A DNA stretch of 64,000 bases from Luteitalea pratensis (lineage in GTDB: Bacteria; Acidobacteriota; Vicinamibacteria; Vicinamibacterales; Vicinamibacteraceae), in the NCBI RefSeq assembly GCF_001618865.1, contig NZ_CP015136.1, positions 3,135,001 through 3,199,000 of the forward strand, read 5' to 3'. The position numbers and the translations under genes were made by a program. This document shows, piece by piece, positions 1 to 64,000 of this stretch (position 1 is its first letter; the number at the start of each line of letters is the position of its first letter). Under the pieces are notes generated by a model. The model did not search any database, was not told where the DNA came from, and worked only from the letters and a program-made list of their open reading frames with translations.

Positions 1-174
1 ACCCCCGAATACCGTGTCGTGCACGAGGCCCGCCTCCGCCGCCACTTCGCTGAAGGCGAAGGCCAGTGCGCCCTCGCCTGTGGGTGGCGCCGGTTCACGT
101 GCCGCGACGACCGCCACCGAGACGCACGCTGCGGCAACCGTCAGACGGCGCAAGCTCACCGAGTGCGTTGGCAT
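1..174 (-). CDS. N-terminus of ASPIC/UnbV-like (CRTAC1) secreted protein, runs off the window
   Basis: An ATG at 174 (read leftwards) opens a frame that continues out of the window. The visible 58 residues are a cationic start, a short hydrophobic stretch (LTVAAACVSVAVVAA, a likely signal peptide) and then FSEVAAEAGLVHDTVFGG. The last stretch resembles the 'F.DVT.EAG..H' opening of ASPIC/UnbV, FG-GAP-containing CRTAC1-like proteins. The gene starts 4 bp after the stop of the TPR gene, so the two are probably one transcript. TPR proteins and ASPIC/UnbV proteins are commonly paired in Acidobacteriota. Only the N-terminus is visible, so the family call is an inference. Confidence 0.55.
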   Translation of the reverse strand, partial: MPTHSVSLRRLTVAAACVSVAVVAAREPAPPTGEGALAFAFSEVAAEAGLVHDTVFGG

Positions 175-178
175 TAGC

Positions 179-1741
179 TTACATGTCCGGAGGCGGCTTG
201 AGGTACGGGGCCAGCCGCGACGCTTCGTCGAAATGTCGCTGCGCGTCGCGGATCTCGCCGCGCGCGCGCAGGGCGAGCGCCAACTGGTAATGCGCCTGGG
301 GGTTGTCGGCCGCGAGGCGTATGGCCTCGCGGAACTGCACGATGGCGCCGTCGAGATCGCTGGCGCGCAAGCGTTCGCGCCCCGCTCCGACGGCGAATGT
401 CGAGGCCTGTGCATCGGCCTTGAGTTGTGAGAGCTGCGTGGCGGTGGCCACGGCCGCGGCGGCGGCGTCGTGATCGCCGTGCTGCTGGAGCGCGCGGGCC
501 AGGCTCAAGTGGGCGTCGGCCGACGAGGGGCGCAAATTGATGGCCGCACGCAGTGCGTCGATGGCCGCCGGCAGGTCGCCACGCTCCTGCAGTACCAGGC
601 CGCGCATATAGTGGGCGTCAGCGAAGGCCGGGTCGATCGTCAGCGCCTTGTCGAACCACTCGGCCGCTTGCGCGGCGCGGCCCGTCTGCCACAGCAGGAC
701 GCCGAGCGTGAACGGCGCCTCGCGCATGGTCACGTCCAGCGCGCACGCCTTGCGCAGCGCCCGCTCGGCCTCGTCGAAGTCGTCTTGCTGCTTCAACGCC
801 ATGCCCAGGTTGTAGAAGGCCTCGGCGCTGGTGGGGGTGTCCACGAGCATCGCCCGGTAGGTCGCCACGGCTGCGGTCAGGTCGCCCCTCTGCAACTGCG
901 ACATGCCGAGGTTGAGCCGCGCCGTGTCCCGCATCGCCGCGTCGCGAGCCAGCACGGACCACAAGTCCTCTGCCTCGCGCCAGTCGCCTTGCTGAACAAG
1001 CGCCAGCGCCAGGCTGTTGCTGATGTCCGGTTGGGCCGGATCGAGCGCGAGTGACCGCCTGTACGCCGTGATGGCACCTTCGACATCACCCAGCGACTGC
1101 CGTGCCACACCGAGCTGCGCATGCGCCGGCGCCAGCGTTGGACGCAATGCGGCAGCGCGCTCCAGATGCGTCAGTGCCTCGGCACCCCGACCCGACTGGC
1201 GTAACGCACGGCCGAGATAGTAGCGGGCCTCCGCATGATCCGGCTGCAGACGCACGGCCTCCGCGAGGGGTTCGACGGCACGCTGAGGCTGCTTGACCCA
1301 CCAGCGGGTGGCTCCGAGGTGATACTGCGCGTCGAAGTTTCCCGGATCCGCCGCGATGGCACGTTCGAATGTGGCCAGCGCCTCTTCTGTCTGGCCACTG
1401 CGCCCAAGCGCGAAGCCCAGCCGGTCGAGGGCGGCTGCGTCGCGGGGGAGTCGGTCGACGGCTTCGCGGTAGTGCGCGATGGCGTCCGAGAGCCGTCCCT
1501 CCTGTTCGTCGACGGCTCCGAGAAGAAGGTGGGCATGCCCAGCTGCGGCCTGGCTCCTCGTCAGGGGCTCGAGCATGGCGCGCGCGGCCCCATACTGACC
1601 TGCCGCTGCCAGCTTACGAGCGTCCGCCAGGACCTCGCGATCGGACGCGGGCTGTGCGAGCGCGACTCCGCGTGCGCACAGCAGGAGTAGCACGCCAACC
1701 GTCGTTCCGTGGCCGCAGATCATCTGCCGCCATCGCGCCAT
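179..1741 (-). CDS. Secreted tetratricopeptide-repeat protein
   Basis: This 520-residue protein has an N-terminal signal peptide (hydrophobic stretch about residues 12-28, ending near ALAQP). Almost all the rest is TPR helices: repeats with the A..hY..A....P signature are visible from about residue 35 to 510 (for example AIAHYREAVDRLPRDAAALD and AEWFDKALTIDPAFADAH). It is probably a periplasmic or secreted scaffold that mediates protein-protein contacts. No catalytic domain is visible. It lies just upstream of the ASPIC/UnbV-like gene with a 4-bp gap, so the two are likely co-expressed. Confidence 0.9.
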   Translation of the reverse strand: MARWRQMICGHGTTVGVLLLLCARGVALAQPASDREVLADARKLAAAGQYGAARAMLEPLTRSQAAAGHAHLLLGAVDEQEGRLSDAIAHYREAVDRLPRDAAALDRLGFALGRSGQTEEALATFERAIAADPGNFDAQYHLGATRWWVKQPQRAVEPLAEAVRLQPDHAEARYYLGRALRQSGRGAEALTHLERAAALRPTLAPAHAQLGVARQSLGDVEGAITAYRRSLALDPAQPDISNSLALALVQQGDWREAEDLWSVLARDAAMRDTARLNLGMSQLQRGDLTAAVATYRAMLVDTPTSAEAFYNLGMALKQQDDFDEAERALRKACALDVTMREAPFTLGVLLWQTGRAAQAAEWFDKALTIDPAFADAHYMRGLVLQERGDLPAAIDALRAAINLRPSSADAHLSLARALQQHGDHDAAAAAVATATQLSQLKADAQASTFAVGAGRERLRASDLDGAIVQFREAIRLAADNPQAHYQLALALRARGEIRDAQRHFDEASRLAPYLKPPPDM

Positions 1742-2570
1742 GCCGGCATCTTAAACCGTGAGGCACCAACTGGGCGTGATCCGAGCGCGCGCGGACAGCT
1801 TGGTGAACATGAATAGACAGCGCGTCGCGCTCATTGAGGCCCGCGTGCGGGAGCAGATCGGAGCGCCGGCGAGCGCCGGTTCGCTGCCGAAGCGCAGCGG
1901 CGCGCTTGCAAGGGGGTACGCGTTCGAGCGAGCTCTACAAGGAACGCGCCCGTTCTCGTGCGCTGGATCGTAGGAACGACGGAACTGTCCGAACGATGGG
2001 TGCCGATACCCCCAGGTATCGATACCCCCAGCTCGAAGCGTACCCCCCAGAAATACTCCCACGCCTTCGTGGACGGCGGGCGGTTCGGGAGGCGAGTGGA
2101 GCGCGCCGCGCGCCGGTAGTGGGCCGATTTGCTCAGCGTGTTCCACGTTGAAGGGCTGGACGCCCATGGACTGCCATGGACGGCGATAGACCGCTGTGGA
2201 TGAATAGTGGAGGCGGCGGGAGCCGAATGGCACACCGTAACTCGCGTGCTGATAGCGGCTTGAGCAACGTGGACAGCTTGGTTGCGACAAACGTGCTGGG
2301 CATTGCAGAGGCCTTCGTAGCGCCGAGCGCTTGCAAGTCGTGACGCTCAGGGACAGGGCTGTGATGGCATAGGCGACCGACCCGCGGCACGTGTCGGCCG
2401 CCTTGGAGTCGTGCGGGTGGCGCGCCTGAACGGATGCGCCGAGGTATTCCTGGCTTTGATCGGCGCTGCTGCCGCGTGGCTGGGCTGGACGGTCCGCTCC
2501 GCATCCGGGTCGTGGCGCGATCCGCGGCGACCATGGCTCCTCCAGCCAGAATGAGGCTAGAGTCCTGACG
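1742..2570. other. 829-bp intergenic region with repeat debris, no gene recognised
   Basis: No frame here has a recognisable protein family. The region holds one copy of a dispersed repeat (1911-2037, listed separately). Near 2205-2222 there is a TGGAGGCGGCGGGA stretch like the T-arm side of some tRNA/tmRNA 3' ends, but without the rest of a tRNA. It may be a remnant of an integration site; this is weakly supported. Confidence 0.4.
1911..2037. repeat. Dispersed repeat R3a, copy 1
   Basis: This segment is homologous to 43605-43730. Both share a TACGCGTTCGAGCGAG block, then CTACAAG, then TTCTCGTG.GCTGGATC, and end with GGGTGCCGATACCCCCAGG followed by a second ATCGATAC..CCCAG unit. The two copies are diverged and contain small indels. 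No protein is encoded consistently in both copies. The function is unknown; an integration-site remnant is one possibility. Confidence 0.6.
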
Positions 2571-3407
2571 ATGATCCCACCCTATGCCATCGGTGTGTGC
2601 AGTTGGTCGTTGCAAGTCACGAGCGTGCCTGAGCTACGCGGTTTCCTGAACGAGCTCGGCGTGAACGTGATCCAGATGGCCTGCGGAGATCCGCACCACG
2701 CGTCGTGGAACGAGGGCGACGACCTGCCGGCGGCGGCGCTCGCCGCCGGCTTCGACATCCACGCGGCGATGGTCGGGTTCCCGGGCGAGGATTACAGGAC
2801 GCCGCAGACGATCAAGGAGACAGGCGGCTTCGGCGATCCGGCGACGCGTGCGGCGCGGCTCGAGACACTGAAGTGGGCGCTGGTGCGCACGACCGCGCTG
2901 GGTGTCGACCGCCTGACGATGCACGGCGGCTTCATCCCCGACCCCGACGACGATGGGCGGAAGGCCTTCCTTGACACGCTCGGCGAGGCCTCGGCGCTCG
3001 CGAAGGCGCACAGGGTCACCCTCGGCCTCGAGACTGGCCAGGAGACGGCTGGCCTGCTGCGTCGCACGCTTGACGACCTGAAGTGCGACAACGTGAAGGT
3101 CAACTTCGACCCCGCCAACATGCTGCTCTACGACATGGGCGATCCGATCAGTGCCGTCGAGATCCTCGGACCCGACATCGCGACCGTCCACTGCAAGGAC
3201 GCCTTTCGCCCGACGACGCCAGGGGACTGGGGCCAGGAGGTGCCGCTCGGCGAGGGCGCCGTGAACATGGCGCTGTTCATCGAGACGCTGAAGAAGGTGG
3301 GCTACGTCGGGCCGCTCGTGATCGAGCGCGAGGTGGGCAACCAGCCGGAGCGGCTCGCCGACTGCGCGCACGGGATCCGCGTCCTGCGCGACATCCTCGA
3401 GGGGTAG
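2571..3407 (+). CDS. Sugar phosphate isomerase/epimerase family TIM-barrel protein
   Basis: This 278-residue protein belongs to the xylose isomerase-like / AP-endonuclease-2 TIM-barrel superfamily, which isomerises or epimerises small sugars with a divalent metal. The expected metal-site residues are present: Glu154 in GLETGQE, Asp180 in NFDPANM, His207 in HCKDAF and Glu252 in VIEREVG. The length is typical. No signal peptide is seen, so it is probably cytoplasmic. It ends 3 bp before the SUMF1-domain gene, which suggests an operon. The substrate cannot be read from the sequence. Confidence 0.88.
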   Translation: MIPPYAIGVCSWSLQVTSVPELRGFLNELGVNVIQMACGDPHHASWNEGDDLPAAALAAGFDIHAAMVGFPGEDYRTPQTIKETGGFGDPATRAARLETLKWALVRTTALGVDRLTMHGGFIPDPDDDGRKAFLDTLGEASALAKAHRVTLGLETGQETAGLLRRTLDDLKCDNVKVNFDPANMLLYDMGDPISAVEILGPDIATVHCKDAFRPTTPGDWGQEVPLGEGAVNMALFIETLKKVGYVGPLVIEREVGNQPERLADCAHGIRVLRDILEG

Positions 3408-3410
3408 GGC

Positions 3411-4097
3411 ATGGCCCTCGACGAGGTCTTCGCTCGCATCCCCGAAGGCTGGTTTGAGATGGGCAGCGACGAGGGCCCCGCCGAGGAGCGACCGGTGCAC
3501 CGGGTGTGGGTCGAGGCGTTCGACTTCGCGGTGTACCCGGTGACCTGCGTTGCCTACGCGCTGTTTCTGCGCGCCAGCGGCCACGCCCCCCCGCGCGACT
3601 GGACGCTCTTGTCCACGATTCCCGATCGTCCCGTGGTCGGCGTGAGCTGGTTCGACTGCCAGGCCTACTGCCGGTGGCGTGCGTCCGAAGGCTCGCCGGT
3701 GCGGCTGCCGTCCGAAGCGGAATGGGAGCGCGCCGCGCGGGGCGGGATCGATGGGCAGATGTATCCGTGGGGCAACGCGATCCCCGCGTGGATCCCGGAG
3801 GGCGGCCGCGGCCCGCTGGAGGCACCGTGGCCGGTCACGCTGGGAGAGCCGAATCCGTTCGGGCTGTTCGGCATCGCCGCGAACGTGCACGAGTGGTGCG
3901 CGGACTGGTACGCGTCCGATTACTATCGCGTCTCCGCCTCCGACCAGCCAGCCGGGCCGGAGGACGGTGTCCGCCGCGCATCGCGAGGCGGGTCATGGCG
4001 GCACGCGGTCACCATGAGCCGCTGCGCCGCGCGGAGCCGGCTCGATCCGTCCTACCGGTATACGGATTACGGCTTCCGTGTCGCTCGGCAGCGGTAG
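3411..4097 (+). CDS. FGE-sulfatase (SUMF1) domain protein
   Basis: This 228-residue protein is almost entirely one formylglycine-generating-enzyme-like fold. Visible motifs in order are the MGSD turn (17-20), VYPVT (41-45), RLPSEAEWERAARGG (98-112), YPWGN (118-122), NVHEWCADWY (158-167), RASRGGSW (189-196) and the terminal YGFRVAR. Several cysteines occur, but the two-cysteine copper site of true FGE is not evident, so it may be a non-catalytic or divergent SUMF1-domain protein. There is no signal peptide. It is translationally close (3-bp gap) to the upstream TIM-barrel gene. A second, broken SUMF1 gene lies at 4819-5202. Confidence 0.85.
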   Translation: MALDEVFARIPEGWFEMGSDEGPAEERPVHRVWVEAFDFAVYPVTCVAYALFLRASGHAPPRDWTLLSTIPDRPVVGVSWFDCQAYCRWRASEGSPVRLPSEAEWERAARGGIDGQMYPWGNAIPAWIPEGGRGPLEAPWPVTLGEPNPFGLFGIAANVHEWCADWYASDYYRVSASDQPAGPEDGVRRASRGGSWRHAVTMSRCAARSRLDPSYRYTDYGFRVARQR

Positions 4098-4287
4098 AGG
4101 GTCAGCCGAAGGTGTCGGCCCGGCTCCACGAAGGTGCCTAATGCGCTGCCCGATCGACACTGTTCACATCTCCGTTGCTTGTCGTCGTCGCTGGCGGCAG
4201 CACGGTCTCGCAGCGGTGAGCAGGCGCGACTGCCGTGCCCCCTTGCCAGGCACGCCCCACCCCTCCACGATCCAGCCCAGGCCGTAG

Positions 4288-4775
4288 TTGTGGTTGAAGC
4301 ACTTCACGGTGGTGCAATGGGATCAGCGCGGCGCCGGCAGAACATTCGGAAAGAACCCGGATGCGCCGCAGACCATCACGGTCGCGCGCATGACGCAAGA
4401 CGGTATCGAGCTCGCCGACTTGTTGCGCAAGCAACTGCCGAAGGACACGATCATTCTCGTCGGCCACTCGTGGGATCGATCCTTGGCGTCCACATGGCGA
4501 AGGCGCGGCCCGACCTCTTCGACCCGTTCGTTGGCACGGGCCAGGTGGCCGACCCGGCGACGAGCGACGCCGTGGCGTATGGGGAACTGTTGACGAAGGC
4601 GGAGATGCTCAAGGATGCGCGCGCCGGTCGGGAGCTGCGCGAGGTTGGCCCGCCCCCATATCCTGACGGCCGTGGGTATCGCGTGCAGCGCAAGTGGTCG
4701 AATTTGTTCGAGGGCGCGGACGGGTTCATCTTTTCCATGGTCGGCCTCGCCCTCGCTGCGCCGGGTTGCTGTCAC
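4288..4775 (+). pseudogene. Alpha/beta-hydrolase (proline iminopeptidase-like) remnant
   Basis: The first frame encodes HFTVVQWDQRGAGRTFGKN... up to ILVGHSW, the usual strand leading to the nucleophile elbow. The reading then moves by one base near 4470: restoring one G in the TGGG run gives GHSWGSILGVHMAKARPDLF in the next frame. Homology continues to FEGADGFIFSMVGLALAAPG near 4775 and then stops. The N-terminal oxyanion region (HGGPG-type) and the C-terminal His part are missing. The gene is therefore truncated at both ends and frameshifted, and is not expected to be functional. Confidence 0.75.
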
Positions 4776-4818
4776 CATTCGACCTCTGGCCGCCGGGGCA
4801 GTCGCGTGGAGGACCTCG

Positions 4819-5202
4819 ATGTCCAGTGGTTCGAGCCGGCGCTTGCAGCTTGCGGTCGTCCTCGGTCTGTGCGCAACCGGCATGGCCTTGGCGCAGCGAA
4901 CACCCAACGCGGGCATGTCCGCCGGGCTTCCCGCAGCCGGTAGCGTTCATCAAGGACTGCCCCGAATGCCCGGAAATGCTGGAGGTGCCAGTCGGGCAGT
5001 TCCTGATGGGCTCGCCGCCAGGAGAGCCCGATCGGGACGACGATGAGGGTCCGCAACACACGGTCACGATCGCCAGGCCATTTGCCGCCGGCAGGTACGA
5101 GGTCACGTTCGACGAGTGGGACGCGTGCGTGGCCGGAGGTGGCTGCGCCGGAGCGGCGGACGACGGCTGGGGACGCGGCCGGCGGCCCGTGATCCGCGTG
5201 AG
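4819..5202 (+). pseudogene. Truncated, frameshifted secreted SUMF1-domain gene
   Basis: An ATG at 4819 with a GGAGG ribosome site opens a signal peptide (LQLAVVLGLCATGMALAQ). About 40 codons later the homology moves to another frame: MLEVPVGQFLMGSPPGEPDR, then DDDEGPQHTVTIARPFAAG, then YEVTFDEWDACVAGG. This is the N-terminal third of an FGE-like protein. It ends abruptly where it meets the stop of the opposing small lipoprotein gene at 5203. The rest of the SUMF1 fold is missing. It is unlike a simple copy of the intact SUMF1 gene at 3411, because it carries a signal peptide. Confidence 0.75.
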
Positions 5203-5373
5203 CTACTTCTTCACGTCTTTTGCGACGTCCTTCGCTGCGTCCTTTGTCTTGTCGACGGCCTTGTCGACCTTCTCTCCAGCCTTCTCAGCTGGGCCCTTTT
5301 CCGGACACGCACTGGTAGCGACCGCGACCGCTGACAGAGCAAGGACGACGATGATGTTGCGGATGATCTTCAT
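5203..5373 (-). CDS. Small Lys/Asp-rich lipoprotein
   Basis: This 56-residue protein begins MKIIRNIIVVLALSAVAV and has a lipobox-like ATSAC ending at Cys23. The mature part is only about 33 residues and is built of heptad-like charged repeats (EKAGEKVDKAVDKTKDAAKD). It resembles small entericidin-like or LEA-like lipoproteins, and an amphipathic helix is likely. An alternative ATG three codons upstream (5382, MSAMKII) is equally possible. It lies on the same strand as the two hydrophilic small genes upstream. No specific function can be assigned. Confidence 0.65.
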   Translation of the reverse strand: MKIIRNIIVVLALSAVAVATSACPEKGPAEKAGEKVDKAVDKTKDAAKDVAKDVKK

Positions 5374-5446
5374 GGCGCTCATTTTGCGTTGCGGCCTCCT
5401 GGCGGCTCCGCGAGGGAGTCCGCCATCAGCACTACACGGGCGATTG

Positions 5447-5728
5447 TCAGAAGCCAGAACCTTCTTTGGCGAGCTTCGCCTCGCGCTCATATTCCGCTGC
5501 GTCGTCGGTGCTGGCAGGCAGGTCGCCAGAATCGGCGGGTAGCTGAATTGGCTGCCCCTCCGACTCCATGTTCTTCTCCTGGTCCCGCTGCGTGCCCTGG
5601 GGCTTGCTCGCAGGGCTCGTTGGGTCCGGACTGCACGCATCTGTGGGTTCAGCTGTCCCGGCATGACCTTCTCCGGCGGCGCTCAAGGGCTGGCCTTCGT
5701 CGTGTATTTCGGAGTTCGAGTCAATCAT
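5447..5728 (-). CDS. Small acidic hydrophilic protein, unknown function
   Basis: This 93-residue protein has no membrane segment, no signal peptide and almost no aromatic residues. It is rich in Glu, Asp, Ser, Pro and Gln, so it is probably disordered. Its ATG overlaps the stop of the upstream gene in an ATGA arrangement, which supports both being real and translationally coupled. No family is recognised. Such proteins sometimes accompany stress-response genes, but nothing here proves that. Confidence 0.5.
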   Translation of the reverse strand: MIDSNSEIHDEGQPLSAAGEGHAGTAEPTDACSPDPTSPASKPQGTQRDQEKNMESEGQPIQLPADSGDLPASTDDAAEYEREAKLAKEGSGF

Positions 5729-6048
5729 GCAAGTTCTCCTCGACTATTCGATTGCGGTACAGGTGTAGCGAATACCCACTCGCGGCCGTCTTCCGCGTTC
5801 TGTTCCATCTCTTTCAGCTCAGCGATCCCTTCCGAGCTCTCCGAGTCGTTCTCCTTGGACGCCATCTCGGTTGGGACGTCGCCCTCGGAACCACTCGGCA
5901 GCGACCTGGGAACAAAGTCGCCGGGCACCGGGTGTTCTGTGGGCAAATCATCGATGTCGTGAGTAGGCACGCGCTCGTTGCCGGTGGCGACGTGCCCCTT
6001 GTCCTCATCGCGCGCGTCGAACTTTCGAGCTGCGTCTTGCCGATCCAT
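5725..6048 (-). CDS. Small acidic hydrophilic protein, unknown function
   Basis: The chosen start is the ATG at 6048 (MDRQDAARKFDARD...), because a GGAGG ribosome site lies about 6 bp upstream; this gives 107 residues. The protein is highly charged, rich in Asp and Glu, and without hydrophobic segments. A possible start at 6075 is not preceded by a ribosome site. The stop overlaps the next start (ATGA at 5725-5728), suggesting a two-gene operon of small soluble, probably disordered proteins. No family recognised. Confidence 0.55.
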   Translation of the reverse strand: MDRQDAARKFDARDEDKGHVATGNERVPTHDIDDLPTEHPVPGDFVPRSLPSGSEGDVPTEMASKENDSESSEGIAELKEMEQNAEDGREWVFATPVPQSNSRGELA

Positions 6049-6454
6049 GGAGTGCCTCCGCCTTGGCCGGAGCACGTCTCGTGCCGACGCCCCATGCGGG
6101 AAGCCGCTGAGGCCGCCGCGACCGAGTCCTAGTCAAGGAGTCGTTCTTGCAGCCGGGCGGCGGAGCGCCACGGCAGTCGGCTGGAGTCGCTCGAGGCGGT
6201 CAACAGAGAGGCACGGATGGGACGACGGGATCGCCATCGACGCGGGAGCGCCCATGGCGCGGCGACCGCTGGGACGTGCGTGTTGAGCCGGGCGGTGCTG
6301 TCAGGGCCGACGCCGGCGTGCCTGTCAAATGGCTAGCCAGCGTGGGCGGACGGGCAGCAGCCCACTGGATCTTGGCCGGGTGCTCCGAGACGCCCTGATC
6401 GTCTCGATGTGGTGTGTGCTGGCGGCGTGCCATCGCCACGCCCGGATCGTGACG
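6049..6454. other. 406-bp intergenic region, nothing recognised
   Basis: It holds the ribosome site and presumably the promoter of the leftward small-gene pair, and the downstream end of the kelch gene. No RNA gene, repeat or conserved protein fragment was seen. Confidence 0.4.
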
Positions 6455-7693
6455 CTACACGACGGTGACCGTCGTCGACACTGACACGCCGTCGGGCCCG
6501 GTGGCCGTAATCGGCAGGGATGCAGGCACGGGCATCGGCAGCACCTGCGGAACCGGAAACTGCGTCGACCCGGTCAACAGCATCGGCGGGATCATCAGCT
6601 GCCTGACTCCCAGGCAGTCGACGACCGCGACGACGGGAGTGGTAAGCGGCCCCGCCAGACTGACCGTGACGGTGAGACTACCGCCTCGCATCACCGGGTC
6701 CGGCGCGGCCGTCACCGAGCCAAGGATACCGGTCACAGGACCACCGCCGCCGGGCCCGCCTGGGCTCGTGACGTCGGCGTGTTCCCAGGTGTCGCCTTTC
6801 ACCGAGGTTGCCGCCCCCGTGCTCTCGGGCGGCACGGTGACGCCACCAAAGAGCACGACGCACCCGCGCCCACTATCGAACGCCATCGCGTGACCGAGTC
6901 GGGGCCCCACCCCCATATCCTGTCGCGCCGTCCAATGGGTGCCGTTCCATTCCCAGGTGAGGCCGAACAGCTCGCGGGGTGCCGAGCCCGCAGACGTGGT
7001 GATGCCACCGAACAGGGTCGATACCTTGCTTCGAAACACCATGGCGGCGCCGACGGCGCCGCGCGGTCCGACGTCTTCGACGTGACGCCATGAGGTCCCG
7101 TCCCATTCCCACGTGTCCGAGAACGCCGCACCGGTTCCTGCGCCGCCGAACAGCACCGTGCGGTGTCGAACCCGGTCGTAAGTCATAACGTGGCCACTCC
7201 GCGGTGGAGGACCGGAGTCTTCGACCTGCGACCAGTCCTCGCCGTCCCATTCCCACGTGTCTTCTAACGGCGCGCCACCACCTGACGGCTGACCGCCGAA
7301 GAGAACGACGCGGCCGCGAGCGGCATCGAACGCTGTTGCGTGGAAGGCGCGCGCAGCTGGACCGGCGTTCTGCATCTGGGTCCAGGCGCTGCCGTCCCAC
7401 TCCCAGGTGTCGTTCAGGTCGGCGCCGCCTGAATTACCGCCGAAGAGCACGGTCCGATTGCGTATGGAGTCGTACGCCATCGAGTGGCCGCCGCGCGGTC
7501 CCGGCCCCAGGTCCTCGACCTGCGTCCAGTCCGATCCGTCCCAGTCCCAGGTGTCGTTGAACAGGTGACCGGCGAGCGAATCACCGCCAAACAACAGTAC
7601 CCGCCGGCGGGCCGCATCGTAGGCCATGGCGTGCGCGTACCGCGGCCTCGGGCCGATATCCTGCTTCTGCGTCCACAACAGCTTGGCCATCAC
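6455..7693 (-). CDS. Kelch-repeat beta-propeller protein with C-terminal Ig-like domain
   Basis: In this 412-residue protein, at least six kelch-type units follow one another from residue 5 to about 290. Each has the pattern G.GP.PR..H.MAYD..R.R.VLFGG followed by .DTWEWDG..W.Q. A proline/glycine linker (about 295-310) leads to a C-terminal beta-rich segment (about 310-412) resembling a bacterial Ig-like or exposed surface domain. No signal peptide is obvious at the chosen start (MMAKLLWTQKQ), so an unrecognised export route or a cytoplasmic location is possible. Proteins of this type usually bind ligands or partners rather than catalyse. Confidence 0.85.
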   Translation of the reverse strand: MMAKLLWTQKQDIGPRPRYAHAMAYDAARRRVLLFGGDSLAGHLFNDTWDWDGSDWTQVEDLGPGPRGGHSMAYDSIRNRTVLFGGNSGGADLNDTWEWDGSAWTQMQNAGPAARAFHATAFDAARGRVVLFGGQPSGGGAPLEDTWEWDGEDWSQVEDSGPPPRSGHVMTYDRVRHRTVLFGGAGTGAAFSDTWEWDGTSWRHVEDVGPRGAVGAAMVFRSKVSTLFGGITTSAGSAPRELFGLTWEWNGTHWTARQDMGVGPRLGHAMAFDSGRGCVVLFGGVTVPPESTGAATSVKGDTWEHADVTSPGGPGGGGPVTGILGSVTAAPDPVMRGGSLTVTVSLAGPLTTPVVAVVDCLGVRQLMIPPMLLTGSTQFPVPQVLPMPVPASLPITATGPDGVSVSTTVTVV

Positions 7694-7755
7694 GACCTCA
7701 GAGGGCGAGCTCCAGAATCGGAGACGGCGATTCTACAGTCATGACGCCGCCGTGT

Positions 7756-8085
7756 GGCGTTCGTGCACGGCTCTGGGCGCCGTCGATGGGCCGGCTGTGA
7801 CGCCGCTAGAGCGTCGCCTGACCACGCCGCATGATCGTGCGATGAAGTCGCAGGTTCACCCGAAGTACAAGACGCACTATCGGGTGGGCAATTGGCAGGT
7901 GTACGAGCGCGCCCTGGTCAGGCGGGGCGAAGTCAGTTGCTCGACGTCGCGACGCACAACCTCCCGGCCACAGGACCGCTGCATCTGATCGTCGACAGCA
8001 CAGGACTTTCAGTGGTGGGCGAAGCGCGGGCCACGCGAAACATCGCGGCAGGCCAAGCTGGGAAAGGCCATGCGGGACTCTCGGT
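7756..8085 (+). mobile_element. IS5-family remnant R1-a (left end plus transposase pieces)
   Basis: It starts with GGCGTTCGTGCACGGCT, a variant of the shared terminal repeat. From 7842 the transposase N-terminus is readable: MKSQVHPKYKTHYRVGNWQV, then YERALVRRGEVS, typical of IS5 (IS903-like, DDE_Tnp_1_5). After about 7940 the frame changes and the sequence jumps to ATGPLHLIVDSTGLSVVGEA, the first catalytic-Asp region, then decays. The right end is missing. This is a non-functional fragment. Confidence 0.75.
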
Positions 8086-8157
8086 TGGTCCGGTCCGCGC
8101 CGCCGACGAGCGGCGCTCATCGTGCTGCCTGAGGTACTCTTCTGACCAGATGAGCGA

Positions 8158-9564
8158 GTGGACCCGGTGTCGCTGACATCAGGGCATCGACTAGGCCCGT
8201 ACGAGATCCTGACGCCGCTGGGCGCGGGCGGGATGGGCGAGGTCTACCGCGGCCGCGACTCTCGCCTCGATCGAGAGGTGGCCATCAAGGTCCTGCCCGC
8301 GGATCGAATGGCCGACCCCGCTCGACGATGGGCGTTCGTACAGGAAGCCAAGGCCGCCTCCGCGCTCAACCACCCGCACATCGTCACCATCCACGAGATT
8401 GAGTCCGTGATCACGCGGCTCACGTCCGAGCACGACACCGGAGCCGGGAGCTTCTCGCCTGACGGCACGCAGATCGCGTACGCCTCGACGGGCGAGGACG
8501 GCACGAACTGGGATATCCGGACGAGAATCCTCGGTGCCCCGGAGGTTCGTCGTCTGACGACCGATCCGGCTAGCGAGCAGTTTCCCGCGTGGTCGCCCAG
8601 ACGGCACACAGATCGCGTTTGTGCGTTACGAGCTGGGGGCGTCGTATGGGGGAGCCCTGGACGGTCCACCCCGCTACGGTGCACGTGATTTCAGCGCTCG
8701 GCGGAACGGCGCGCCGTGTGAGCGCGCTCCCTGCCAGGGCGCAGTTGTCATGGTCTCCCGACTCGGCGTGGCTGGCAGTCGCGACGGCCCCTGCTGTGGG
8801 TGACGCTCCCGGAGGTATCCATCTGATTTCCATGGCGACGGGTGAAGCTCGCGCCATCACGCGCCCCGACCCGCCCACGTTCCACCTGGCGCCCACGTTT
8901 TCAGCCGACGGACGAGCCGTGGCCTATGCATCGTGCCAGAGACTCGACCTCTGCGACGTCTACGTCGTGCAGCTCGACGCCGACCTGAAACCGAGCGCGA
9001 CGACGGGCCTACTCGTTCGGCAGCCCGTGCCGATCACGGGAACCGCCTGGACACGCGATGGCCGCTGGATCGTCTACGCCAACTTTGCATGGTCGGAAGA
9101 GCTCAACACGTTGTGGCGGGTCCGGGTGACGGCACACGACGCACCAGAGGGCATCGAGTTCGGGGGACGTGCACAGTTCCAGTCGGTGGCCACAGGTGTC
9201 GATCGGCTGGCGTTCGTCCGCCACCACCAGGACGCCGACGTGTATCGACTCCTGCCAGGGAACGCCCCGAGCGCGATCGTGAAGTCGACGAGGGTGGAGT
9301 TTCATCCGCGCTATTCACCGGACGGCCTGCAGCTCGCTTTCGAGTCCGGGGGCCGGGTGGCGGTAGCGAAATCTGGCTCGCGGACGCCGATGGCTCGAGT
9401 CCTGTGCAACTGACGCGTGCCCCGGGGCGCGGCCAGGGGTCGCCGGCGTGGGCGCCAGACGCGCGCTCGATTGCGTTCGACGCGTTCTGCCCGACGACTC
9501 GGCCATCGTGTACGGGCTCTATCGCGCCCCGGGCGATCTCATGATGATCGACCACTTCCATTGA
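8158..9564 (+). pseudogene. Wrecked Ser/Thr kinase - PD40 beta-propeller gene
   Basis: A GTG at 8158 starts MDPVSLTSGHRLGPYEIL and a normal kinase N-lobe (LGAGGMGEVYRGRDSRL; Lys in VAIKVL; LNHPHIVTIHEIE). The frame then passes directly into propeller sequence (SVITRLTSEHDTGAG..), so the catalytic loop (HRDLKPEN) and DFG region, and normally a membrane segment, have been deleted. Further frame changes occur near 8595 (an extra A in the SPDGTQ motif) and near 9375. The propeller continues to LMMIDHFH and a TGA at 9562-9564. The protein would have been a membrane kinase with a TolB-like sensor half; it cannot be an active kinase now. Confidence 0.85.
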
Positions 9565-9595
9565 AGGCACGGCGCCGGCATCGACAAGGCTCAGT

Positions 9596-10227
9596 GGCGT
9601 TGGTGCATGGCTGCGGACCGTCAGGTAGTGGGTCTGCCGTTGGAGCGCTGGCATGTCGGCGGCCCGCGGCGGCATGATCGTGGGATGAAGTCGAGAGTCC
9701 ATCTGGGTGTCGACGGCGCCGGCGTGATCGTCGCGTAAGCGCTGACCGAGGCGATAGTGGACGACGCGACCGTGGGCATCTGATTAGCTCGGCAGCTGGC
9801 GACATCGCCAGCGTCACGGCGGCCGCGGCCTACGACACCGTCGCCTTCTATGAGGCCGCGAGCGCGCGCCACGCGCGGGTCGTGGTGCCGCCGACCAAAA
9901 CTGCAAAGGTGTCGCGGCGCGGGCCGCGCTCGCGTGCACGCGAGCGCGCGATCACCGACGTGGACGCACTCGGACGGCGCCAGTGGAAGAAGGTCTCGGG
10001 CTACCATCGGCAGGCCCGGCTAGAGAACGCCTTCTTCCGCTACAAGTCCATCATTGGCGATAGCCTTTGCGCTCGTAGTCGCCATGGCCGGGACGTCGAG
10101 GCGCGCCTTGCCTGTCGTATTCTGAATCGGATGACCGCGCTTGGCAGGCCGGAGCCGATTGCGATCAGTCGGTGACGACGCCGGGGCGGGCGAGTTGCGA
10201 GTCCAGTGTCGAGCCATGCACAACGCC
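9596..10227 (+). mobile_element. IS5-family internally deleted element R1-b, both ends present
   Basis: The left terminal repeat GGCGTTGGTGCATGGCT (9596-9612) and right repeat AGCCATGCACAACGCC (10212-10227) bound a 632-bp element. The interior keeps the 5' leader and ATGAAGTCG start, then jumps to HLGVDGAGVIVA, TEAIVDDATVGI and GDIASVTAAAAYDTVAFYEA, and ends with GYHRQARLENAFFRYKSIIG (including the catalytic Glu region) and a TGA. Several stop codons and a large internal deletion make it non-autonomous. AGT flanks both ends and could be a 3-bp target duplication. Confidence 0.85.
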
Positions 10228-10396
10228 AGTGGCGGTGGTCGATGATCCCGTCCGAAATCTGTATACATCTCGGACGGCCTCCGACGTGGCGTCCGCCTAC
10301 ACGCTGCGAACCGACGGATTGTGAATGAGTTTCGGCAGCGTGGCTCAGGCCGCCGTGATCAGGTAGTTGCAAATTCCGTCCCTGACACCCAGCCAG

Positions 10397-11746
10397 CTAG
10401 CGCAGCCCCGTCACCACGGCCACGGCAATTGCGAGCAGGCCCAGGACGAACAGCATCGCGCACGCTGGCGCCGCAAAACGAAACCAGCGATCGAAGCGGA
10501 CGCCCGCCAGTGCAAGGACCGCCATCAGTGTGCCGTCGGTCGGGAGGATGTGGTTGATGACGCCAGCACCGAACTGATACGCGAGCACGGTCACCTGCCT
10601 CGAGACACCAAGAAGATCCGACATCGGCACAAGAATCGGCATGGTCAGCACCGCACGGCCGGATGTACTGGGGATGGCAATGGAGATCGCGGCCTGCACC
10701 ACCGTCATCCCGAGCGCGAACACAACCGCCGGCAGGTCCGCGAGCGGTGTCACCATCCCATTGATGACCGTATCGACGATCTTGCCCTTGTCGAGCACCA
10801 CGAAGATTGCGCGTGCGAAACCGATCAGCGTCGCGGCAAAGGCCATCGAGCGGAAGCCTTCGACGAATGCGCGAGCCGTGCCGTCGATACCGAGCCCGGC
10901 GAGCAAGCCGGCGACCACGCCCATTCCGAAGAACAGGGCTCCGAGCTCATTGAATCCCCAGTCGTAGCGCACCGCCCCGAACACGTAGACGGCGAACGTC
11001 GCCCCGACCATCAGCAGGATCGCCGCCTGGCGCCAGTCGAGCGGAACTGTCGTCTCCCGGAATGCGACCTCCGGCGCCGTCCGCATGCCTTTCGCATGCC
11101 GCATCGTCCACCACGTCCAGATCACGAGTCCCGCTACGAGGACCGCCATGCGGAACTCGAGGCCCGACAGCAGCGGCAGCTGCGCCACTTTCTGCGCGAT
11201 GCCAACACTGAACGGATTGATCGGGCTGAACGCGACGCCGACGGCCGCCGCGCCGATGCTCATGGCCACGGCCGTAATCGGATCGTACCCGGCGCGACGG
11301 ACCAGGAGCAGCAGCACCGGCACCAGCGGGACGATCTCTTCCCACATGCCTTCCACCGCTCCGCAGGCGGCGAACGTCACGCAGCAGATCGGGACGACTA
11401 GATCTGTGCGATCACCCAGCACCTTCACCAGCCAAACCACGCCCTGGTTGAATGCGCCGGTATGTTCGACGACGCTGAACGCGCCGCCGACGAGGAAGAT
11501 GAGAAAGATCACTGCCGCCGCCTCGGTCATCCCCTGCGGCAAGGCCATCAACGCTGCGAACGGTCCAACCGGGCTTTGCGGAAGAGGGTGAAACGAGCCA
11601 GCAACGACGGCCCGCCGTCCTGTAGCCGGATCATCTCGTCGCTCGAACTCGCCGGCTCGCACGACATGCGTGAGCACAGCGGCGGCAAAGACGCAGGCGA
11701 GGAGCATAACGAGGGGATGCGGAATGCGGGAGAGCATCGGGGACAT
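10397..11746 (-). CDS. YfcC/DcuC-family membrane carrier
   Basis: This 449-residue integral membrane protein has about 12 hydrophobic segments, starting with PHPLVMLLACVFAAAVLTHV. The region ALPQGMTEAAAVIFLIFLVGG and the later TSGRAVLTMPILVPMSDLLG and ILPTDGTLMAVLALAGV match the YfcC / C4-dicarboxylate anaerobic carrier (DcuC-like) superfamily. The usual lengths in the family (450-500) fit. These carriers move dicarboxylates, basic amino acids or short-chain acids across the inner membrane; the substrate is not deducible here. No partner enzyme is adjacent, and repeat debris lies on both sides. Confidence 0.8.
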   Translation of the reverse strand: MSPMLSRIPHPLVMLLACVFAAAVLTHVVRAGEFERRDDPATGRRAVVAGSFHPLPQSPVGPFAALMALPQGMTEAAAVIFLIFLVGGAFSVVEHTGAFNQGVVWLVKVLGDRTDLVVPICCVTFAACGAVEGMWEEIVPLVPVLLLLVRRAGYDPITAVAMSIGAAAVGVAFSPINPFSVGIAQKVAQLPLLSGLEFRMAVLVAGLVIWTWWTMRHAKGMRTAPEVAFRETTVPLDWRQAAILLMVGATFAVYVFGAVRYDWGFNELGALFFGMGVVAGLLAGLGIDGTARAFVEGFRSMAFAATLIGFARAIFVVLDKGKIVDTVINGMVTPLADLPAVVFALGMTVVQAAISIAIPSTSGRAVLTMPILVPMSDLLGVSRQVTVLAYQFGAGVINHILPTDGTLMAVLALAGVRFDRWFRFAAPACAMLFVLGLLAIAVAVVTGLR

Positions 11747-11754
11747 CTGCGCGC

Positions 11755-11813
11755 GATGCTACCCGATCCAACGCAGTGCGTCTCTTGCTGGAGTCCGGCG
11801 CGAACGTCAACGC
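11755..11813 (+). pseudogene. Ankyrin-repeat fragment cut by an IS5 remnant
   Basis: The 20 codons before the element at 11814 read DATRSNAVRLLLESGANVNA, a clean ankyrin-repeat helix pair. The homology stops exactly at the GGCGTTGG terminal repeat. Nothing ankyrin-like is seen on the other side, and the upstream part is replaced by the start of the opposing carrier gene. It is a relic of an ankyrin gene broken by insertion and later deletion. Confidence 0.6.
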
Positions 11814-12032
11814 GGCGTTGGTGCATGGCTGCGGACCGTCGAGGCTGGAAGAAACTCCATCTGGGTCGGCTTCTATGAGGCCGCGAGGGCGGGACACGTC
11901 CAAGTGGTCGTGCCGCCGATCATGACGGCACGGGTGTCGCGCCACGGACCACGCTCGCATGTGCGCGGTCGCACGATTGCCGACGTGGACGCGCTCGGGC
12001 GGCGCGAGTGGAATAAGGCCTCGGACTGCCAT
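11814..12032 (+). mobile_element. IS5-family remnant R1-c (left end and catalytic-region fragment)
   Basis: It begins with the perfect terminal repeat GGCGTTGGTGCATGGCT (11814-11830). The interior jumps from the leader to GWKKLHLG, then FYEAARAGHVQVVVPPIMTA and IADVDALGRREWNKASDCHQ, so the N-terminal and middle parts are deleted. It ends abruptly at about 12032 against a copy of the R2 repeat. The right terminal repeat is absent. Confidence 0.75.
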
Positions 12033-12163
12033 CAGCTGCGACAGGTGTCCGGCACTCACGGCGACGGTGTGAACACCACGACTCAATGCCCGCGTCGCTC
12101 GCTTTCGCCTAATGACGAGAACTCGCGCAGGAAAGTGCAGAATGTCTGGGCATGTAGCCCGGC
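12033..12163 (+). repeat. Dispersed repeat R2, copy 1, with flanking arm
   Basis: The core at 12113-12163 (TGACGAGAACTCGCGCAGGA, then AAGTGCAGAATGTC, then TGTAGCCCGGC) recurs at 30514, 33002, 39238 and 60816. The 80 bp to its left (TGTCCGGCACTCACGGCGAC..) also match the left flank of the 30514 and 39238 copies. In this copy the hairpin stem around GAATGTCTG is partly mismatched. Confidence 0.7.
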
Positions 12164-12228
12164 GCGGTCCACCGCCTTCGATACGCCGCCGGCCACCGAC
12201 ATATGAGCGCAACGCGTACGCGAGCGCG

Positions 12229-13287
12229 CTACCGGACGGCCGCGGCGACGTCTTCGACGAGCTGCACTCGGCGATTCTTGGCGCGACCGTCTTCCGTCTT
12301 GTTGGACGCGACGGGACTCGCGAACGAGACGCCGAACGGTGTGAGCCGCTTGGGGTCCGCGGCGAACTTCGATGTCAAGGTCTGCACCACCGCCGCGGCA
12401 CGACGCTGCGACAGATCCTTGTTGAAGTCGAATGCCCCCACGTTGTCGGTGTGACCGACGACGAGGAGGCGCAGCGCCGGGTCGCCCTTGAGGAGCTTGG
12501 CGATCTCTTCGAGCGTCGGCATCGATTCGGGCTTGACCGTCGCGCTGTTGAAGTCGAACAGGATGCCATAGAGAGCGACGCTGCCGGCCGTCGCGATGCC
12601 TTTCGCCATCTCACCAGCAGAGACCGTCACCATGTTGGTTTCCATCGGCTTCGCTTCGACGATGTCGAGCTGCGCGATGACCTGGCCGTCGGCCGCCGTC
12701 TTGCCCCTGCTCGGCGGATCGGCGTAAAGGAACTTGCCCCAGCCTTCTCCGATCGCCGCCGCATAGAGTGCAACGTGCACGTCACCCTCGGGGCGCGCCA
12801 GCTTGGCGGCAAGATAGCGGTCGTCCTGCGCCACGAGCATGTTGAAGTGGGTCCTGCTGACGGACGGCAGCTCGAGGTCTTGATAGCCGGCGACGGCGAA
12901 GGCCGAGTCGTACTTCCCCTCTCCGAGCGCAGCATGATCGCCGGCAAAGAGAGTGGTGAAGCCTGCCCGCTTCAGTTCCTGCTGGTAATTTCGAATCACC
13001 TCGAGTGCCGATCGGCCGACGGGAACGAGGTATGTCAACCGCGTGACGCGGCCTTCGAGTATCAGCACTTTCGGCAAATGCGCTTTGTCGCCTTGGCCGA
13101 CGACGGCGCCGACCGGCAGTTTGTACTCGTCGAAATCTCTCTGCGAGTAACGCACGATCGTCGAACCTTCGTATCGCTTGATCAGCGGGTGATCCGCGCT
13201 CTTCGGCACGTCGCGCGACTCGACGTGAACGCTGGAGAGCGTCAGGGCCACCGCGACAGCCGACAGCGAGCGCACGCGAAGCCACAT
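12229..13287 (-). CDS. OmpA-like peptidoglycan-binding protein with DUF4892 domain
   Basis: The ATG at 13287 is chosen because AAGGAGG lies just upstream; it gives 352 residues with a signal peptide (MWLRVRSLSAVAVALTLSSV). Residues about 25-215 look like DUF4892 (GSTIVRYSQRDFDEYKLPVG ... LEVIRNYQQELKRAGFTTLF). The C-terminal 110 residues are an OmpA domain with ILFDFNSATVKPES, VVGHTDNVG and the DFNKDLSQRRAAAVVQ loop, ending near KNRRVQLVE. The protein is expected in the periplasm or outer membrane, anchored to peptidoglycan. It stands alone without operon neighbours. Confidence 0.88.
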   Translation of the reverse strand: MWLRVRSLSAVAVALTLSSVHVESRDVPKSADHPLIKRYEGSTIVRYSQRDFDEYKLPVGAVVGQGDKAHLPKVLILEGRVTRLTYLVPVGRSALEVIRNYQQELKRAGFTTLFAGDHAALGEGKYDSAFAVAGYQDLELPSVSRTHFNMLVAQDDRYLAAKLARPEGDVHVALYAAAIGEGWGKFLYADPPSRGKTAADGQVIAQLDIVEAKPMETNMVTVSAGEMAKGIATAGSVALYGILFDFNSATVKPESMPTLEEIAKLLKGDPALRLLVVGHTDNVGAFDFNKDLSQRRAAAVVQTLTSKFAADPKRLTPFGVSFASPVASNKTEDGRAKNRRVQLVEDVAAAVR

Positions 13288-13748
13288 CGACGTCCTCCTT
13301 CGCTGGTGCCACACACAGACTACCGTCCCGACCGTGCCAATTCCGAGGGCTGGCCGCTGAGCTTGAACAACACTCCGGTCAGGAGAGTCGAGTGCAGTGG
13401 TCACAGCTTGGTCGCGATGAACAGCGCTGGCGTGACGACCCGCACAGCGTGCCCCGGGGTCTCTCGTCCACAGGGCAGGACGTCTACCCTGCTGCGCTCT
13501 GTAATCGCGATGCGAAGGGGAGGGTAGACGGCATTCACCCGGATGCACAGAGCATGACCATGCTCTCTTCTGGCGATGGATGGCTCAGGTGTTGCCGGGC
13601 GAGGTCACTCTCGGAAGAGCTCGAAGCGCCTTCTGTCTTCTGGTTGGCCGGTGTGCCGCACCCATTTCGTTCGCCACTTGCGTCGAGAAATAGGGGAGGA
13701 CGGGGAACGGAACTGGGCTGTTTGTTCTGAGTGACTGGACGTCAGCGG
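13288..13748. other. 461-bp intergenic region, nothing recognised
   Basis: It contains the ribosome site and promoter region of the OmpA-type gene at its left side and the downstream end of the HTH-PD40 gene at its right. No repeat, RNA or protein remnant was identified. Confidence 0.35.
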
Positions 13749-15947
13749 TTACCGATCAAGCATCCAGATGTTGGCAGCTGACGCCGCAAGCGTGACATAC
13801 AGATATCCGGCGGCCACATGATTGCTGGTTTGGGCGCCTGCCGCGAATGGAGCGCGCAGGCGCGCCTGGTGGAAATGCTGCACCGCCTGGGGACTGCCGA
13901 CCGGCCGCTTCGTTCCAGGATCGAGCGGCTGACGCCACGCACAGAGCGCGCCATCTCTTGAGGAGAAGTAGTAAATCGCCGATCCGTCTGACGACCAGCT
14001 TGGCTGCACACCGAAATCGCGCACGATCGGTATCCACGCGTCGACGGGGGCGGGCTCCTCGGAGACTACCGGAACCGCATAAATCTGTCGAAGCGAGGGC
14101 GAATTCGTCGTGTGGAAGACCATCCACCGTCCGTCGGGCGAGAACCGGGGTTGAAGGAGGTTCCACGTGGGGTGCGCGGCCAGCTCGATTTCGCGCCCGG
14201 AACTGATGTCTCGTAACAGAAGGCGCGTCGGGGTACCCCGTTGAACCACCAGGCGTGCCCCGTCCGGCGACCAATCGCCGGGAGAGCAGTCGTCACAGAG
14301 TGTCGAGCCCGGGCCACCCTGAGAGGGAATCAGATCGATTCTGGGCCTGTCCGACACAGGCCTGGCGGCGGCCACCGTGGACCCCTCGCGGTTGATCCGC
14401 CCTGCTCGGGCGGTCGCAGACGTGAGCTGGCGCTCGCGTCCGGTGTCGATGTCTCTGACCCAGATCTGATCCTGCCCGGTCCGGGAGGAGAGGAACGCCA
14501 TCGTCCCACCGTCATCGCTCATGTTTATCAGCCGGTCGCTCGCAGCGTTGTCAGTGACGCGTTCGATGGCGCCCTTCGCGAGACCTGTGTTGACGTCGAG
14601 GGGCAGCCGCCACACGTCGACGTTCTCGGCCACGCTGGTGAAGAATACGTGACCGGAGGCGTTGACGGTGGGGCTTCGTTCGATGGCCGTTCCGAACGTC
14701 AGCCTTGCAGGCTCTCCAGCGACACGACCCGTGTCGGGGGAAATCGGCACCTGCCACACGTTCGACGCCCCTTCGTCGTAGTTCGCGAAAATGACGGAAC
14801 CGTCCCGGCTCCACCCCCCTGGAATCGGCACGCCTTTCAAGCCGCCCGTGCGAAGCACCTCGAGCGCCCCGGTTCGGATGGGTTCGCCTCCATTGACGCC
14901 AACGAGGTACCAATCGAGCGACGACTGGTTCGGATCGCGATCGCGCACCCCAAGGAAGAGGATCTTCTCGCCGTCAGGTGACCATGTTCCGAACCGCGCG
15001 TGCGGGAACTCCGGTGCAAGCGCGCGCGAGGGTCCGCCGCTGGCTGGAATGACAAAAAGACCCGTCGACCGCGTGACTGTCATCGCTCCAATCGACACCC
15101 ACACCGGCGGGCCGGTCCAGTACGTCACCCATCGTCCGTCCGGAGAGAACCGTGGCGTGCGTGCCGACACCGCTGACACGAGCAGGCGAGGCTCCCCGCC
15201 CGCGACAGCAACGATGTAAAGGCCGGCCCCTTCTCCTCTGGAGAAGGCGATTGAGCTGCCGTCCGGCGAGAACGAGGGCTCGAGCTCATCACCCGACGTG
15301 CTCGTGACGCGGCTCGGTCGCTCCTCGCGTGTTGGCTGTACCCAGATGTCGAGGTCACCTGATCCGCCGCGGTCAGACGCGTACGCGAGCAGCGATCCGT
15401 CAGCCGAGAGCGCGGGGTCGATATTGACGCCCGAGGTCGACGTGAGCCTCAGGAGCGCCCGGCTGGGGTCTGCCGCGGGCTCCGAGCGTCGCGGCAGCCA
15501 CGTCAGTGCGAGGAACGTCGCCGGAAGCACCACGAGGCTCGCCGCAATTCCGACCCACCATCGCCGCCTCCGATTGGCTGGCTCGGGTGCGAAGTCAGCA
15601 GACGGGACGCCGCTTGGAACTTCAGGAGCGGTCTCCTCGCTGCTGACCGTTTGCGGCTCGAGTTGCTGCCGCCGGCCTTGCCACCACGTGTCCAGTTCGG
15701 CAGGGTAGGCGTACACCGATCCGCGCTTGTCATGCTGATGACGATGCACGGGCATGCTCTCGCGCTTCTCCCACCGCTGGACGGTGCTCTCGTCCCGACT
15801 CAGATAACGCGCGATCTCCTTCCACGAGTCCAGGCGACCGCCTGGTTGGCTGGATGAGGGCGCGAGGGGATCGGTCAACGCTGGGCTCGGGTTCGGCGTG
15901 GTGACGCGCCTTGATTCTAGTCGCAAGGCAGCCGCAATAGGCCGCAT
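13749..15947 (-). CDS. HTH domain - TM - PD40 beta-propeller regulator
   Basis: The N-terminal domain (about residues 30-85) is an HTH unit typical of Acidobacteriota sensors (SWKEIARYLSRDESTVQRWE, then KRGSVYAYPAELDTWW). A single membrane segment follows (WWVGIAASLVVLPATFLALTW). The large C-terminal half carries repeated TolB/PD40 blades with SPDG motifs (SFSPDGSSIAFSRGE, RFSPDGRWVTYW, WSPDGEKILFLG, RFSPDGRWMVFHTTN). The likely design is a cytoplasmic DNA-binding head with an external propeller sensor. The start is uncertain: ATGs at 15947 and 15971 are both possible and neither has a good ribosome site. Confidence 0.82.
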   Translation of the reverse strand: MRPIAAALRLESRRVTTPNPSPALTDPLAPSSSQPGGRLDSWKEIARYLSRDESTVQRWEKRESMPVHRHQHDKRGSVYAYPAELDTWWQGRRQQLEPQTVSSEETAPEVPSGVPSADFAPEPANRRRRWWVGIAASLVVLPATFLALTWLPRRSEPAADPSRALLRLTSTSGVNIDPALSADGSLLAYASDRGGSGDLDIWVQPTREERPSRVTSTSGDELEPSFSPDGSSIAFSRGEGAGLYIVAVAGGEPRLLVSAVSARTPRFSPDGRWVTYWTGPPVWVSIGAMTVTRSTGLFVIPASGGPSRALAPEFPHARFGTWSPDGEKILFLGVRDRDPNQSSLDWYLVGVNGGEPIRTGALEVLRTGGLKGVPIPGGWSRDGSVIFANYDEGASNVWQVPISPDTGRVAGEPARLTFGTAIERSPTVNASGHVFFTSVAENVDVWRLPLDVNTGLAKGAIERVTDNAASDRLINMSDDGGTMAFLSSRTGQDQIWVRDIDTGRERQLTSATARAGRINREGSTVAAARPVSDRPRIDLIPSQGGPGSTLCDDCSPGDWSPDGARLVVQRGTPTRLLLRDISSGREIELAAHPTWNLLQPRFSPDGRWMVFHTTNSPSLRQIYAVPVVSEEPAPVDAWIPIVRDFGVQPSWSSDGSAIYYFSSRDGALCAWRQPLDPGTKRPVGSPQAVQHFHQARLRAPFAAGAQTSNHVAAGYLYVTLAASAANIWMLDR

Positions 15948-16086
15948 CAGGCGGCAAGAGCCCGATCCCACGCCGGTGCCGCCTCTTGCAGGTTGTGAGT
16001 CTCAGCCCATACGGCCATTGTCGTCGCCAGGGACGCACCAATGACGGCAACGAGGGCTCGCCCTCCCCTGAGAGCGGAGAAGCACG

Positions 16087-16668
16087 ATGAAACCGATTCG
16101 GTCACGAACCACACGCATCCTCGCGGTCGGCGCAGCCATGCTGGCGGTCGGCAGCGCAATCACCTACGCGGCCATCGTCGTCGTCAGGTACGACGGAGCC
16201 AGCGAACACATCGGCTTGCGTGGGGGGGCGGCCCAGGTCACGGCACGGGTGCTCAGAACGCCGGCCGGCGAAGTCACCGGCGCATGGCATTACCACCCGG
16301 GCTATGTCTACAACGTGGTCACGCAGGGCACGATCACGATCGAGGATGGCTGCGGCGCGACCAAGCAGTACTCCGCAGGAGAGGCCTTCGAGACGTCAGA
16401 AGGTCGTGTCCACCGCGCCTACAATCTGGGTGCCGAGGACGCGGTCGAGTACAACATGTTCGTCGGTCCGCCAGCCAGGCCGCTCGGCGTCAACATCCCC
16501 GACAACGAGCACCGGTGCGGCCCACCCAGCACCGTCGACGAATGCAGGAACGGCGGGTGGGGAACGTTCACGCATCCGGGCCCGTTCGCCAACCAGGGGG
16601 CCTGTGTAGCGTACGTCAATCAGCGCAGGCGGATCACACTCCTTGTGCCCGAGGATCCCATTCGATAG
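16087..16668 (+). CDS. Exported cupin-domain protein
   Basis: This 193-residue protein has an N-terminal signal or anchor (ILAVGAAMLAVGSAITYAAIVV). The cupin barrel spans about residues 45-135: GEVTGAWHYHPGYVYNVVTQ carries the first metal-type His pair and GRVHRAYNLG the second half. Two conserved-looking cysteine pairs occur in the C-terminal tail (HRCGPPSTVDECRNGG). A GGAG ribosome site precedes the start. It is in the same general family as the secreted cupin at 46967. The substrate is unknown; dioxygenase or sugar-binding roles are both possible. Confidence 0.78.
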   Translation: MKPIRSRTTRILAVGAAMLAVGSAITYAAIVVVRYDGASEHIGLRGGAAQVTARVLRTPAGEVTGAWHYHPGYVYNVVTQGTITIEDGCGATKQYSAGEAFETSEGRVHRAYNLGAEDAVEYNMFVGPPARPLGVNIPDNEHRCGPPSTVDECRNGGWGTFTHPGPFANQGACVAYVNQRRRITLLVPEDPIR

Positions 16669-17485
16669 CTATCGGTGCACTCGCAGCGGCATGGCCGCGG
16701 CGTGCTCGTGTGGCAACGACGGCCCCGGGAACTCCCGACCAGTGCGGGCACGGCTTGGTCAATTGCGGCTTTGGTGCACGGCGGCAGAGTCGCCCGTGGA
16801 GAGGCCGGCTGTAGATCCTTCTGATGCTTCTCAGAGGACATGCGAGCAGCGGTGGCGCGACGCTGTGGGCAGCACGCAGTGTAGCACTCGGCATCACTGA
16901 GAAAGCGACGGCCTCATGATGTGGAACCTCTATTTCAGGCCGATTACCGCTGCATTCATCGCCTTCTCCACGGTAACGCGTGGTGACGAAGCATGCGGCA
17001 CGGACTTGTGAGCCGGCCAGTGACGGCGGGTCCGCTTCTACCATGAGGACGGGACGTAGCGTCACTAAGGCCCGGATCGCGCTTGTAGCCGGACGTCTCT
17101 GTGCCGCCGCCGTGGTGATCCCCATGGCGGCCGAAAAACTCGAGCACCATCGCCTGCGCGGCGCCCGCGCCTCTCGACGTCGCTACCTTCATCGCGAACG
17201 CCGGCATCCACGAGCGAATGTCTGCGCGCTCGCTGCTCCACATGCGGGAACGCGCTTGTGCACAGCACGGTGGAAAGCAGGGCCTCAGACCCGGTGTGCC
17301 GGTCATTCACGACAACACACTTGCAGCCGTCAACGCGTCCTCTCCGATACTGCTCGTACCCGCCACAGCTGCCAAGACGGCGCCGCCGACGGGCGGCGTA
17401 GCGCTCGCTACGCGACGTGACCTGCCTTCCAATCTCGTTGCGCCGCATCTTCTCGAGCCCCAGCTGGCGAGGATGTGGAAGCGAC
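16669..17485. other. 817-bp region without a recognisable gene
   Basis: Frames are open in places, as expected for this GC content, but none shows a known family, a ribosome site with a coherent start, or homology to the repeats found elsewhere in the window. It may contain old decayed coding sequence leading into the propeller relic at 17486. Confidence 0.35.
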
Positions 17486-18393
17486 ATGAAGGACGTTTCC
17501 AATATCTTTCTCCATGACCTCGAGGCGTCCACGACGACGCTTGTCAGCCGCGGCGTGGACGGCGCCGCGAGCGATGGCGCAAGCACGCGGCCCGTGCTCT
17601 CGGGGAGCGGACACTTCGTGGCCTTCGAGTCCGTCGCGTCCAACTTGGTGTGCCGAAAGCGATGCCGCCCGCTAGACCTGGACATCAACCTCTTGACCGA
17701 TGTGTTCGTCTTCGATCGAGATAAGCGGTCGATCGTACGCCTCAGTTCCGATTCGCACACCGGCTGGATGGAGGCGAGTGGGTCGCCAGCGCTCGACGCA
17801 AGCGGACGCGTTGCGGCGTTCTCATCGCGATCCTCCTTGCCAGGGACGTCGACAAATTCCCATGGAACTGGTCGCGCGACGGACGGTTTCTGCTTTTCGG
17901 CACGCAGTCGGCGGCAACGGGCAGCGACCTCTGGGTATTGCCGATGGCCGGCGACCGGAAGCCTTTTCCGTTCCTGGTGACGCCGTTCAATGAGACGCTG
18001 GCGCGGCTTCAAGACGCGCGCTGGATCGCGTATACGTCAGACGAAAGCGGGCTGTCGCAAGTGTACGTCGCGCCGTTTCCAGGGCCCGGCGACAGGTCGA
18101 TGATCTCCGGAACCGGCGGCCACATGCCGCGGTGGAGCGGCGATGGAAAGCAGATGTTCTTTCTCGAATTGGACGGGACAGTCATGGCCGTCGGCGTGAA
18201 CGGAGACGGCGCCGCCTTCGAGTTCCAGCCGCCACAACGGTTGTTCACCTCGAAGCCCAACTGGTCGTCGCAGTATCACTACGACGTCACGCCAGACGGG
18301 CAGCGGTTCCTCATGGCCACGCCCCCCGACGACGCCGGTCCTGCACGTCCGATCACGGTCGTGCTGAACTGGCAGCCGACGAGCGAGAAGTGA
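17486..18393 (+). pseudogene. Fused relics of two PD40 beta-propeller proteins
   Basis: The first part (17486 to about 17857) reads MKDVSNIFLHDLEASTTTLV ... LLTDVFVFDRDKRSIVRLSS ... ASGSPALDASGRVAAFSSR, repeated blades of an unanchored propeller. Near 17830-17860 the frame changes to DVDKFPWNWSRDGRFLLFGT ... SDLWVLPMAGDRKPFPFLVT ... RFLMATPPDD...ITVVLNWQ. That is the typical C-terminal end of kinase- or HTH-linked PD40 proteins, stopping at a TGA (18391-18393). The N-terminal kinase or DNA-binding half is absent. It is an accidental fusion of two gene fragments. Confidence 0.7.
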
Positions 18394-18463
18394 CGGCGCG
18401 CCGCGCGCTACTACCCGACCGTCCATCCGCCGTTTTAGAGCACGAGCACGACCGAGAACTCGA

Positions 18464-18582
18464 GGCGTTGGTGCATGGCTGCGGACCGTCATGGTAGTGG
18501 GTCGGCCATTGAAGCCGCTGGCATGTCGGGGGCCCGCGGCGGCATGATCGTGCGATGAAGTCGCGGGTGCATCCCACGAAGC
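18464..18582 (+). mobile_element. IS5-family left-end fragment R1-d
   Basis: The perfect terminal repeat GGCGTTGGTGCATGGCT (18464-18480) is followed by the shared leader (GCGGACCGTCATG.. through CGGCGGCATGATCGTG) and the first codons MKSRVHPT of the transposase. Everything after that is lost. Confidence 0.7.
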
Positions 18583-18749
18583 TGTCGGCAACTGTTAAGG
18601 AGGCCGTCGCCGATGCCACACTCAAAACGTCGTAAGAGATCACATGATCCTCGTTTTGGCGAGCGACTGTTGTCGGCTTCGCGAAAATGCAGGAGAATCG
18701 GCGGCTCAGGGCAAGCGAGGGACGTCCTCGCCAAGGGAGCTGGATTGAC

Positions 18750-19877
18750 ATGCGTAGCATCTTCAAATCCACACGCGACTTCGAGGCGTGGATGCGAAAG
18801 CGAACGGACGTCTCCGGGAGGCTGCTCAAGAAGAAGCACCGCGAAATGGGTAGTACGAAGGCGTTCCCGTTCCTGCGGGCGACTTTCTACCGTTGGGCTG
18901 AACAATGGCCACAGGTGTGTCCACGGCTTGCCGAGCGAGAGGAGGACGTGCTGCTTGCGGTGGGCGATCTGCACGTGGAGAACTTCGGTGTCTGGCGGGA
19001 CTCGCGACAGCGGCTGGTTTGGGGGATTAACGACTTCGACGACGCCTGCGAGCTGCCGTTTACGAGCGATCTCGTGCGGCTTGCCGCCAGCGCCGCACTG
19101 GCAGCAGAGGCGGCCGAGGTGCACGTGTCGGCCAAATGGGTGTGCGCAGTGATCCTCGAAGGCTATCGGACCGGACTCCGTACCGAAGGGAAGCCGATCC
19201 TGCTCTCTGACCGGCGACACGCGGCACTGGTCAAGCTGACGAGGGACACGCAGGAAGACCCGAAGACGTTCTGGAAGAAGAAGCTCGACGCACACGACAA
19301 CCCCAAGATCGACGCGGCCGAGCTTCCGAAAGGGCTCGAGGATATGTTCCGCGCCTCGTTTCCACCCGGCGCGGACTTGGCGTTCCGAGCGCAGAAGTCG
19401 CCGGGCGGCTTGGGCAGTCTCGGGCGGCGGCGCTTCACAGCCGTGGAGAATCCGAAGAACGGCGTGCGTAACGGACGCGAGGCCAAGGCGCTTGTGCCCT
19501 CCGCACTGTATTGGTGGACCGGGCAGGAGCACATGCCCTCGCAGACGGCGACACTGCTCCAACACGCGGTTCGAGATCCCGACCCACACTTTCAGGTGCA
19601 TGACAGCTGGCTGGTCCGCCAGCTTGCGCCGGACATCGCGAAAATCGAAATGCCCAAGAGCGCGCGCGACAAGCGGCTCGTGCTGGCCCCGGCCCTGCTG
19701 CGGCTGATGGGCCGGGAGACGGCCAACATCCATCTCGGCAGCCGCAGTCGGGATGCGCTGGAGACGCTGCTGAAGGGACTCGATCGCGACGAGCAGTGGT
19801 TTGCCACGGCGACCGAAGGGATGGCCGCCTGCACTCGCAAAGACCACGCAGAGTGGGCAAGGCACTACAACGACTGA
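18750..19877 (+). CDS. DUF2252 family protein
   Basis: This 375-residue protein has the DUF2252 signature region GDLHVENFGVWRD ... WGINDFDDACELPFTSDLVR (about residues 72-112), which resembles the catalytic loop of aminoglycoside-phosphotransferase-like kinases (HxDxxxxN and D-F-D). Later conserved blocks are SPGGLGSLGRRRFTAVE and KNGRE-type basic residues. The ATG at 18750 is favoured over an upstream one because of an AGGGAG site. The protein looks cytoplasmic. The family has no established biochemical role, so a kinase-like activity is only an inference. A probable hairpin terminator follows at 19884-19911. Confidence 0.85.
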   Translation: MRSIFKSTRDFEAWMRKRTDVSGRLLKKKHREMGSTKAFPFLRATFYRWAEQWPQVCPRLAEREEDVLLAVGDLHVENFGVWRDSRQRLVWGINDFDDACELPFTSDLVRLAASAALAAEAAEVHVSAKWVCAVILEGYRTGLRTEGKPILLSDRRHAALVKLTRDTQEDPKTFWKKKLDAHDNPKIDAAELPKGLEDMFRASFPPGADLAFRAQKSPGGLGSLGRRRFTAVENPKNGVRNGREAKALVPSALYWWTGQEHMPSQTATLLQHAVRDPDPHFQVHDSWLVRQLAPDIAKIEMPKSARDKRLVLAPALLRLMGRETANIHLGSRSRDALETLLKGLDRDEQWFATATEGMAACTRKDHAEWARHYND

Positions 19878-19883
19878 TCCCGC

Positions 19884-19911
19884 AGAACGGCCCTACTCAG
19901 AGGTCCGTTCT
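19884..19911 (+). terminator. Possible intrinsic terminator after the DUF2252 gene
   Basis: Seven bases AGAACGG (19884-19890) and CCGTTCT (19905-19911) form a perfect stem with a 14-base loop, 7 bp after the stop codon. The T-run is very short (TT), so it is a weak candidate. Confidence 0.4.
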
Positions 19912-20179
19912 TGGCGCGACTGAGATGGAGTGGACCCCGCAGATCAGCGATGTCAGCAACAGATGGAAACAGGGCGGCCACATCGCGCATGTCGCAATCG
20001 CAACAAGACCGTGCAATTCAGAATGTCATGAATTCAGCGATTCGCCACACACACGCTCATGCCCCTGAGACACGTCCCTGTGGACCCTCCCTCCTGGCTG
20101 ACGAGACCTCGCGCCTGAAGGTTCAATGTCCTTGGAGATACCTCCACCGCGCAACGCCGAGTTCTGGGGTTTTAAGGTT

Positions 20180-23023
20180 TTAGAGCAGGTCTTTGCGCAG
20201 TTCGGTGAGCGTGGCGTGCAATGCGTCCATCTCCCGTTCCAACTCATCGCACGCCTCGCCAACGCCTCGCATGTCGCCGCTCTTCCCTAGCCGTTCTAGT
20301 CGACTCGCGGTTTCGTAGGCGCCGTGTTTACCGAACAGCCCGGCCGACCCCTTGAGGGCGTGGGCAGAGGAAGCCAATCTCTGGGCATTGCCTTGAGCCG
20401 TCGCCTGCCGAATGGCCCTCGTCAGCTGAGGGCCGTCGACGAGAAACATATCGATGACGTCGGCGAGCACCGTACGGTTCCCTCCGAACGCGCTGAGCAG
20501 CGTGAGAGGGTCGAGAAGAAGTCGGGCCGGGGGTACCGACGTGAATAAGCCGTCGACGACGGCGAGCAGTTCGTCCAGACGCACGGGTTTCGACACGTAG
20601 GCGTCCATGCCGGCGGCAAGACACTGCTCGCGATCACCGGCCATGGCGTGCGCCGTCATGGCCACGATGGGAATGTGGCCGCCGTGGGACCGCTCTCGCT
20701 CCCGGATGGCGGCGGTCGCCTCGAGGCCGCTCATCTCCGGCATCTGCACGTCCATCAGAATCACGTCGAACGACGTCTCTGCAGATTGCTGAACGGCCTC
20801 GCGACCGTTCGACGCGACCACGACCGTGTCCCCACGGTTCTCGAAGAGCGTGACGACAACCCTCTGATTGGTCGCGTTGTCCTCGGCGAGCAGCAGGCGA
20901 AGCGGACGCGTTCTCACGCGCGGAGGTGGCGCCTGATGCGCCGGCGACTCCCGTTGACCAAGGACCGTGCGCGGGGCGAACACCGCGACGATCGCGTCGA
21001 GCAGGTCGGATTGCTTGACGGGTTTACTCAGATACGCCGAGAAGCCGGCCTCGTGGACGCGGGAGTGACCGGGTGGCAGCCCCATCGAGCTGAGCATGAT
21101 CAGCTTGGTGGCCGCGAACCGCGCGTTCGCGCGGATGGCGCGCGCGAGCGCAAAGCCGTCCACGTCGGGCATGAGGGCGTCGGAGAGCACGAGCCGAAAC
21201 GGCTCACCGGCGTCGACGGCCTTCGCGAGAGCGTCGAGTGCGGCGCGAGCGCCGTCGACCGACGTCGGTCTCATTCGCCACGCCGTCAGCATCTCCTCGA
21301 CGATCCGACGATTGGTGGCGTTGTCGTCAACGACCAGAACCCGCAGATGGCCGAGGTCCGAGGACTCTGGAGGCGCCGCGTGTGCCGTGGCCCCTTCCTC
21401 TACGCCGAAGTGGGCGACAAACGAGAACCGACTTCCCCGTCCGACCTCGCTTTCGACCCAGATCCGTCCGCCCATCAGCTCTACGAGCTGCATGGAAATC
21501 GCGAGTCCGAGGCCCGTGCCTCCGTAGCGGCGGGTGGTGGAGGCATCGACCTGTACGAACGGGCCGAAGATCTGCCACTGTTTCTCCTGCGGAATGCCGA
21601 TGCCGGTGTCCGATACCACGATCCGCAGCCTCACCGTGGCATCCGCCCGCTCGTCGACCGCCACCTCGGCGATCACTTCGCCGCGGTCCGTGAACTTGAT
21701 GGCGTTACCCACCAGATTGATCAACACCTGGCGCAGGCGTCCAGGGTCACCCACGAGCGCATCGGGAACGTCCGGAGCAATGCGGCAGGCGAGCTCGAGG
21801 CCCTTCGCATCCGCGCGCGACGCCAGCAGTCGAACCGCATCCTCCACGACGTCCCGGAACGCGAATGGGACCTCTTCGAGAGCCAGTTGCCGCGCCTCGA
21901 CCTTCGAGAAATCGAGAATGTCGTTGACGAGCGCCAGCAGAGCCTCGCTCGAATCCTTGACCGTGTGCAGCAAGTCGCGCTGCTCCTCCGTGAGGGTCGT
22001 GCGGAGCGCCAGGTCGGTCATGCCGATGATGGCGTTCATCGGGGTCCTGATCTCATGGCTCATGTTGGCGAGAAACTCGCTCTTGGCAACCGTCGCCTCC
22101 TCCGCTCGCCGTCTTGCGCTCTCGAGCTCCCGCTCGGTCCGCTTCGCGTCTGTGACATCCCGCGCCACCGCATGAATCAAGCCGAGATCGCTGTGGGCGA
22201 CGGCGTTCCACTGGAGCCACTTGTAGGTTCCGTCGGCACACCGATAACGATTCTCGAACACCGTCAACTCCGTGTCGTTCACGATCGTGGACCTGGCACC
22301 GATCGTGGCCTCGCGGTCATCGGGGTGGACGAAGTCCAGCCACGGCTTCGCCAGCAGTTCCTCTCGCGGCATCCCCAGCGTGCGCTCCCATGCTGGATTC
22401 AGACGGACGAAATACCCGTCGAAGTTGGCGATGCAGAGCAGGTCCCGCGAGAGCGCGAAGAACCGATCGAGTTCCTCCTCGGCCCGTTTCCGCTCGACGA
22501 ACAGGCCAATCTGTCGGCCGACCGTCGTCAGCATCCCCAGCAGATCCTCGTCGGGCTCACGGATCTCGCGGCTGAAGAACTCCATGACCCCGAGGATCTC
22601 GGCGCGTCCCAGCACGGGGAAGCCGAAAGCGGCGTGCAGACCCGCCCGATCGGCAGCAGGCGCACGCGGGAAGTGTGGATCGTGGACGACGTCGGGAATC
22701 CACGCGGATTGGAGGCTCGACCACACCCGCCCCGGCAGGCCGTCGCCTGCGGCAAAGGCTGTCGCTCGGCTGACGGCGGCGAACTCGTCGAATGGCAGCG
22801 ACGACGCGTGCCATGTCGCGGCCCAACGAAGACGGGCTGCGGGGCGGTCGACGGTCCAGAACGCGCCGTACTCCCACCCGAGCGCACCGCAGATGGCCTG
22901 CAGCATCCGCGGCGCCGCTTCGACGAGCGTCTCCGACTCCGCAAGGGCACAGGCCGTCTCGTAGACGACCTGCTGGTGCATGCGTGTGTGCGCGTGTGCC
23001 TGGTTCGGAGGCGGCGGCTCCAT
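20180..23023 (-). CDS. Hybrid histidine kinase: GAF-PAS-HisKA-HATPase-REC-REC-HPt
   Basis: The start at 23023 (MEPPPPNQAH..) has GAAAGAGGTG upstream and gives 947 residues. Domains in order: GAF (about 15-175), PAS/PAC (about 185-295, FVHPDDRE and GTYKWLQW), HisKA with phospho-acceptor His323 in SHEIRTPMN, HATPase (about 430-550; N box NAIKF, G1 DTGIGIP, G2 GTGLGLA), two receiver domains (about 575-690 with VVDDN and LSDALMP; about 715-835 with LAEDN and LMDVQMP) and an HPt domain (SSAHALKGSAGLFG). It has no membrane segment and so is likely cytosolic. It is a BarA-type phosphorelay kinase, divergent from a response-regulator gene. Confidence 0.93.
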   Translation of the reverse strand: MEPPPPNQAHAHTRMHQQVVYETACALAESETLVEAAPRMLQAICGALGWEYGAFWTVDRPAARLRWAATWHASSLPFDEFAAVSRATAFAAGDGLPGRVWSSLQSAWIPDVVHDPHFPRAPAADRAGLHAAFGFPVLGRAEILGVMEFFSREIREPDEDLLGMLTTVGRQIGLFVERKRAEEELDRFFALSRDLLCIANFDGYFVRLNPAWERTLGMPREELLAKPWLDFVHPDDREATIGARSTIVNDTELTVFENRYRCADGTYKWLQWNAVAHSDLGLIHAVARDVTDAKRTERELESARRRAEEATVAKSEFLANMSHEIRTPMNAIIGMTDLALRTTLTEEQRDLLHTVKDSSEALLALVNDILDFSKVEARQLALEEVPFAFRDVVEDAVRLLASRADAKGLELACRIAPDVPDALVGDPGRLRQVLINLVGNAIKFTDRGEVIAEVAVDERADATVRLRIVVSDTGIGIPQEKQWQIFGPFVQVDASTTRRYGGTGLGLAISMQLVELMGGRIWVESEVGRGSRFSFVAHFGVEEGATAHAAPPESSDLGHLRVLVVDDNATNRRIVEEMLTAWRMRPTSVDGARAALDALAKAVDAGEPFRLVLSDALMPDVDGFALARAIRANARFAATKLIMLSSMGLPPGHSRVHEAGFSAYLSKPVKQSDLLDAIVAVFAPRTVLGQRESPAHQAPPPRVRTRPLRLLLAEDNATNQRVVVTLFENRGDTVVVASNGREAVQQSAETSFDVILMDVQMPEMSGLEATAAIRERERSHGGHIPIVAMTAHAMAGDREQCLAAGMDAYVSKPVRLDELLAVVDGLFTSVPPARLLLDPLTLLSAFGGNRTVLADVIDMFLVDGPQLTRAIRQATAQGNAQRLASSAHALKGSAGLFGKHGAYETASRLERLGKSGDMRGVGEACDELEREMDALHATLTELRKDLL

Positions 23024-23118
23024 TCCCAACACCTCTTTCGAAGGAGCGACCAGTATTACACTACGCTTGGGTCTGCGATCGGCATCTGCCATTCCGTCTC
23101 GTCGTCGGGAGGCTCGTC

Positions 23119-23976
23119 ATGACGTCTGGAGCGATCGCGAAGAGTCGCGTGTTGGTCATCGACGACGATCGCGGGTTTCGGCATGCGATTGGCTCGCTGC
23201 TTCAAGAGGCAGGCCATCTCGTCGTGCAGGCGGCGGACGGCCGCGCAGCGCTCAATGCCCTGGTGGGCGAGGCGTTCGACGTGGTGCTGCTCGACGTGGG
23301 GCTGCCCGATATGAGCGGGCTCGACGTCCTCGCAGAGGTGCAGAACCTGGCGACCCTTCCGCGCGTGGTCATGCTCACCGCCGACGACACGCCTGAAACG
23401 CTGCTCAAGGCCATCCGCGGTCAGGCGGATCGGTACGTCACGAAGCCGTTTGCACCGGGCGCCATTCTGCAGGTTGTCGACGAGGTACTCGGGGCGCCAC
23501 CGGCGGCAGCCTTGCCAATAACGGTGGTGTCGGCACGACCCGAGTGGGTCGAACTCGTGGTGCCCTGTTCGCTGCACGTCGCCGATCGTGTCCACGCCTT
23601 CATGATGCGACTCCCGGCCGACTTGCCGGAGGCGGTACGTGAGTCGGTTGGAACGGCATTTCGCGAGCTGCTCTTGAACGCTGTCGAGTGGGGCGGCAAG
23701 CTCGATCCGACGCGGATGGTTCGCATCTCCTGTCTGCGCGCGCGCCGCATGCTGCTGTACCGCATCGCCGATCCCGGTCAGGGGTTCAGCCCTGACGGCC
23801 TCACGCACTCGGCGATCAACAACCCGGAAGACGATCCACTGCGGCACGCTTTGGTGCGCGAGGAGAAGGGACTGCGGCCAGGGGGGCTGGGGCTCGCGAT
23901 CACGCGAGGGATCGTCGACGAGTTGATCTACAACGAGGCGCGCAACGAGGTCGTCTTCATCAAGTACCTCGACTAG
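23119..23976 (+). CDS. Response regulator fused to an RsbW-type HATPase domain
   Basis: The ATG at 23119 has a GGGAGG ribosome site and gives 285 residues. Residues about 9-125 form a receiver domain (VLVIDDD, phospho-Asp in VVLLDVGLPD, switch MLTADDT and Lys in YVTKPFAP). After a linker, residues about 150-285 form a HATPase_c_2 domain like anti-sigma kinases: FRELLLNAVEWGG (N box), DPGQGFSPD and GGLGLAITRGIVDEL. There is no DNA-binding or PP2C domain. It probably controls a sigma or anti-sigma switch, or another kinase-type target, in response to the divergent hybrid kinase 95 bp away. Confidence 0.9.
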   Translation: MTSGAIAKSRVLVIDDDRGFRHAIGSLLQEAGHLVVQAADGRAALNALVGEAFDVVLLDVGLPDMSGLDVLAEVQNLATLPRVVMLTADDTPETLLKAIRGQADRYVTKPFAPGAILQVVDEVLGAPPAAALPITVVSARPEWVELVVPCSLHVADRVHAFMMRLPADLPEAVRESVGTAFRELLLNAVEWGGKLDPTRMVRISCLRARRMLLYRIADPGQGFSPDGLTHSAINNPEDDPLRHALVREEKGLRPGGLGLAITRGIVDELIYNEARNEVVFIKYLD

Positions 23977-23994
23977 AGTCGCACTGCCGGGACG

Positions 23995-24047
23995 CGGTGT
24001 TCGTGCACGGGTGCTGGGGCCGCCGTCGATAGGCCGGCTGTGCGGAA
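23995..24047 (+). mobile_element. IS5-family left-end fragment R1-e
   Basis: GGTGTTCGTGCACGGGT and the following GCTGGGGCCGCCGTCGATAG resemble the left end of R1-a, then the sequence switches to repeat R3b. It is a 50-bp relic only. Confidence 0.45.
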
Positions 24048-24213
24048 CGTACCCCCAGATGTACCCGCACACTGGGCTTGACACCACGCATTTGCGGCAA
24101 AGCCCTGAGGAGCAACGACTTCCAAGGCAATCGATCGATGGGCACCTTGGCGCGGCTGAGGGCCAGAAGGCGCGCTCCCTATGTCGACTCATGAATCGGA
24201 CCGCGGCTGGGCC
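24047..24213. repeat. Dispersed repeat R3b, copy 1
   Basis: It matches 30083-30245: a CGTACCCCCAGATGTACCCG opening, CTGGGCTTGA, AAGGACTTCC-like and GGGCACCWTGG.. blocks, GCTGAGGGCCAG, and a final CGGACCGCGGCTG. Both copies lie directly after a truncated IS5-type left end in the same orientation. The function is unknown. Confidence 0.55.
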
Positions 24214-24300
24214 AGCAACACGCTTGTGCAAGAACCACCTCTGACTCGGCGTCGTTCTCGCGGTAGTCGTCTGTTCCGCTTTGGCTGACGAATCGTTCGG

Positions 24301-25424
24301 TCAGCCCCCGATAGCCGGGCGCACCGCCGCCTCGCCGTCGAGTTCCGCTCTGCGTAGCTGGGCGCGACTCGCGATCTCCCGCAGGAGACCGCTGAACATC
24401 CATTCGTGCACAGCAAGGAGGACGTACCAGTACGCGCGCCGTCGTGCCGCCAATCTGCCTGATCGGCACAAAGACCTGCGAAGGGGGCGCGTCCACAACC
24501 ATGGTCCGCGTGTCGACCTTCTGACGTGACCGAGCGCCGGCCTCGATCGCCGTCGCCAGCGCCACGCGTAACGGCGTCGGTTCGATCTGGAACGCGTCCA
24601 ATGCCGCTGACGATCTGACCACCGTCGGGTTCTTCAATCCTTCCACCAGCGCGCGACCGACACGCGCCTGCGCCGGTGTCACCAGTGCGAGCCAGAGACC
24701 CGACAGGTCCGGCGTCAACAACGGCACGGGCAGCAGCCAGCGGCGCAGCCCGCGGAGCTGGGCGTACTCCCGCATGATGTCACCGTACGAGACCACGTCT
24801 GGACCACCGATCTCGAACACTTCACTGCCGTTGTCAGGGAGTTCCAGCGCCCCCGCCAGGTACGCCACCACGTCGTCAACCGCCATCGGCTGGGTCAACG
24901 TCGCGACCCATCGCGGGCACACCATGACGGGGAGGCGCTCCACCAGCGCCTCGATCATCTGGAACGACAGACTTCCGGCGCCAACCACGATTGATGCTCT
25001 GAATTCGATGACCGGAATGCCGCTGGCACGCAGGAGCGATCCGGTTTCGGCTCGACTCTGGAGATGGCTGGAGAGCGAACCCGCCTGATCTGCCAGGCCG
25101 CCGAGATAGATGATGCGCCGGACGCCAGCGCGAGCCGCCGCGCGGCCGAAGGTTGCGGCGGCATGGCGATCCACCTCCGCGAATCGGCGCCGACCGACAG
25201 GGAGTGCACCAGGTAATACGCCGAGTCCACGCCAGCGAGCGCGAGGTCCAGCGACTCCTCATCGAGGCAGTCCCCCTGCACGACCTCCGTCGTGATCGGC
25301 TTGCGCACACGCGTTCGGGATTGCGCGCAAGGCACCGCACCGGACGGCCGGCCCCTTCGAAATGTCGAAGAAGACGGCCGCCGATGTATCCCGTCGCTCC
25401 TGTGAGGAGAACTGATGCGTCCAT
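24301..25424 (-). pseudogene. Frameshifted NAD(P)-binding SDR with DUF2867 domain
   Basis: The N-terminus is a Rossmann opening (MDASVLLTGATGYIGGRLLR, then PVRCLARNPERV). The reading then moves to a second frame (TEVVQGDCLDEESLDLALAG, VDSAYYLVHSLSVG) and a third (VDRHAAATFGRAAARAGVRR, IIYLGGLADQ, FEIGGPDVVSYGDIMREYAQ). Near the end another shift gives WYVLLAVHEWMFSGLLREIA. The segment TRTMVVDAPPSQVFVPIRQI is the start of a DUF2867 domain. It lies 8 bp after the fasciclin gene in the same direction. At least three frame changes suggest decay, although some could be sequencing errors. Confidence 0.78.
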
Positions 25425-25432
25425 GGTCCGGC

Positions 25433-25929
25433 CTATTCGTCCTTCGGGACGATGACGCTGTCGATCACGTGGATCACGCCGTTGGTCGCGGCGATGTCGG
25501 TCTTCACGACCTTCGCGTCGTCAACGGTCACGCCGCCATCGCGGGCTGCGATCCTCAGCGTGGCCCCACTGACCGCCTTCGCCGAGCTGGTTTGGCCACG
25601 TCGGCCGCCGTCACTCTCCCGGCGACGACATGAGATGTGAGGATGCGCTGCAGCTTCGGCTTGTTCTCGGGCTTCAGCAGCGTCTCGAGCGTGCCTGCAG
25701 GCAGCTTGGCACACGCCTCGTCGGTGGGCGCAAACACCGTGTAGGGCCCGGCTCCTTTCAGTGTCTCGACCAGGTCGGCCGCCTGGAGTGCCTTCACGAG
25801 CGTCGTGAAGGACCGGGCCGCGACCGCGGTATCCACGATGTCCTTGTCGGCGGTGGCAGCACCCATGTTGGCCACCGCGCCGGTGATGGCCATTGCGGCC
25901 ACGAGTCCTGCAATCATCGTCTTCATCAT
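25433..25929 (-). CDS. Secreted fasciclin (FAS1) domain protein, one frameshift
   Basis: It starts [20 protein letters not shown], a clear signal peptide. The FAS1 fold follows: [55 protein letters not shown]. Near 25592 the frame changes; one extra A in the AAA run restores [20 protein letters not shown] ... [18 protein letters not shown] and a TAG. With that correction the protein is about 165 residues, the normal single-FAS1 length. The intact ends argue for a recent lesion or a sequencing error. These proteins act in adhesion or extracellular matrix. Confidence 0.8.
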
Positions 25930-25970
25930 TGCTTCTGCTCCGTGCTCGAGTTGCGTTGTGGACGAACGAA

Positions 25971-26210
25971 TCAACGAGTGGCGATCACCGCGGGCTGCGC
26001 CCAGCGGTTCTGCACGCGCTTCCACGACACGGCCTGATACAGCCCGGCCACACCGACCAGTCCGTAGACGAGTGCACTGGCCGCCGAGACTTCACCGAAC
26101 GGCATCCCGAACAGGGCGGCAACGAGGTCGAACCGCGCGACGGCCACAAGCCCCCAATTCAGTGCACCAACCACGACGAGGACCGCGGCGATGACATCGA
26201 TCTGCTTCAT
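25971..26210 (-). CDS. DUF378 family small membrane protein
   Basis: This 79-residue protein begins [20 protein letters not shown], the diagnostic start of DUF378 (YuzA-like) proteins, with [15 protein letters not shown] next and a second membrane segment ([16 protein letters not shown]). The C-terminal tail is basic. AGGAGGAAGAG gives a strong ribosome site. It is the first gene of the DUF378-fasciclin-SDR series, which is probably one transcript. Function unknown; inner membrane. Confidence 0.9.
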
Positions 26211-26251
26211 GACTCTTCCTCCTGTGCTGCGTCTGGCCCCTTGCCGGCGCA

Positions 26252-26295
26252 GTTCAGGTATTGACTGTAGTGAACATTTATTTTCTTTAACTCAA
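26252..26295. promoter_or_regulatory. AT-rich divergent promoter with inverted repeat GTTCA-N14-TGAAC
   Basis: An AT-rich island stands out between DUF378 and the XRE-cupin gene. GTTCA (26252-26256) and TGAAC (26271-26275) form an inverted repeat, and TTGACT at 26261 could be a -35 box for the rightward gene. This is a plausible operator for the adjacent regulator, by inference only. Confidence 0.35.
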
Positions 26296-26377
26296 ATTGA
26301 CGCTCGGCCGCAAAGTCGTGTGAATGCGGCGACAAGAACCGCGCGCAATGTGACTGTCACGACAAACGGGAGGCGGA

Positions 26378-26965
26378 ATGCTGTCGACAACGCTCGAAGC
26401 AGGGCTCAGCGACTACGCGATCGGCGCAAAGATTCGCGCCTTACGACTGAAGAAGAAGATGGGGCTCGTCGAGCTGGGGCAGCACCCCGGGCTATCGCCC
26501 GCATTGCTCTCGAAGCTCGACCGGGGGCGCCTCTTTCCGACGCTGCCGACGCTGCTGCGGATCCCGCTCGTCTTCAGCGTCGGCCTCGACTACTTCTTCG
26601 CCGGCGCGCGCGAGAAGCCGCTCGTGGCGGTGGTCCGCAATGCAGAACGCGTGCAGCTGCCAGAGCGTCAGGATGGGAAGGACATGTCGTATCGCTTCGA
26701 GTCGCTGGACTATCCCGCGACCGAGCGGCGGTTCAACTCGTACTACGCCGAGTTCCTGCCCGTGGCGCGCGACGACGTTCATTTGCACACGCACGCCGGC
26801 GTGGAGTTCATCTACACGCTCAAGGGCAGGTTGCACGTCCACATCGACGGCCAGGAGCACGCGCTCGACTCCGGTGACTCGATGTACTTCGACTCCGGCC
26901 TTCCCCACGGGTACCGCCGTGGCGGCACCTCAACATGCTGCGCCATCGTGGTGACGACAGCCTGA
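26378..26965 (+). CDS. XRE-family regulator with C-terminal cupin
   Basis: This 195-residue protein has an N-terminal HTH_XRE domain (about residues 12-70: IGAKIRALRLKKKMGLVELG, LSPALLSKLDRGRLFPTLPT). The C-terminal cupin (about 110-190) includes HLHTHAGVEFIYTLKGRLHV and DSMYFDSGLPHGYR. This is the MerR/PuuR-type layout, where the cupin senses a small molecule. It is divergent from the DUF378-fasciclin-SDR genes and is the likely regulator of them, as inferred from the divergent arrangement. Cytoplasmic. Confidence 0.88.
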   Translation: MLSTTLEAGLSDYAIGAKIRALRLKKKMGLVELGQHPGLSPALLSKLDRGRLFPTLPTLLRIPLVFSVGLDYFFAGAREKPLVAVVRNAERVQLPERQDGKDMSYRFESLDYPATERRFNSYYAEFLPVARDDVHLHTHAGVEFIYTLKGRLHVHIDGQEHALDSGDSMYFDSGLPHGYRRGGTSTCCAIVVTTA

Positions 26966-27014
26966 GGTCTTCCTCGACGAACCTCCTCACGAGCTGTTGC
27001 TTCGGATGAAAAGT

Positions 27015-27438
27015 GGCGTTGGTGCACGGCTGCTGGGCCCCGGCGATAGGCGGCTGGGAGCCGCTGGCGTGTGGCGTTGGTGCATGGCTGCGGACCGTCA
27101 TGTAGTGGGTCGGCCGTTGAAGCCGCTGGCATGTCGGCGGCCCGCGGCGGCATGATCTGGTTGGGGCGACAGCTGCAACGCTCGGCCGGCGCCAATGGCA
27201 GAAAACCTCGGGCTACCACCGGCAGGCCCGCGTGGAGAACGCCTTCTTCCGCTACAAATCCATCATTGGCGATGGCCTTCGCGCCCGCAGTGTAGGTGGC
27301 CGGGATGTCGAGGCGGGCCTTGCCTGCCGCGTCCTGAATCGGATGACCGCGCTCGGCAGGCCCGAGTCGTCTCCGAACACTCGGTGACGAGCCGTATGTG
27401 GGGGGCTGCGAGTCCAGTGTGAGCCATGCACCAACGCC
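27015..27438 (+). mobile_element. IS5-family internally deleted element R1-f with duplicated left end
   Basis: An isolated left repeat (27015-27031) is followed by a complete deletion derivative from 27073 (GGCGTTGGTGCATGGCT) to 27438 (AGCCATGCACCAACGCC), 366 bp with perfect matching ends. The interior holds the leader, then jumps to RRQWQKTSGYHRQARVENAF-type sequence (readable with one frame change), FFRYKSIIGDGLRA and the C-terminus up to TGA. It cannot encode a transposase and looks MITE-like. Confidence 0.85.
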
Positions 27439-27453
27439 ACGCAGACCTGTGGC

Positions 27454-28968
27454 CTACGACCGATTGGCGACGTGGCTCGAGCCGAAGCGCTCCACGAGCA
27501 GGCCGTGACGCAGGCCGCGGTCGCCGACCGTCAGTTCGTGTTTGCCGAGCAACTCCATCACCGTGCGGACGATGCAGGCGCCGGCGAGGATGACGTCGGC
27601 GCGCTTGGGCTGCAGGCCAACGATCGCGGCGCGCTTGTCCAGCGGCGTCGTCCGGTATTGCTCGATCTGTCGATCGATTTCGTTGCGCGTGAGCACAGTG
27701 CCCTGGATCGTGCCGGGATCGTACTTCGCCATCGCGTAGCGCACCGCCGTCAGGTTGGTCACGGCGCCGCCCATGGCGACGAGTGTCTCCGGCGACAGGC
27801 GGTCGGCGATGCGCGACAGGTCCTCGGCGATCGCCTTCATGGCCTCGCGGAGCACTTCATTCGACACCGCGCCGTCCAAGCCGTAGCGCTCGGTGTAGCG
27901 CACCGCGCCGACGTTGACGCTGAAGCGTTCGGAGACGTGGTCGCCCTCGCCGAACGTGAACTGCGAGCTGCCGCCGCCGGTGTCGAACACCACGAGGTGG
28001 CCGGTGGCGGAGGGAAGCCCGGCTTGCACCGCCAGGTAGGCGAGGCGACTCTCTTCATCACCCGAAATGACCTCCACCTTGACCCCGGTTCTGGCGCGGA
28101 TGATTTCCAGCACGTCGGCCGAGTTCGTGGCCATCCGCAGGCCGGCCGTACCAACGGCAGCGATGGCGATGCAACCGGCCGACTGTGCCTCGTCCACCAT
28201 GCCCTTGATGGCTGCGGCGGTTCGCTCCGCCGCCTCCGTCGCGATGGCGCCGCCTTCCTTCACACCTTCGCCAAGCCGCGTGAGCTCCGCTCGATCGGTG
28301 ACCGTCTTCCACGTGCCGTCAGCACCGGCCTCGGCGATATGGAACTTCACCGAGTTGGTGCCCACGTCGAGCACCGCGTATCGCGGCGGCGCGCCCGACA
28401 GCGTCGCGGCCAGCCCGCGCGAGTAGTTCGTGTTCACGTAGCCGGCAAGACCGAGTGAATCGACGGCGGCGACAACGGCTGCGGCGTCCTCCATTTCGAC
28501 CGCGATCGTTCGCGTCCTCACGCTGTCCACCGTCACCTCGGACAGCTCCGACGTGCAGGCTCCCACGACGTAACGTACCCGATGCTTGTGCACCCTGGCG
28601 GCGCGCACCGCTGCCGTCGGCTCGATGAGCTCGGCGAGGAACTGGTCGAACGTGTAAGTGTCGCGCGTCAGATCGGGCGGGGTGACCCGCATGGCGTTGA
28701 AGACGCCTCGCACAACCGCGGCACTGGCGGGAAAGCCCTCCTTCATGACAGGGATCCACTGCTCCAGGCCCGCGTCGTTCACCTGCTGGAGCACCTTGAT
28801 GTCGAGCAGGCCCGCACGGACCTTGACGTTGCTGCCCTTCTCGGTGAGCAGGTAGATCTCGTCGGTCTCCTGCACACCCTTCGTCTCCAGCGCGGCGAAC
28901 ACCGCTTCAGCGCGCGCGAAGCGCGTGCCGAACGTCCGCCACTCCCAGCGCGGCGTGATCTCGGACAT
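27454..28968 (-). CDS. CYTH-like domain fused to Ppx/GppA phosphatase
   Basis: This is a 504-residue protein. Residues about 1-190 look CYTH-like: WEWRTFG near the start, NVKVRAGLLDIK, VHKHRVRY, ELSEVTVD and IAVEMED supply alternating charged residues of a tunnel. Residues about 196-500 are a Ppx/GppA fold: AVLDVGTNSVKFHIAE (phosphate loop 1), VGTAGLRMATNS, DEESRLAYLAV, VVFDTGGGSSQFTFG (loop 2), AMGGAVTNLTA and RADVILAGACIV. It should hydrolyse polyphosphate or pppGpp-type substrates in the cytoplasm, with the CYTH part possibly binding the triphosphate end. Two bp after a stand-alone CYTH gene. The fusion is uncommon. Confidence 0.85.
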   Translation of the reverse strand: MSEITPRWEWRTFGTRFARAEAVFAALETKGVQETDEIYLLTEKGSNVKVRAGLLDIKVLQQVNDAGLEQWIPVMKEGFPASAAVVRGVFNAMRVTPPDLTRDTYTFDQFLAELIEPTAAVRAARVHKHRVRYVVGACTSELSEVTVDSVRTRTIAVEMEDAAAVVAAVDSLGLAGYVNTNYSRGLAATLSGAPPRYAVLDVGTNSVKFHIAEAGADGTWKTVTDRAELTRLGEGVKEGGAIATEAAERTAAAIKGMVDEAQSAGCIAIAAVGTAGLRMATNSADVLEIIRARTGVKVEVISGDEESRLAYLAVQAGLPSATGHLVVFDTGGGSSQFTFGEGDHVSERFSVNVGAVRYTERYGLDGAVSNEVLREAMKAIAEDLSRIADRLSPETLVAMGGAVTNLTAVRYAMAKYDPGTIQGTVLTRNEIDRQIEQYRTTPLDKRAAIVGLQPKRADVILAGACIVRTVMELLGKHELTVGDRGLRHGLLVERFGSSHVANRS

Positions 28969-28970
28969 CG

Positions 28971-29738
28971 TTACTGCCCGGCCTCAACCTTCTTCAGCAG
29001 CTCGGTGAAGTGCTTGAGCGCCCGGTTGGTCTTGGGCTGCTGCTCGGCGGTGAGGTCGAGCCCCTTCTTCTCCAGGAAATCGCGCGTTTCGGTGGCGATG
29101 TGGAACGCGTCGTCCGGCGTGGCTTTGGTCGAGAGCTCGAGGATGCGCGAGCCGTCCGGATACATCCACAGTTCGGCGACGAACTTCCGTTTCACGCCGT
29201 CCGGGGTGAACTCGAGCTTCAGGAGGTTGATCGGCCCCAGCACCGACAGCTGCGACAACTTCAGTCCCTCCGGTGCATTGGCCTTGTAGAAGGCGCGCTG
29301 CTCCTTCGTGAACAGGTCGCGGGTCTTCATCTTCTTCAGGATCACGGCCCGCACGTCGTCGGCGGTCGTCTTGCCCTTCATCGACGCGGAACAGACGAAC
29401 CCCTTGGGCATGGTGTCGACTTCGACCTTCACCGAGGTCGACTGCCGGACTTCGGGCGACAGCGTTTCCGGATCGACGGGACGCAACTTGATCACGGTAT
29501 CGCCGCCGCCGCCCTGGATGCGCCTCGCCCGCACCACGACGCCGGCCTTGCTCAGCGTCAGGTCCGGCGTGTCGAAGAACACGACCTGGCGAATCTCCGC
29601 CTTGAGCGGGTCCATGCCCAGAGCATCGGCCGTGGAGCGAATCGCCGAATCGACGACGGTCAACTTCAGCTCGACGCTGTCGGATTGCTTCATCAGCCCG
29701 AAGACTTGCTCGACCTGCTTGTCATTCAGCGTTCGCAT
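28971..29738 (-). CDS. CYTH domain protein (triphosphate tunnel type)
   Basis: This 255-residue protein has CYTH features: SVELKLTV near residue 21 (variant of ExExK), FFDTPDLTLSKAGVVVRARR, DTVIKLRPVD, SVKVEVD and RKFVAELWMYPDGSRILELS, so the acidic and basic tunnel strands are all represented. CYTH proteins hydrolyse inorganic triphosphate or thiamine triphosphate, or bind polyphosphate (VTC-type). It is followed at once by the CYTH-Ppx/GppA fusion, suggesting joint work on polyphosphate or an alarmone. Cytoplasmic; no signal peptide. Confidence 0.85.
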   Translation of the reverse strand: MRTLNDKQVEQVFGLMKQSDSVELKLTVVDSAIRSTADALGMDPLKAEIRQVVFFDTPDLTLSKAGVVVRARRIQGGGGDTVIKLRPVDPETLSPEVRQSTSVKVEVDTMPKGFVCSASMKGKTTADDVRAVILKKMKTRDLFTKEQRAFYKANAPEGLKLSQLSVLGPINLLKLEFTPDGVKRKFVAELWMYPDGSRILELSTKATPDDAFHIATETRDFLEKKGLDLTAEQQPKTNRALKHFTELLKKVEAGQ

Positions 29739-29889
29739 CGTGTCCCTCGTGTACGCCCGGAGCGACAGAGCATACTCCCTCTGCTCCCCGGGCAGCGAAC
29801 TACCTGACCGCCGCGCGTGTCACGTACGTCGAGAAGCGAGGCTTCCGATGATCTCTTCGTTGCTCCCTCCCCGCATCATCACGATTGGC

Positions 29890-30050
29890 GGCGTTGGTGC
29901 ATGGCTGCTTGGGGGCGTCGTCGCTGGGCCTGCTGTGGGACCGGCGGCGCGTCGGCCGCCCACGCCGCATGATCGTGGGATGAAGTCGCGCGTGCATCCC
30001 ACGTACAAGACGCGCTATCGGGTGGGGAATTGGCGGGCGTACGACTTGAA
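29890..30050 (+). mobile_element. IS5-family left-end fragment R1-g
   Basis: The perfect terminal repeat GGCGTTGGTGCATGGCT (29890-29906) leads through the leader to MKSRVHPTYKTRYRVGNWRA at 29982, then breaks after GCGTACGAC. About 35 bp of unassigned sequence follows, then repeat R3b. Confidence 0.75.
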
Positions 30051-30082
30051 TACAACGACTCGCCCATTATTGCTGCTGAGAT

Positions 30083-30245
30083 CCGTACCCCCAGATATAC
30101 CCCCACGCTGGGTTCGATACTGTTCGCCAGCGGGTACTCGCCGGGAATGGCCTGACGCGCAAGGACTTCCACGTGAACCGCTGGGCACCATGGCTAGCTG
30201 AGGGCCAGCAGCGCGTCGACTGCTTACTCGGACCGCGGCTGATCC
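30083..30245. repeat. Dispersed repeat R3b, copy 2
   Basis: CGTACCCCCAGATATACCCC opens a block homologous to 24047-24213, ending in CTCGGACCGCGGCTG. Both copies follow a truncated R1 left end. Confidence 0.55.
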
Positions 30246-30322
30246 CGCGCCATGCCTGTGGCAGAATCATGTTTGGATCGGCGACATGCTCGCGGTTGTC
30301 GACTCCGTCTTGCCTGGCGAGA

Positions 30323-30564
30323 GCTCGCCCGCGAGAGCTCCGAATGTCCGTAGAGACAGCCCGGGACGCGATTCCGGCCGAACTCGCGGCACGCGCGGAC
30401 GCCGCGCCGCGCCCGCCTGCAAGCCAACCAATCAGTGACCTGCGAGACATGTTCGGCACTCATCGCGACGGTCTGAACTGCCGCGGGTCGCCGTTCTACG
30501 GTTAGGGCCTCGATGACGAGAACTCGCGCAGGAAAGTGCAGAATGTCCGTGCACGTAGCCCGGC
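30323..30564 (+). repeat. Dispersed repeat R2: a partial copy and copy 2, with transposase 3' debris
   Basis: A partial copy (30323-30368, GAATGTCCGTAGAGACAGCC) is followed by decayed sequence resembling the 3' end of the rve-type transposase at 38274-39087 (GCACGCGCGGACGCCGCGCC..CAAGCCAACC). A full R2 core then occupies 30514-30564. Here the stem GTGCA (30536-30540) pairs perfectly with TGCAC (30550-30554) across a GAATGTCCG loop. Confidence 0.7.
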
Positions 30565-30724
30565 TGGCAGCCTGAGTTCGAGTCCCGACACCGAGCCACA
30601 AGTTCCCAACCGGTTCCGCTGCAACGGGAACAGGCGATGTCGCGATTCTCGCGATCGACAAGGCGAACAATGGTGACGTGTACGCCGCCCCTGAAGTACC
30701 GCCCGATGAACGCGTTGCGTCGGT

Positions 30725-32502
30725 CTACCGCGCGCCCGGCCGCCGCACCGGCGCCCATCCCGGCGTGGCTTCTTCGAACTGGTTGTCGGTGAGCGCCCGC
30801 ACGTCGGTGCCATCCGCACGCATCACGTACAGATCGCCCGAGGCCTGCGGGTTGCCGGGGTTTAGTGCCGCTTCGTCCTTGAAGCCGCCACGCACGCTCG
30901 AGAAGGCGATCCACTGCCCGTCGGGGGACCAAGTGGCGTGCGCGTCGTTCCCGGGCGAGTCCGTCAGCCGCACGATGCGCTTCGATTCCACCTCGATGGT
31001 GTAGAGCTCGTAATTGCCGTCCCGATCGCTGGTGAACTGGACCCGGTGGCCATCGGGTGACCACCCGGGGAAGTTCACGCGGCCGAAGTCGCGCAAGAGT
31101 GTCGTGACGTCGCGCGATTGCACGTCGATGATCCGCAGCGACGAGTTCGTATCGTTCCACTCGCGAAAGACAATGCGCCGGCCGTCGGGCGACCAGCTTG
31201 GGAAGCCGACGTTCTCCTTGCCGTCGGTGAGCACCTGCAGGGCGCCGCTCTTGATGTCGAGCACCGTCAGATCCGCCGCCCCGAAGCCCTGCACCATCGG
31301 AAAGAAGCGCCCGAGGCCGAATGCCAGCAACGACCCGTCCGGCGACCAGACCGGGGCGACGACGCTGCGGGCCGGATCGGAGAACAGCACCGAGCGCGAC
31401 GCCCCGTCCGCGTCCATGATCAGCACCGAGTTCTTCGCCAGCCCAATGGGCGTGTCGGCCATGGTGACGCGCGCGCCGTCGGGGCTGAACTGTGGAAATA
31501 TGCCGGCGCGGATCAGGCGAAAGCCGGTGTCGCGGCTGAATGCCGGCTGGAACGGAGGCCATGTGGTGCTGACGTCGCGTGAGAACACGACCCGCGAGCC
31601 GTCGGGGGTCCACGACGGCGCATGGAACGGTCCGGTCGCCCCGACGGCCTTGCCTGGCAGCCGCAGCATGCCATCACCGCGGCGGTCCAGATACGCTACG
31701 CCGGGGGCGCCGAGATAATGCGGGAACAGCTTCGCGCCGGGCCCGTCCGCGATCACGTGCAACTCCCCCGTCTCCACGTCCACTTCCACGATCCGGGTCG
31801 ATCCGGCGGATGCCGCGCGCGCCGCCAGCGGCCCGCTCTCCTGCTGTGGCGCGGTGTAGCAGACGATGCGGCGGCCGTCCGGCACCAAGAGGGCGTGCCA
31901 GACGCCCCGCTGGCGTGCGTCAGCCGCCGGACACGGCCACCGCCGAGCTCGACCACGTAGACCTCAGTCGAGTGCCCCACGCCGAAAAAAAGGCGCGGGT
32001 GCGTGGAGTCGCGATCGCTCGAGAACGCCAAACGGCGGCCGTCCGGCGACCACGCGGGGCGGAAGTCACCGGCCGGATGGCTGGTGACGTTGCGCGTCTG
32101 CCGTGTCCGGAGATCGAGCAGCCAGATATCCGCGTTGCCGCTCCGCGACGACACAAACGCGAGCGTCGTGCCGTCGGGTGAGAGTGCTGCCTGATCGTCG
32201 AATGCCGGGGCGTCGGTCAGCCGCTCGAGGCCGCTGCCGTCGAGATGCGCGCGGTAGATGTCGGCCGACCCGCCCCGTTCCGATGTGAACAGGATCCAGC
32301 GTCCGTCTGGCGAAACCGACGGGTTGTAATCGAGACTCGGGTGCGGCAGAAACGGCACCGCGCCCGCCCCTTCGCGATCGGCGATGAAGATGTCCGAGTT
32401 CAGTGGCCCGAAGTGGGTAAAGGCAATGGAGTAGTCCTGCGCGCCGGCGGCCGCGGGCATGACGGCAGCCGCCACCACGATTGTCAGAAGACGGAGGCGC
32501 AT
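30725..32502 (-). CDS. Secreted TolB-like PD40 beta-propeller protein, one frameshift
   Basis: The start (32502) gives a signal peptide (LLTIVVAAAVMPAAAGAQ). PD40 blades follow throughout: NPSVSPDGRWILFTSERGG, AALSPDGTTLAFVSSRSG, AWSPDGRRLAFSSDRDS. Near 31880 one G is missing in a TGG run; restoring it joins TPSW to VPDGRRIVCYTAPQQ in the next frame, which continues with more blades to a TAG at 30725-30727. With the correction the protein is about 590 residues. It resembles the soluble, periplasmic TolB-type propellers. Because both halves are otherwise intact, the lesion is recent or an assembly error. Confidence 0.82.
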
Positions 32503-32968
32503 CGGTTCAGATCCTCCTGGAGCATCACCACGCGAAACGAGCGTCTCTGTCGTTGGTCGGGCGCCGGACGAAGAGCAGCCGTCGTGTGCCTCTGAACGGG
32601 CCGATTACTTATACACCTTCCGGCTCGGATGTCCGGCGGAGTGACTGTGATGCCGATGCAGAGCCACGGCTCGACACGGGTCATCATCGCGCGCGAGCGC
32701 TTTGCCACGCTTGCATGTTGGCAGTGCCTTCGCCGCTGTTTTTGGACGCTGCACCAGCAGACGGTCAGAGCCTGACGGCATTTGTGAGCTCGACCGGCAC
32801 GGTCTCCGGAGCGCCTTCACACCTGGTTGTCAGCCTCCGACTCAGAAACGGCTGACGCCACGAGGGGAGCCGCGACAAACAGCGGTGGTTGGCGCACTTC
32901 GGCAGGCAAAGGGTAGTGGGCACGATCGCGCCGTGCTGATGCGGCGGGAACTGGTCCCACCTCCCATG
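32503..32968. other. 466-bp intergenic region, nothing recognised
   Basis: It carries the upstream region of the leftward TolB-like gene and then sequence with no recognisable family. Decayed coding sequence is possible but not demonstrable. Confidence 0.3.
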
Positions 32969-33050
32969 TCTACATCGGCGCAGTCGTCATTGCGGTGCCA
33001 GCGGCGAGAACTCGCGCAAGAAAGTCCAGAATGTCCGTGGACTTAGCCAG
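32969..33050 (+). repeat. Dispersed repeat R2, copy 3 (long form)
   Basis: It matches 60782-60860 over about 80 bp, beginning (T)TTACATCGG.CCAGTCGTC and running through GCGAGAACTCGCGCA..GAAA. The hairpin here is GTCCA (33024-33028) with TGGAC (33038-33042), a compensatory change relative to the GTGCA/TGCAC pair of copy 2. The non-repeat sequence from 33051 to 33324 shows nothing recognisable. Confidence 0.75.
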
Positions 33051-33324
33051 GCTGACATTCACGCGTACGACCGATGCGACGTGTGCGAAGGAGGTGGTCG
33101 TGCCGATGCTGAAAATCCGGCGAGCGCCACCCTCGGCACGCCAGTGGCTGTCGAGTTCACGACGCAGAACAGGAGATCGCGTTCGCGTGCGGAATGGACA
33201 TGCTGCACGGCACCGTGACCGTGCAATAGGCAAACGTCGGCACCCATCGGACGCACGGACAGCGTGCCGACTTCCACGGCCGCCCGTCGCGCTGCTGCTC
33301 TATTGGCGCGCTCTTTCGACCATC

Positions 33325-33753
33325 TCAGACCGCGGCGGCACGCACGAGGAGGATCGGAATATGGCTTTTGTGCCTGACGGCAGTGATCGTGCTGCCGTGC
33401 AACAGATCGCCCAAGAAGCGGTGGCCGTGCGTGGTCATCGCGATCAAGTCGCACTGCTCCTGCTCGGCGGCCTTGAGAATCTCGGTTGGCGGGTTGCCCA
33501 GCGCCAGGTGAATCCGCACCTGCAATCCCTGCGCGCCGAGCGCCGCAGCCTGCTGGAGGAGATAGTCGCGGTCGGCCTTCATCTCGTCGGACTCCGCGAG
33601 CTTGAGATCATCGTAGTGACGCGCTACCCAGCCGTCCGCCACATGGATCAGCAGCAGCTCGGACGGGCACAGCGACGCCAGCCGGGCCACGTGCGGCACG
33701 AGGCTTCGATCGGCCGGGCCATTTTCGAGCGCGACGAGAATTCTCTTGTACAT
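33325..33753 (-). CDS. Universal stress protein, UspA family
   Basis: This 142-residue protein has the UspA fold signature: YKRILVALENGPADRSLVPH at the start, LLLIHVADG, then CDLIAMTTHGHRFLGDLLHG and STITAVRHKSHIPILLVR, which carries the ATP-binding loop region. The length is typical. It follows the NRAMP gene after 7 bp in the same direction, so the pair is probably one transcript, as is often seen for transporter-associated Usp proteins. Confidence 0.92.
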   Translation of the reverse strand: MYKRILVALENGPADRSLVPHVARLASLCPSELLLIHVADGWVARHYDDLKLAESDEMKADRDYLLQQAAALGAQGLQVRIHLALGNPPTEILKAAEQEQCDLIAMTTHGHRFLGDLLHGSTITAVRHKSHIPILLVRAAAV

Positions 33754-33760
33754 GATGCCG

Positions 33761-35158
33761 TCACCCGAGCAGCCCGATGATCCAGGCGGTGATGCCGAAG
33801 TAGTCCGACAGGTACTTCGTGTTCAAGCTCACGATGAGCCCGGCGGTCGTCCACGCCAGCACTTTGACCCAAACGGGATTGACGAAGGCTCCCATCTTGG
33901 TGCGACTGCTCGTGAAGGCGACGAGCGGCACGACTGCGAACGATAGTTGCAGACTGAGAATCACCTGGCTCAACACCAGGAGCGCGGCCGTGCCGTGCTC
34001 GCCGTAGAACGCGGTGACCAAGACCGCCGGGACGATGGCGATGAGCCGCGTGATCAGCCGCCGCAGCCAGGGACGGAGCCGAATTCTGAGGAAGCCTTCC
34101 ATGACGATCTGCCCGGCCAGCGTGCCCGTGAGGGTGGAGTTCTGGCCAGAGGCCAGCAACGCGAGTGCGAAAAGTGTGCTGGCGATCGGCACGCCGAGCG
34201 TTGGCGAGAGCAGCCGATAGGCGTCCTGGATCTCTGCGACCTCCTGCCCCCGGCCGTAGAACGTCGCGGCCGACACGACGAGGATTGCGCCATTGATGAA
34301 GAGCGCGAACATCAGAGCGATCGTCGAATCGATGGTCGCGAACTTGATCGCCTCGGCCTTGCCACCCGCCGTGCGTTCGTACTTCCGCGTCTGCACAATC
34401 GACGAGTGCAGGTACAGGTTGTGCGGCATCACCGTCGCCCCGAGGATGCCGATCGCGATGTACAGCATCTCGGGACGCCGGACGATCTCGAACGTCGGCA
34501 AGAACCCGCCGGCGACGGCGACCATGTCCGGCCTCGAAAAAAGAATCTCTGCAAAGAAGCATCCGCCGATCGTCAGCATGAGCGTGATGACGAGCGCCTC
34601 GATGTACCGAAATCCCTTGTTCTGGAGGTAGAGCACGGCCAGCACGTCGATAGCTGTGACGCACACGCCCCAGATCAGCGGGAGGCCGAACAGCAGATTC
34701 AGCGCGACCGCCGATCCGATGACCTCAGCGAGGTCGCACGCGCAGATCGCAATCTCGCAGAGCACCCACAGCACAAATGACACGCGCCGGGAGTAGTGAT
34801 CGCGGCAGGCCTGCGCCAGGTCGCGGCCGGTGACGATCCCGAGCCTCGCGCAGAGGGCTTGCAGCAGGATCGCCATGAGGTTGGAAAGCAGGATGACGCT
34901 GAGCAGCGTGTAGCCGAACTGGGAGCCGCCGGCGAGGTCCGTCGCCCAGTTCCCCGGGTCCATGTAGCCAACGGCCACCAGGTACCCCGGCCCCGAGAAC
35001 GCGAGCAGCTTCCGCCAGAAGCCCAGTGTGTGCGGCACCAGAATCGTGTTGTGCGCCTCCGGCAGGCTGACGGCGGTCTGCGGCAGTCGCCAGGCCGCGC
35101 GCGGCGCGGGTTCCTGCGCTTGCGGACTGCCGGGGAGGAATGGAGGGCCTTCGGTCAT
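33761..35158 (-). CDS. NRAMP-family divalent metal transporter (MntH-like)
   Basis: It carries the two hallmark metal-site motifs: [20 protein letters not shown] in helix 1 and [20 protein letters not shown] in helix 6. About eleven hydrophobic helices follow in the usual order, ending [20 protein letters not shown]. The family imports Mn2+ or Fe2+ with protons across the inner membrane. The ATG at 35158 is used; a GTG at 35197 is an alternative. The N-terminal 45 residues are Pro/Ala-rich and cytosolic. It lies directly upstream of a UspA gene. Confidence 0.92.
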
Positions 35159-35197
35159 GCCGTCCCGCGATCCTATGCTCGCGGGCCCCTCGATCAC

Positions 35198-35533
35198 CAG
35201 GGGGACATGCCAATGGGCTGAGCCTGTGGCAGCCGCGCGGCCGATCCGTCTTTCGCGATCAACGGCCGGCCGTTGGTGGGACCCGCATGCGCCACCGTGT
35301 CGCAGGAGGGAGTGGTGCCGAAGATCCTGATCGCCGGCCAGGGCGGCAAGGATGGCGGTTCGCCGATGACCGGCAACGTCGTGGAGGCGCTGCTCACGCT
35401 CATGACGTCAGAGCGTCGAGGGGGAGACACCGGGGAATCTCGACGCCGTGGAATGCGTCGGCCCACGCCATTCGCACACCCGCGCGCCGATCGTGCTCCT
35501 TGGGGCCTGGTCAATCACGGCGTTGCCGGACCG
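35198..35533. other. Intergenic region with a possible flotillin-like C-terminal fragment
   Basis: A rightward stretch near 35312-35413 reads [20 protein letters not shown], then [14 protein letters not shown], reminiscent of the C-terminal tail of flotillin/SPFH proteins. There is no upstream coding continuity. This is a weak resemblance only; nothing else is recognised. Confidence 0.3.
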
Positions 35534-35830
35534 TTAGTTTCGAGCCTCTGTGCCGTTCAGCGCTGCGCCAGGGCGGACGTGTTCAGTCAGCAGATCCTTG
35601 AAGACGCTGTATGCCGGCTTCGGGAGGTATGCATCGGTCATGATGCCGAACTGATGGAACATGTCCGGATTGCTGCTGTTGGCGTCACGAAGCGAGAACA
35701 GTTGGTAGGCGGCGATGTTCAAAGTTCGGGTGATGGCGCCGTACCGCTGGATGGCGTTGCGGACAAACTCCGCATATCCCTCGATGTCGCCGGATCTGGA
35801 TGCCCGCCACAGCCCCAGGATAGACACCAA
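35534..35830 (-). pseudogene. C-terminal remnant of a glycoside hydrolase-like protein
   Basis: The frame reads YAEFVRNAIQRYGAITRTLN, then AAYQLFSLRDANSSNPDMFH and QFGIMTDAYLPKPAYSVFKD. This resembles the last strand-helix units of TIM-barrel glycoside hydrolases of GH5/GH39 type, where a W/F-.LRD.....P..F..FGL..DDY.PKPA motif precedes the end. The catalytic part is absent and the left boundary is open to the PadR gene. A fragment only. Confidence 0.5.
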
Positions 35831-35844
35831 ACAGAAAGCTCACG

Positions 35845-36447
35845 TCAGCAATCCTTTGAAGACTCGAGCGGCCAGGCAATGTCACGGCTGGTGATGCGAC
35901 CGATAAAGGTGCTGAGCCACTGAATCTCTGCCTCCAGCACGGCCTTCCAGTAGGCCATCTCGATCATGTGCACCTCGATCCCGCCCGGATGGACCGCCGG
36001 AATGGCGTCACGCTCCGCCAGACGTGAGACCACGCGTCGTCGCAGTGCCGCCGCTGCCTTGGTGCGCGAGAGAATGCCGATGTACGCAAGTCCGAGCGTG
36101 AACCGGGCAGAGGCCGCCGGCGCTTCCTCAATGTGCGTGGTCACGCGCACGCGGAATTCCTTCATGCCAGCGTCCGTGACTTCGTAGGCCGTGCGCGCTG
36201 GACGATTGCCGACCCGTTTCGCACGCTGTGGACGGATCAGGCCGGCATCGACAAGAGACTTTGCGAGCGTCGTGACGGAGGAACGCTGCGTCGAGAGAAA
36301 TCGATAGCGGTCGTTCAACCGCGTGGCGAGTTCGTAGGGGTGGGCGGGGCGTTCGACCAGTAGTCCCAGGAGGGGCAGCACGAGGCGATTGGCAAGAGCA
36401 TCGAGAGGCACGCCTCCGATCCTGTGCGACCAGTACCGTATACTCAT
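35845..36447 (-). CDS. PadR-family transcriptional regulator
   Basis: The winged-helix PadR domain covers about residues 10-85: LVLPLLGLLVERPAHPYELA, STQRSSVTTLAKSLVDAGLI and ARTAYEVTDAGMKEF. The C-terminal half is the helical dimerisation domain usual in the family (about 100-200 residues). The ATG at 36447 gives 200 residues; further upstream starts exist (36471). It is divergent from a carboxylesterase gene and the gap contains a perfect inverted repeat. PadR proteins usually repress a neighbouring gene in response to a phenolic or other small ligand. Confidence 0.88.
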   Translation of the reverse strand: MSIRYWSHRIGGVPLDALANRLVLPLLGLLVERPAHPYELATRLNDRYRFLSTQRSSVTTLAKSLVDAGLIRPQRAKRVGNRPARTAYEVTDAGMKEFRVRVTTHIEEAPAASARFTLGLAYIGILSRTKAAAALRRRVVSRLAERDAIPAVHPGGIEVHMIEMAYWKAVLEAEIQWLSTFIGRITSRDIAWPLESSKDC

Positions 36448-36452
36448 GCACA

Positions 36453-36522
36453 CGCTTACAGCTGATATCAACTTGATCGCCCTGCCATATCACCGGCTTA
36501 GCATGCGAAAACGCTGTAAGCG
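36453..36522. promoter_or_regulatory. Inverted repeat CGCTTACAGC / GCTGTAAGCG, candidate PadR operator
   Basis: The 10-bp arms at 36453-36462 and 36513-36522 are perfectly complementary, 50 bp apart, between the divergent PadR and carboxylesterase genes. The second arm is only 25 bp before the esterase start. A repressor dimer pair could bind both arms. This is inferred from position and symmetry. Confidence 0.45.
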
Positions 36523-36546
36523 CTTCACCGCCAATGCGGAGGAGCC

Positions 36547-38247
36547 ATGCCTGAGATGACCCGGGGTGCACGCGCGACGCTGAACCGACGGCAACTGTTT
36601 CGCCTCTCCACAGCCGCAGGGCTGGGTGCAGCCGCGCCGCCCGTGATGTCCGCATCGGATCAACATGGGACGGGTGCCCGCGCGGCCGCATCGCGGCCCA
36701 CGTGCAGCACCCCTCGCGCGTCGGTCGCCAGGACGCAGTACGGCAAGGTGCGCGGCTACGTCGAGGACGGCGTGCTGACGTTCAAGGGCATTCCTTATGG
36801 CGCCCCGACCGGCGGCGAGAACCGCTGGCTTCCGGCCAAGCCACCGGCACCCTGGGACGGTGAGTATCCCGCGCTGATCTACGGCGCCAATTGCCCGCAG
36901 CGCCTGCACGACTGGGTCGCAGAGCAGACCTTTCTGTACCAGTGGACTGATGGGTGGCAGAGCGAGGACATGCTGAAGGTGAACATCTGGACGCCGAGCC
37001 TGACCGGCTCGCGGCCGGTCATGTTTTACATCCACGGCGGCGGATTCTCGTTCGGCTCGGCCTACGAACTCGCGTCACAGGACGGCGCCCAGATGGCGCG
37101 ACACCACGACGTGGTCTCGGTCACCGTCAACCATCGCCTGAACGTCCTGGGCTTCCTGGACCTGTCCGAGTTCGGCGGCCGCGCCTATGCCGATTCCGCC
37201 AACGTCGGCATGACCGACCTGGTCGCGGCGCTGCAATGGGTGCGCGACAACATCGCCAACTTCGGCGGCGACCCGGACCGCGTGATGATCTACGGCCAAT
37301 CCGGCGGTGGGTCGAAGGTGACGACGTTGCTCGGCATGCCGCCGGCACAGGGACTGGTCCATCGCGCGTCGGCGCAGTCGGGCGGTGGGGGCAATCCGCC
37401 GCCCGCCGAGCAGTCACGCGAGCTCACGAAACGGCTGGTCGCCGAGCTCGGCATCAAGGACATCGCCGCCCTGCAGAAGATGGATTGGGCGCGCCTGAAC
37501 GCCGCCGGCAACGCCGTAGTCGCCGCCATGAACCCGCCACCTGGACCCACGGCGGGGCCGATGCCGCCACCGGGGTCGACGCCGCGCGTCGGCTGGGGTC
37601 CGACCGTCGACGGCCGGTTAGTGCCGATGCGGTCGTTCTTCGAAGGGGCGCCGTCGATCTCGCGCGACGTGCCGATGCTCATCGGCTCGGTGAGCGAGGA
37701 AGGCAACCGCATGTCGTCCCGTCCTACCGAGGCTGAATGGGTCGGGGCGCTGACGCGGAGCTACGGCGATACCAAGGCCGCAGCGATCGTGACTGCGTTG
37801 AAGCGCGCATACCCGGACAAGAGCATCCGCACCCTCTCTTACATGTGCAGCGGTCCGGGCTTGAACAGCCTCGCCATTCGCAACAACGTCACCCGGATGG
37901 CAACGATGAAGCACGAACAGAAGGGCGCGCCGGTGTATACGTGGTATTTCACGTGGCAGTCGCCGATGCTCGAGGATGCGGGCGCCTGGCACACCGCCGA
38001 GCTCGCGTTCTGCTTCGACAACACCGCACGCTGCGCTCAGGGCACCGGCAACGGCCCCGAAGCACAGGCTCTGGCAAAAAGGATGGCGACCGCCTGGGCC
38101 AACTTCGCGCGCACCGGCAATCCCAGCCAGCCTGGCTTGCCGTGGCCGGCGTTCACGCCGGACCGCTGCCCGACGATGGTCTTCGACAACGCCTGCCGCA
38201 TGGTCGACGACCCAGATGGAGACGCTCGCAAGCTTCTGCTCACCTGA
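36547..38247 (+). CDS. Type-B carboxylesterase (pNB-esterase-like), Tat-type signal
   Basis: The 566-residue protein starts with a twin-arginine-like leader (NRRQLFRLSTAAGLGAAAPP). The oxyanion motif YIHGGGFSFGS (161-171) and nucleophile elbow GQSGGG with Ser252 are present; the acid is probably Glu in SVSEEGNR and the histidine that of GAWHTAELAF. These give a complete carboxylesterase-type-B triad. GCGGAGGAGCC is a good ribosome site. The enzyme should hydrolyse carboxylic esters outside the cytoplasm. A PadR gene divergent from it is the likely controller. Confidence 0.92.
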   Translation: MPEMTRGARATLNRRQLFRLSTAAGLGAAAPPVMSASDQHGTGARAAASRPTCSTPRASVARTQYGKVRGYVEDGVLTFKGIPYGAPTGGENRWLPAKPPAPWDGEYPALIYGANCPQRLHDWVAEQTFLYQWTDGWQSEDMLKVNIWTPSLTGSRPVMFYIHGGGFSFGSAYELASQDGAQMARHHDVVSVTVNHRLNVLGFLDLSEFGGRAYADSANVGMTDLVAALQWVRDNIANFGGDPDRVMIYGQSGGGSKVTTLLGMPPAQGLVHRASAQSGGGGNPPPAEQSRELTKRLVAELGIKDIAALQKMDWARLNAAGNAVVAAMNPPPGPTAGPMPPPGSTPRVGWGPTVDGRLVPMRSFFEGAPSISRDVPMLIGSVSEEGNRMSSRPTEAEWVGALTRSYGDTKAAAIVTALKRAYPDKSIRTLSYMCSGPGLNSLAIRNNVTRMATMKHEQKGAPVYTWYFTWQSPMLEDAGAWHTAELAFCFDNTARCAQGTGNGPEAQALAKRMATAWANFARTGNPSQPGLPWPAFTPDRCPTMVFDNACRMVDDPDGDARKLLLT

Positions 38248-38273
38248 CCGGCATCGCATCGGCAGCCAGCGGA

Positions 38274-39087
38274 TGACAGTCCATGACCTGCGCATCGCCA
38301 CGCAGCACGGCGTTCCTCGATCGACGGCTCGTGGGTGGCTGGCCCTGGCCCAAACGGCGGTGGTCAGTCTCTATGTTGTCAATCTCACAGAGCCTGAACT
38401 TCGGCAGGAGGTGTTGGGGCTCCGTCGACGCGTCGGCAAGCGCGCGGTCCTGCCCCGGCTCACGCTCGCCCTGCTCCACGCCTCCCGTCCCGACGAAATG
38501 TGGCACATCGATACGACCGTCATCCGCCTGCTCGACGGGACTCGTGCCTATCTGCACGCTGTGATTGACAACGTCTCTCGACGGATTCTGGCATGGCACG
38601 TGGCCGACAGGTTCGCGCCGGTCAGCAGCGTCGCCGTTCTACTTGAGGCCGATCAGCACGCGACGCACGCCGGCAGTGTGCCCGTCGTGTTGGCAGACGC
38701 GGGCGTGGAGAACGTGAACGCGCAGGTCGACGCACTGATGATCGCCACGGCGTCCTGCACCGGTTGCTGGCGCTCACCGAGCTGAAGTTCTCGAACTCGA
38801 TGATTGAAGCCTGGTGGCGTTCGCTGAAGCATCAGTGGCTCTTCCTGCACGGACTGGACAGCGTCGCGACTGTTCGCCGGTTGGTCACGTTCTACGTCGA
38901 CGCACACAACCGCGTGCTGCCGCACTCGGCGTTTCGCGGACAGACGCCGGACGAGATGTACTTCGGCACAGCGGACGCGCTTCCGGCAGACGTGACGGCA
39001 CGCGCGGCCGCCGCGCGCCTGGCACGCCGGCAGGCCAACCGAGCCGCGTCCTGCGTGACGTGCCCGTCACTCAACGTCGCCGTGTGA
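38274..39087 (+). pseudogene. Damaged rve/DDE-type (IS481-like) transposase
   Basis: The first frame starts MTVHDLRIATQHGVPRSTAR with an HTH-like segment, then passes directly to DEMWHIDTTVIRLLDGTRAY (first Asp) and VVLADAGVENVNAQVDALM (second Asp). The linker between the HTH and catalytic parts is shorter than expected, suggesting an internal deletion. Near 38755 the frame moves to ALTELKFSNSMIEAWWRSLK (catalytic Glu) and continues to a TGA at 39085-39087. No intact single frame exists. The 3' flank to 39288 includes an R2 repeat, probably the element's right end. Confidence 0.85.
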
Positions 39088-39237
39088 CCATCGAGTGCTG
39101 ACGACCTGCTTCCCACGAGCGTCTCGCGCGACGTGAGCGCCATCGACGCCGCAACCGGACCGCGCCGGCGCGCGAGTGGCGGGGCAGGACCGTGTTCGGC
39201 ATCGCTGACACCGTCACGCAGCCGCGCCACTCCTGGA

Positions 39238-39288
39238 TGACGAGAACTCGCCCGAGAGATCGTGGAATGTCTTTGGAGACAGCCCGGC
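39238..39288 (+). repeat. Dispersed repeat R2, copy 4, at the transposase 3' flank
   Basis: TGACGAGAACTCGCC..GAG leads to GTGGAATGTCTTTGGAGACA. The position 150 bp after the transposase stop suggests that R2 derives from the right end of this element. The stem is not conserved in this copy. The short stretch to 39366 is otherwise featureless. Confidence 0.6.
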
Positions 39289-39366
39289 GAGATGCACTGG
39301 GACCTGTCGCGGCCGCTGCTCGTGGCTCGTCTGAGCCGCTGAGTCCTCCGCCCCGGACGTCGTCCG

Positions 39367-40446
39367 CTAGACCACCCACGCGCCGAATGCGAGGCAAAGC
39401 AGCGCGTTGGTGGTGGCCATCGTGAAATCGTCGGTGCCGCGCGGCGAGTAGAGCTCGACGAGGCAGTTCGACAGCGCGATCACGAACGCCAGCCCGATCC
39501 ACGGGCCAATCAGCAGGCCGTTGGCTGAGATCAGCGCCAGGTTCACCGCGAGCGCGCCGGCAAACCCGGCCACGACGCCGACGACGGACTTGCGGTTGAC
39601 GTCCCCGACGCCCCACACCTTGATGCTCTGCTTGCCGAACAGCGATCCGAAGATCTCGGCGAAGGCGTCGGTGGCGATGTAAGACAGCCAGATCAGCCCG
39701 AAGACGACTGCGAACTGCTCGCGCGGGTAGACCGCCGCGAGCTGCAGGCTCATCGGCACCATGATGAACTTGAACGCGGTCCACAGCGTGGTGATCAGCA
39801 GGCAGTTGGCGCGTCCGAGGTAGCCGTCCATGACGCGCGTCTGCGGCCCGTAGAAGGTCGCGCCGATGAAGCCGTTCAGATAGAACACGCCGAGGAAGAT
39901 CCAGCTGCCCAGCACGCCTTCGAACAGGTTGTTGGTAGCGAAGGCGACTGCGAAGTTGGGCTGGGGGTTGGCCAGCACCTGCGTGTACAGGCCGTAGAGC
40001 CCGGCGAAGGCCAGGAACGCGAAGCGGCCGCGGCGCCCGATCATGTCGGCGATGCGAATGCGGCGCTCCGAGTACTTGGCGGTCAGGGCGCCGACTTCGT
40101 AGGGCCGGTCCATCCGTGACGAGAAGGCGTCGCGGCGCTCGTCCTTGCTGAAGCCCACCCAGCGCAGCGCCAGCGACTTCAGGCCCCACCAGGCGAGGCC
40201 CCAGAGGACGTAGAAGAAGGCGATAACGCTCAGGACACTGCCGACGCTCTCGAGCGTGATCCGGTACTCGGAGAAGAAGAACCGGCTGTCGGTGGCCATC
40301 GAGACCAGCCAGAACAGCGTCAGGGCGGTGTTGAAGGCCAGGGCGCCGCGGAAGACACGGCGAGCCGTGACCACGCGCGGGTCATCGGTGGAGGGGACGG
40401 CCCTGGGCACGGCGGTGCCGGCGATACCGGCGATGGTCTGGTTCAT
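39367..40446 (-). CDS. Multi-pass membrane protein with DGK1/VTE5-like C-terminus
   Basis: This 359-residue protein has about eight hydrophobic segments. The last third reads SYIATDAFAEIFGSLFGKQS, then GVGDVNRKSVVGVVAGFAGA, and LVELYSPRGTDDFTMATTNA. That matches the D-A.AE..G..FGK / KS..G / E..SP.G.D motifs of CTP-dependent lipid kinases (SEC59, DGK1, VTE5). The N-terminal half has no recognised family. It may phosphorylate a polyprenol, phytol or diacylglycerol, but this rests on the motif resemblance only. Inner membrane. Confidence 0.65.
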   Translation of the reverse strand: MNQTIAGIAGTAVPRAVPSTDDPRVVTARRVFRGALAFNTALTLFWLVSMATDSRFFFSEYRITLESVGSVLSVIAFFYVLWGLAWWGLKSLALRWVGFSKDERRDAFSSRMDRPYEVGALTAKYSERRIRIADMIGRRGRFAFLAFAGLYGLYTQVLANPQPNFAVAFATNNLFEGVLGSWIFLGVFYLNGFIGATFYGPQTRVMDGYLGRANCLLITTLWTAFKFIMVPMSLQLAAVYPREQFAVVFGLIWLSYIATDAFAEIFGSLFGKQSIKVWGVGDVNRKSVVGVVAGFAGALAVNLALISANGLLIGPWIGLAFVIALSNCLVELYSPRGTDDFTMATTNALLCLAFGAWVV

Positions 40447-40604
40447 GGCAGTCAGGCGTCCGAACGGCTCGAGTGTAACGACAATGTGTCAGACGCACGA
40501 CGGCGCTTCAACGTTTCGTCGTAAGCGAAACGTAAGGGAGGGGTCCATTTCGACAGCGCGGCCCCAGGAGCCCGTTTCGGCGCCCCGGCGGCAGGGCTGT
40601 TCGC

Positions 40605-40949
40605 GGCGTTGGTGCATGGCTGTGGACCGTCCCTGAGGGAGGGGGCTGTCGAGCGTTGGGGTGGTGGGCGCCCCGCGCCGCATGATCTGGTGATGAAGTC
40701 GCGGGTGCATCCCACGTACAGGACGCACCATCGGGTCGGTAATTGGCGGGTGTACGAGCGCAACGCCAGGGCCGCGTGGGGCATGCCGGCGTCCGGCCGA
40801 CCTGGCGGGCAGCAGCGCTTCTCGCTTGGCGTGCCACATCCTGAATCGGATGACCGCGCTTGGCAGGCGCGAGTCGCATGCGATCAATCGGTAACGAAAT
40901 CGCGAGTTGGAAGACCTCCGAGCCTGGTGTTGGGCCATGCACCAACGCC
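40605..40949 (+). mobile_element. IS5-family internally deleted element R1-h, both ends present
   Basis: The left repeat GGCGTTGGTGCATGGCT (40605-40621) and the right repeat GGCCATGCACCAACGCC (40933-40949) bound 345 bp. The interior has MKSRVHPTYRTHHRVGNWRV, a short RPGGQQRFS segment, and then the last codons (..NRMTALGRRESHAINR). All catalytic positions are deleted. MITE-like. Confidence 0.85.
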
Positions 40950-40976
40950 CGTCCCCGTCGTCGCGCCGGATGCAGC

Positions 40977-43117
40977 CTATCTGAAATTGTCAACCAGAAC
41001 GATGTCGCTGCCAGCGTGGTCCTGCTGCCCATACGCGAACCACCGGCCATCCGCCGAAACAGTCACAACGTTGTCGACCTGCCGTGGCGTCGAGCCGAAT
41101 GTCCGCACCTGCCGAGTGGCGAGGTTGAGGAACTGAAAGGAATACCCGTGCTCAGTGCGCTGCATGAAGTAAATGCCGTCCGCGGCGGGCATGAAGTTCC
41201 GGTTGACGACGTTCTCGAGAACCTTGGATTCAGGCACCCCGCCAACAGGCACCTGCCACAGCGCTTCGTCGACTTCCTTCGTGAAAAAAAGCGTTTCACC
41301 TGTTTCGAATGCGGCCACTCCCCCATTCGTCGTCACCTGAAGGGGCTGCCCGCCGGCCGCGGGCATCTTCCAGATCTCGTTCCGTCCTGTGCGGCCCGAC
41401 ATGAAGTAGATCCACTTCCCATCGCCCGAGAAGCTCCCAATGGCATCCGTGGCAGCATCATCCGTCAGCCGCCTTGGCTGCCCTCCGTCAGCATTGATGG
41501 TGTAGATCTCGAACTGCGCCGCTTCCGCGTTTGAATCGAACACCAGCTGGCGACTGTCCGGCGACCAGCGGGGCGTGCAGGACTGCGCGGAGCCAAACGA
41601 CGTCAGTTTCTCCTGACGCGAGCCATCGCTGCGAGCGACCCAGATCTCTTGGCTTCCGCTCTGGTCCGAACAGAAGGCGATTCGGCTGCCATCCGGCGAA
41701 TACTGAGGCGCCGCGTCGTCGAGGGTCGAGGCAACGAGCCGTACGGCTTCTCCCATCCCGGACGTAGGGATCGCCCAAATGTTCGTGTCCGAAACCCGCC
41801 GCACATACGTCAGTCGGGAGCCCGCGGGCTCCTGGCATCATTTCCTGCCCCGACGATCCGGACCGGCGTTCCCCCGGCAACGCTTACCCTCCAAAGGCCA
41901 CCCCTGCCGGCCCGACTCGAGTGAAACACCAGCTCCTTGCCGTCGCTCGTCCAGACCGGCGGACCCATCTGCAATCCACCGGTTTCCAGTCGTTTTGCCT
42001 CGCCGATCGCCCGGACGCTCGCATCGACATTCAACAGATAAGTGTTGCCCTGCGGACTCTGACTGTATCGGCGGAGGAATCCAACCTGCCGGCCATCCGG
42101 GGAAAACGAACCGCCGCGGTCGGACATCGGCGCGGGTGGAGTTGTCAGCCGCCGTTTCTCACCGGTATTGAAGTCGATCAGGAGCAGCCCGATCCTCTCG
42201 TCTTTTTCGGTAGTGCCCGAGACCAACAGCCACTTTCCATCCGGGGACCATCGTACGGTCCCGCCGATGACTCCGGCCGGGCCTGACTCAGCGATCTTCC
42301 GTTCCGTGCCGTCGATGGCCGGCATCACGAACAACGAGGCATTCAGTAGCTCGCCGCGGAGAAACGCGATCCACCGGCCGTCTGGAGACCAGGCCGGTGA
42401 GAACTCCCGCTCGGGCGTGTTCGTCAATGGCACCGGCTGACCGGCCCCGATGAGGCGCACATACATGTCGCTGTTAGCACCGTCTCGGTCCCAGACGAAC
42501 ACGACCTGGTTTCCATCGGGTGAGAACGCCGACTCCGTCTCGAAGCCCTCGTACGCGGTCAACTGCGACTCCCGCATTGTCTGGGCTGGCTGCTCGCGCG
42601 TCCGCATTGCAAGCCACAGGGCGAGAACGGCCGTCAGAATCAGAACGACCCCACCGCCGATCCACAGGCGAAGACTGCGCTTTGAAACCGGCCCCGACGA
42701 TGGGGTGGCCGAGATTCCAGAGGCGGAGACCGGGTTGCCGATTTCTATTGCCGATTTGCTGGCAGGACCCGCCTCCTGCTCTGCTGCAGAGCTTCGTGTA
42801 ATCGTCCGGACGTCCGCCGAGAACCGGTAGCCGTGCTTCGGAATCGTCTCGATCCAGCGTGCCTCTCCATTCAGCGCCTTGCGCAAGGTCGCTATCTGAA
42901 ACGAGAGGTTCCCCTCCTCGACGAACGTGTCGGGCCAGAGCGCGGTCATTAGGGCGTGTTTCGAGAGCGCGCGGCCCTCACTCTGGACCAGTAGCAACAA
43001 CAGGTCGAACGTCTTGGGGGCCAGCGGGACGATGCGGTCCGCGCGCAGGAGGACGTGTCGCTGGACGTCCAGCCTGTACGGTCCGAACTCGTACAAGTGA
43101 ATCGTGCCGCTGGACAT
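40977..43117 (-). pseudogene. Winged-helix - TM - PD40 regulator split by a frameshift
   Basis: The start at 43117 (MSSGTIHLYEFGPYRLDVQR) opens an OmpR-type winged helix (VPLAPKTFDLLLLLVQSEGR, LWPDTFVEEGNLSFQIATLR, WIETIPKHGYRF). A membrane helix follows (LWIGGGVVLILTAVLALWLA), then PD40 blades. Near 41830 the frame ends in SPRAPD*; one base change of frame continues with AGSRLTYVRRVSDTNIWAIP and further blades to a stop at 40977. If the shift is an error, the protein is about 710 residues, like its intact paralogue at 43769. Confidence 0.8.
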
Positions 43118-43604
43118 AGACGTTCCAACGAAGTCCTCTTGAAACTTCGAGAATGCCGCCCATCCCAAGGACTACCTCATGAGCTGGCACGCACTGTCGG
43201 CTCACGCCAAGCAGAGGTCCACATCGCCAGCCGGATCGAAGCCGGCCTCAGTTTACGGCTGTTCGGGAATAGGGGATTGGTCATCCTTTGGCAGCTCGCT
43301 ACAACGTTGAGCGCCGCCCACGCCTACGGACAGCCCCACGAATGGGCCACACCGGGCCAGTTGCTGACTACCGACTCGAAGGCCTTCGTGCAGTGGCTCG
43401 AGACCGCCCGGCCCGCGCCATTGACAGCGCAGGCAAAGGCCCATGTCCTCACGGCGGCGCCGACGGAAGGTGGACCAGCGACGCTGCCCGAGCGCTTGCC
43501 GTAACTCGAGGCGCTGTGGGCGTGTTCCAGTTGTGTAGACGCCTCTGAAAGGTGGATGCGATGGCCCGCAGCGCCCACGAGCCGCCGCCGCGTCGCCGCC
43601 ATGT
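43118..43604. other. 487-bp region between regulators, no gene recognised
   Basis: A rightward stretch (about 43255-43504, LWQLATTLSAAHAYGQPHEW ... LETARPAPLTAQAKAHVLTA) could be a decayed small protein, but no family or ribosome site supports it. Confidence 0.3.
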
Positions 43605-43730
43605 AAGGAGTACGCGTTCGAGCGAGTTCTACAAGTAGGCGCGGTCCTTCTCGTGCTGGATCACGACGAGGCCGGGCGGGTGCTCATCGCGGGTGCCGAT
43701 ACCCCCAGGGCATCGATACACCCCAGCGAA
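43605..43730. repeat. Dispersed repeat R3a, copy 2
   Basis: Homologous to 1911-2037, with the same TACGCGTTCGAGCGAG and GGGTGCCGATACCCCCAGG landmarks; small indels and substitutions separate the copies. Confidence 0.6.
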
Positions 43731-43768
43731 TGTCCAGGAGCACAGTGGGGTGAGAAGGAGAGCTTGCT

Positions 43769-46000
43769 CTACTTGAAGTCTTCAAACAGCAGGAGATCCG
43801 CTCCGACCGCGACCGTGCGGGCGAAGAGAATGGTTCGGCCATCCGCTGAGACGGTAAGGCCCATACAACAGCCCGCGGCCTTCACCGTGCCCAGCGCCTG
43901 TGTGTTCCCAGTAGCGAGGTCACGACGGTACAGCGAGACTCGATCCGTCCCACAGCCCAAATAGTACAGCCCGCTCGTGGTGACAGTGATGGCGCGGGGC
44001 CGAACACAGTCGACTATCTGACGCTCGACACCACCAATCGGCATCGCGAAGAGAGGCGAGCTCCGATCGGTCTTCGAGTAAAAGAGCGTCTTCCCGTCCG
44101 GCGAGATCACCGGATAGAGTGCACCGTCGCGCGTGATCCGCTCCGGGACACTCCCAGTGGCGGCGATACGCATGATGTCTCGTCCGTCGGAACGGTCCTG
44201 CCGGTAGTACAGCCACCGCCCGTCGCGCGACCACGTCATGGGGCCGTCGTGAAGCGGATCGTTCGTGAGCCTCTTGAGCGATCCTCCGTCGACGTCGACC
44301 GTCCAGAGATCCGGGTTGCCACCGTCACCCCTGCTGGCGAAGACGATCCGACTGCCGTCCGGCGACCAGACGGGGCTGCCGCGCCAACGCGGCTCGTCTC
44401 GCCAGTCCACGGGGCCGCCCGTCAGTTGGACCATGTTCGAGCCGTCGGGATCGGCGAGCCAGATCTCTTCGGCTTCGCCGGAGCGCGACGACTCGAAGGC
44501 GATGCGCCGCCCATCGGGGGAAAAGCTGGGACCGTAGTCGGCGCCCGACGAGGCCACGACGGGCGTCTCCCCATCGGGCGGCACGAACCGCAGGATATCG
44601 AAGTCCACCCGATCCTGCGCGAACACCACCCGATTACGGGCTGCCGAGCTCGCCGGCGCAAACGCTCCCATGCGCGATGACTCGATGCGCTCCGGTGGTC
44701 GGGTGCCGTCCCCCGACACGCGCCACAACTGCGAACCCATCCCCGATCCGAATAGATAAAACGGGGAGACGCCGTAGACCAGCGACTGCCCATCCGGCGT
44801 CCACGCGATGCCATGAATAGCGGCCCGGTGCCGCGTGAGTCGCAATGGCTGCCCGGACGGCCGCAGGTCGGTGTCAAGGTTCACGACGTGAACGTCGCAC
44901 GGCGCCATTGTACGCTTCCCGCACGACGCGTAGGCCAGCCGCCGACCGTCCGCAGAGAATGCGGGTTGCATGTCGTAAGTCGCGTTGTCCGGCGTCGTCA
45001 AGGGGCGAGCGTGGCCGCCGTCGAGGGCGATCAGCTGGAGGCCCCCGGCTTCGGCCGACCCGTTGGCCGCGCGGCGACGCAGGCTGATCGCCGCGATGAA
45101 CCGGCTGTCCGCGGACCACGACAGCTGCGATGGCTGCTCCGCGGCGACTCCCACCTTGCGCGGAACGCCACCGAGAGGGGACACGACGTAGACTCCGGCT
45201 TCCGCGGTCTCCGACCCTCCCAGCGGTTTCCGCAAGAATGCGATCTGACGACCGTCGGGCGACCAGCTCGGCACGACGTCATCGTCGGGCCCCGAGGTGA
45301 GCCGACGTATGTCCTGCCCACCGCCGATGATCTTGAGCCAGATGTCGCGATCGCCAACGTCCTGGCGCTCGCCATCCCACGAAAAAGCCACCTGTTCGCC
45401 ATCGGGGGAGAGCGTGGGCGTGACCTCGGAACCGGCAGTCGTCGTGAGCGGAACGATGCGCGGCGCAAGCGGCGGAGACTCCTCGGAGCGCCTCGCCAGC
45501 AGTACCACGGCGACGATGGAGGGCAGCACGAGTGCCGCAGCCGCCAGCGGAAGCCAGGAGCGCCACGTCCGATGCTCGAGGGCAGGCGCTAGCGATCGGC
45601 TAATGGTGGGCTCAAGGCTGGGGTCGGGCGCGGCCGGTTGGGTTGAAGGCAGGGCGGACGCCCCAACTCCCTGCACCGGTGCGATGAATCGATAGCCCCG
45701 GCGCGGCAGCGTCTCGACGAACCGCGGCACATCCGCCGCGTCACCCAGCGCCTCGCGCAGGCGCCTCACGGCTGCGTTCAGTCCGGCCTCGAAGTCGACA
45801 AACGTGTCGCTTCCCCACAGTTCCTGTCGCAGCGTTTCACGCGTGACGAGCTGTCCGGGTGTCCGGATCAGCGCCTCGAGGACCTGGAGGGGACGTCCCT
45901 GCAACGCGATCCTGACGCCCCGCTTTCGCAGCTCACGCGAACGCAGGTCCACTTCGAAGTCACCGAAGCGCACCACGGAGAGTGAGGGGTCCTCAGTCAC
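43769..46000 (-). CDS. Winged-helix - TM - PD40 beta-propeller regulator
   Basis: The 743-residue protein starts with GTG at 46000. An OmpR-type winged helix covers about residues 10-105 (VVRFGDFEVDLRSRELRKRG, LQVLEALIRTPGQLVTRETL, LNAAVRRLREALGD, FVETLPRRGYRF). A membrane helix lies near 150-170 (LPLAAAALVLPSIVAVVLLA). The C-terminal 560 residues are TolB/PD40 blades with many SPDG motifs (TLSPDGEQVAFSWDG, SWSPDGRQIAFLRKP, SFSPDGRRIAFESSRSG). It is probably an inner-membrane one-component sensor of the CadC/ToxR layout. It is the intact partner of the frameshifted gene at 40977. Confidence 0.9.
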   Translation of the reverse strand: MTEDPSLSVVRFGDFEVDLRSRELRKRGVRIALQGRPLQVLEALIRTPGQLVTRETLRQELWGSDTFVDFEAGLNAAVRRLREALGDAADVPRFVETLPRRGYRFIAPVQGVGASALPSTQPAAPDPSLEPTISRSLAPALEHRTWRSWLPLAAAALVLPSIVAVVLLARRSEESPPLAPRIVPLTTTAGSEVTPTLSPDGEQVAFSWDGERQDVGDRDIWLKIIGGGQDIRRLTSGPDDDVVPSWSPDGRQIAFLRKPLGGSETAEAGVYVVSPLGGVPRKVGVAAEQPSQLSWSADSRFIAAISLRRRAANGSAEAGGLQLIALDGGHARPLTTPDNATYDMQPAFSADGRRLAYASCGKRTMAPCDVHVVNLDTDLRPSGQPLRLTRHRAAIHGIAWTPDGQSLVYGVSPFYLFGSGMGSQLWRVSGDGTRPPERIESSRMGAFAPASSAARNRVVFAQDRVDFDILRFVPPDGETPVVASSGADYGPSFSPDGRRIAFESSRSGEAEEIWLADPDGSNMVQLTGGPVDWRDEPRWRGSPVWSPDGSRIVFASRGDGGNPDLWTVDVDGGSLKRLTNDPLHDGPMTWSRDGRWLYYRQDRSDGRDIMRIAATGSVPERITRDGALYPVISPDGKTLFYSKTDRSSPLFAMPIGGVERQIVDCVRPRAITVTTSGLYYLGCGTDRVSLYRRDLATGNTQALGTVKAAGCCMGLTVSADGRTILFARTVAVGADLLLFEDFK

Positions 46001-46245
46001 GCTGCCACTCGCTGCGCCATGGTCTTACAGGCAGCATACTCCGTACCCCGCCCCGCGGCTGCGCGTCGACGAACCACCGGCACGGCCACGCTGTGGCTGT
46101 GCCCTCGTCATGTGTCGCGATAAGCGTAGACACGACAAACAGTTATCCCGTTCTCTCCGCGTCTGGAAGGTTTCAGCTCCGCAACATTGAGATACCGCTC
46201 CGTCAGCCGCACTCTCGGTCGCATCCGCCCTCGCGGAGGTGCCCA

Positions 46246-46947
46246 ATGCGATCGATCCCGACTGCCCAGCTGCTTCGTGTCTCAGTGGTGTTGACTGGCC
46301 TCATCGCGCAGCCGCCCGCCTCTCTTGCTCAAGAGCAAATGGGCACCGTCGGCAATGCCCCCGTCTTCCGGGTCTGGACGTACGTGACGGGCCCACTCGA
46401 TCTGGCCGACCGTGATACGGCGGAACAGATCGCGCAGGACCTCCTTGGAACGGCCGGCATCACCGTTGACTGGCGCCATTGCGACCGGGCCGGCACTTGC
46501 TCGCTGGAGGACGTCGCGCCGCCCAGCGTGACGCTGATCCTCATGTCTGCCGTGCGCCCGACCTGTGGAACGGCTGCCCTCGCGCCCGCCGTCAAGGCCG
46601 CCACTGTACTCGTCTCGGTGCCGTGCGTCGAGGAAGTGGTCTTCAAGCTCCAACGGCGCGTGTCTACCCGCACCCATCCCCGCGTGTCCACGCTCAAACG
46701 GCGGCATCTTCTAGGGGCAGCGATTGCCCACGAACTCGGTCACGTTCTCGGCCTGCCGCACGCATCCACGGGCCTCATGCGCGCGCGCCTCGAGATTGGC
46801 GACATCGTGGCTCTGATGCAAGGCACGTTGACGTTCAGTGGGGCCGAGGTGGAGCGAATGCGCACCTCAGCGATGTGGGAAGCACCAGTACTGACCCCTA
46901 CGGCCATTGTGGACGCCAGGGACAAAGCAATGACGGCAAGACCCTAG
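46246..46947 (+). CDS. Secreted metzincin-like zinc metalloprotease
   Basis: The ATG at 46246 has a GCGGAGGT ribosome site and gives 233 residues. A signal peptide (LLRVSVVLTGLIAQPPASLA) is followed by a globular domain with HELGHVLGLPH at residues 162-172, the complete metzincin zinc motif (His162, Glu163, His166, His172), and a Met-turn candidate HASTGLM (Met178). Six cysteines may form disulphides. It likely cleaves proteins outside the cell. It is 19 bp upstream of a secreted cupin gene in the same direction. Confidence 0.85.
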   Translation: MRSIPTAQLLRVSVVLTGLIAQPPASLAQEQMGTVGNAPVFRVWTYVTGPLDLADRDTAEQIAQDLLGTAGITVDWRHCDRAGTCSLEDVAPPSVTLILMSAVRPTCGTAALAPAVKAATVLVSVPCVEEVVFKLQRRVSTRTHPRVSTLKRRHLLGAAIAHELGHVLGLPHASTGLMRARLEIGDIVALMQGTLTFSGAEVERMRTSAMWEAPVLTPTAIVDARDKAMTARP

Positions 46948-46966
46948 TCGAGGCGAAGGAGATCAA

Positions 46967-47497
46967 ATGCGACGAAAGCTGATGTGGGTGCTGGTGGTCG
47001 GCGGCATGAGTGCGGGCGCGACCGGGTACATGGGGACGGTCATGGCGACTCCGGCGTCGGGGTTCACGTCGACGTCTCTCGCGGTCGGGCGGCTGGGGGA
47101 GTTCGATGTCATGCATAAGCTCGTGTGGGACGACCCTGACCCCACTACTTCGAAAAAGAACGTGTGGCACTCCACCCAGAAAACGAAGGGGGACTCCGAT
47201 CTCTACGTGCAGAGCAATCTGTGGGTCCCCGGCGGTACTTCCGGGTGGCACACACACCCGGGCCACAGCTTGATTACCGTCACGGCGGGGACGGTGACCG
47301 CCTACGACGGGGCGGATCCGACCTGTACGCCCAAGGTCTACACCGTCGGGATGACGTTCGTCGACGAAGGGGGAGACCATGTGCACGTGATCCGGAACGA
47401 GGGTGCGGTCGATGCGCGGACGATTACCGTGCAGGTGCTGCCGGCCGGAGCGACGCGGCGCATTGATGCTCCGGCCAACCCGGCGTGCACCTTTTAG
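46967..47497 (+). CDS. Secreted cupin-domain protein
   Basis: This 176-residue protein has a signal peptide (LMWVLVVGGMSAGATGYMGT). The cupin barrel (about 70-165) shows PGGTSGWHTHPGHSLITVTA and GDHVHVIRNEG, so the usual His ligands are present. GAAGGAGATCAA provides a ribosome site. It is a paralogue in layout of the cupin at 16087, and here it is in an operon with a zinc protease, which hints at a shared envelope or extracellular role. The ligand is unknown. Confidence 0.82.
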   Translation: MRRKLMWVLVVGGMSAGATGYMGTVMATPASGFTSTSLAVGRLGEFDVMHKLVWDDPDPTTSKKNVWHSTQKTKGDSDLYVQSNLWVPGGTSGWHTHPGHSLITVTAGTVTAYDGADPTCTPKVYTVGMTFVDEGGDHVHVIRNEGAVDARTITVQVLPAGATRRIDAPANPACTF

Positions 47498-47549
47498 TCT
47501 TGGTCCTTCGAGGCCGTGGAGCCATCAGCCGCGTGACTCTGGACACGCA

Positions 47550-47747
47550 ACGGCGAGCGGCCAAGTCCACCATTGGCGACGGTCTGCGGGCCCGAAGTGG
47601 TGGTAGCCGAGAAGTGGAGGCGAGCCTTGCGTGCCGCGTCCTGAACCGGATGACTGAGCTTGGCAGGCCCGAGTCCTCTGCGATCGCTCGGTGACGAGCC
47701 GTGGGTTGGGGTAGTGCACTTCCGGACCGAGCCATGCACCAAACGCC
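47550..47747 (+). mobile_element. IS5-family right-end fragment R1-i
   Basis: From ACGCAACGGCGAGCGGCCAA the sequence joins IGDGLRARSGGSREVEASLA, CRVLNRMTELGRPESSAIAR and a TGA at 47692-47694, ending with the right repeat AGCCATGCACCAAACGCC (47730-47747). The left part is missing. Confidence 0.75.
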
Positions 47748-47878
47748 CCTCGTGTGGCGGCCCTCTGCGAAAGAATGCGTATACGATGCGCCATCGCAGC
47801 GCTGGGGTCGTGATGGTACTGACACCATCGCCGGTCCCGTGTTCAGGTAGGCCAGCTTACGCCCATGTCCCTCCGGAG

Positions 47879-48658
47879 CTAAATCGATCCCGCCTCGACC
47901 ATGTAATTGTTCGCCGTGCACATCGCAGCGTCGTCGGAGGCGAGGAAGAGCGCCATTCGCGCGACGTAGACCGCTTCGATCGGATCAGGCAGGCACTGCG
48001 CCGCGAGCTGCGCCGCCAGGCCACTCGGCGTCACCCACAAGCGCTTCTGACGCTCGGTCATCGTCCAGCCCGGAACGAGCGTGTTGACCCTGATCCGGTG
48101 CGGCCCGAGGTCGCGGGCCATGCCGCGCGTGAGTCCATGCACCGCCGCTTTGGCCGTCGTGTACACGGGAAACCCGCCGCCGGCCCGCCACCACGAATCC
48201 GATCCCAGGTTGATGATCGATCCGCCGCCGGCCGCGATCATGCCCGGCGCGACCGCCTGTATCGCGAAGAACATGTGACGCAGGTTCGTCGCGATGCGCT
48301 CGTCGTAGAACTCGGGCGTGACGTCTTCCCAGGAATGACGGTCGTCACGGGCGGCATTGTTGACCAGCACGCGTGCCGGCCCGTGAGCCTCCGCGACCGC
48401 AGCGACCGCGCGCCGCAGTGCGTCGATGTCGCGGAGATCGCACGGCTCGAATTGGACACGCCCGCCGCCGTCCTGGAGCTCCGCCGCGAGCAGACGCCCA
48501 CCGTCGACGTCGAAGTCGAGGAATGCGACGCGCGAGCCCTGGCCGGCAAATGCACGGACGATCTCCATGCCGATACCGGACGCTCCGCCGGTCACGATGA
48601 CGCTGGCATCCTGCAGACTGGGATAGTTCGCAAACGAGTGCGCTGAGGACGCTGCCAT
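47879..48658 (-). CDS. SDR dehydrogenase resembling D-xylose 1-dehydrogenase
   Basis: The ATG at 48658 (GGGAGGGATAAGC upstream) gives a 259-residue classical SDR: NAD site VTGGASGIG (22-30), NNAARDDRH (100-108), catalytic Ser153, Tyr166 and Lys170 (LGSDSW; VYTTAK). The blocks YPSL.., VLVNNAARDDRHSWEDVTPE, IATNLRHMFFAIQAVAPGM and ..LFLASDDAAMCTANNY closely match my memory of the Caulobacter XylB (D-xylose dehydrogenase) type. Substrate is thus probably an aldose, oxidised to the lactone. It is followed on the same strand by nothing obvious and preceded by a DUF427 gene. Confidence 0.85.
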   Translation of the reverse strand: MAASSAHSFANYPSLQDASVIVTGGASGIGMEIVRAFAGQGSRVAFLDFDVDGGRLLAAELQDGGGRVQFEPCDLRDIDALRRAVAAVAEAHGPARVLVNNAARDDRHSWEDVTPEFYDERIATNLRHMFFAIQAVAPGMIAAGGGSIINLGSDSWWRAGGGFPVYTTAKAAVHGLTRGMARDLGPHRIRVNTLVPGWTMTERQKRLWVTPSGLAAQLAAQCLPDPIEAVYVARMALFLASDDAAMCTANNYMVEAGSI

Positions 48659-48681
48659 GCTTATCCCTCCCTTACTCCCGA

Positions 48682-48963
48682 CTATGGACGAACTTCGACG
48701 CCGCGCCAGAAGGCGACGCGTCCGGCAATCTCGGCTGCGGCCGCCTTTGGTGACGGGGAGTACCAGGCGGCGTCGCGGTTCGCCTTGCCACCTGCTTGGA
48801 CGTGATAATACGAGGCCTCGCCCTTCCACGGGCAGGTAGTCGTGTGCGAGCTCGGGGTGAAGAACTCGCGCTGCAGCGAGTCCGCCGGGAAGTAGTGATT
48901 GCCTTCCACGATGACGGTATCGTCGGACTCGGTGATCACCGTGTTGTTCCACACAGCCTTCAT
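48682..48963 (-). CDS. DUF427 family protein
   Basis: This 93-residue protein matches the DUF427 core: VIVEGNHYFPADSLQREFFT, TTTCPWKGEASYYHV (the conserved C-PWKG-A-Y segment) and AWYSPSPKAAAAEIAGRVAF. The length is normal for a stand-alone DUF427 domain. It starts 23 bp before the SDR gene in the same direction, so the two are likely co-transcribed. Function unknown. Confidence 0.93.
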   Translation of the reverse strand: MKAVWNNTVITESDDTVIVEGNHYFPADSLQREFFTPSSHTTTCPWKGEASYYHVQAGGKANRDAAWYSPSPKAAAAEIAGRVAFWRGVEVRP

Positions 48964-49008
48964 GCGCTGACATCTCCTGGGCGGACGGTGCCGCCGTTCC
49001 TTCTTGTC

Positions 49009-49345
49009 CGACGTCCGGTCGACCTGGCAGGCAGCAGCGGTTCTCGGATCTGGCGATCCAGACCGCCATGACACTCCGACTCGTCTTCCACTTGCCGTTG
49101 CGCCAGACGGTCGATGACGCGACCGTGGGCATTGCCCTGGTAGGCGCGGCGGCCGGTGACATCGCCAGCGTCACGGCGGACGCGGCCTCCGACACGGCCG
49201 CCTTCTATGAGGCCGCGAGCGCGCGACACGCGCAGGTGGTCGTGCCGCCGACCAGGACGGCACGGGTATCGCGCCGCGGGCCACGATCGAAGGCTCGCGA
49301 TCGCGTGATCAGCGAGGTGGAAACACTCGGGCGACGCGGCAGCAA
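49009..49345 (+). mobile_element. IS5-family internal fragment R1-j, no ends
   Basis: It starts with RPGRQQRFSDLAIQTAMTLR and FHLPLRQT, jumps to VDDATVGIALVGAAAGDIAS and YEAASARHAQVVVPPTRTAR, and ends near ETLGRRGS. Both terminal repeats are missing. It lies against the M28 peptidase remnant. Confidence 0.75.
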
Positions 49346-49744
49346 ACGGGAGGGCGAGGTAGCGAAAGGTGTTCCCCCGGTCACCGCTGCCAGTGAGCTG
49401 TATGTCCAGGGGCCTCGACTGACCGGTGTGGACCTCGACGACCGATTGCTGGCGGTTGTCGCGCCGTACGGCAGCGTCTCCCTCGACGGGAGCATGGACG
49501 AGCCTCCGTACCTTCTTTTGCAGGGGCGGCGACTTCACGACGTTTGCGCAGGCAGGGGTACCGACGGCGTCCTTTTTCAGCGGCATCCACGGCGACTACA
49601 CCAGCCGACCGATTCGGCCGACAAGATCGATTATCAGAAGGTGCGAAGTGTCGCCCACGACGCGGCGCTAGTCGCCTGGCATCTGGCAGACGCCGAGCAG
49701 CGACCCAAGGCGAAGCCGCTCCCGCCCGAGTTGACCGTGCCCTG
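49346..49744 (+). pseudogene. C-terminal remnant of an M28-family peptidase
   Basis: After the IS fragment, sequence in one frame (VTAASELYVQGPRLTGVDLD) is followed by GDFTTFAQAGVPTASFFSGI and HGDYTS in a second frame, and then returns to the first with LHQPTDSADKIDYQKVRSVA. This is the D-x-x-F-...-GVP...-G-x-H-.-.-Y-H-x-x-x-D end of M28 peptidases, which carries one zinc ligand. The N-terminal two-thirds are missing and two frame changes occur. It ends at a TGA at 49742-49744. Confidence 0.75.
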
Positions 49745-49910
49745 ATGCACCATCGGTCATGCACGGCAGCATGGACCCGGTCGGACTGCCTCCGGCAGGC
49801 GGCCACGCCGTCCGTTCCGTCCACACCATTCACCTTGTTCCTGTGATGACCTTCTTGCTACATACGGGGTGTGGAGTCCGGAACCGGGAACATGAGCATC
49901 GCCCTCGATC

Positions 49911-49934
49911 GCGGGCCGTCGATCGACGGCCCGC
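49911..49934. other. Perfect 24-bp palindrome
   Basis: GCGGGCCGTCGA is followed at once by its exact reverse complement. No T-run follows, so a terminator is unlikely; a protein-binding site or cruciform is possible. Confidence 0.6.
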
Positions 49935-50034
49935 GGGTGGCTCGCCGCAGCGCTGGCAGTCGTGGTCAGTGCAAACGAGGCTCGAATCTCACGGCGCTCG
50001 AACTTGCGTGGAGAGGCCTACGAGTCCAGGGTCG

Positions 50035-50051
50035 TGCCATGCACCAACGCC
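50035..50051 (+). mobile_element. Solo IS5-type right terminal repeat R1-k
   Basis: TGCCATGCACCAACGCC differs by one base from the consensus AGCCATGCACCAACGCC; the sequence just left of it resembles the pre-terminal part of R1-f. No transposase code remains. Confidence 0.6.
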
Positions 50052-50326
50052 GTAAGTTCGCGCCGTACGCGACTCGTTGCCACCGGCACCATACCGCCAA
50101 GCGACTTGAGAACTTGTGGACCGGCTTGTCGGAACCAGGTGCACCTCATAACCGAATGACTTTGTAGCCCTACACCGGTTCTCTGCGTTCAGTGCTTCGG
50201 TTTGCCGTTTCAGACAGGACATAGAACCTCGCGCGCCAATCCGTGAAGAGTCCGCATCGCACCTGTCCTGCAAGATAAGCTGAGCCGCCCTTCTGCCATA
50301 CTCATTGGCACAGGAGACTCGCCACG

Positions 50327-52315
50327 ATGAAGGTCTTTGCACTTGTCGCTGCGCTGACGTTGGCGGCTGTTCCCGCGTTGGGGCAGACCACTGAGATCAG
50401 AAATCACATTCCCAATGCCGCGCCCCCCAAGGCTGTCGCCACCGGCCCGGAGACCAAGCCCGAGTGGGACTACGTGCGCCGCGTCGAGATGGTACCGATG
50501 CGCGACGGGACGAAGCTCTACACGGTCATCCTGATTCCGAAGGTCGCGAAGAACGTGCCGATGATTCTGACGCGCACGTGCTACAACGCAGAGGCTCGCG
50601 CTGCCGCTCGTCGCGTACCGAACGCCACCGGCAACGCCACGGCCCCGGCCGGCGGCGGCCGAGGAGCGGGCCCGCGCGCCGAACCTGTCGATTCGCCTCG
50701 ACTGATCAACCAGCTCGGCCTGCCCGACGAAGTGTTCGTCAACGCCGGATGGATTCGCATCTATCAGGACGTCCGCGGCAAATACCACAGTGAAGGCGCG
50801 TATCTGATGACGCCGCCGCCGGTGGGCCCGTTCAATGCGACCGGCGCGGACGACACCACCGACGGCTACGACACGATCGACTGGCTGGTGAAGAACGTGC
50901 CCGAGTCGAATGGGCGCGTCGGCATGCTCGGCTCCAGCTATGAGGGCTACACCGTGCAGATGGCCCTGCTCCACCCGCATCCCGCGCTGAAAGTTGCGTT
51001 GCCCGAAAGCCCGATGACCGATGGCTGGATGGGCGACGACTGGTTCCACTACGGCGCGTTCCGCCAGACCAACCTCGATTACTTCCTGCGACAGACGACC
51101 GCCCGCGGCGCCGAGACGAACGTCACCCATGGCGCGGCCGACGACTACACCGCATTTCTCCGGCGTGGTTCGACAGGAGACGTGGCGCGTTTTCTCGGCG
51201 CCGACAAACTGCCGTACTGGAAGACCGTCGAGTCGCATCCCGCCTACGATGCCTTCTGGCAGTCGCAGGCGCTCGACCAACTGCCGGGCCACACGCCTCT
51301 CAGCGTGCCGACGATGTGGCTGCAGGGATTGTGGGACCAGGAGGACATGTGGGGCGCGATTCACAGCTTCCGCGCCGCCGAACCGAGGGACCAGACCAAC
51401 ACCATGAACTACCTGGTGATGGGGCCGTGGTTCCACTCCCAGGTGAATCGTGAAGGCCGTGCCCTGGGCCCATTCGTGTGGGACGGCGACACGACACACT
51501 ACTTTCGCCGCGAAGTCATGATGCCGTTCTTCGCGCAGTACCTCGTGGACGGCGCGCCGAGAGCGACGACGCCGCCGGTTCTGATCTACAACACCAGCGG
51601 CAATCACTGGGACCGCTTCGACAGGTGGCCGCTCAGTTGTGCGAAGGGTTGCGCCGGCACGTCGCAGCCGCTGTATCTCACCGCGGGCAACGCGCTCAGC
51701 TGGGACGCTCCCCGATCTGGCGCCGAGTTCACGAGCTACGTCTCAGACCCGGCCAAGCCGGTGCCGTATCTCCCGCGTCCGGTGACCCGCGACAACTGGC
51801 GGACGTGGCTGGTGACCGATCAGCGTTTTGTCGACGGGCGTCCCGACGTGATCACGTTCGTGACCGATGCGCTGGATCAACCACTGCGCATGAGCGGCAC
51901 GCCGGTCGTCAATGTCATGGCGTCGACGTCGGGCACCGACGCAGACTTCGTCGTGAAGATCATCGATGTGTTTCCGGAAAGCGCCGAGGACGGATGGAAG
52001 GGCTACGAGTTGCCACTGGGCATCGACATCTTCCGCGGCCGCTATCGCAAGAGTTTCGAGAAGCCCGAAGCGTTCACGCCGGGCCAGCCGGAGCTCGTGA
52101 AGTTCGACCTGCCGCAGGTCAACCACACGTTCCTGCCGGGGCACCGCGTCATGGTGATGGTGCAGAGCTCGCTTTTCCCGCTCTACGATCGCAATCCGCA
52201 GACCTTCGTGCCGAACATCTTCAACGCGAAGCCCGAGGACTACAAAGCGGCTGAGCAGAGGATCTGGCACGCGAGCGGAAAGGCGAGCTTCATCGAGATG
52301 CCGGTGGTGAAGTAG
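50327..52315 (+). CDS. CocE/NonD-family secreted hydrolase (S15-like)
   Basis: This 662-residue protein has a signal peptide (MKVFALVAALTLAAVPALGQ). The alpha/beta-hydrolase core shows MRDGTKLYTVILIPK, YQDVRGKYHSEG and the nucleophile elbow GMLGSSYEGY with Ser204; the acid is likely the Asp in LWDQED and the base the His in GPWFHSQVN. The C-terminal 230 residues are the X-Pro dipeptidyl-peptidase C-terminal-type beta domain (RPDVITFVTDALDQPLRMSG, VNHTFLPGHRVMVMVQSSLF). Alpha-amino-acid ester hydrolases and cocaine esterase share this layout. GGAGACTC gives a fair ribosome site. Probably periplasmic. Confidence 0.9.
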   Translation: MKVFALVAALTLAAVPALGQTTEIRNHIPNAAPPKAVATGPETKPEWDYVRRVEMVPMRDGTKLYTVILIPKVAKNVPMILTRTCYNAEARAAARRVPNATGNATAPAGGGRGAGPRAEPVDSPRLINQLGLPDEVFVNAGWIRIYQDVRGKYHSEGAYLMTPPPVGPFNATGADDTTDGYDTIDWLVKNVPESNGRVGMLGSSYEGYTVQMALLHPHPALKVALPESPMTDGWMGDDWFHYGAFRQTNLDYFLRQTTARGAETNVTHGAADDYTAFLRRGSTGDVARFLGADKLPYWKTVESHPAYDAFWQSQALDQLPGHTPLSVPTMWLQGLWDQEDMWGAIHSFRAAEPRDQTNTMNYLVMGPWFHSQVNREGRALGPFVWDGDTTHYFRREVMMPFFAQYLVDGAPRATTPPVLIYNTSGNHWDRFDRWPLSCAKGCAGTSQPLYLTAGNALSWDAPRSGAEFTSYVSDPAKPVPYLPRPVTRDNWRTWLVTDQRFVDGRPDVITFVTDALDQPLRMSGTPVVNVMASTSGTDADFVVKIIDVFPESAEDGWKGYELPLGIDIFRGRYRKSFEKPEAFTPGQPELVKFDLPQVNHTFLPGHRVMVMVQSSLFPLYDRNPQTFVPNIFNAKPEDYKAAEQRIWHASGKASFIEMPVVK

Positions 52316-53134
52316 CGGCCTGCGACGCGCACCCTGAAAGACGTCCGGTCGCGTTTTCGCGGGAGTCATTGCCAGGAGCGGGGCGCGTCAGGCTCATCGC
52401 CGGCCCGCTTTCGCTAAAGCTCCGGCGCGGCAACCTTCGCCAAGAAGGCGCGAAGGTTGGAGGTATTTTGGAGGCGGCGGGACACCGTGCCCGATCTGGT
52501 GGTTTACGGGAGGGTTCCACCAAAGTGGAGGAATGCTTCACCCACCGCGCGTACGAGACAGTCAGCAAGACTTCCCGCTGCCGCGTGCCGGGGGCCATCG
52601 TAGCTATCCACTAACCGTCACGGTCGGTGCCGCGGCTGCCGCGCACGGCCGCAGCCCCTGAGGCCGCCACCAGTGGCCTTCCGCTCGACGCTGTGGAGCA
52701 CTATGCAGTCGACCGGCCTGCAGTGCCGTAAGCCGCGCACTGCCTGACGTATTCGGTAGACACCACGGCGAGGTGGGATGCGTCCATGAGGACACGCTTG
52801 CCAACCACCGGGCGCTTGGTCTTGCCTGACAGTCCTCGCGGAAGGCATGGAACGGATGAGGTGTGGCTATACTTCGCACGGTTGCCCCGAGCAAAGTCCG
52901 GCCTGAAGGTGCGGTCTGACCCGAGTGCCAGCGTGTCAGCAGAGGAGAGACGATGACTGAGGGTCTGCTTTCTCGGGCCGCCTCCGTCCCTCGGCCACCA
53001 GCGTGGGCGCCCCGGTGGGACGCCGCTGGTTCCACACGGCGGCAGCTGTGATGCTCACCCTCACCATCGTTGGTTTCCATCGATACAACCTGCGCGGCGT
53101 CGGTATGGGCGAGTGCACGATCGACCCGGCCGTG
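52316..53134. other. 819-bp intergenic region with a hairpin and tRNA-like scrap
   Basis: CAACCTTCG (52431-52439) and CGAAGGTTG (52451-52459) form a 9-bp stem. It is followed by TTTTGGAGGCGGCGGGA, the same stretch seen near 2210, which resembles a tRNA/tmRNA 3' flank without a complete RNA. No gene recognised. Confidence 0.4.
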
Positions 53135-55846
53135 ATGACGCGCCACTGGTCGTTCCTGCGCGACGCGCTGTCCAGCAGCTTGGTCATGCTCGTCACCCTG
53201 TGTCAGGCGGGCCTCCTCGAGGCGCAAGGGCTGCAGCCCTGCACCCTCGTCGGAACAGTCCAGGACGCCAGCGGGGCCGCGCTTGCCGAGGCGGAAATAG
53301 AGGTGACGAGTTCCAGCTTGATTGGAGGCCCGCGTCTGACGCGGACGGATGCTCTCGGTCGGTATCGCGTGTTGAGTCTGCTGCCGGGACCGTACAGCAT
53401 TCGCGTTCAGTTCCCAGGGCTGGCCGACGCCATCCGCGAGAACGTCGAAGTCTCGGCTGGTTCGACGCTGACCATCGACGTCACGATGACGGCGGTCGCC
53501 GCTGCGGAGCGGGTCGATGTGTCGGGTCCCCTCGTGGATGTCACGACCGCGTCGTTCGTCACCACGATCGACTCGAACTTCCTGAACGATCTGCCGACCA
53601 ACCGTTCGTTCGCCGAATTAATCAACCTGGCCCCGGGTGTCACGCGCAGCGCTGGATTCGGCGGGACGATTCTGAGCAACGCGCTGTACGTGGAGGGCGT
53701 CTCGGTCACCGAGCCGCGGCGGCAGCAGGCATGGGTGGCCTTCCCGTATCAGTGGCTGCAGGAGTTGACAATATCGGTCCTCGGTGCCGACGTCGCGCAC
53801 GGAGAATCGACGGGTGTGAGCGCCAATGCGGTGCTTCGGGCCGGCGGCAATCAGTTCCATGGCGGCGTGGACGCCTGGTTGGTGCGGCCGAACTGGGCCG
53901 AGTCGAGCGAGGATGTCGTTCCCAGGCGCATCCTCTCCTGGTGGCAGCTCGACGCGCAGCACGGCGGGCCGATTCGTCGCGATCGGCTGTGGTACTTCGG
54001 TGGACTCGACTATCACTGGCTGAACGATCGGCCGTCAGGCTTCGCAGGACCGGGAGAGCGGTCGGATCGCACCGCGCGGGCACTCGGCCGGCTGACGGCC
54101 GCCCCGCGCGACAACCTGCGGCTCGAAGGGTTCGTCGCTCGCAACAACGCCGAGCAGGAAGCGTTCAACGTCGGCCCGGCTTTCCCGATCGAGGTATCGT
54201 CAGACGTTCGTCAAAGGGATTGGACCTGGAGCGCGAAATCCACCTGGACCGAGGGCCCGCGGACACTGATCGAAGCGAGCATTGGAGGTTACGACTCCTT
54301 CCGTGCGGTGGATCCACACCCGCCCAACAGTCGTGTCGCGCCACCGCCGAGGCTCGATTTCCGTCTGGGCTTGACGGGCAACGCGCGCAGCTACTCGGAC
54401 GAGGAGCCACGGGATGTCCGCGCGCGGATCGTAATGACGCGCGTCCTCGAATCGCGAGCGGGAACGCATCAGGTCAAGGCTGGCGTCGAGCACGCTGCCA
54501 GCCGTTCCGGGGCGCGCACGGGCATTCCCGGCGACATCGAGTACCGGTCATTGGATGGCACGCCAACCGGCGCGTACGAATGGCACGGCAATGAAACGAC
54601 GGCCACCGGGCGCCGTACGGCCCTTTGGATCCAGGATCAGTGGCAGATCGGGCGGCGACTGTCGTTGACTGCTGGCCTGCGGGCCGATCATCATCGCGCC
54701 TCGGTCCCCGGCCTGGGCCAGGTCTTCGAGACGACGCCGGTGGCGCCGCGCGTCGGGCTCGCGTGGGACGTGGACCAACGCCACGCCACCGTATTCAAGG
54801 CTCATTACGGGCGCTACGCGGACTCACTTCTACTCAATCGGGTGGCCTTCGTCGACACGACGCGGGTCAGCCCGGAGATCTTCCTTCAGGCGTTGCCGGA
54901 CGGGACCTACGTCGAAACGCTCCGCGTGACACCGTCCACCGACAACAGGGCCATCGATCCGAGCATCTCGCATTCGTTCGTCGACCAGGTCGTCGTCGGG
55001 CTGGAGCAGACCTTCGCGCGCCGCTTCCTCCTGCAGGCGCTCTACGTCGGTCGACAATTCGACAACTTCATGTCCCTGGTCGATACGCGATCCGAATGGC
55101 TACCCACCGCACGCCTGGATCCCGGTCCGGACGGACGCGCTGGTACCGCGGACGATGTCGGACTGCTGCAAGTGTTCAAGCAGACAATGCAGGGCAACGA
55201 GTTCTACTTCTATACCAATCCCGATGGCGCGTTTCGTCGGTACGACGGTGTCCAGCTCGTCGTGCGAAAAACCTACGGCGACGGCTGGCAGGCGCAGGCC
55301 TCGGTGACCAGGGCGAGGACGGACGGAACCATTGGCAATACGGACTTCACCAACGCTGGCGAGAACGACACAGGCCAGCAGGTGGGCACGACCAATCCTG
55401 GCGTGTTCTTGAACCCGAACGCACAGATCAACGCCGAGGGGCGAGCCCCGTTCGACTTCAGTGAGGTGAAACTTCTCGGATCGTGGCGAGCGCCATGGTG
55501 GGGCGGATTCCTCGTCTCCGGTGTTTTCCGTGCGCACAGCGGAACACGATGGGAACGGCAAGTGAGCTTTCCCTCCGCCGACCTCGCGCTTAGTCCTCTG
55601 ACTGTCCGTGTCGAGCCGCGCGGTTCGCGGACGCTCCCTTCGGTCCGCAATCTCGACCTGAGAATTGAGAAGACGATGCGAGTGCCCGCCATCGGCGGGA
55701 CGTTCGGCCTCTATGCCGACGTACTGAATGTGACCAACCAGTCCACGCCGCGTTCGGTCTTTGGCTCCTCGGGCTCGCAATTCGGGTTGCTGCTTAACTA
55801 CACCGACCCCAGACTTCTTCGCGTCGCCGCGCGCCTCAGTTTCTAG
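53135..55846 (+). CDS. Oar-like TonB-dependent receptor with carboxypeptidase-regulatory domain
   Basis: The ATG at 53135 is preferred because it starts a signal peptide (SSSLVMLVTLCQAGLLEAQG); upstream starts exist at 53105 and 53003. The protein is about 903 residues. A CarboxypepD_reg-like domain (LVGTVQDASGAALAEAEIEV ... YSIRVQFPGLADA) leads into a TonB plug (SFAELINLAPGVTRSAGFGG, GVSANAVLRAGGNQFHGGVD) and a long barrel ending in ARLSF, with the expected terminal aromatic residue. It is an outer-membrane import or adhesion protein. It is convergent with the kinase gene, whose end abuts it at 55843. Confidence 0.9.
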   Translation: MTRHWSFLRDALSSSLVMLVTLCQAGLLEAQGLQPCTLVGTVQDASGAALAEAEIEVTSSSLIGGPRLTRTDALGRYRVLSLLPGPYSIRVQFPGLADAIRENVEVSAGSTLTIDVTMTAVAAAERVDVSGPLVDVTTASFVTTIDSNFLNDLPTNRSFAELINLAPGVTRSAGFGGTILSNALYVEGVSVTEPRRQQAWVAFPYQWLQELTISVLGADVAHGESTGVSANAVLRAGGNQFHGGVDAWLVRPNWAESSEDVVPRRILSWWQLDAQHGGPIRRDRLWYFGGLDYHWLNDRPSGFAGPGERSDRTARALGRLTAAPRDNLRLEGFVARNNAEQEAFNVGPAFPIEVSSDVRQRDWTWSAKSTWTEGPRTLIEASIGGYDSFRAVDPHPPNSRVAPPPRLDFRLGLTGNARSYSDEEPRDVRARIVMTRVLESRAGTHQVKAGVEHAASRSGARTGIPGDIEYRSLDGTPTGAYEWHGNETTATGRRTALWIQDQWQIGRRLSLTAGLRADHHRASVPGLGQVFETTPVAPRVGLAWDVDQRHATVFKAHYGRYADSLLLNRVAFVDTTRVSPEIFLQALPDGTYVETLRVTPSTDNRAIDPSISHSFVDQVVVGLEQTFARRFLLQALYVGRQFDNFMSLVDTRSEWLPTARLDPGPDGRAGTADDVGLLQVFKQTMQGNEFYFYTNPDGAFRRYDGVQLVVRKTYGDGWQAQASVTRARTDGTIGNTDFTNAGENDTGQQVGTTNPGVFLNPNAQINAEGRAPFDFSEVKLLGSWRAPWWGGFLVSGVFRAHSGTRWERQVSFPSADLALSPLTVRVEPRGSRTLPSVRNLDLRIEKTMRVPAIGGTFGLYADVLNVTNQSTPRSVFGSSGSQFGLLLNYTDPRLLRVAARLSF

Positions 55847-58800
55847 CCAACGGCAGTTCGTGCTCGAATCCCTGCACGGCCCAGACTTCCAGGGTTTCGT
55901 GGCCGGCCGTGAACGCGAGACGGTCGGCCATCGGGATTGGGCCGCACTTCCCGCATGCCCGGCACAACCAGCCCCATCGAGCGAGGCGGACCCCCCGCGA
56001 CCGGGACTTTCCAGAGCTCCTCGCGGCGCTTCCGCCATTCGACGTCGCTGGCCCAGCGGGTGTAGAGGAGATCCTGTCCGTCCGGTGTCCATGACTGAAC
56101 GAATGCGATGACAGGTTTCGCTTCGCGGAGCAACTCGCGCGGTGGCCCGCCGGCGACAGAGGCCAACCTGATCGACCACGAGCCGTCCGAGTTGCTGGTC
56201 GAATAGCCGATGCCAGTCCCGTCCGGCGACACGGCAAGGGCCTGCACGGCTCCTTCATCTGGGCTCACCAAATCTGCCACCTGCTCAGTGGCCAGATCGA
56301 TGCTGGAGATACCCGCGTCGCGCGCCACGATCAATGTGTGGCCGTCCGTGCCCCACCCGAGGTCGCCGAGCGCGTCCTCGACGAAACGCGAGGTCGTTGG
56401 CGGCCTGAGCGTCCGCACCAGGCCTCCCTGGGCTGCGTCGAACAGATGAATACCCCAGACGCCGTCCACCGCGCCGCGCATTGCCAGTGTCCGCCCGTCA
56501 GGCGACCATCGCAGCCGGGCGCTTGCGAAGCGCAGCTCTCGGACGAACTCTTGCAGCGTGTTCCGGCGCATGTCCTTGATCGCAATGCGGGTAGCTCCAG
56601 GGTCGCCCGAGAAGGGCCCACGGGCCGAGACGTAGGCGAGCGATGCGCCGTCGCGCGACCATTCCGGCGACACGTGGTCCTCGGCAAAAGGCGAATCGAG
56701 TCGCACCGGCGCCGACGCCACGCCAGACGCCGGATCGACGTCCGCGGTGAGCACATCGAAGGGACTCGTGCGTGTCTGATAGAAGAGGGTGCCATCCTGG
56801 GCCACCCTGATCGGCGCGAGGTGCCGACGACCCAGGTCTCTGATGAGCGCGGGCTCGCTGACCGGCTCGCCGTCGCGCACGGCGACCGCCCACAAGCCCA
56901 TCGGCCCGGCGCGATCGCTGCTGAACAGCAGATGGGCACCGTCGGGCATCCAGATCGGTGCCACGTCGTTCGCTGGGTGTGCGATGGCGCGATGCACACG
57001 GGCTGTGTCGAGATCCAGTAAGCGGATGTCCCGCTCCGGTGCCTGCGGATTCTGGAGCGCGTCGTACGCAAGCCATCGCCCGTCTTCGGAAACCGTCGCG
57101 AATTGAGGAGCGCTGTCGAGTGTGGCGATGGAGCGGATCCCGTCGTGGGACGCCACGACCACGCGAACCGACCGTAGCCGGCGAGACTGCACGCCAACTA
57201 CGGCGTTCCCGCGGGACCAGCCGAAGAGTCGAACGAAGTCGTCCGCAGTCACACCGTCGAGCGCCACGCTGGCGTTCGTGAGGCCGGTCCGTGCGTCCAG
57301 TTGCAGCAGTCGATGCTCCGGTCCGCTTCTTTGATGTACAACGAGCGTTTGGCTGCCCGGGCGCCATCCAAACAACGCGAGCGCCTGACCAGCGCCAGCC
57401 CGCTGCACCACACGCTCGGCCCCGCCCCCGCTCGGTGAAATCCGGATCTCCTCCGGCGCGTTGGGCAGAATCCATCGATAGGCCAGGTGCGCACCGTCTG
57501 GCGAAATAGCTGGGTCGACACCGCCTTCGCGGCGCTCGCGCGAACCCGTAGAGGTGACACGCGTGACATGCCCGGTCGCAAGATCAACCGTGGCAATGTT
57601 CCGGGAGACGACCTCCACACAGGCAGCGAAGCGGCCCTCCGGTGACACAGGTCCGAAGCAATCAGGATCCTTCGTGATCAAGCGATGGACGGTCGAGCCC
57701 CAGCCGACGCGCGGCAGGGTACTCCGCAGGGCTGGAATGTATTCCCGCAGACTGAACGTCGTGATCGCAAGCGCCAGCGCGATGCTCGCGGCGGCGACCG
57801 TCCGGGGCCGCTGCCACCACGACGCGACGGGCATGCTCGGGCGTGCCGGTGCGTCGAGCCATTGTGAAAGCGTGACGCCGGCGGCTGCGGCACTGCCGTA
57901 CGTCCGGTCCGGTCCGGCGTCCAGCAGGTGGTCCACGATCTCAACGAAGCTCGGGTCGAGATCGGGCCGCCGACTGACAAGCAGGGTACGGCGGCCTGCG
58001 CGATGCGAGTCACGTACCTCACGAACGGATCGCCCCTCGACAGGGAACTCGCCTGTCGCGAGGTGATAGAGCAGCACGCCGAGACTGTAGAGATCGCTCG
58101 CCACCGACGCCGGCGTGCCGTCGAGGACGTCGGGTGCGATATAGAGTGGCGTACCCGCAACCCTCACGCTCGCCGGCGCATCGTCGCTGGCGAGCTCGAT
58201 GCCGGTGCCGAAATCGCCGAGCACCACTCGTCCTGATCGATCCCGCATGACGTTCTGCGCTTTCACGTCGCGATGCAGGAGTCCGGCGTCGTGCACGGCC
58301 GCCAACGCGCTGCACAAGGCGACACCGATCCGTGCGACGTCGACCGCGTCGAACGGGCCGCGCTCCTCGAGCTCTGCTGCCAACGTCTGGCCGTGGATGA
58401 ACTCCATCCAGATGCCGACGCGACCGTCGATGCGCTCGGCTCCGTGGACGATGACCACGTTCGGGTGGCGGACGCGGGCGAGGAGCCGGCCTTCGTCGAT
58501 GACCGCGCGACCCAGCTCGCCCTCGACGGCTGCGCGGTGACGCAGGAGCTTGAGCGCGACCTCGCGATCGAGGCGCGTGTCCCAGGCGCGATAGACGTCG
58601 CCGTAGGAGCCGTACCCGACCTTCTCGATGACGGTCAGCGGACCCCAGACGACACCGGGGTCGTCATCGGCTTCACGCGTGCGTCCCTCAGGGTGCAACA
58701 GCGAATCGTGTTCGCGCCGCTCGTAGAGGCCTTCGACCGGCGACATCGCAGCCTCGTGAGCGCGCGCGACGGCTTCGAGCAACTGAAGCCCGTCGATCAG

Positions 58801-58920
58801 GGCCGCCGCCGGCTCCGGCGTCGACAAAGCGAGATTGGACCAATCGACCGCGGCGCCATCGGCGATGGCAAGCGCGGCATCGAGGAGGCGCCGCTCGTCC
58901 GGATTCTCGTGCAAGGGCAT
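55843..58920 (-). CDS. Ser/Thr protein kinase with TM and PD40 propeller; frameshift near the end
   Basis: This 1025-residue protein has a PknB-type kinase domain at about residues 93-360: glycine loop GYGSYGDVYRAWD, Lys124 in VALKLL, HRDVKAQN with Asp218, DFG at 236-238 and APDVLDGT. A membrane helix follows near 375-395 (TVAAASIALALAITTFSL), then a long PD40 propeller outside. Near 55920 one extra C seems present: without it, NPDG would run into RRLAFTAGHETLEVWAVQGF and ELPLARN, a more natural end (TGA at 55836). It follows the sigma factor gene after 47 bp. The pair probably forms one signalling unit. Confidence 0.9.
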   Translation of the reverse strand: MPLHENPDERRLLDAALAIADGAAVDWSNLALSTPEPAAALIDGLQLLEAVARAHEAAMSPVEGLYERREHDSLLHPEGRTREADDDPGVVWGPLTVIEKVGYGSYGDVYRAWDTRLDREVALKLLRHRAAVEGELGRAVIDEGRLLARVRHPNVVIVHGAERIDGRVGIWMEFIHGQTLAAELEERGPFDAVDVARIGVALCSALAAVHDAGLLHRDVKAQNVMRDRSGRVVLGDFGTGIELASDDAPASVRVAGTPLYIAPDVLDGTPASVASDLYSLGVLLYHLATGEFPVEGRSVREVRDSHRAGRRTLLVSRRPDLDPSFVEIVDHLLDAGPDRTYGSAAAAGVTLSQWLDAPARPSMPVASWWQRPRTVAAASIALALAITTFSLREYIPALRSTLPRVGWGSTVHRLITKDPDCFGPVSPEGRFAACVEVVSRNIATVDLATGHVTRVTSTGSRERREGGVDPAISPDGAHLAYRWILPNAPEEIRISPSGGGAERVVQRAGAGQALALFGWRPGSQTLVVHQRSGPEHRLLQLDARTGLTNASVALDGVTADDFVRLFGWSRGNAVVGVQSRRLRSVRVVVASHDGIRSIATLDSAPQFATVSEDGRWLAYDALQNPQAPERDIRLLDLDTARVHRAIAHPANDVAPIWMPDGAHLLFSSDRAGPMGLWAVAVRDGEPVSEPALIRDLGRRHLAPIRVAQDGTLFYQTRTSPFDVLTADVDPASGVASAPVRLDSPFAEDHVSPEWSRDGASLAYVSARGPFSGDPGATRIAIKDMRRNTLQEFVRELRFASARLRWSPDGRTLAMRGAVDGVWGIHLFDAAQGGLVRTLRPPTTSRFVEDALGDLGWGTDGHTLIVARDAGISSIDLATEQVADLVSPDEGAVQALAVSPDGTGIGYSTSNSDGSWSIRLASVAGGPPRELLREAKPVIAFVQSWTPDGQDLLYTRWASDVEWRKRREELWKVPVAGGPPRSMGLVVPGMREVRPNPDGRPSRVHGRPRNPGSLGRAGIRARTAVG

Positions 58921-58967
58921 GACGGAGCGGCCTGATCAAACCCCCAGGGCACCGGAACCGAACGCGC

Positions 58968-59564
58968 TCAAGACTCCACCGCGCCGGCGCGCAGGTGCGC
59001 GGCCAGCTTCATGAGGGCCCGGCCGACCGCCATGCGGGCCGCATCCGCCGAGGGGCGGCCCGTGACCTCCGCAAGCTCCTGGTAGCTCAGCCCAAGTTCG
59101 ACGCGCGATACGACGGCCTCGCGCTCGGAGGGCTCGAGTCGCGCGAGCGCGCCGTCGTAGCGGTCGAGACGCTCGCGGCCGATCGCCTCTTCGAGCGGTG
59201 ACTGTTGATCCGCGGCGGCATTCGAATCGAGACCGCCGATGGCCGGTCGACGCGCGGCGTTGCGCAGTTCGTTCCGGATGCGGTTCGCGAGGGCCTGGCG
59301 CACGTACGCGTGGAACGCGCCTGGCCCACGTGGCTCGAAGCCATCGACGTGACGGAGCGTGTGGAGCACGGTCTCCTGAACGAGGTCGTCGGTATCGATG
59401 CAGTCGCGCGCCCACTGCGGCAGGCGCCCGCTCGCCCATCGTCGGAGACGTGGCACATAGCGGTCGAGCACCCGCTCGAGCGCGTCGCGGTCGCCACCCC
59501 GAGCCCGCTCCAGCAGCAGGCCGGTTTCGGTGGCCTTCCCCTCGTCCGGCATGAAGGTGCCCAT
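58968..59564 (-). CDS. ECF-type RNA polymerase sigma factor
   Basis: This 198-residue protein carries sigma region 2 (VLDRYVPRLRRWASGRLPQW, DTDDLVQETVLHTLRHVDGF) and region 4 (LARLEPSEREAVVSRVELGL, SYQELAEVTGRPSADAARMA). A charged linker lies between. The layout fits the ECF class that accompanies membrane kinases in Acidobacteriota and Planctomycetes. It is followed after 47 bp by the PknB-type kinase gene, so regulation by the kinase, rather than an anti-sigma factor, is the likely scheme. Confidence 0.92.
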   Translation of the reverse strand: MGTFMPDEGKATETGLLLERARGGDRDALERVLDRYVPRLRRWASGRLPQWARDCIDTDDLVQETVLHTLRHVDGFEPRGPGAFHAYVRQALANRIRNELRNAARRPAIGGLDSNAAADQQSPLEEAIGRERLDRYDGALARLEPSEREAVVSRVELGLSYQELAEVTGRPSADAARMAVGRALMKLAAHLRAGAVES

Positions 59565-59644
59565 GATAGCCCCGAACGTCTTGTCGGACGAGTCGCGTTC
59601 GGTCTTGCGGGCTTTGGTGTTTCAGGGCCTACAAGGGGGAGCGT

Positions 59645-60460
59645 ATGACTCGACACCGACCGCTTCACATCGTTTCGATCGTCCTGGCCATGGCGACTGT
59701 GTTCCTCGTGCACGAACCGGGTTCTGCGAAGCCGCCATCGTCGTCCAGCGGCACAGCAGAATTCCACGACAACCTGGGCGACACGATCCGGAGCGATGAC
59801 GATGACGATGGCGACGTCATCCCACCACTACCGTACGTCGGCAGCTTCGACGACGCAGGCAACTTCTCGTTCAATACGGGAACGCAGCGCCAGATCAACT
59901 TCTTCTTCGGCACCTGGCTGGACCTGTTCGGAGGGCAAACGGCGCCAGCACAGGTAACACTGACCACAACCCCGAAGCACAACGTGACGTTCAGCGTGCT
60001 GACGCCCACGGGCGGCGGCAGCCTGCTGACGATCGAGCCAGGAACCCCGGAAGTCCGGTCAGTCCGCTTCGTATGGCCCAACAACGATGGAACGGGCGTC
60101 AGCGACTACGGCCTCCACTTCCGTGGCAACGCGCTGCTCGACGACGACGGAGATGGTGTGGCCAATGAGCCATTCCCCGAAGACGGGACCGAAATGTCGA
60201 AGATGTTGACGACGTGCGTGTCAACGGGTTTGGGAGGCTGCGTCGAGTGGACGATGACCCCGTGCGCTGACGATTGCAGCGATCCCAATGGGAATCCCGA
60301 TCCTAACGGGAATCCCGATGGCTCGACGGTGCCCATTGGACAGCTCTATGGCACGTTCCCGAAGAGGACGGGCAATCGTCCGATCGCGCGCTTCGAGATG
60401 CAGTGGGGCCTCACGATTTGCCGCATCGCGACGGGCCATACGTGTCCCCCTGATAACTAA
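59645..60460 (+). CDS. Secreted Asp-rich protein with calcium-binding-like loops, unknown
   Basis: This 271-residue protein has a signal peptide (LHIVSIVLAMATVFLVHEPG). The mature protein is mostly beta-type sequence. Asp-rich loops stand out: SDDDDDGD near 50, LLDDDGDGVANEPFPEDG near 170 (an EF-hand- or dockerin-like DxDxDG loop), and DPNGNPDPNGNPDG near 222-236, a short internal repeat. Five cysteines cluster in the C-terminal third. ACAAGGGGGAGCG gives a good ribosome site. The loops suggest calcium binding; no family was recognised. It is divergent from the sigma-kinase genes. Confidence 0.7.
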   Translation: MTRHRPLHIVSIVLAMATVFLVHEPGSAKPPSSSSGTAEFHDNLGDTIRSDDDDDGDVIPPLPYVGSFDDAGNFSFNTGTQRQINFFFGTWLDLFGGQTAPAQVTLTTTPKHNVTFSVLTPTGGGSLLTIEPGTPEVRSVRFVWPNNDGTGVSDYGLHFRGNALLDDDGDGVANEPFPEDGTEMSKMLTTCVSTGLGGCVEWTMTPCADDCSDPNGNPDPNGNPDGSTVPIGQLYGTFPKRTGNRPIARFEMQWGLTICRIATGHTCPPDN

Positions 60461-60968
60461 CGGTCAGAGCCGATTCTCACGAACCGACCGCGTGCGTGAC
60501 GCACCGGGTGGGGAGCGGTCCCGACCCGGTCGCGCTGGTCTACTTGAAGCCCCGATGTTATTCAGAGCGGCGTGATGCAGGGCTGCGGACCGTCCCGTGT
60601 GTCAACGTAACGGGTTCACCCACGTCCAAGACGGACTATCTGGTGAGCATTGGTGGGTGCACGAACGCGCACTCGTCAGTCGGGCGACGTTACTGGCCCC
60701 AGACGCAGGGCTGCTTGGACAATCTTGCGTCGGGTCGACCGGGGGCAGCAGCAGTTTTCGAATCTGGCAATCGAGACCCGTGTTTACATCGGCCCAGTCG
60801 TCCTTGCGGCGCCAGTGACGAGAACTCGCGCACGAAAGTCCAGAATATCCGTGGACGTAGCAGCGCCTTGCGTGCGGTGTTCTGAATCAGATGACCGAGC
60901 TTAGCAGGCCCAAGTCGTCGTGCACGCAGCCCGTCAGCGTCTCGCGGAACTTCGCCCGCCCGGCCGAT
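60461..60968. mobile_element. Degenerate IS5-type remnant R1-l with a nested R2 repeat
   Basis: Near 60571 a diverged left end (GTGATGCAGGGCTGCGGACC) leads to a decayed HWWVHERALVSR-like and RPGGQQQFSNLAIETR-like pieces. At 60782 the sequence switches to an 80-bp R2 copy, and after about 60860 it resumes as the IS C-terminal part (CGCCTTGCGTGCGG.., TTCTGAATCAGATGACCGAG). So R2 is nested inside the older element. The remaining flank to 60968 is featureless. Confidence 0.6.
60782..60860 (+). repeat. Dispersed repeat R2, copy 5 (long form), nested in an IS5-type relic
   Basis: It matches 32969-33050. The stem is GTCCA (60838-60842) with TGGAC (60852-60856) around GAATATCCG. Because its ends abut IS5-derived sequence on both sides, it marks a relative insertion order. 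Confidence 0.75.
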
Positions 60969-61889
60969 TCAGACGGCGGGTGGGGCTGGCGGGCGTACAC
61001 CTGCCAGGTCGAGCGTGCGCCTGAGGGCAGCAAGCTCCTCGCACCCGATCTCGTCCAGCGTGCGCGTGGGATGGCGGACGCGCGTCGTCGCGACGATGCC
61101 CCACTCGCACAGGTTCTGCTTCATCGCCGACACTCCGAGCCCCGGCTGCAGTTCGTAGCGAATGAGCGGCAGGTGCCGCGCGAACTCCGCGCGGGCCTCG
61201 TCGTGCCGACCTGCCTGCCACGAGTGCCACAACCGTGCGAACACCGCCGTCAAATCGCTGCCCGGCATCGTTCCGCGCGCGCCGCGGCCCAGCTCCTCGA
61301 ACAGGAACTGCCCGTTGAGGCCTCCGAACAGGACGAGGTCGTCGCCGGCGGCCCGCCGGACCTCGGTGATCTTCGGGGCGGTAGGCGGTGCCTCGATCTT
61401 GGCGTAGCGCAGATGTTCGAGTTCGCGGGCCATGCGGGCGAGGAGCGCCGGCCCGATCGCCACCTGGGTCATGAGCGGCGCGTCCTGCACCATGATCGGG
61501 ATGCCGACCGCCTGGTCGATGGCGCGGAAGTACTCGAAGACGCCGTCGGCGTCCGGTTTGAGGAAGTACGGCGGCAGGATCATCAGCGCGTCGGCGCCTT
61601 CGGCCTCCGCCTGCCGGCTCAACGCCACGGCGACATCCGTGCCCGTGTGCCCCGTGCTGACGATGACCGGCACACGCCCGTCGACCTCTTTCAGGATCAG
61701 CCGCATCAACTGCAGCCGCTCGTCGCTGGAGAGCGTGTAGCCCTCGCTCGCGGTGCCGAACAGCCCGAGGCCGTGGGCGCCGGAGTCCAGCAGGAAGCGC
61801 ACCAGTCGCGTCTGGCTCTCCAGATCGAGACTGCCGTCGTCGCGGAACGTCGTGTTGACAATCGGAAAGATGCCCGCGAAGTTCGTCAT
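60969..61889 (-). CDS. Dihydrodipicolinate-synthase family aldolase
   Basis: The ATG at 61889 gives 306 residues, the usual DapA-family length. Class-I aldolase motifs: GLFGTASEGYTLSSDER (42-58), MILPPYFLKP (103-112) and the Schiff-base Lys164 in YAKIEAPP. The usual YNxP tyrosine is replaced (VQDAP, 134-138), so true DHDPS activity is unlikely; such divergent members cleave or form 2-keto-3-deoxy sugar acids. It is the third gene of the GntR/dehydratase/aldolase operon and probably acts on the product of the upstream dehydratase. Cytoplasmic. Confidence 0.88.
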   Translation of the reverse strand: MTNFAGIFPIVNTTFRDDGSLDLESQTRLVRFLLDSGAHGLGLFGTASEGYTLSSDERLQLMRLILKEVDGRVPVIVSTGHTGTDVAVALSRQAEAEGADALMILPPYFLKPDADGVFEYFRAIDQAVGIPIMVQDAPLMTQVAIGPALLARMARELEHLRYAKIEAPPTAPKITEVRRAAGDDLVLFGGLNGQFLFEELGRGARGTMPGSDLTAVFARLWHSWQAGRHDEARAEFARHLPLIRYELQPGLGVSAMKQNLCEWGIVATTRVRHPTRTLDEIGCEELAALRRTLDLAGVRPPAPPAV

Positions 61890-61950
61890 GCCGATCTGAT
61901 CCTCAGCGACGCCATCTGGTCGCAACGGGCCGGTTCCAAACGATCTGGCG

Positions 61951-63159
61951 TCAACGGCTGGCGGTGGCCACCGCCGTGCCGACCGCAACCCGGCGGACGG
62001 CGTCCTCGTCGATCCGGACGCCCAACCCCGGCTCGCGGCCCACAGGCACTCCGGCCACGCTCCACTCCAACGCGTCGTGGGCCAGCCTGGCCGACAGTTC
62101 GAACACGCCGGGGTTGCATTCGAGCAGGAGGAGATTGGGGGTAGCCGCCGCGAAATGTATGGCAGCGGCGATCTGCGGTCCGAGCCCGATGCTCACATGC
62201 GGCGCGACCGGCACCTGGTGCGTGTCGGCGAGCACCGCCAGCTTGCGCGCTTCGGTGATCCCGGAGCGTCCCAGATCAGGTTGCAGCACGCCGATAGCGC
62301 CCCGTTCAAAATAGGGCAGCACCTCGAAGCGCGTGCGATAGCTCTCGCCGAGTGCGAGTCGCACCGGGGATCGGCGGGCGAGCCGGGCATGGCCCCGGAC
62401 GTCCTCCGGTGCCAACGGCGCCTCGAGCCAGAGCACGTCGAACGCGGCCAGGGCGTGCGCGAAACGCAGCGCCCGCGTCTCGTCCAGCCTCCAGAGCGCA
62501 TCGACGGCCAGGCCCACGTCAGAGCCGAGTGCCTCGCGGAGCGCGCGCACCGTGTCGAGACATTCGCGCTCGCCGTGACTGAGAAACAGCTTGAACGCGC
62601 CGGCGCCTCCCGCCCGCAGGTGTTGGGCCTCTTCGACACGAGCCTCGACGGAGTCGCCGTGGAGCCCCGAAACGTAGCAGGGTACGGGATCGTGGCAGGG
62701 GCCGCCGAGCAGACGCGCCACCGGCTGTCCCGATGTCTTGCCGCAGATGTCCCAGACGGCGATGTCGATCGCGGCGATCGCATCGAGCAGGAAACCGCCG
62801 GTATGACCGCGGACGCGCATCGCCGAATAGAGTCGGCTCCACAGACGCTCGGGTGCGAGCGCGTCTTCGCCGATGGCGAGCGGCCCGAGCAGCACCTCGA
62901 TGATCGTGCGGGGGATCTCCGGTCCCACCGGCGCCTGCGCTTCACCCCACCCGACGACGCCGTCGGACGTCTCGACGCGGACGAGCATCGTCTCGAGGTC
63001 GTCCGAATACACGGTGGGGTACGTCGCGGCGCGGCGATAGCGCGTCCGCGACGAGGGATCGAGCGTGACAGGCGAGCCCGCGGTACCGGAGGCCCGGGAC
63101 GAGTCGCGTGGCAGGCGGATGGCAAATGCCTCGACTCGCGCGATCGACGTGCCGTTCAT
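61951..63159 (-). CDS. Mandelate racemase/muconate-lactonizing family dehydratase
   Basis: This 402-residue enolase-superfamily enzyme has metal ligands Asp220 (GLAVDALW), Glu246 (WLEAPLAPED) and Glu272 (ALGESYRTR), general base His321 (VAPHVSIGLG) and a Lys190 in GAFKLFLSHG. The N-terminal capping domain covers about 1-130. Such enzymes dehydrate sugar acids (galactonate, fuconate, gluconate types). The gene overlaps the GntR stop by 4 bp (ATGA) and precedes the DapA-like aldolase, so the three form an inducible sugar-acid pathway. The exact substrate is not decided by the sequence. Confidence 0.88.
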   Translation of the reverse strand: MNGTSIARVEAFAIRLPRDSSRASGTAGSPVTLDPSSRTRYRRAATYPTVYSDDLETMLVRVETSDGVVGWGEAQAPVGPEIPRTIIEVLLGPLAIGEDALAPERLWSRLYSAMRVRGHTGGFLLDAIAAIDIAVWDICGKTSGQPVARLLGGPCHDPVPCYVSGLHGDSVEARVEEAQHLRAGGAGAFKLFLSHGERECLDTVRALREALGSDVGLAVDALWRLDETRALRFAHALAAFDVLWLEAPLAPEDVRGHARLARRSPVRLALGESYRTRFEVLPYFERGAIGVLQPDLGRSGITEARKLAVLADTHQVPVAPHVSIGLGPQIAAAIHFAAATPNLLLLECNPGVFELSARLAHDALEWSVAGVPVGREPGLGVRIDEDAVRRVAVGTAVATASR

Positions 63160-63845
63160 GCCGCGCCCACTCCCGCCTCGCGGACGTCGTCCACGAGCGC
63201 GGCTCCAGCGCGCCGGATGTGGCGATCGAGCGCAGCGACGAGCGCCGTCGCATCGCGCGCATCGAGCGCCTCGAGAATGGCGCGGTGCTCGCGGCGCTCC
63301 TGATCGAGTCGCGATTGCTCTGGTGACCGGCGCGAGTGGACGCGCGCGACGACCAGGTGGGCATTGAGACTCCGATAGAGGTCGGTCAGGCGCCGGTTGC
63401 CGGTGGTCTCGACGAGCAATGTATGCAGCTCGACGTTCTTCTGCTCGTGCTGCGCCCGCTCGCGGTCGGTCGACACCGGGCGCTCCAGCGCGTCGACGAT
63501 CGCCGTGAATCGTGACAACAGGTCGGGCGTCAGCCGGCCGATCACGTGCTCGGCCGCGAGGCATTCGAGGGCGCGGCGGATCTCGAACGTCTCGGCGACG
63601 GCGTCGGCGGCCAGTTCCGCGACGAAGGTGCCGCTGCGGGGACGGATCTCCACCAACCCTTCCGCCGCCAGCCGGGTCACCGCGTCCTTGACCGGGGTGG
63701 CGCTCACGCCGAGCTGGTCGGCGAGCGCGCGGACGTCGAGACGGTCGCCCGGGCGGAACCCGCGCCCCAGGATGTTCTCCCGCAAAATGTCGAACACCGA
63801 ATCGCTGGCTCGAGAGCGGGGCAGTCGCGGCAGGCGCTTCATCAT
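63156..63845 (-). CDS. GntR-family regulator with FCD ligand domain
   Basis: This 229-residue protein has the GntR winged helix (about 10-75: ASDSVFDILRENILGRGFRP, LDVRALADQLGVSATPVKDA, GLVEIRPRSGTFV) and an all-helical FCD domain (about 85-215) with FEIRRALECLAAEHV and HRAILEALDARDATALVAAL. It is the first gene of the operon with the dehydratase and aldolase and probably represses them until a sugar acid is bound. An AT-rich region upstream of it carries an imperfect inverted repeat. Confidence 0.92.
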   Translation of the reverse strand: MMKRLPRLPRSRASDSVFDILRENILGRGFRPGDRLDVRALADQLGVSATPVKDAVTRLAAEGLVEIRPRSGTFVAELAADAVAETFEIRRALECLAAEHVIGRLTPDLLSRFTAIVDALERPVSTDRERAQHEQKNVELHTLLVETTGNRRLTDLYRSLNAHLVVARVHSRRSPEQSRLDQERREHRAILEALDARDATALVAALDRHIRRAGAALVDDVREAGVGAA

Positions 63846-63945
63846 CGGGCTGGTGGCAGCGGGGGCGCGGACGCCCTACGGCGCCGGCATGACAGGACCG
63901 CTGGGTTCCCCGAACCGGGTGACAGGATGCCACGGCGCAACTGGA

Positions 63946-63985
63946 TTGTAAAATGAGAAATCTGAAATTTTCTACTTTACATTCC
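63946..63985. promoter_or_regulatory. AT-rich promoter/operator region upstream of the GntR operon
   Basis: A 40-bp AT-rich island in GC-rich DNA holds GTAAAATGAGAAA (63948-63960) and TTTTCTACTTTAC (63968-63980), imperfect inverted arms about 7 bp apart. The position, 100 bp before the GntR start, suits a self-regulated promoter. Sequence beyond the window would be needed to define it. Confidence 0.4.
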
Positions 63986-64000
63986 TCTGCGGGCTGCGAG

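Follow-up and report, generated by a model that had tools for sequence, protein, structure and literature searches.

Enzymes of the CYTH fold and exopolyphosphatases of the Ppx type are known kinds of protein. However, the locus considered here, with its own N-terminal tunnel subfamily, the fusion of that subfamily to a Ppx/GppA domain, and the operon, is a new combination of them. It lies in a 64,000-nucleotide stretch of Luteitalea pratensis (hereafter the window), which spans positions 3135001-3199000 of a genome of 7,480,314 bases in a single contig. Several described systems approach it from different sides. The Aquifex exopolyphosphatase (PF02541) has the same short Ppx core as the fusion but lacks the N-terminal tunnel domain, and displays GGGSTE where the fusion of the window has GGGSSQ. 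The CYTH/TTM enzymes, such as AtTTM3, NE1496/NeuTTM, E. coli YgiF, and SaTTM, share the eight-stranded tunnel fold predicted for both tunnel parts of the locus; however, they possess an ExExK signature, whereas the N-terminal domain of the fusion (N domain) has RxExR and no Pfam match, and the neighboring tunnel protein (CYTHw) has SxExK. The yeast VTC complex, which makes and translocates polyphosphate, likewise uses a tunnel domain acting on polyphosphate, and CYTHw can be aligned to polyphosphate polymerase structures with Z-scores of 8-9; in contrast to this synthetic system, the partner domain in the fusion belongs to a degrading family. The YgiF-type proteins with their CYTH-CHAD architecture also couple a CYTH tunnel to a second polyphosphate-linked domain, that second domain being a Ppx catalytic domain in the fusion instead. 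The CHAD domain has been described as a polyP-binding domain (PMC6537752).

Both genes of the pair are on the minus strand. The first (28971..29738) codes for CYTHw, a triphosphate-tunnel (CYTH) protein of 255 aa with the SxExK variant of the ExExK motif. It is separated by just 2 nt from the fusion gene (27454..28968), whose 504-aa product combines the N domain (residues 1-192; 28393..28968), which defines a CYTH-fold subfamily lacking a Pfam or NCBIfam model, with a Ppx/GppA domain having the short Aquifex-type core (residues 193-504; 27454..28392). An earlier note on this DNA had proposed a CYTH gene beside a CYTH-Ppx/GppA fusion; both open reading frames are indeed found at these coordinates, and the predicted folds and the PF02541 match agree with that description. 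Its author was aware of no characterized protein with this layout, and in the open-licence PMC literature we too found neither a CYTH-Ppx fusion nor this operon described.

The N domain had no hit in Pfam at E <= 10 when scanned on its own and none of relevance in NCBIfam; a profile search of the PDB with the N alignment returned nothing better than E 0.17, the CYTH protein 1yem being among its matches with 0.56. Its AlphaFold2 model, computed with 11 sequences, has eight strands with a mean pLDDT of 95.2. A Foldseek search of the PDB with this model recovered 40 matches at E <= 0.001, with ranks 1-20 comprising triphosphate-tunnel/CYTH proteins throughout: the upper matches are thiamine triphosphatases (top match 5a64, 2.1e-6), CYTH proteins, and plant tripolyphosphatases, and those below rank 20 are in part Mediator Med18-type chains. 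VIA-align, whose lists cannot establish that other folds are lacking, aligned 151 residues to 2een (Z 12.6, rmsd 3.7). The N domain is hence predicted with high confidence to be a CYTH tunnel, as surmised in the earlier note, which had proposed modeling this half; a non-tunnel fold did not emerge.

Across 91 aligned N domains, the invariant residues include R7, E9, R11, F13, K58, W71, P80, K128, E141, and E158, and a further set of basic residues (K49, R51, K76, and R130) is retained at 98%. Of the two CYTH/TTM signatures defined in PMC8233210, ExExK (the hallmark) and ExE, each is half lost in the N domain. The former is replaced by RxExR (R7-x-E9-x-R11) in 91/91 sequences; in the latter, located in strand 8, the first glutamate (E158) is present in 91/91 but the second position is less than 85% conserved, with the N domain of the window itself retaining a glutamate there. 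Given that the first glutamate of ExExK and a conserved second glutamate of ExE are both missing, catalysis by this domain is doubtful, and from these motifs it may bind rather than cut its ligand.

CYTHw scores below the cut-off of the Pfam CYTH model PF01928 (E 0.0015; 18.8 vs 23.2 bits). The model reaches E <= 0.01 in 11 of the 29 members of the CYTHw family alignment, at best 1.3e-5. A genome-wide CYTH family search found one further CYTH gene elsewhere in the genome and did not list CYTHw. Its structural model (mean pLDDT 93.3) matches the AtTTM3 tripolyphosphatase in Foldseek (1.6e-9) and 2gfg in VIA-align (Z 16.2, rmsd 2.8, 187 residues), making it a high-confidence prediction of the triphosphate-tunnel fold. 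Here too ExExK is modified, to S21-x-E23-x-K25, and both E23 and K25 occur in 32/32 members of the family. The CYTHw alignment (A3) comprised 28 of 31 relatives (over 200 aa) and the window protein; a further alignment (A5) comprised 27 and the window protein.

The claim of the earlier note that the second half of the fusion is a complete Ppx/GppA phosphatase is borne out by the match of residues 217-494 to PF02541 (2.4e-53; 181.9 bits against a cut-off of 27) and by the conservation of the loops DxGxNS, GTxxxR, DxGGGS, and GGxxT in the Ppx alignment, which place it within the Ppx/GppA family. Its best PDB match (4.3e-45) is to a core of the type seen in 1t6c, 1t6d, and 2j4r, structures that we take to be those of the Aquifex aeolicus exopolyphosphatase. 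Among NCBIfam models, the exopolyphosphatase-only TIGR03706 ranks first (2.2e-62, below its cut-off), and the domain additionally matches the GppA model (1.3e-29) and GppA structures. The fusion is the only protein with a PF02541 match in the 7.48-Mb genome, which also contains two matches each to PP_kinase (PPK1) and PPK2.

Genome contigs scanned with the N alignment yielded 568 confirmed relatives. The best 80 of these, a selection leaning towards the form seen in the window, were kept and combined with loci from other searches to give the set of 103 N loci to which the locus counts below refer. Besides the window's own, 34 of them are fused to Ppx, 37 are split, with a separate Ppx gene nearby, and 32 have no Ppx in the stretch examined; two broken or truncated loci (L069 and L088) were counted as split and one at a contig end (L056) as fused. 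The earlier note had also proposed surveying how often the two genes co-occur: CYTHw adjoins the fusion at 29 of the 34 fused loci, and because this neighbor recurs across several phyla, the pairing is not a matter of chance. Uniqueness of the fusion to this genome was also considered and is ruled out, since fused relatives are common across phyla; those placed in the tree belong to Pseudomonadota, Actinomycetota, Chloroflexota, Verrucomicrobiota, and Acidobacteriota.

Within the phylum of the window, a whole-protein search of 297 genomes found, among the matches listed, both parts spanned only in the window's own genome, the other genomes matching the N domain or the Ppx domain singly. The N alignment matches 23 of 396 same-phylum genomes, namely the window's own, 19 with strong matches, and 3 with weak ones (about 1e-20 to 1e-24); 8 of the 19 share one family (f31) and hence are not independent. 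Phage records matching the Ppx part number 10, none of which covers 80% of the query, and one of 89 matching plasmid records covers at least 80% of it. The matching stretch of the Cupriavidus plasmid carries no annotation. On the Cupriavidus megaplasmid, the CYTH-fusion pair has a group II intron maturase upstream of it (L128:9336-10718).

The alignment and tree were restricted to Ppx domains of at least 285 aa, which kept 69 of 72 N-linked rows, the window included. In the resulting midpoint-rooted tree of 94 Ppx domains, these 69 form one clade (SH-aLRT 96), with the remaining 25 lying outside it. This quick tree needs two changes for the fusion, which may nevertheless have had one origin. 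The fused forms are further distinguished by the residue after GGGS[ST] (position 336), which is Q in 33/33 fused relatives; among the 35 split relatives it is E in 30 and Q in 5. The glutamate at the equivalent position is presumably part of the active site in the E. coli and Aquifex Ppx proteins, and Q336 might alter catalysis in the fused domains.

The genes around the N loci point beyond a hydrolase pair. Module labels (porin, DASS, and so on) derive from BLAST comparisons with one or two references per label, the families of these having been set by Pfam; six further proteins were checked against Pfam, and the five of them that are module members gave the expected families. In the 103-locus set (including the best 80 of 568), SulP occurs at 10 of the 34 fused loci; TctC, TctA, and a Na/Pi transporter occur at 26, 23, and 11, respectively, of the 37 split loci; and the 32 loci without Ppx feature a second, PF01928-type CYTH protein (CYTHp) at 29, an OprO/OprP-type porin at 21, DASS at 21, PiT at 14, and TctA at 7. 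DASS, TTT, and SulP are all absent from the stretch examined at 23/34 fused, 8/37 split, and 4/32 Ppx-less loci. Around 24 control Ppx loci without N, we found DASS at 2, PiT at 1, and Na/Pi at 1, and no porin, TTT, SulP, or CYTH of either kind; all these controls are from the window's phylum (20 picked for long contigs from the whole-protein search, and L040-L043, the short L044 being excluded), whereas the split loci are from other phyla. All 19 same-phylum genomes with strong N matches combine an OprO/OprP-type porin and an NE1496-type CYTHp in one cluster, along with DASS in 18 and TTT in one (L136), and 9 of the 19 clusters include PiT; no module genes were found with the 3 weak matches. 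That DASS and TTT replace each other in one gene set, and that CYTHp stands in for Ppx, suggests that the members of each pair do a similar job. PPK2 lies near N at 1/34 fused, 0/37 split, and 1/32 other loci, arguing against a general link with that kinase. Response regulators (RRs54) were dropped as a clue to the module, as they are also present at 5 of the 24 control loci. Two variants of the arrangement may be recorded: in genomes of family f31 (L039, L137-L141, and L143), two N-type genes in each cluster flank the DASS gene, one on each side, and in a Magnetococcales locus (L105:3227-6510), two CYTHp genes enclose N and a calcineurin-like phosphoesterase comes next.

The linked proteins offer clues to the substrate. 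CYTHp retains both ExE and ExExK, in the latter with E5 and E7 invariant and K9 at 95%, and its profile matches NE1496 structures at 1.1e-24 and 5.1e-24. The title of PDB entry 3typ names NE1496 an inorganic triphosphatase, and PMC3440374 presents the CYTH enzyme of Nitrosomonas europaea as a specific tripolyphosphatase. Comparison of the profiles of the three tunnel families with each other gave nothing significant (probabilities 0.23 to 1.7%), so the case for their common origin rests on fold and not on sequence. The porin of locus L075 matches OprP and OprO at about 1e-17. The N-linked DASS proteins align with INDY and plant dicarboxylate carriers and score 194 bits against the NCBIfam DASS model, just under its cut-off of 198.6. 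In 21/21 of them, the canonical second SNT motif of VcINDY is replaced by SKTxR. Five other DASS genes were considered (three from the window's own genome, L161, and L163); in the four read for the motif, L163 being outside the ORFs tested, SKTxR occurs in 0/4 and SNT in 3/4. The two extra basic residues of SKTxR would suit an anion of higher charge, for example phosphate or an oligophosphate.

Taking these observations together, we favor, with somewhat better than even confidence, the view that the pair is a cytoplasmic set of inorganic oligo/polyphosphate hydrolases representing a branch, made up of enzymes alone, within a wider module for acquiring phosphate or oligophosphates. Domains, predicted folds, gene neighborhoods, the Ppx clade, and motif changes form the basis from which we infer the substrates, activities, cell location, transport direction, and role of the N tunnel. 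More specifically, the Ppx domain of the fusion would strip polyphosphate of its terminal phosphates; the fused N tunnel, with its conserved Arg/Lys residues and reduced metal site, would hold or measure a short chain or pass the chain on to the Ppx domain; CYTHw would cut or bind short chains such as tripolyphosphate; and Pi would be recovered at the end. The earlier note had suggested that the two genes handle polyphosphate or an alarmone triphosphate. The part of this concerning inorganic (poly)phosphate is backed by the fold, by the exchange of Ppx for the NE1496-type enzyme, and by the phosphate-transport neighbors, whereas the N domain, having lost part of the CYTH metal-binding signature, may bind rather than cut; an alarmone role is less likely.

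The wider module would consist of the N protein, an exchangeable phosphoanhydride hydrolase (Ppx or the NE1496-type triphosphatase), a DASS, TTT, or SulP transporter, and Pi transporters. It probably serves phosphate acquisition, and perhaps the import and breakdown of oligophosphates; for the transporter-linked relatives, acquisition of Pi or oligophosphates is likely. We tentatively suggest a more far-reaching scheme, which is speculative as a whole: in many phyla, short phosphate chains would enter by way of an OprO-like porin and of a DASS, TTT, or SulP transporter turned to this new use, be held in the non-canonical N tunnel, and be cut by Ppx or the NE1496-type triphosphatase, with the Pi passing to PiT or Na/Pi, the fusion of the window then being the tunnel and polyphosphatase merged into one enzyme. 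This link to transport is weakest for the window's own form, since no module transporter was found near the pair and most fused loci are without DASS, TTT, or SulP in the stretch examined. References for these three, PiT, Na/Pi, and the porin had no hit at 15-42 kb of the window; the single porin O/P gene and the three DASS genes of the genome lie away from the pair, and none of these DASS proteins has SKTxR.

Of the alternatives, the one that survives best, a real possibility even if we lean against it, is that the N tunnel does not catalyze but senses short phosphate chains, gating the phosphate transporters or the Ppx domain in a role comparable to that of the SPX domains associated with eukaryotic phosphate transporters and with the VTC polymerase. 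The constancy of N across module types in which hydrolase and transporter vary, and the retention of its basic residues alongside a reduced metal site, would be expected of such a sensor; however, one glutamate per motif (E9 and E158) is invariant, and the contact with transporters is hypothetical. Rather unlikely, in our assessment, is a second alternative, wherein carboxylates or sulfate are the cargo of the linked transporters, with which the tunnel and Ppx genes merely share regulation while performing a separate function in polyphosphate storage. DASS and TTT are indeed best known as carboxylate carriers, and along with SulP are associated mainly with carboxylates, sulfate, or bicarbonate; the nearest solved DASS structures are, by their PDB names, dicarboxylate and citrate carriers; and a carbonic anhydrase follows SulP in locus L048. 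Nevertheless, genes for PiT, Na/Pi, and OprO/OprP-type porins share the same clusters, and the N-linked DASS carries its two additional basic residues at the second SNT site of VcINDY. Finally, that the fusion is a GppA-type pppGpp phosphatase, its tunnel holding the 5'-triphosphate while Ppx removes the terminal phosphate and the pair tunes the stringent response, is improbable: the family scores do not split Ppx from GppA, but the best NCBIfam match is the exopolyphosphatase-only model, the genes linked to the relatives encode phosphate transporters and anion transporters, and the partner that can take the place of Ppx is related to NE1496.

Returning to the pair itself, three observations bear on its origin in this genome. 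The N part is absent from the 4 genus mates and 6 family mates examined (the 6 including the 4), and the nearest relatives by tree path are from Pseudomonas, other Pseudomonadota, and a Chloroflexi bin. Directly downstream of the pair, on the plus strand, lies a remnant of an IS5-family transposase (27121..27381) that corresponds to the last 61 positions of the NF033579 profile (E 2.7e-12, below its cut-off) and has no Pfam match. These three observations fit a horizontal gain of the pair, loss in the genus and family mates being a possible alternative. The pair is also flanked by copies of an 18-bp element that looks like a dispersed REP-type repeat. With up to 2 mismatches, it occurs ten times on both strands of the window, at 9596, 11814, 18464, 27015, 27073, 27421 (-), 29890, 40605, 40932 (-), and 50034 (-), as against 0 matches in 100 shuffles. 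Further along the window (33325-35197), a gene for a universal stress protein comes directly after one for an Nramp-type metal transporter, both being on one strand.

The entry of extracellular polyphosphate into cells is called an unresolved question in a study of an archaeon (PMC13318637). If the module works in the way we propose, it would provide concrete genes for polyphosphate uptake, namely those of a porin, a carrier, a tunnel protein, and a hydrolase. It would also add a CYTH subfamily that Pfam and NCBIfam do not model, define an atypical SKTxR subgroup of DASS transporters, and furnish a function for many unnamed or loosely named “Ppx/GppA” genes.
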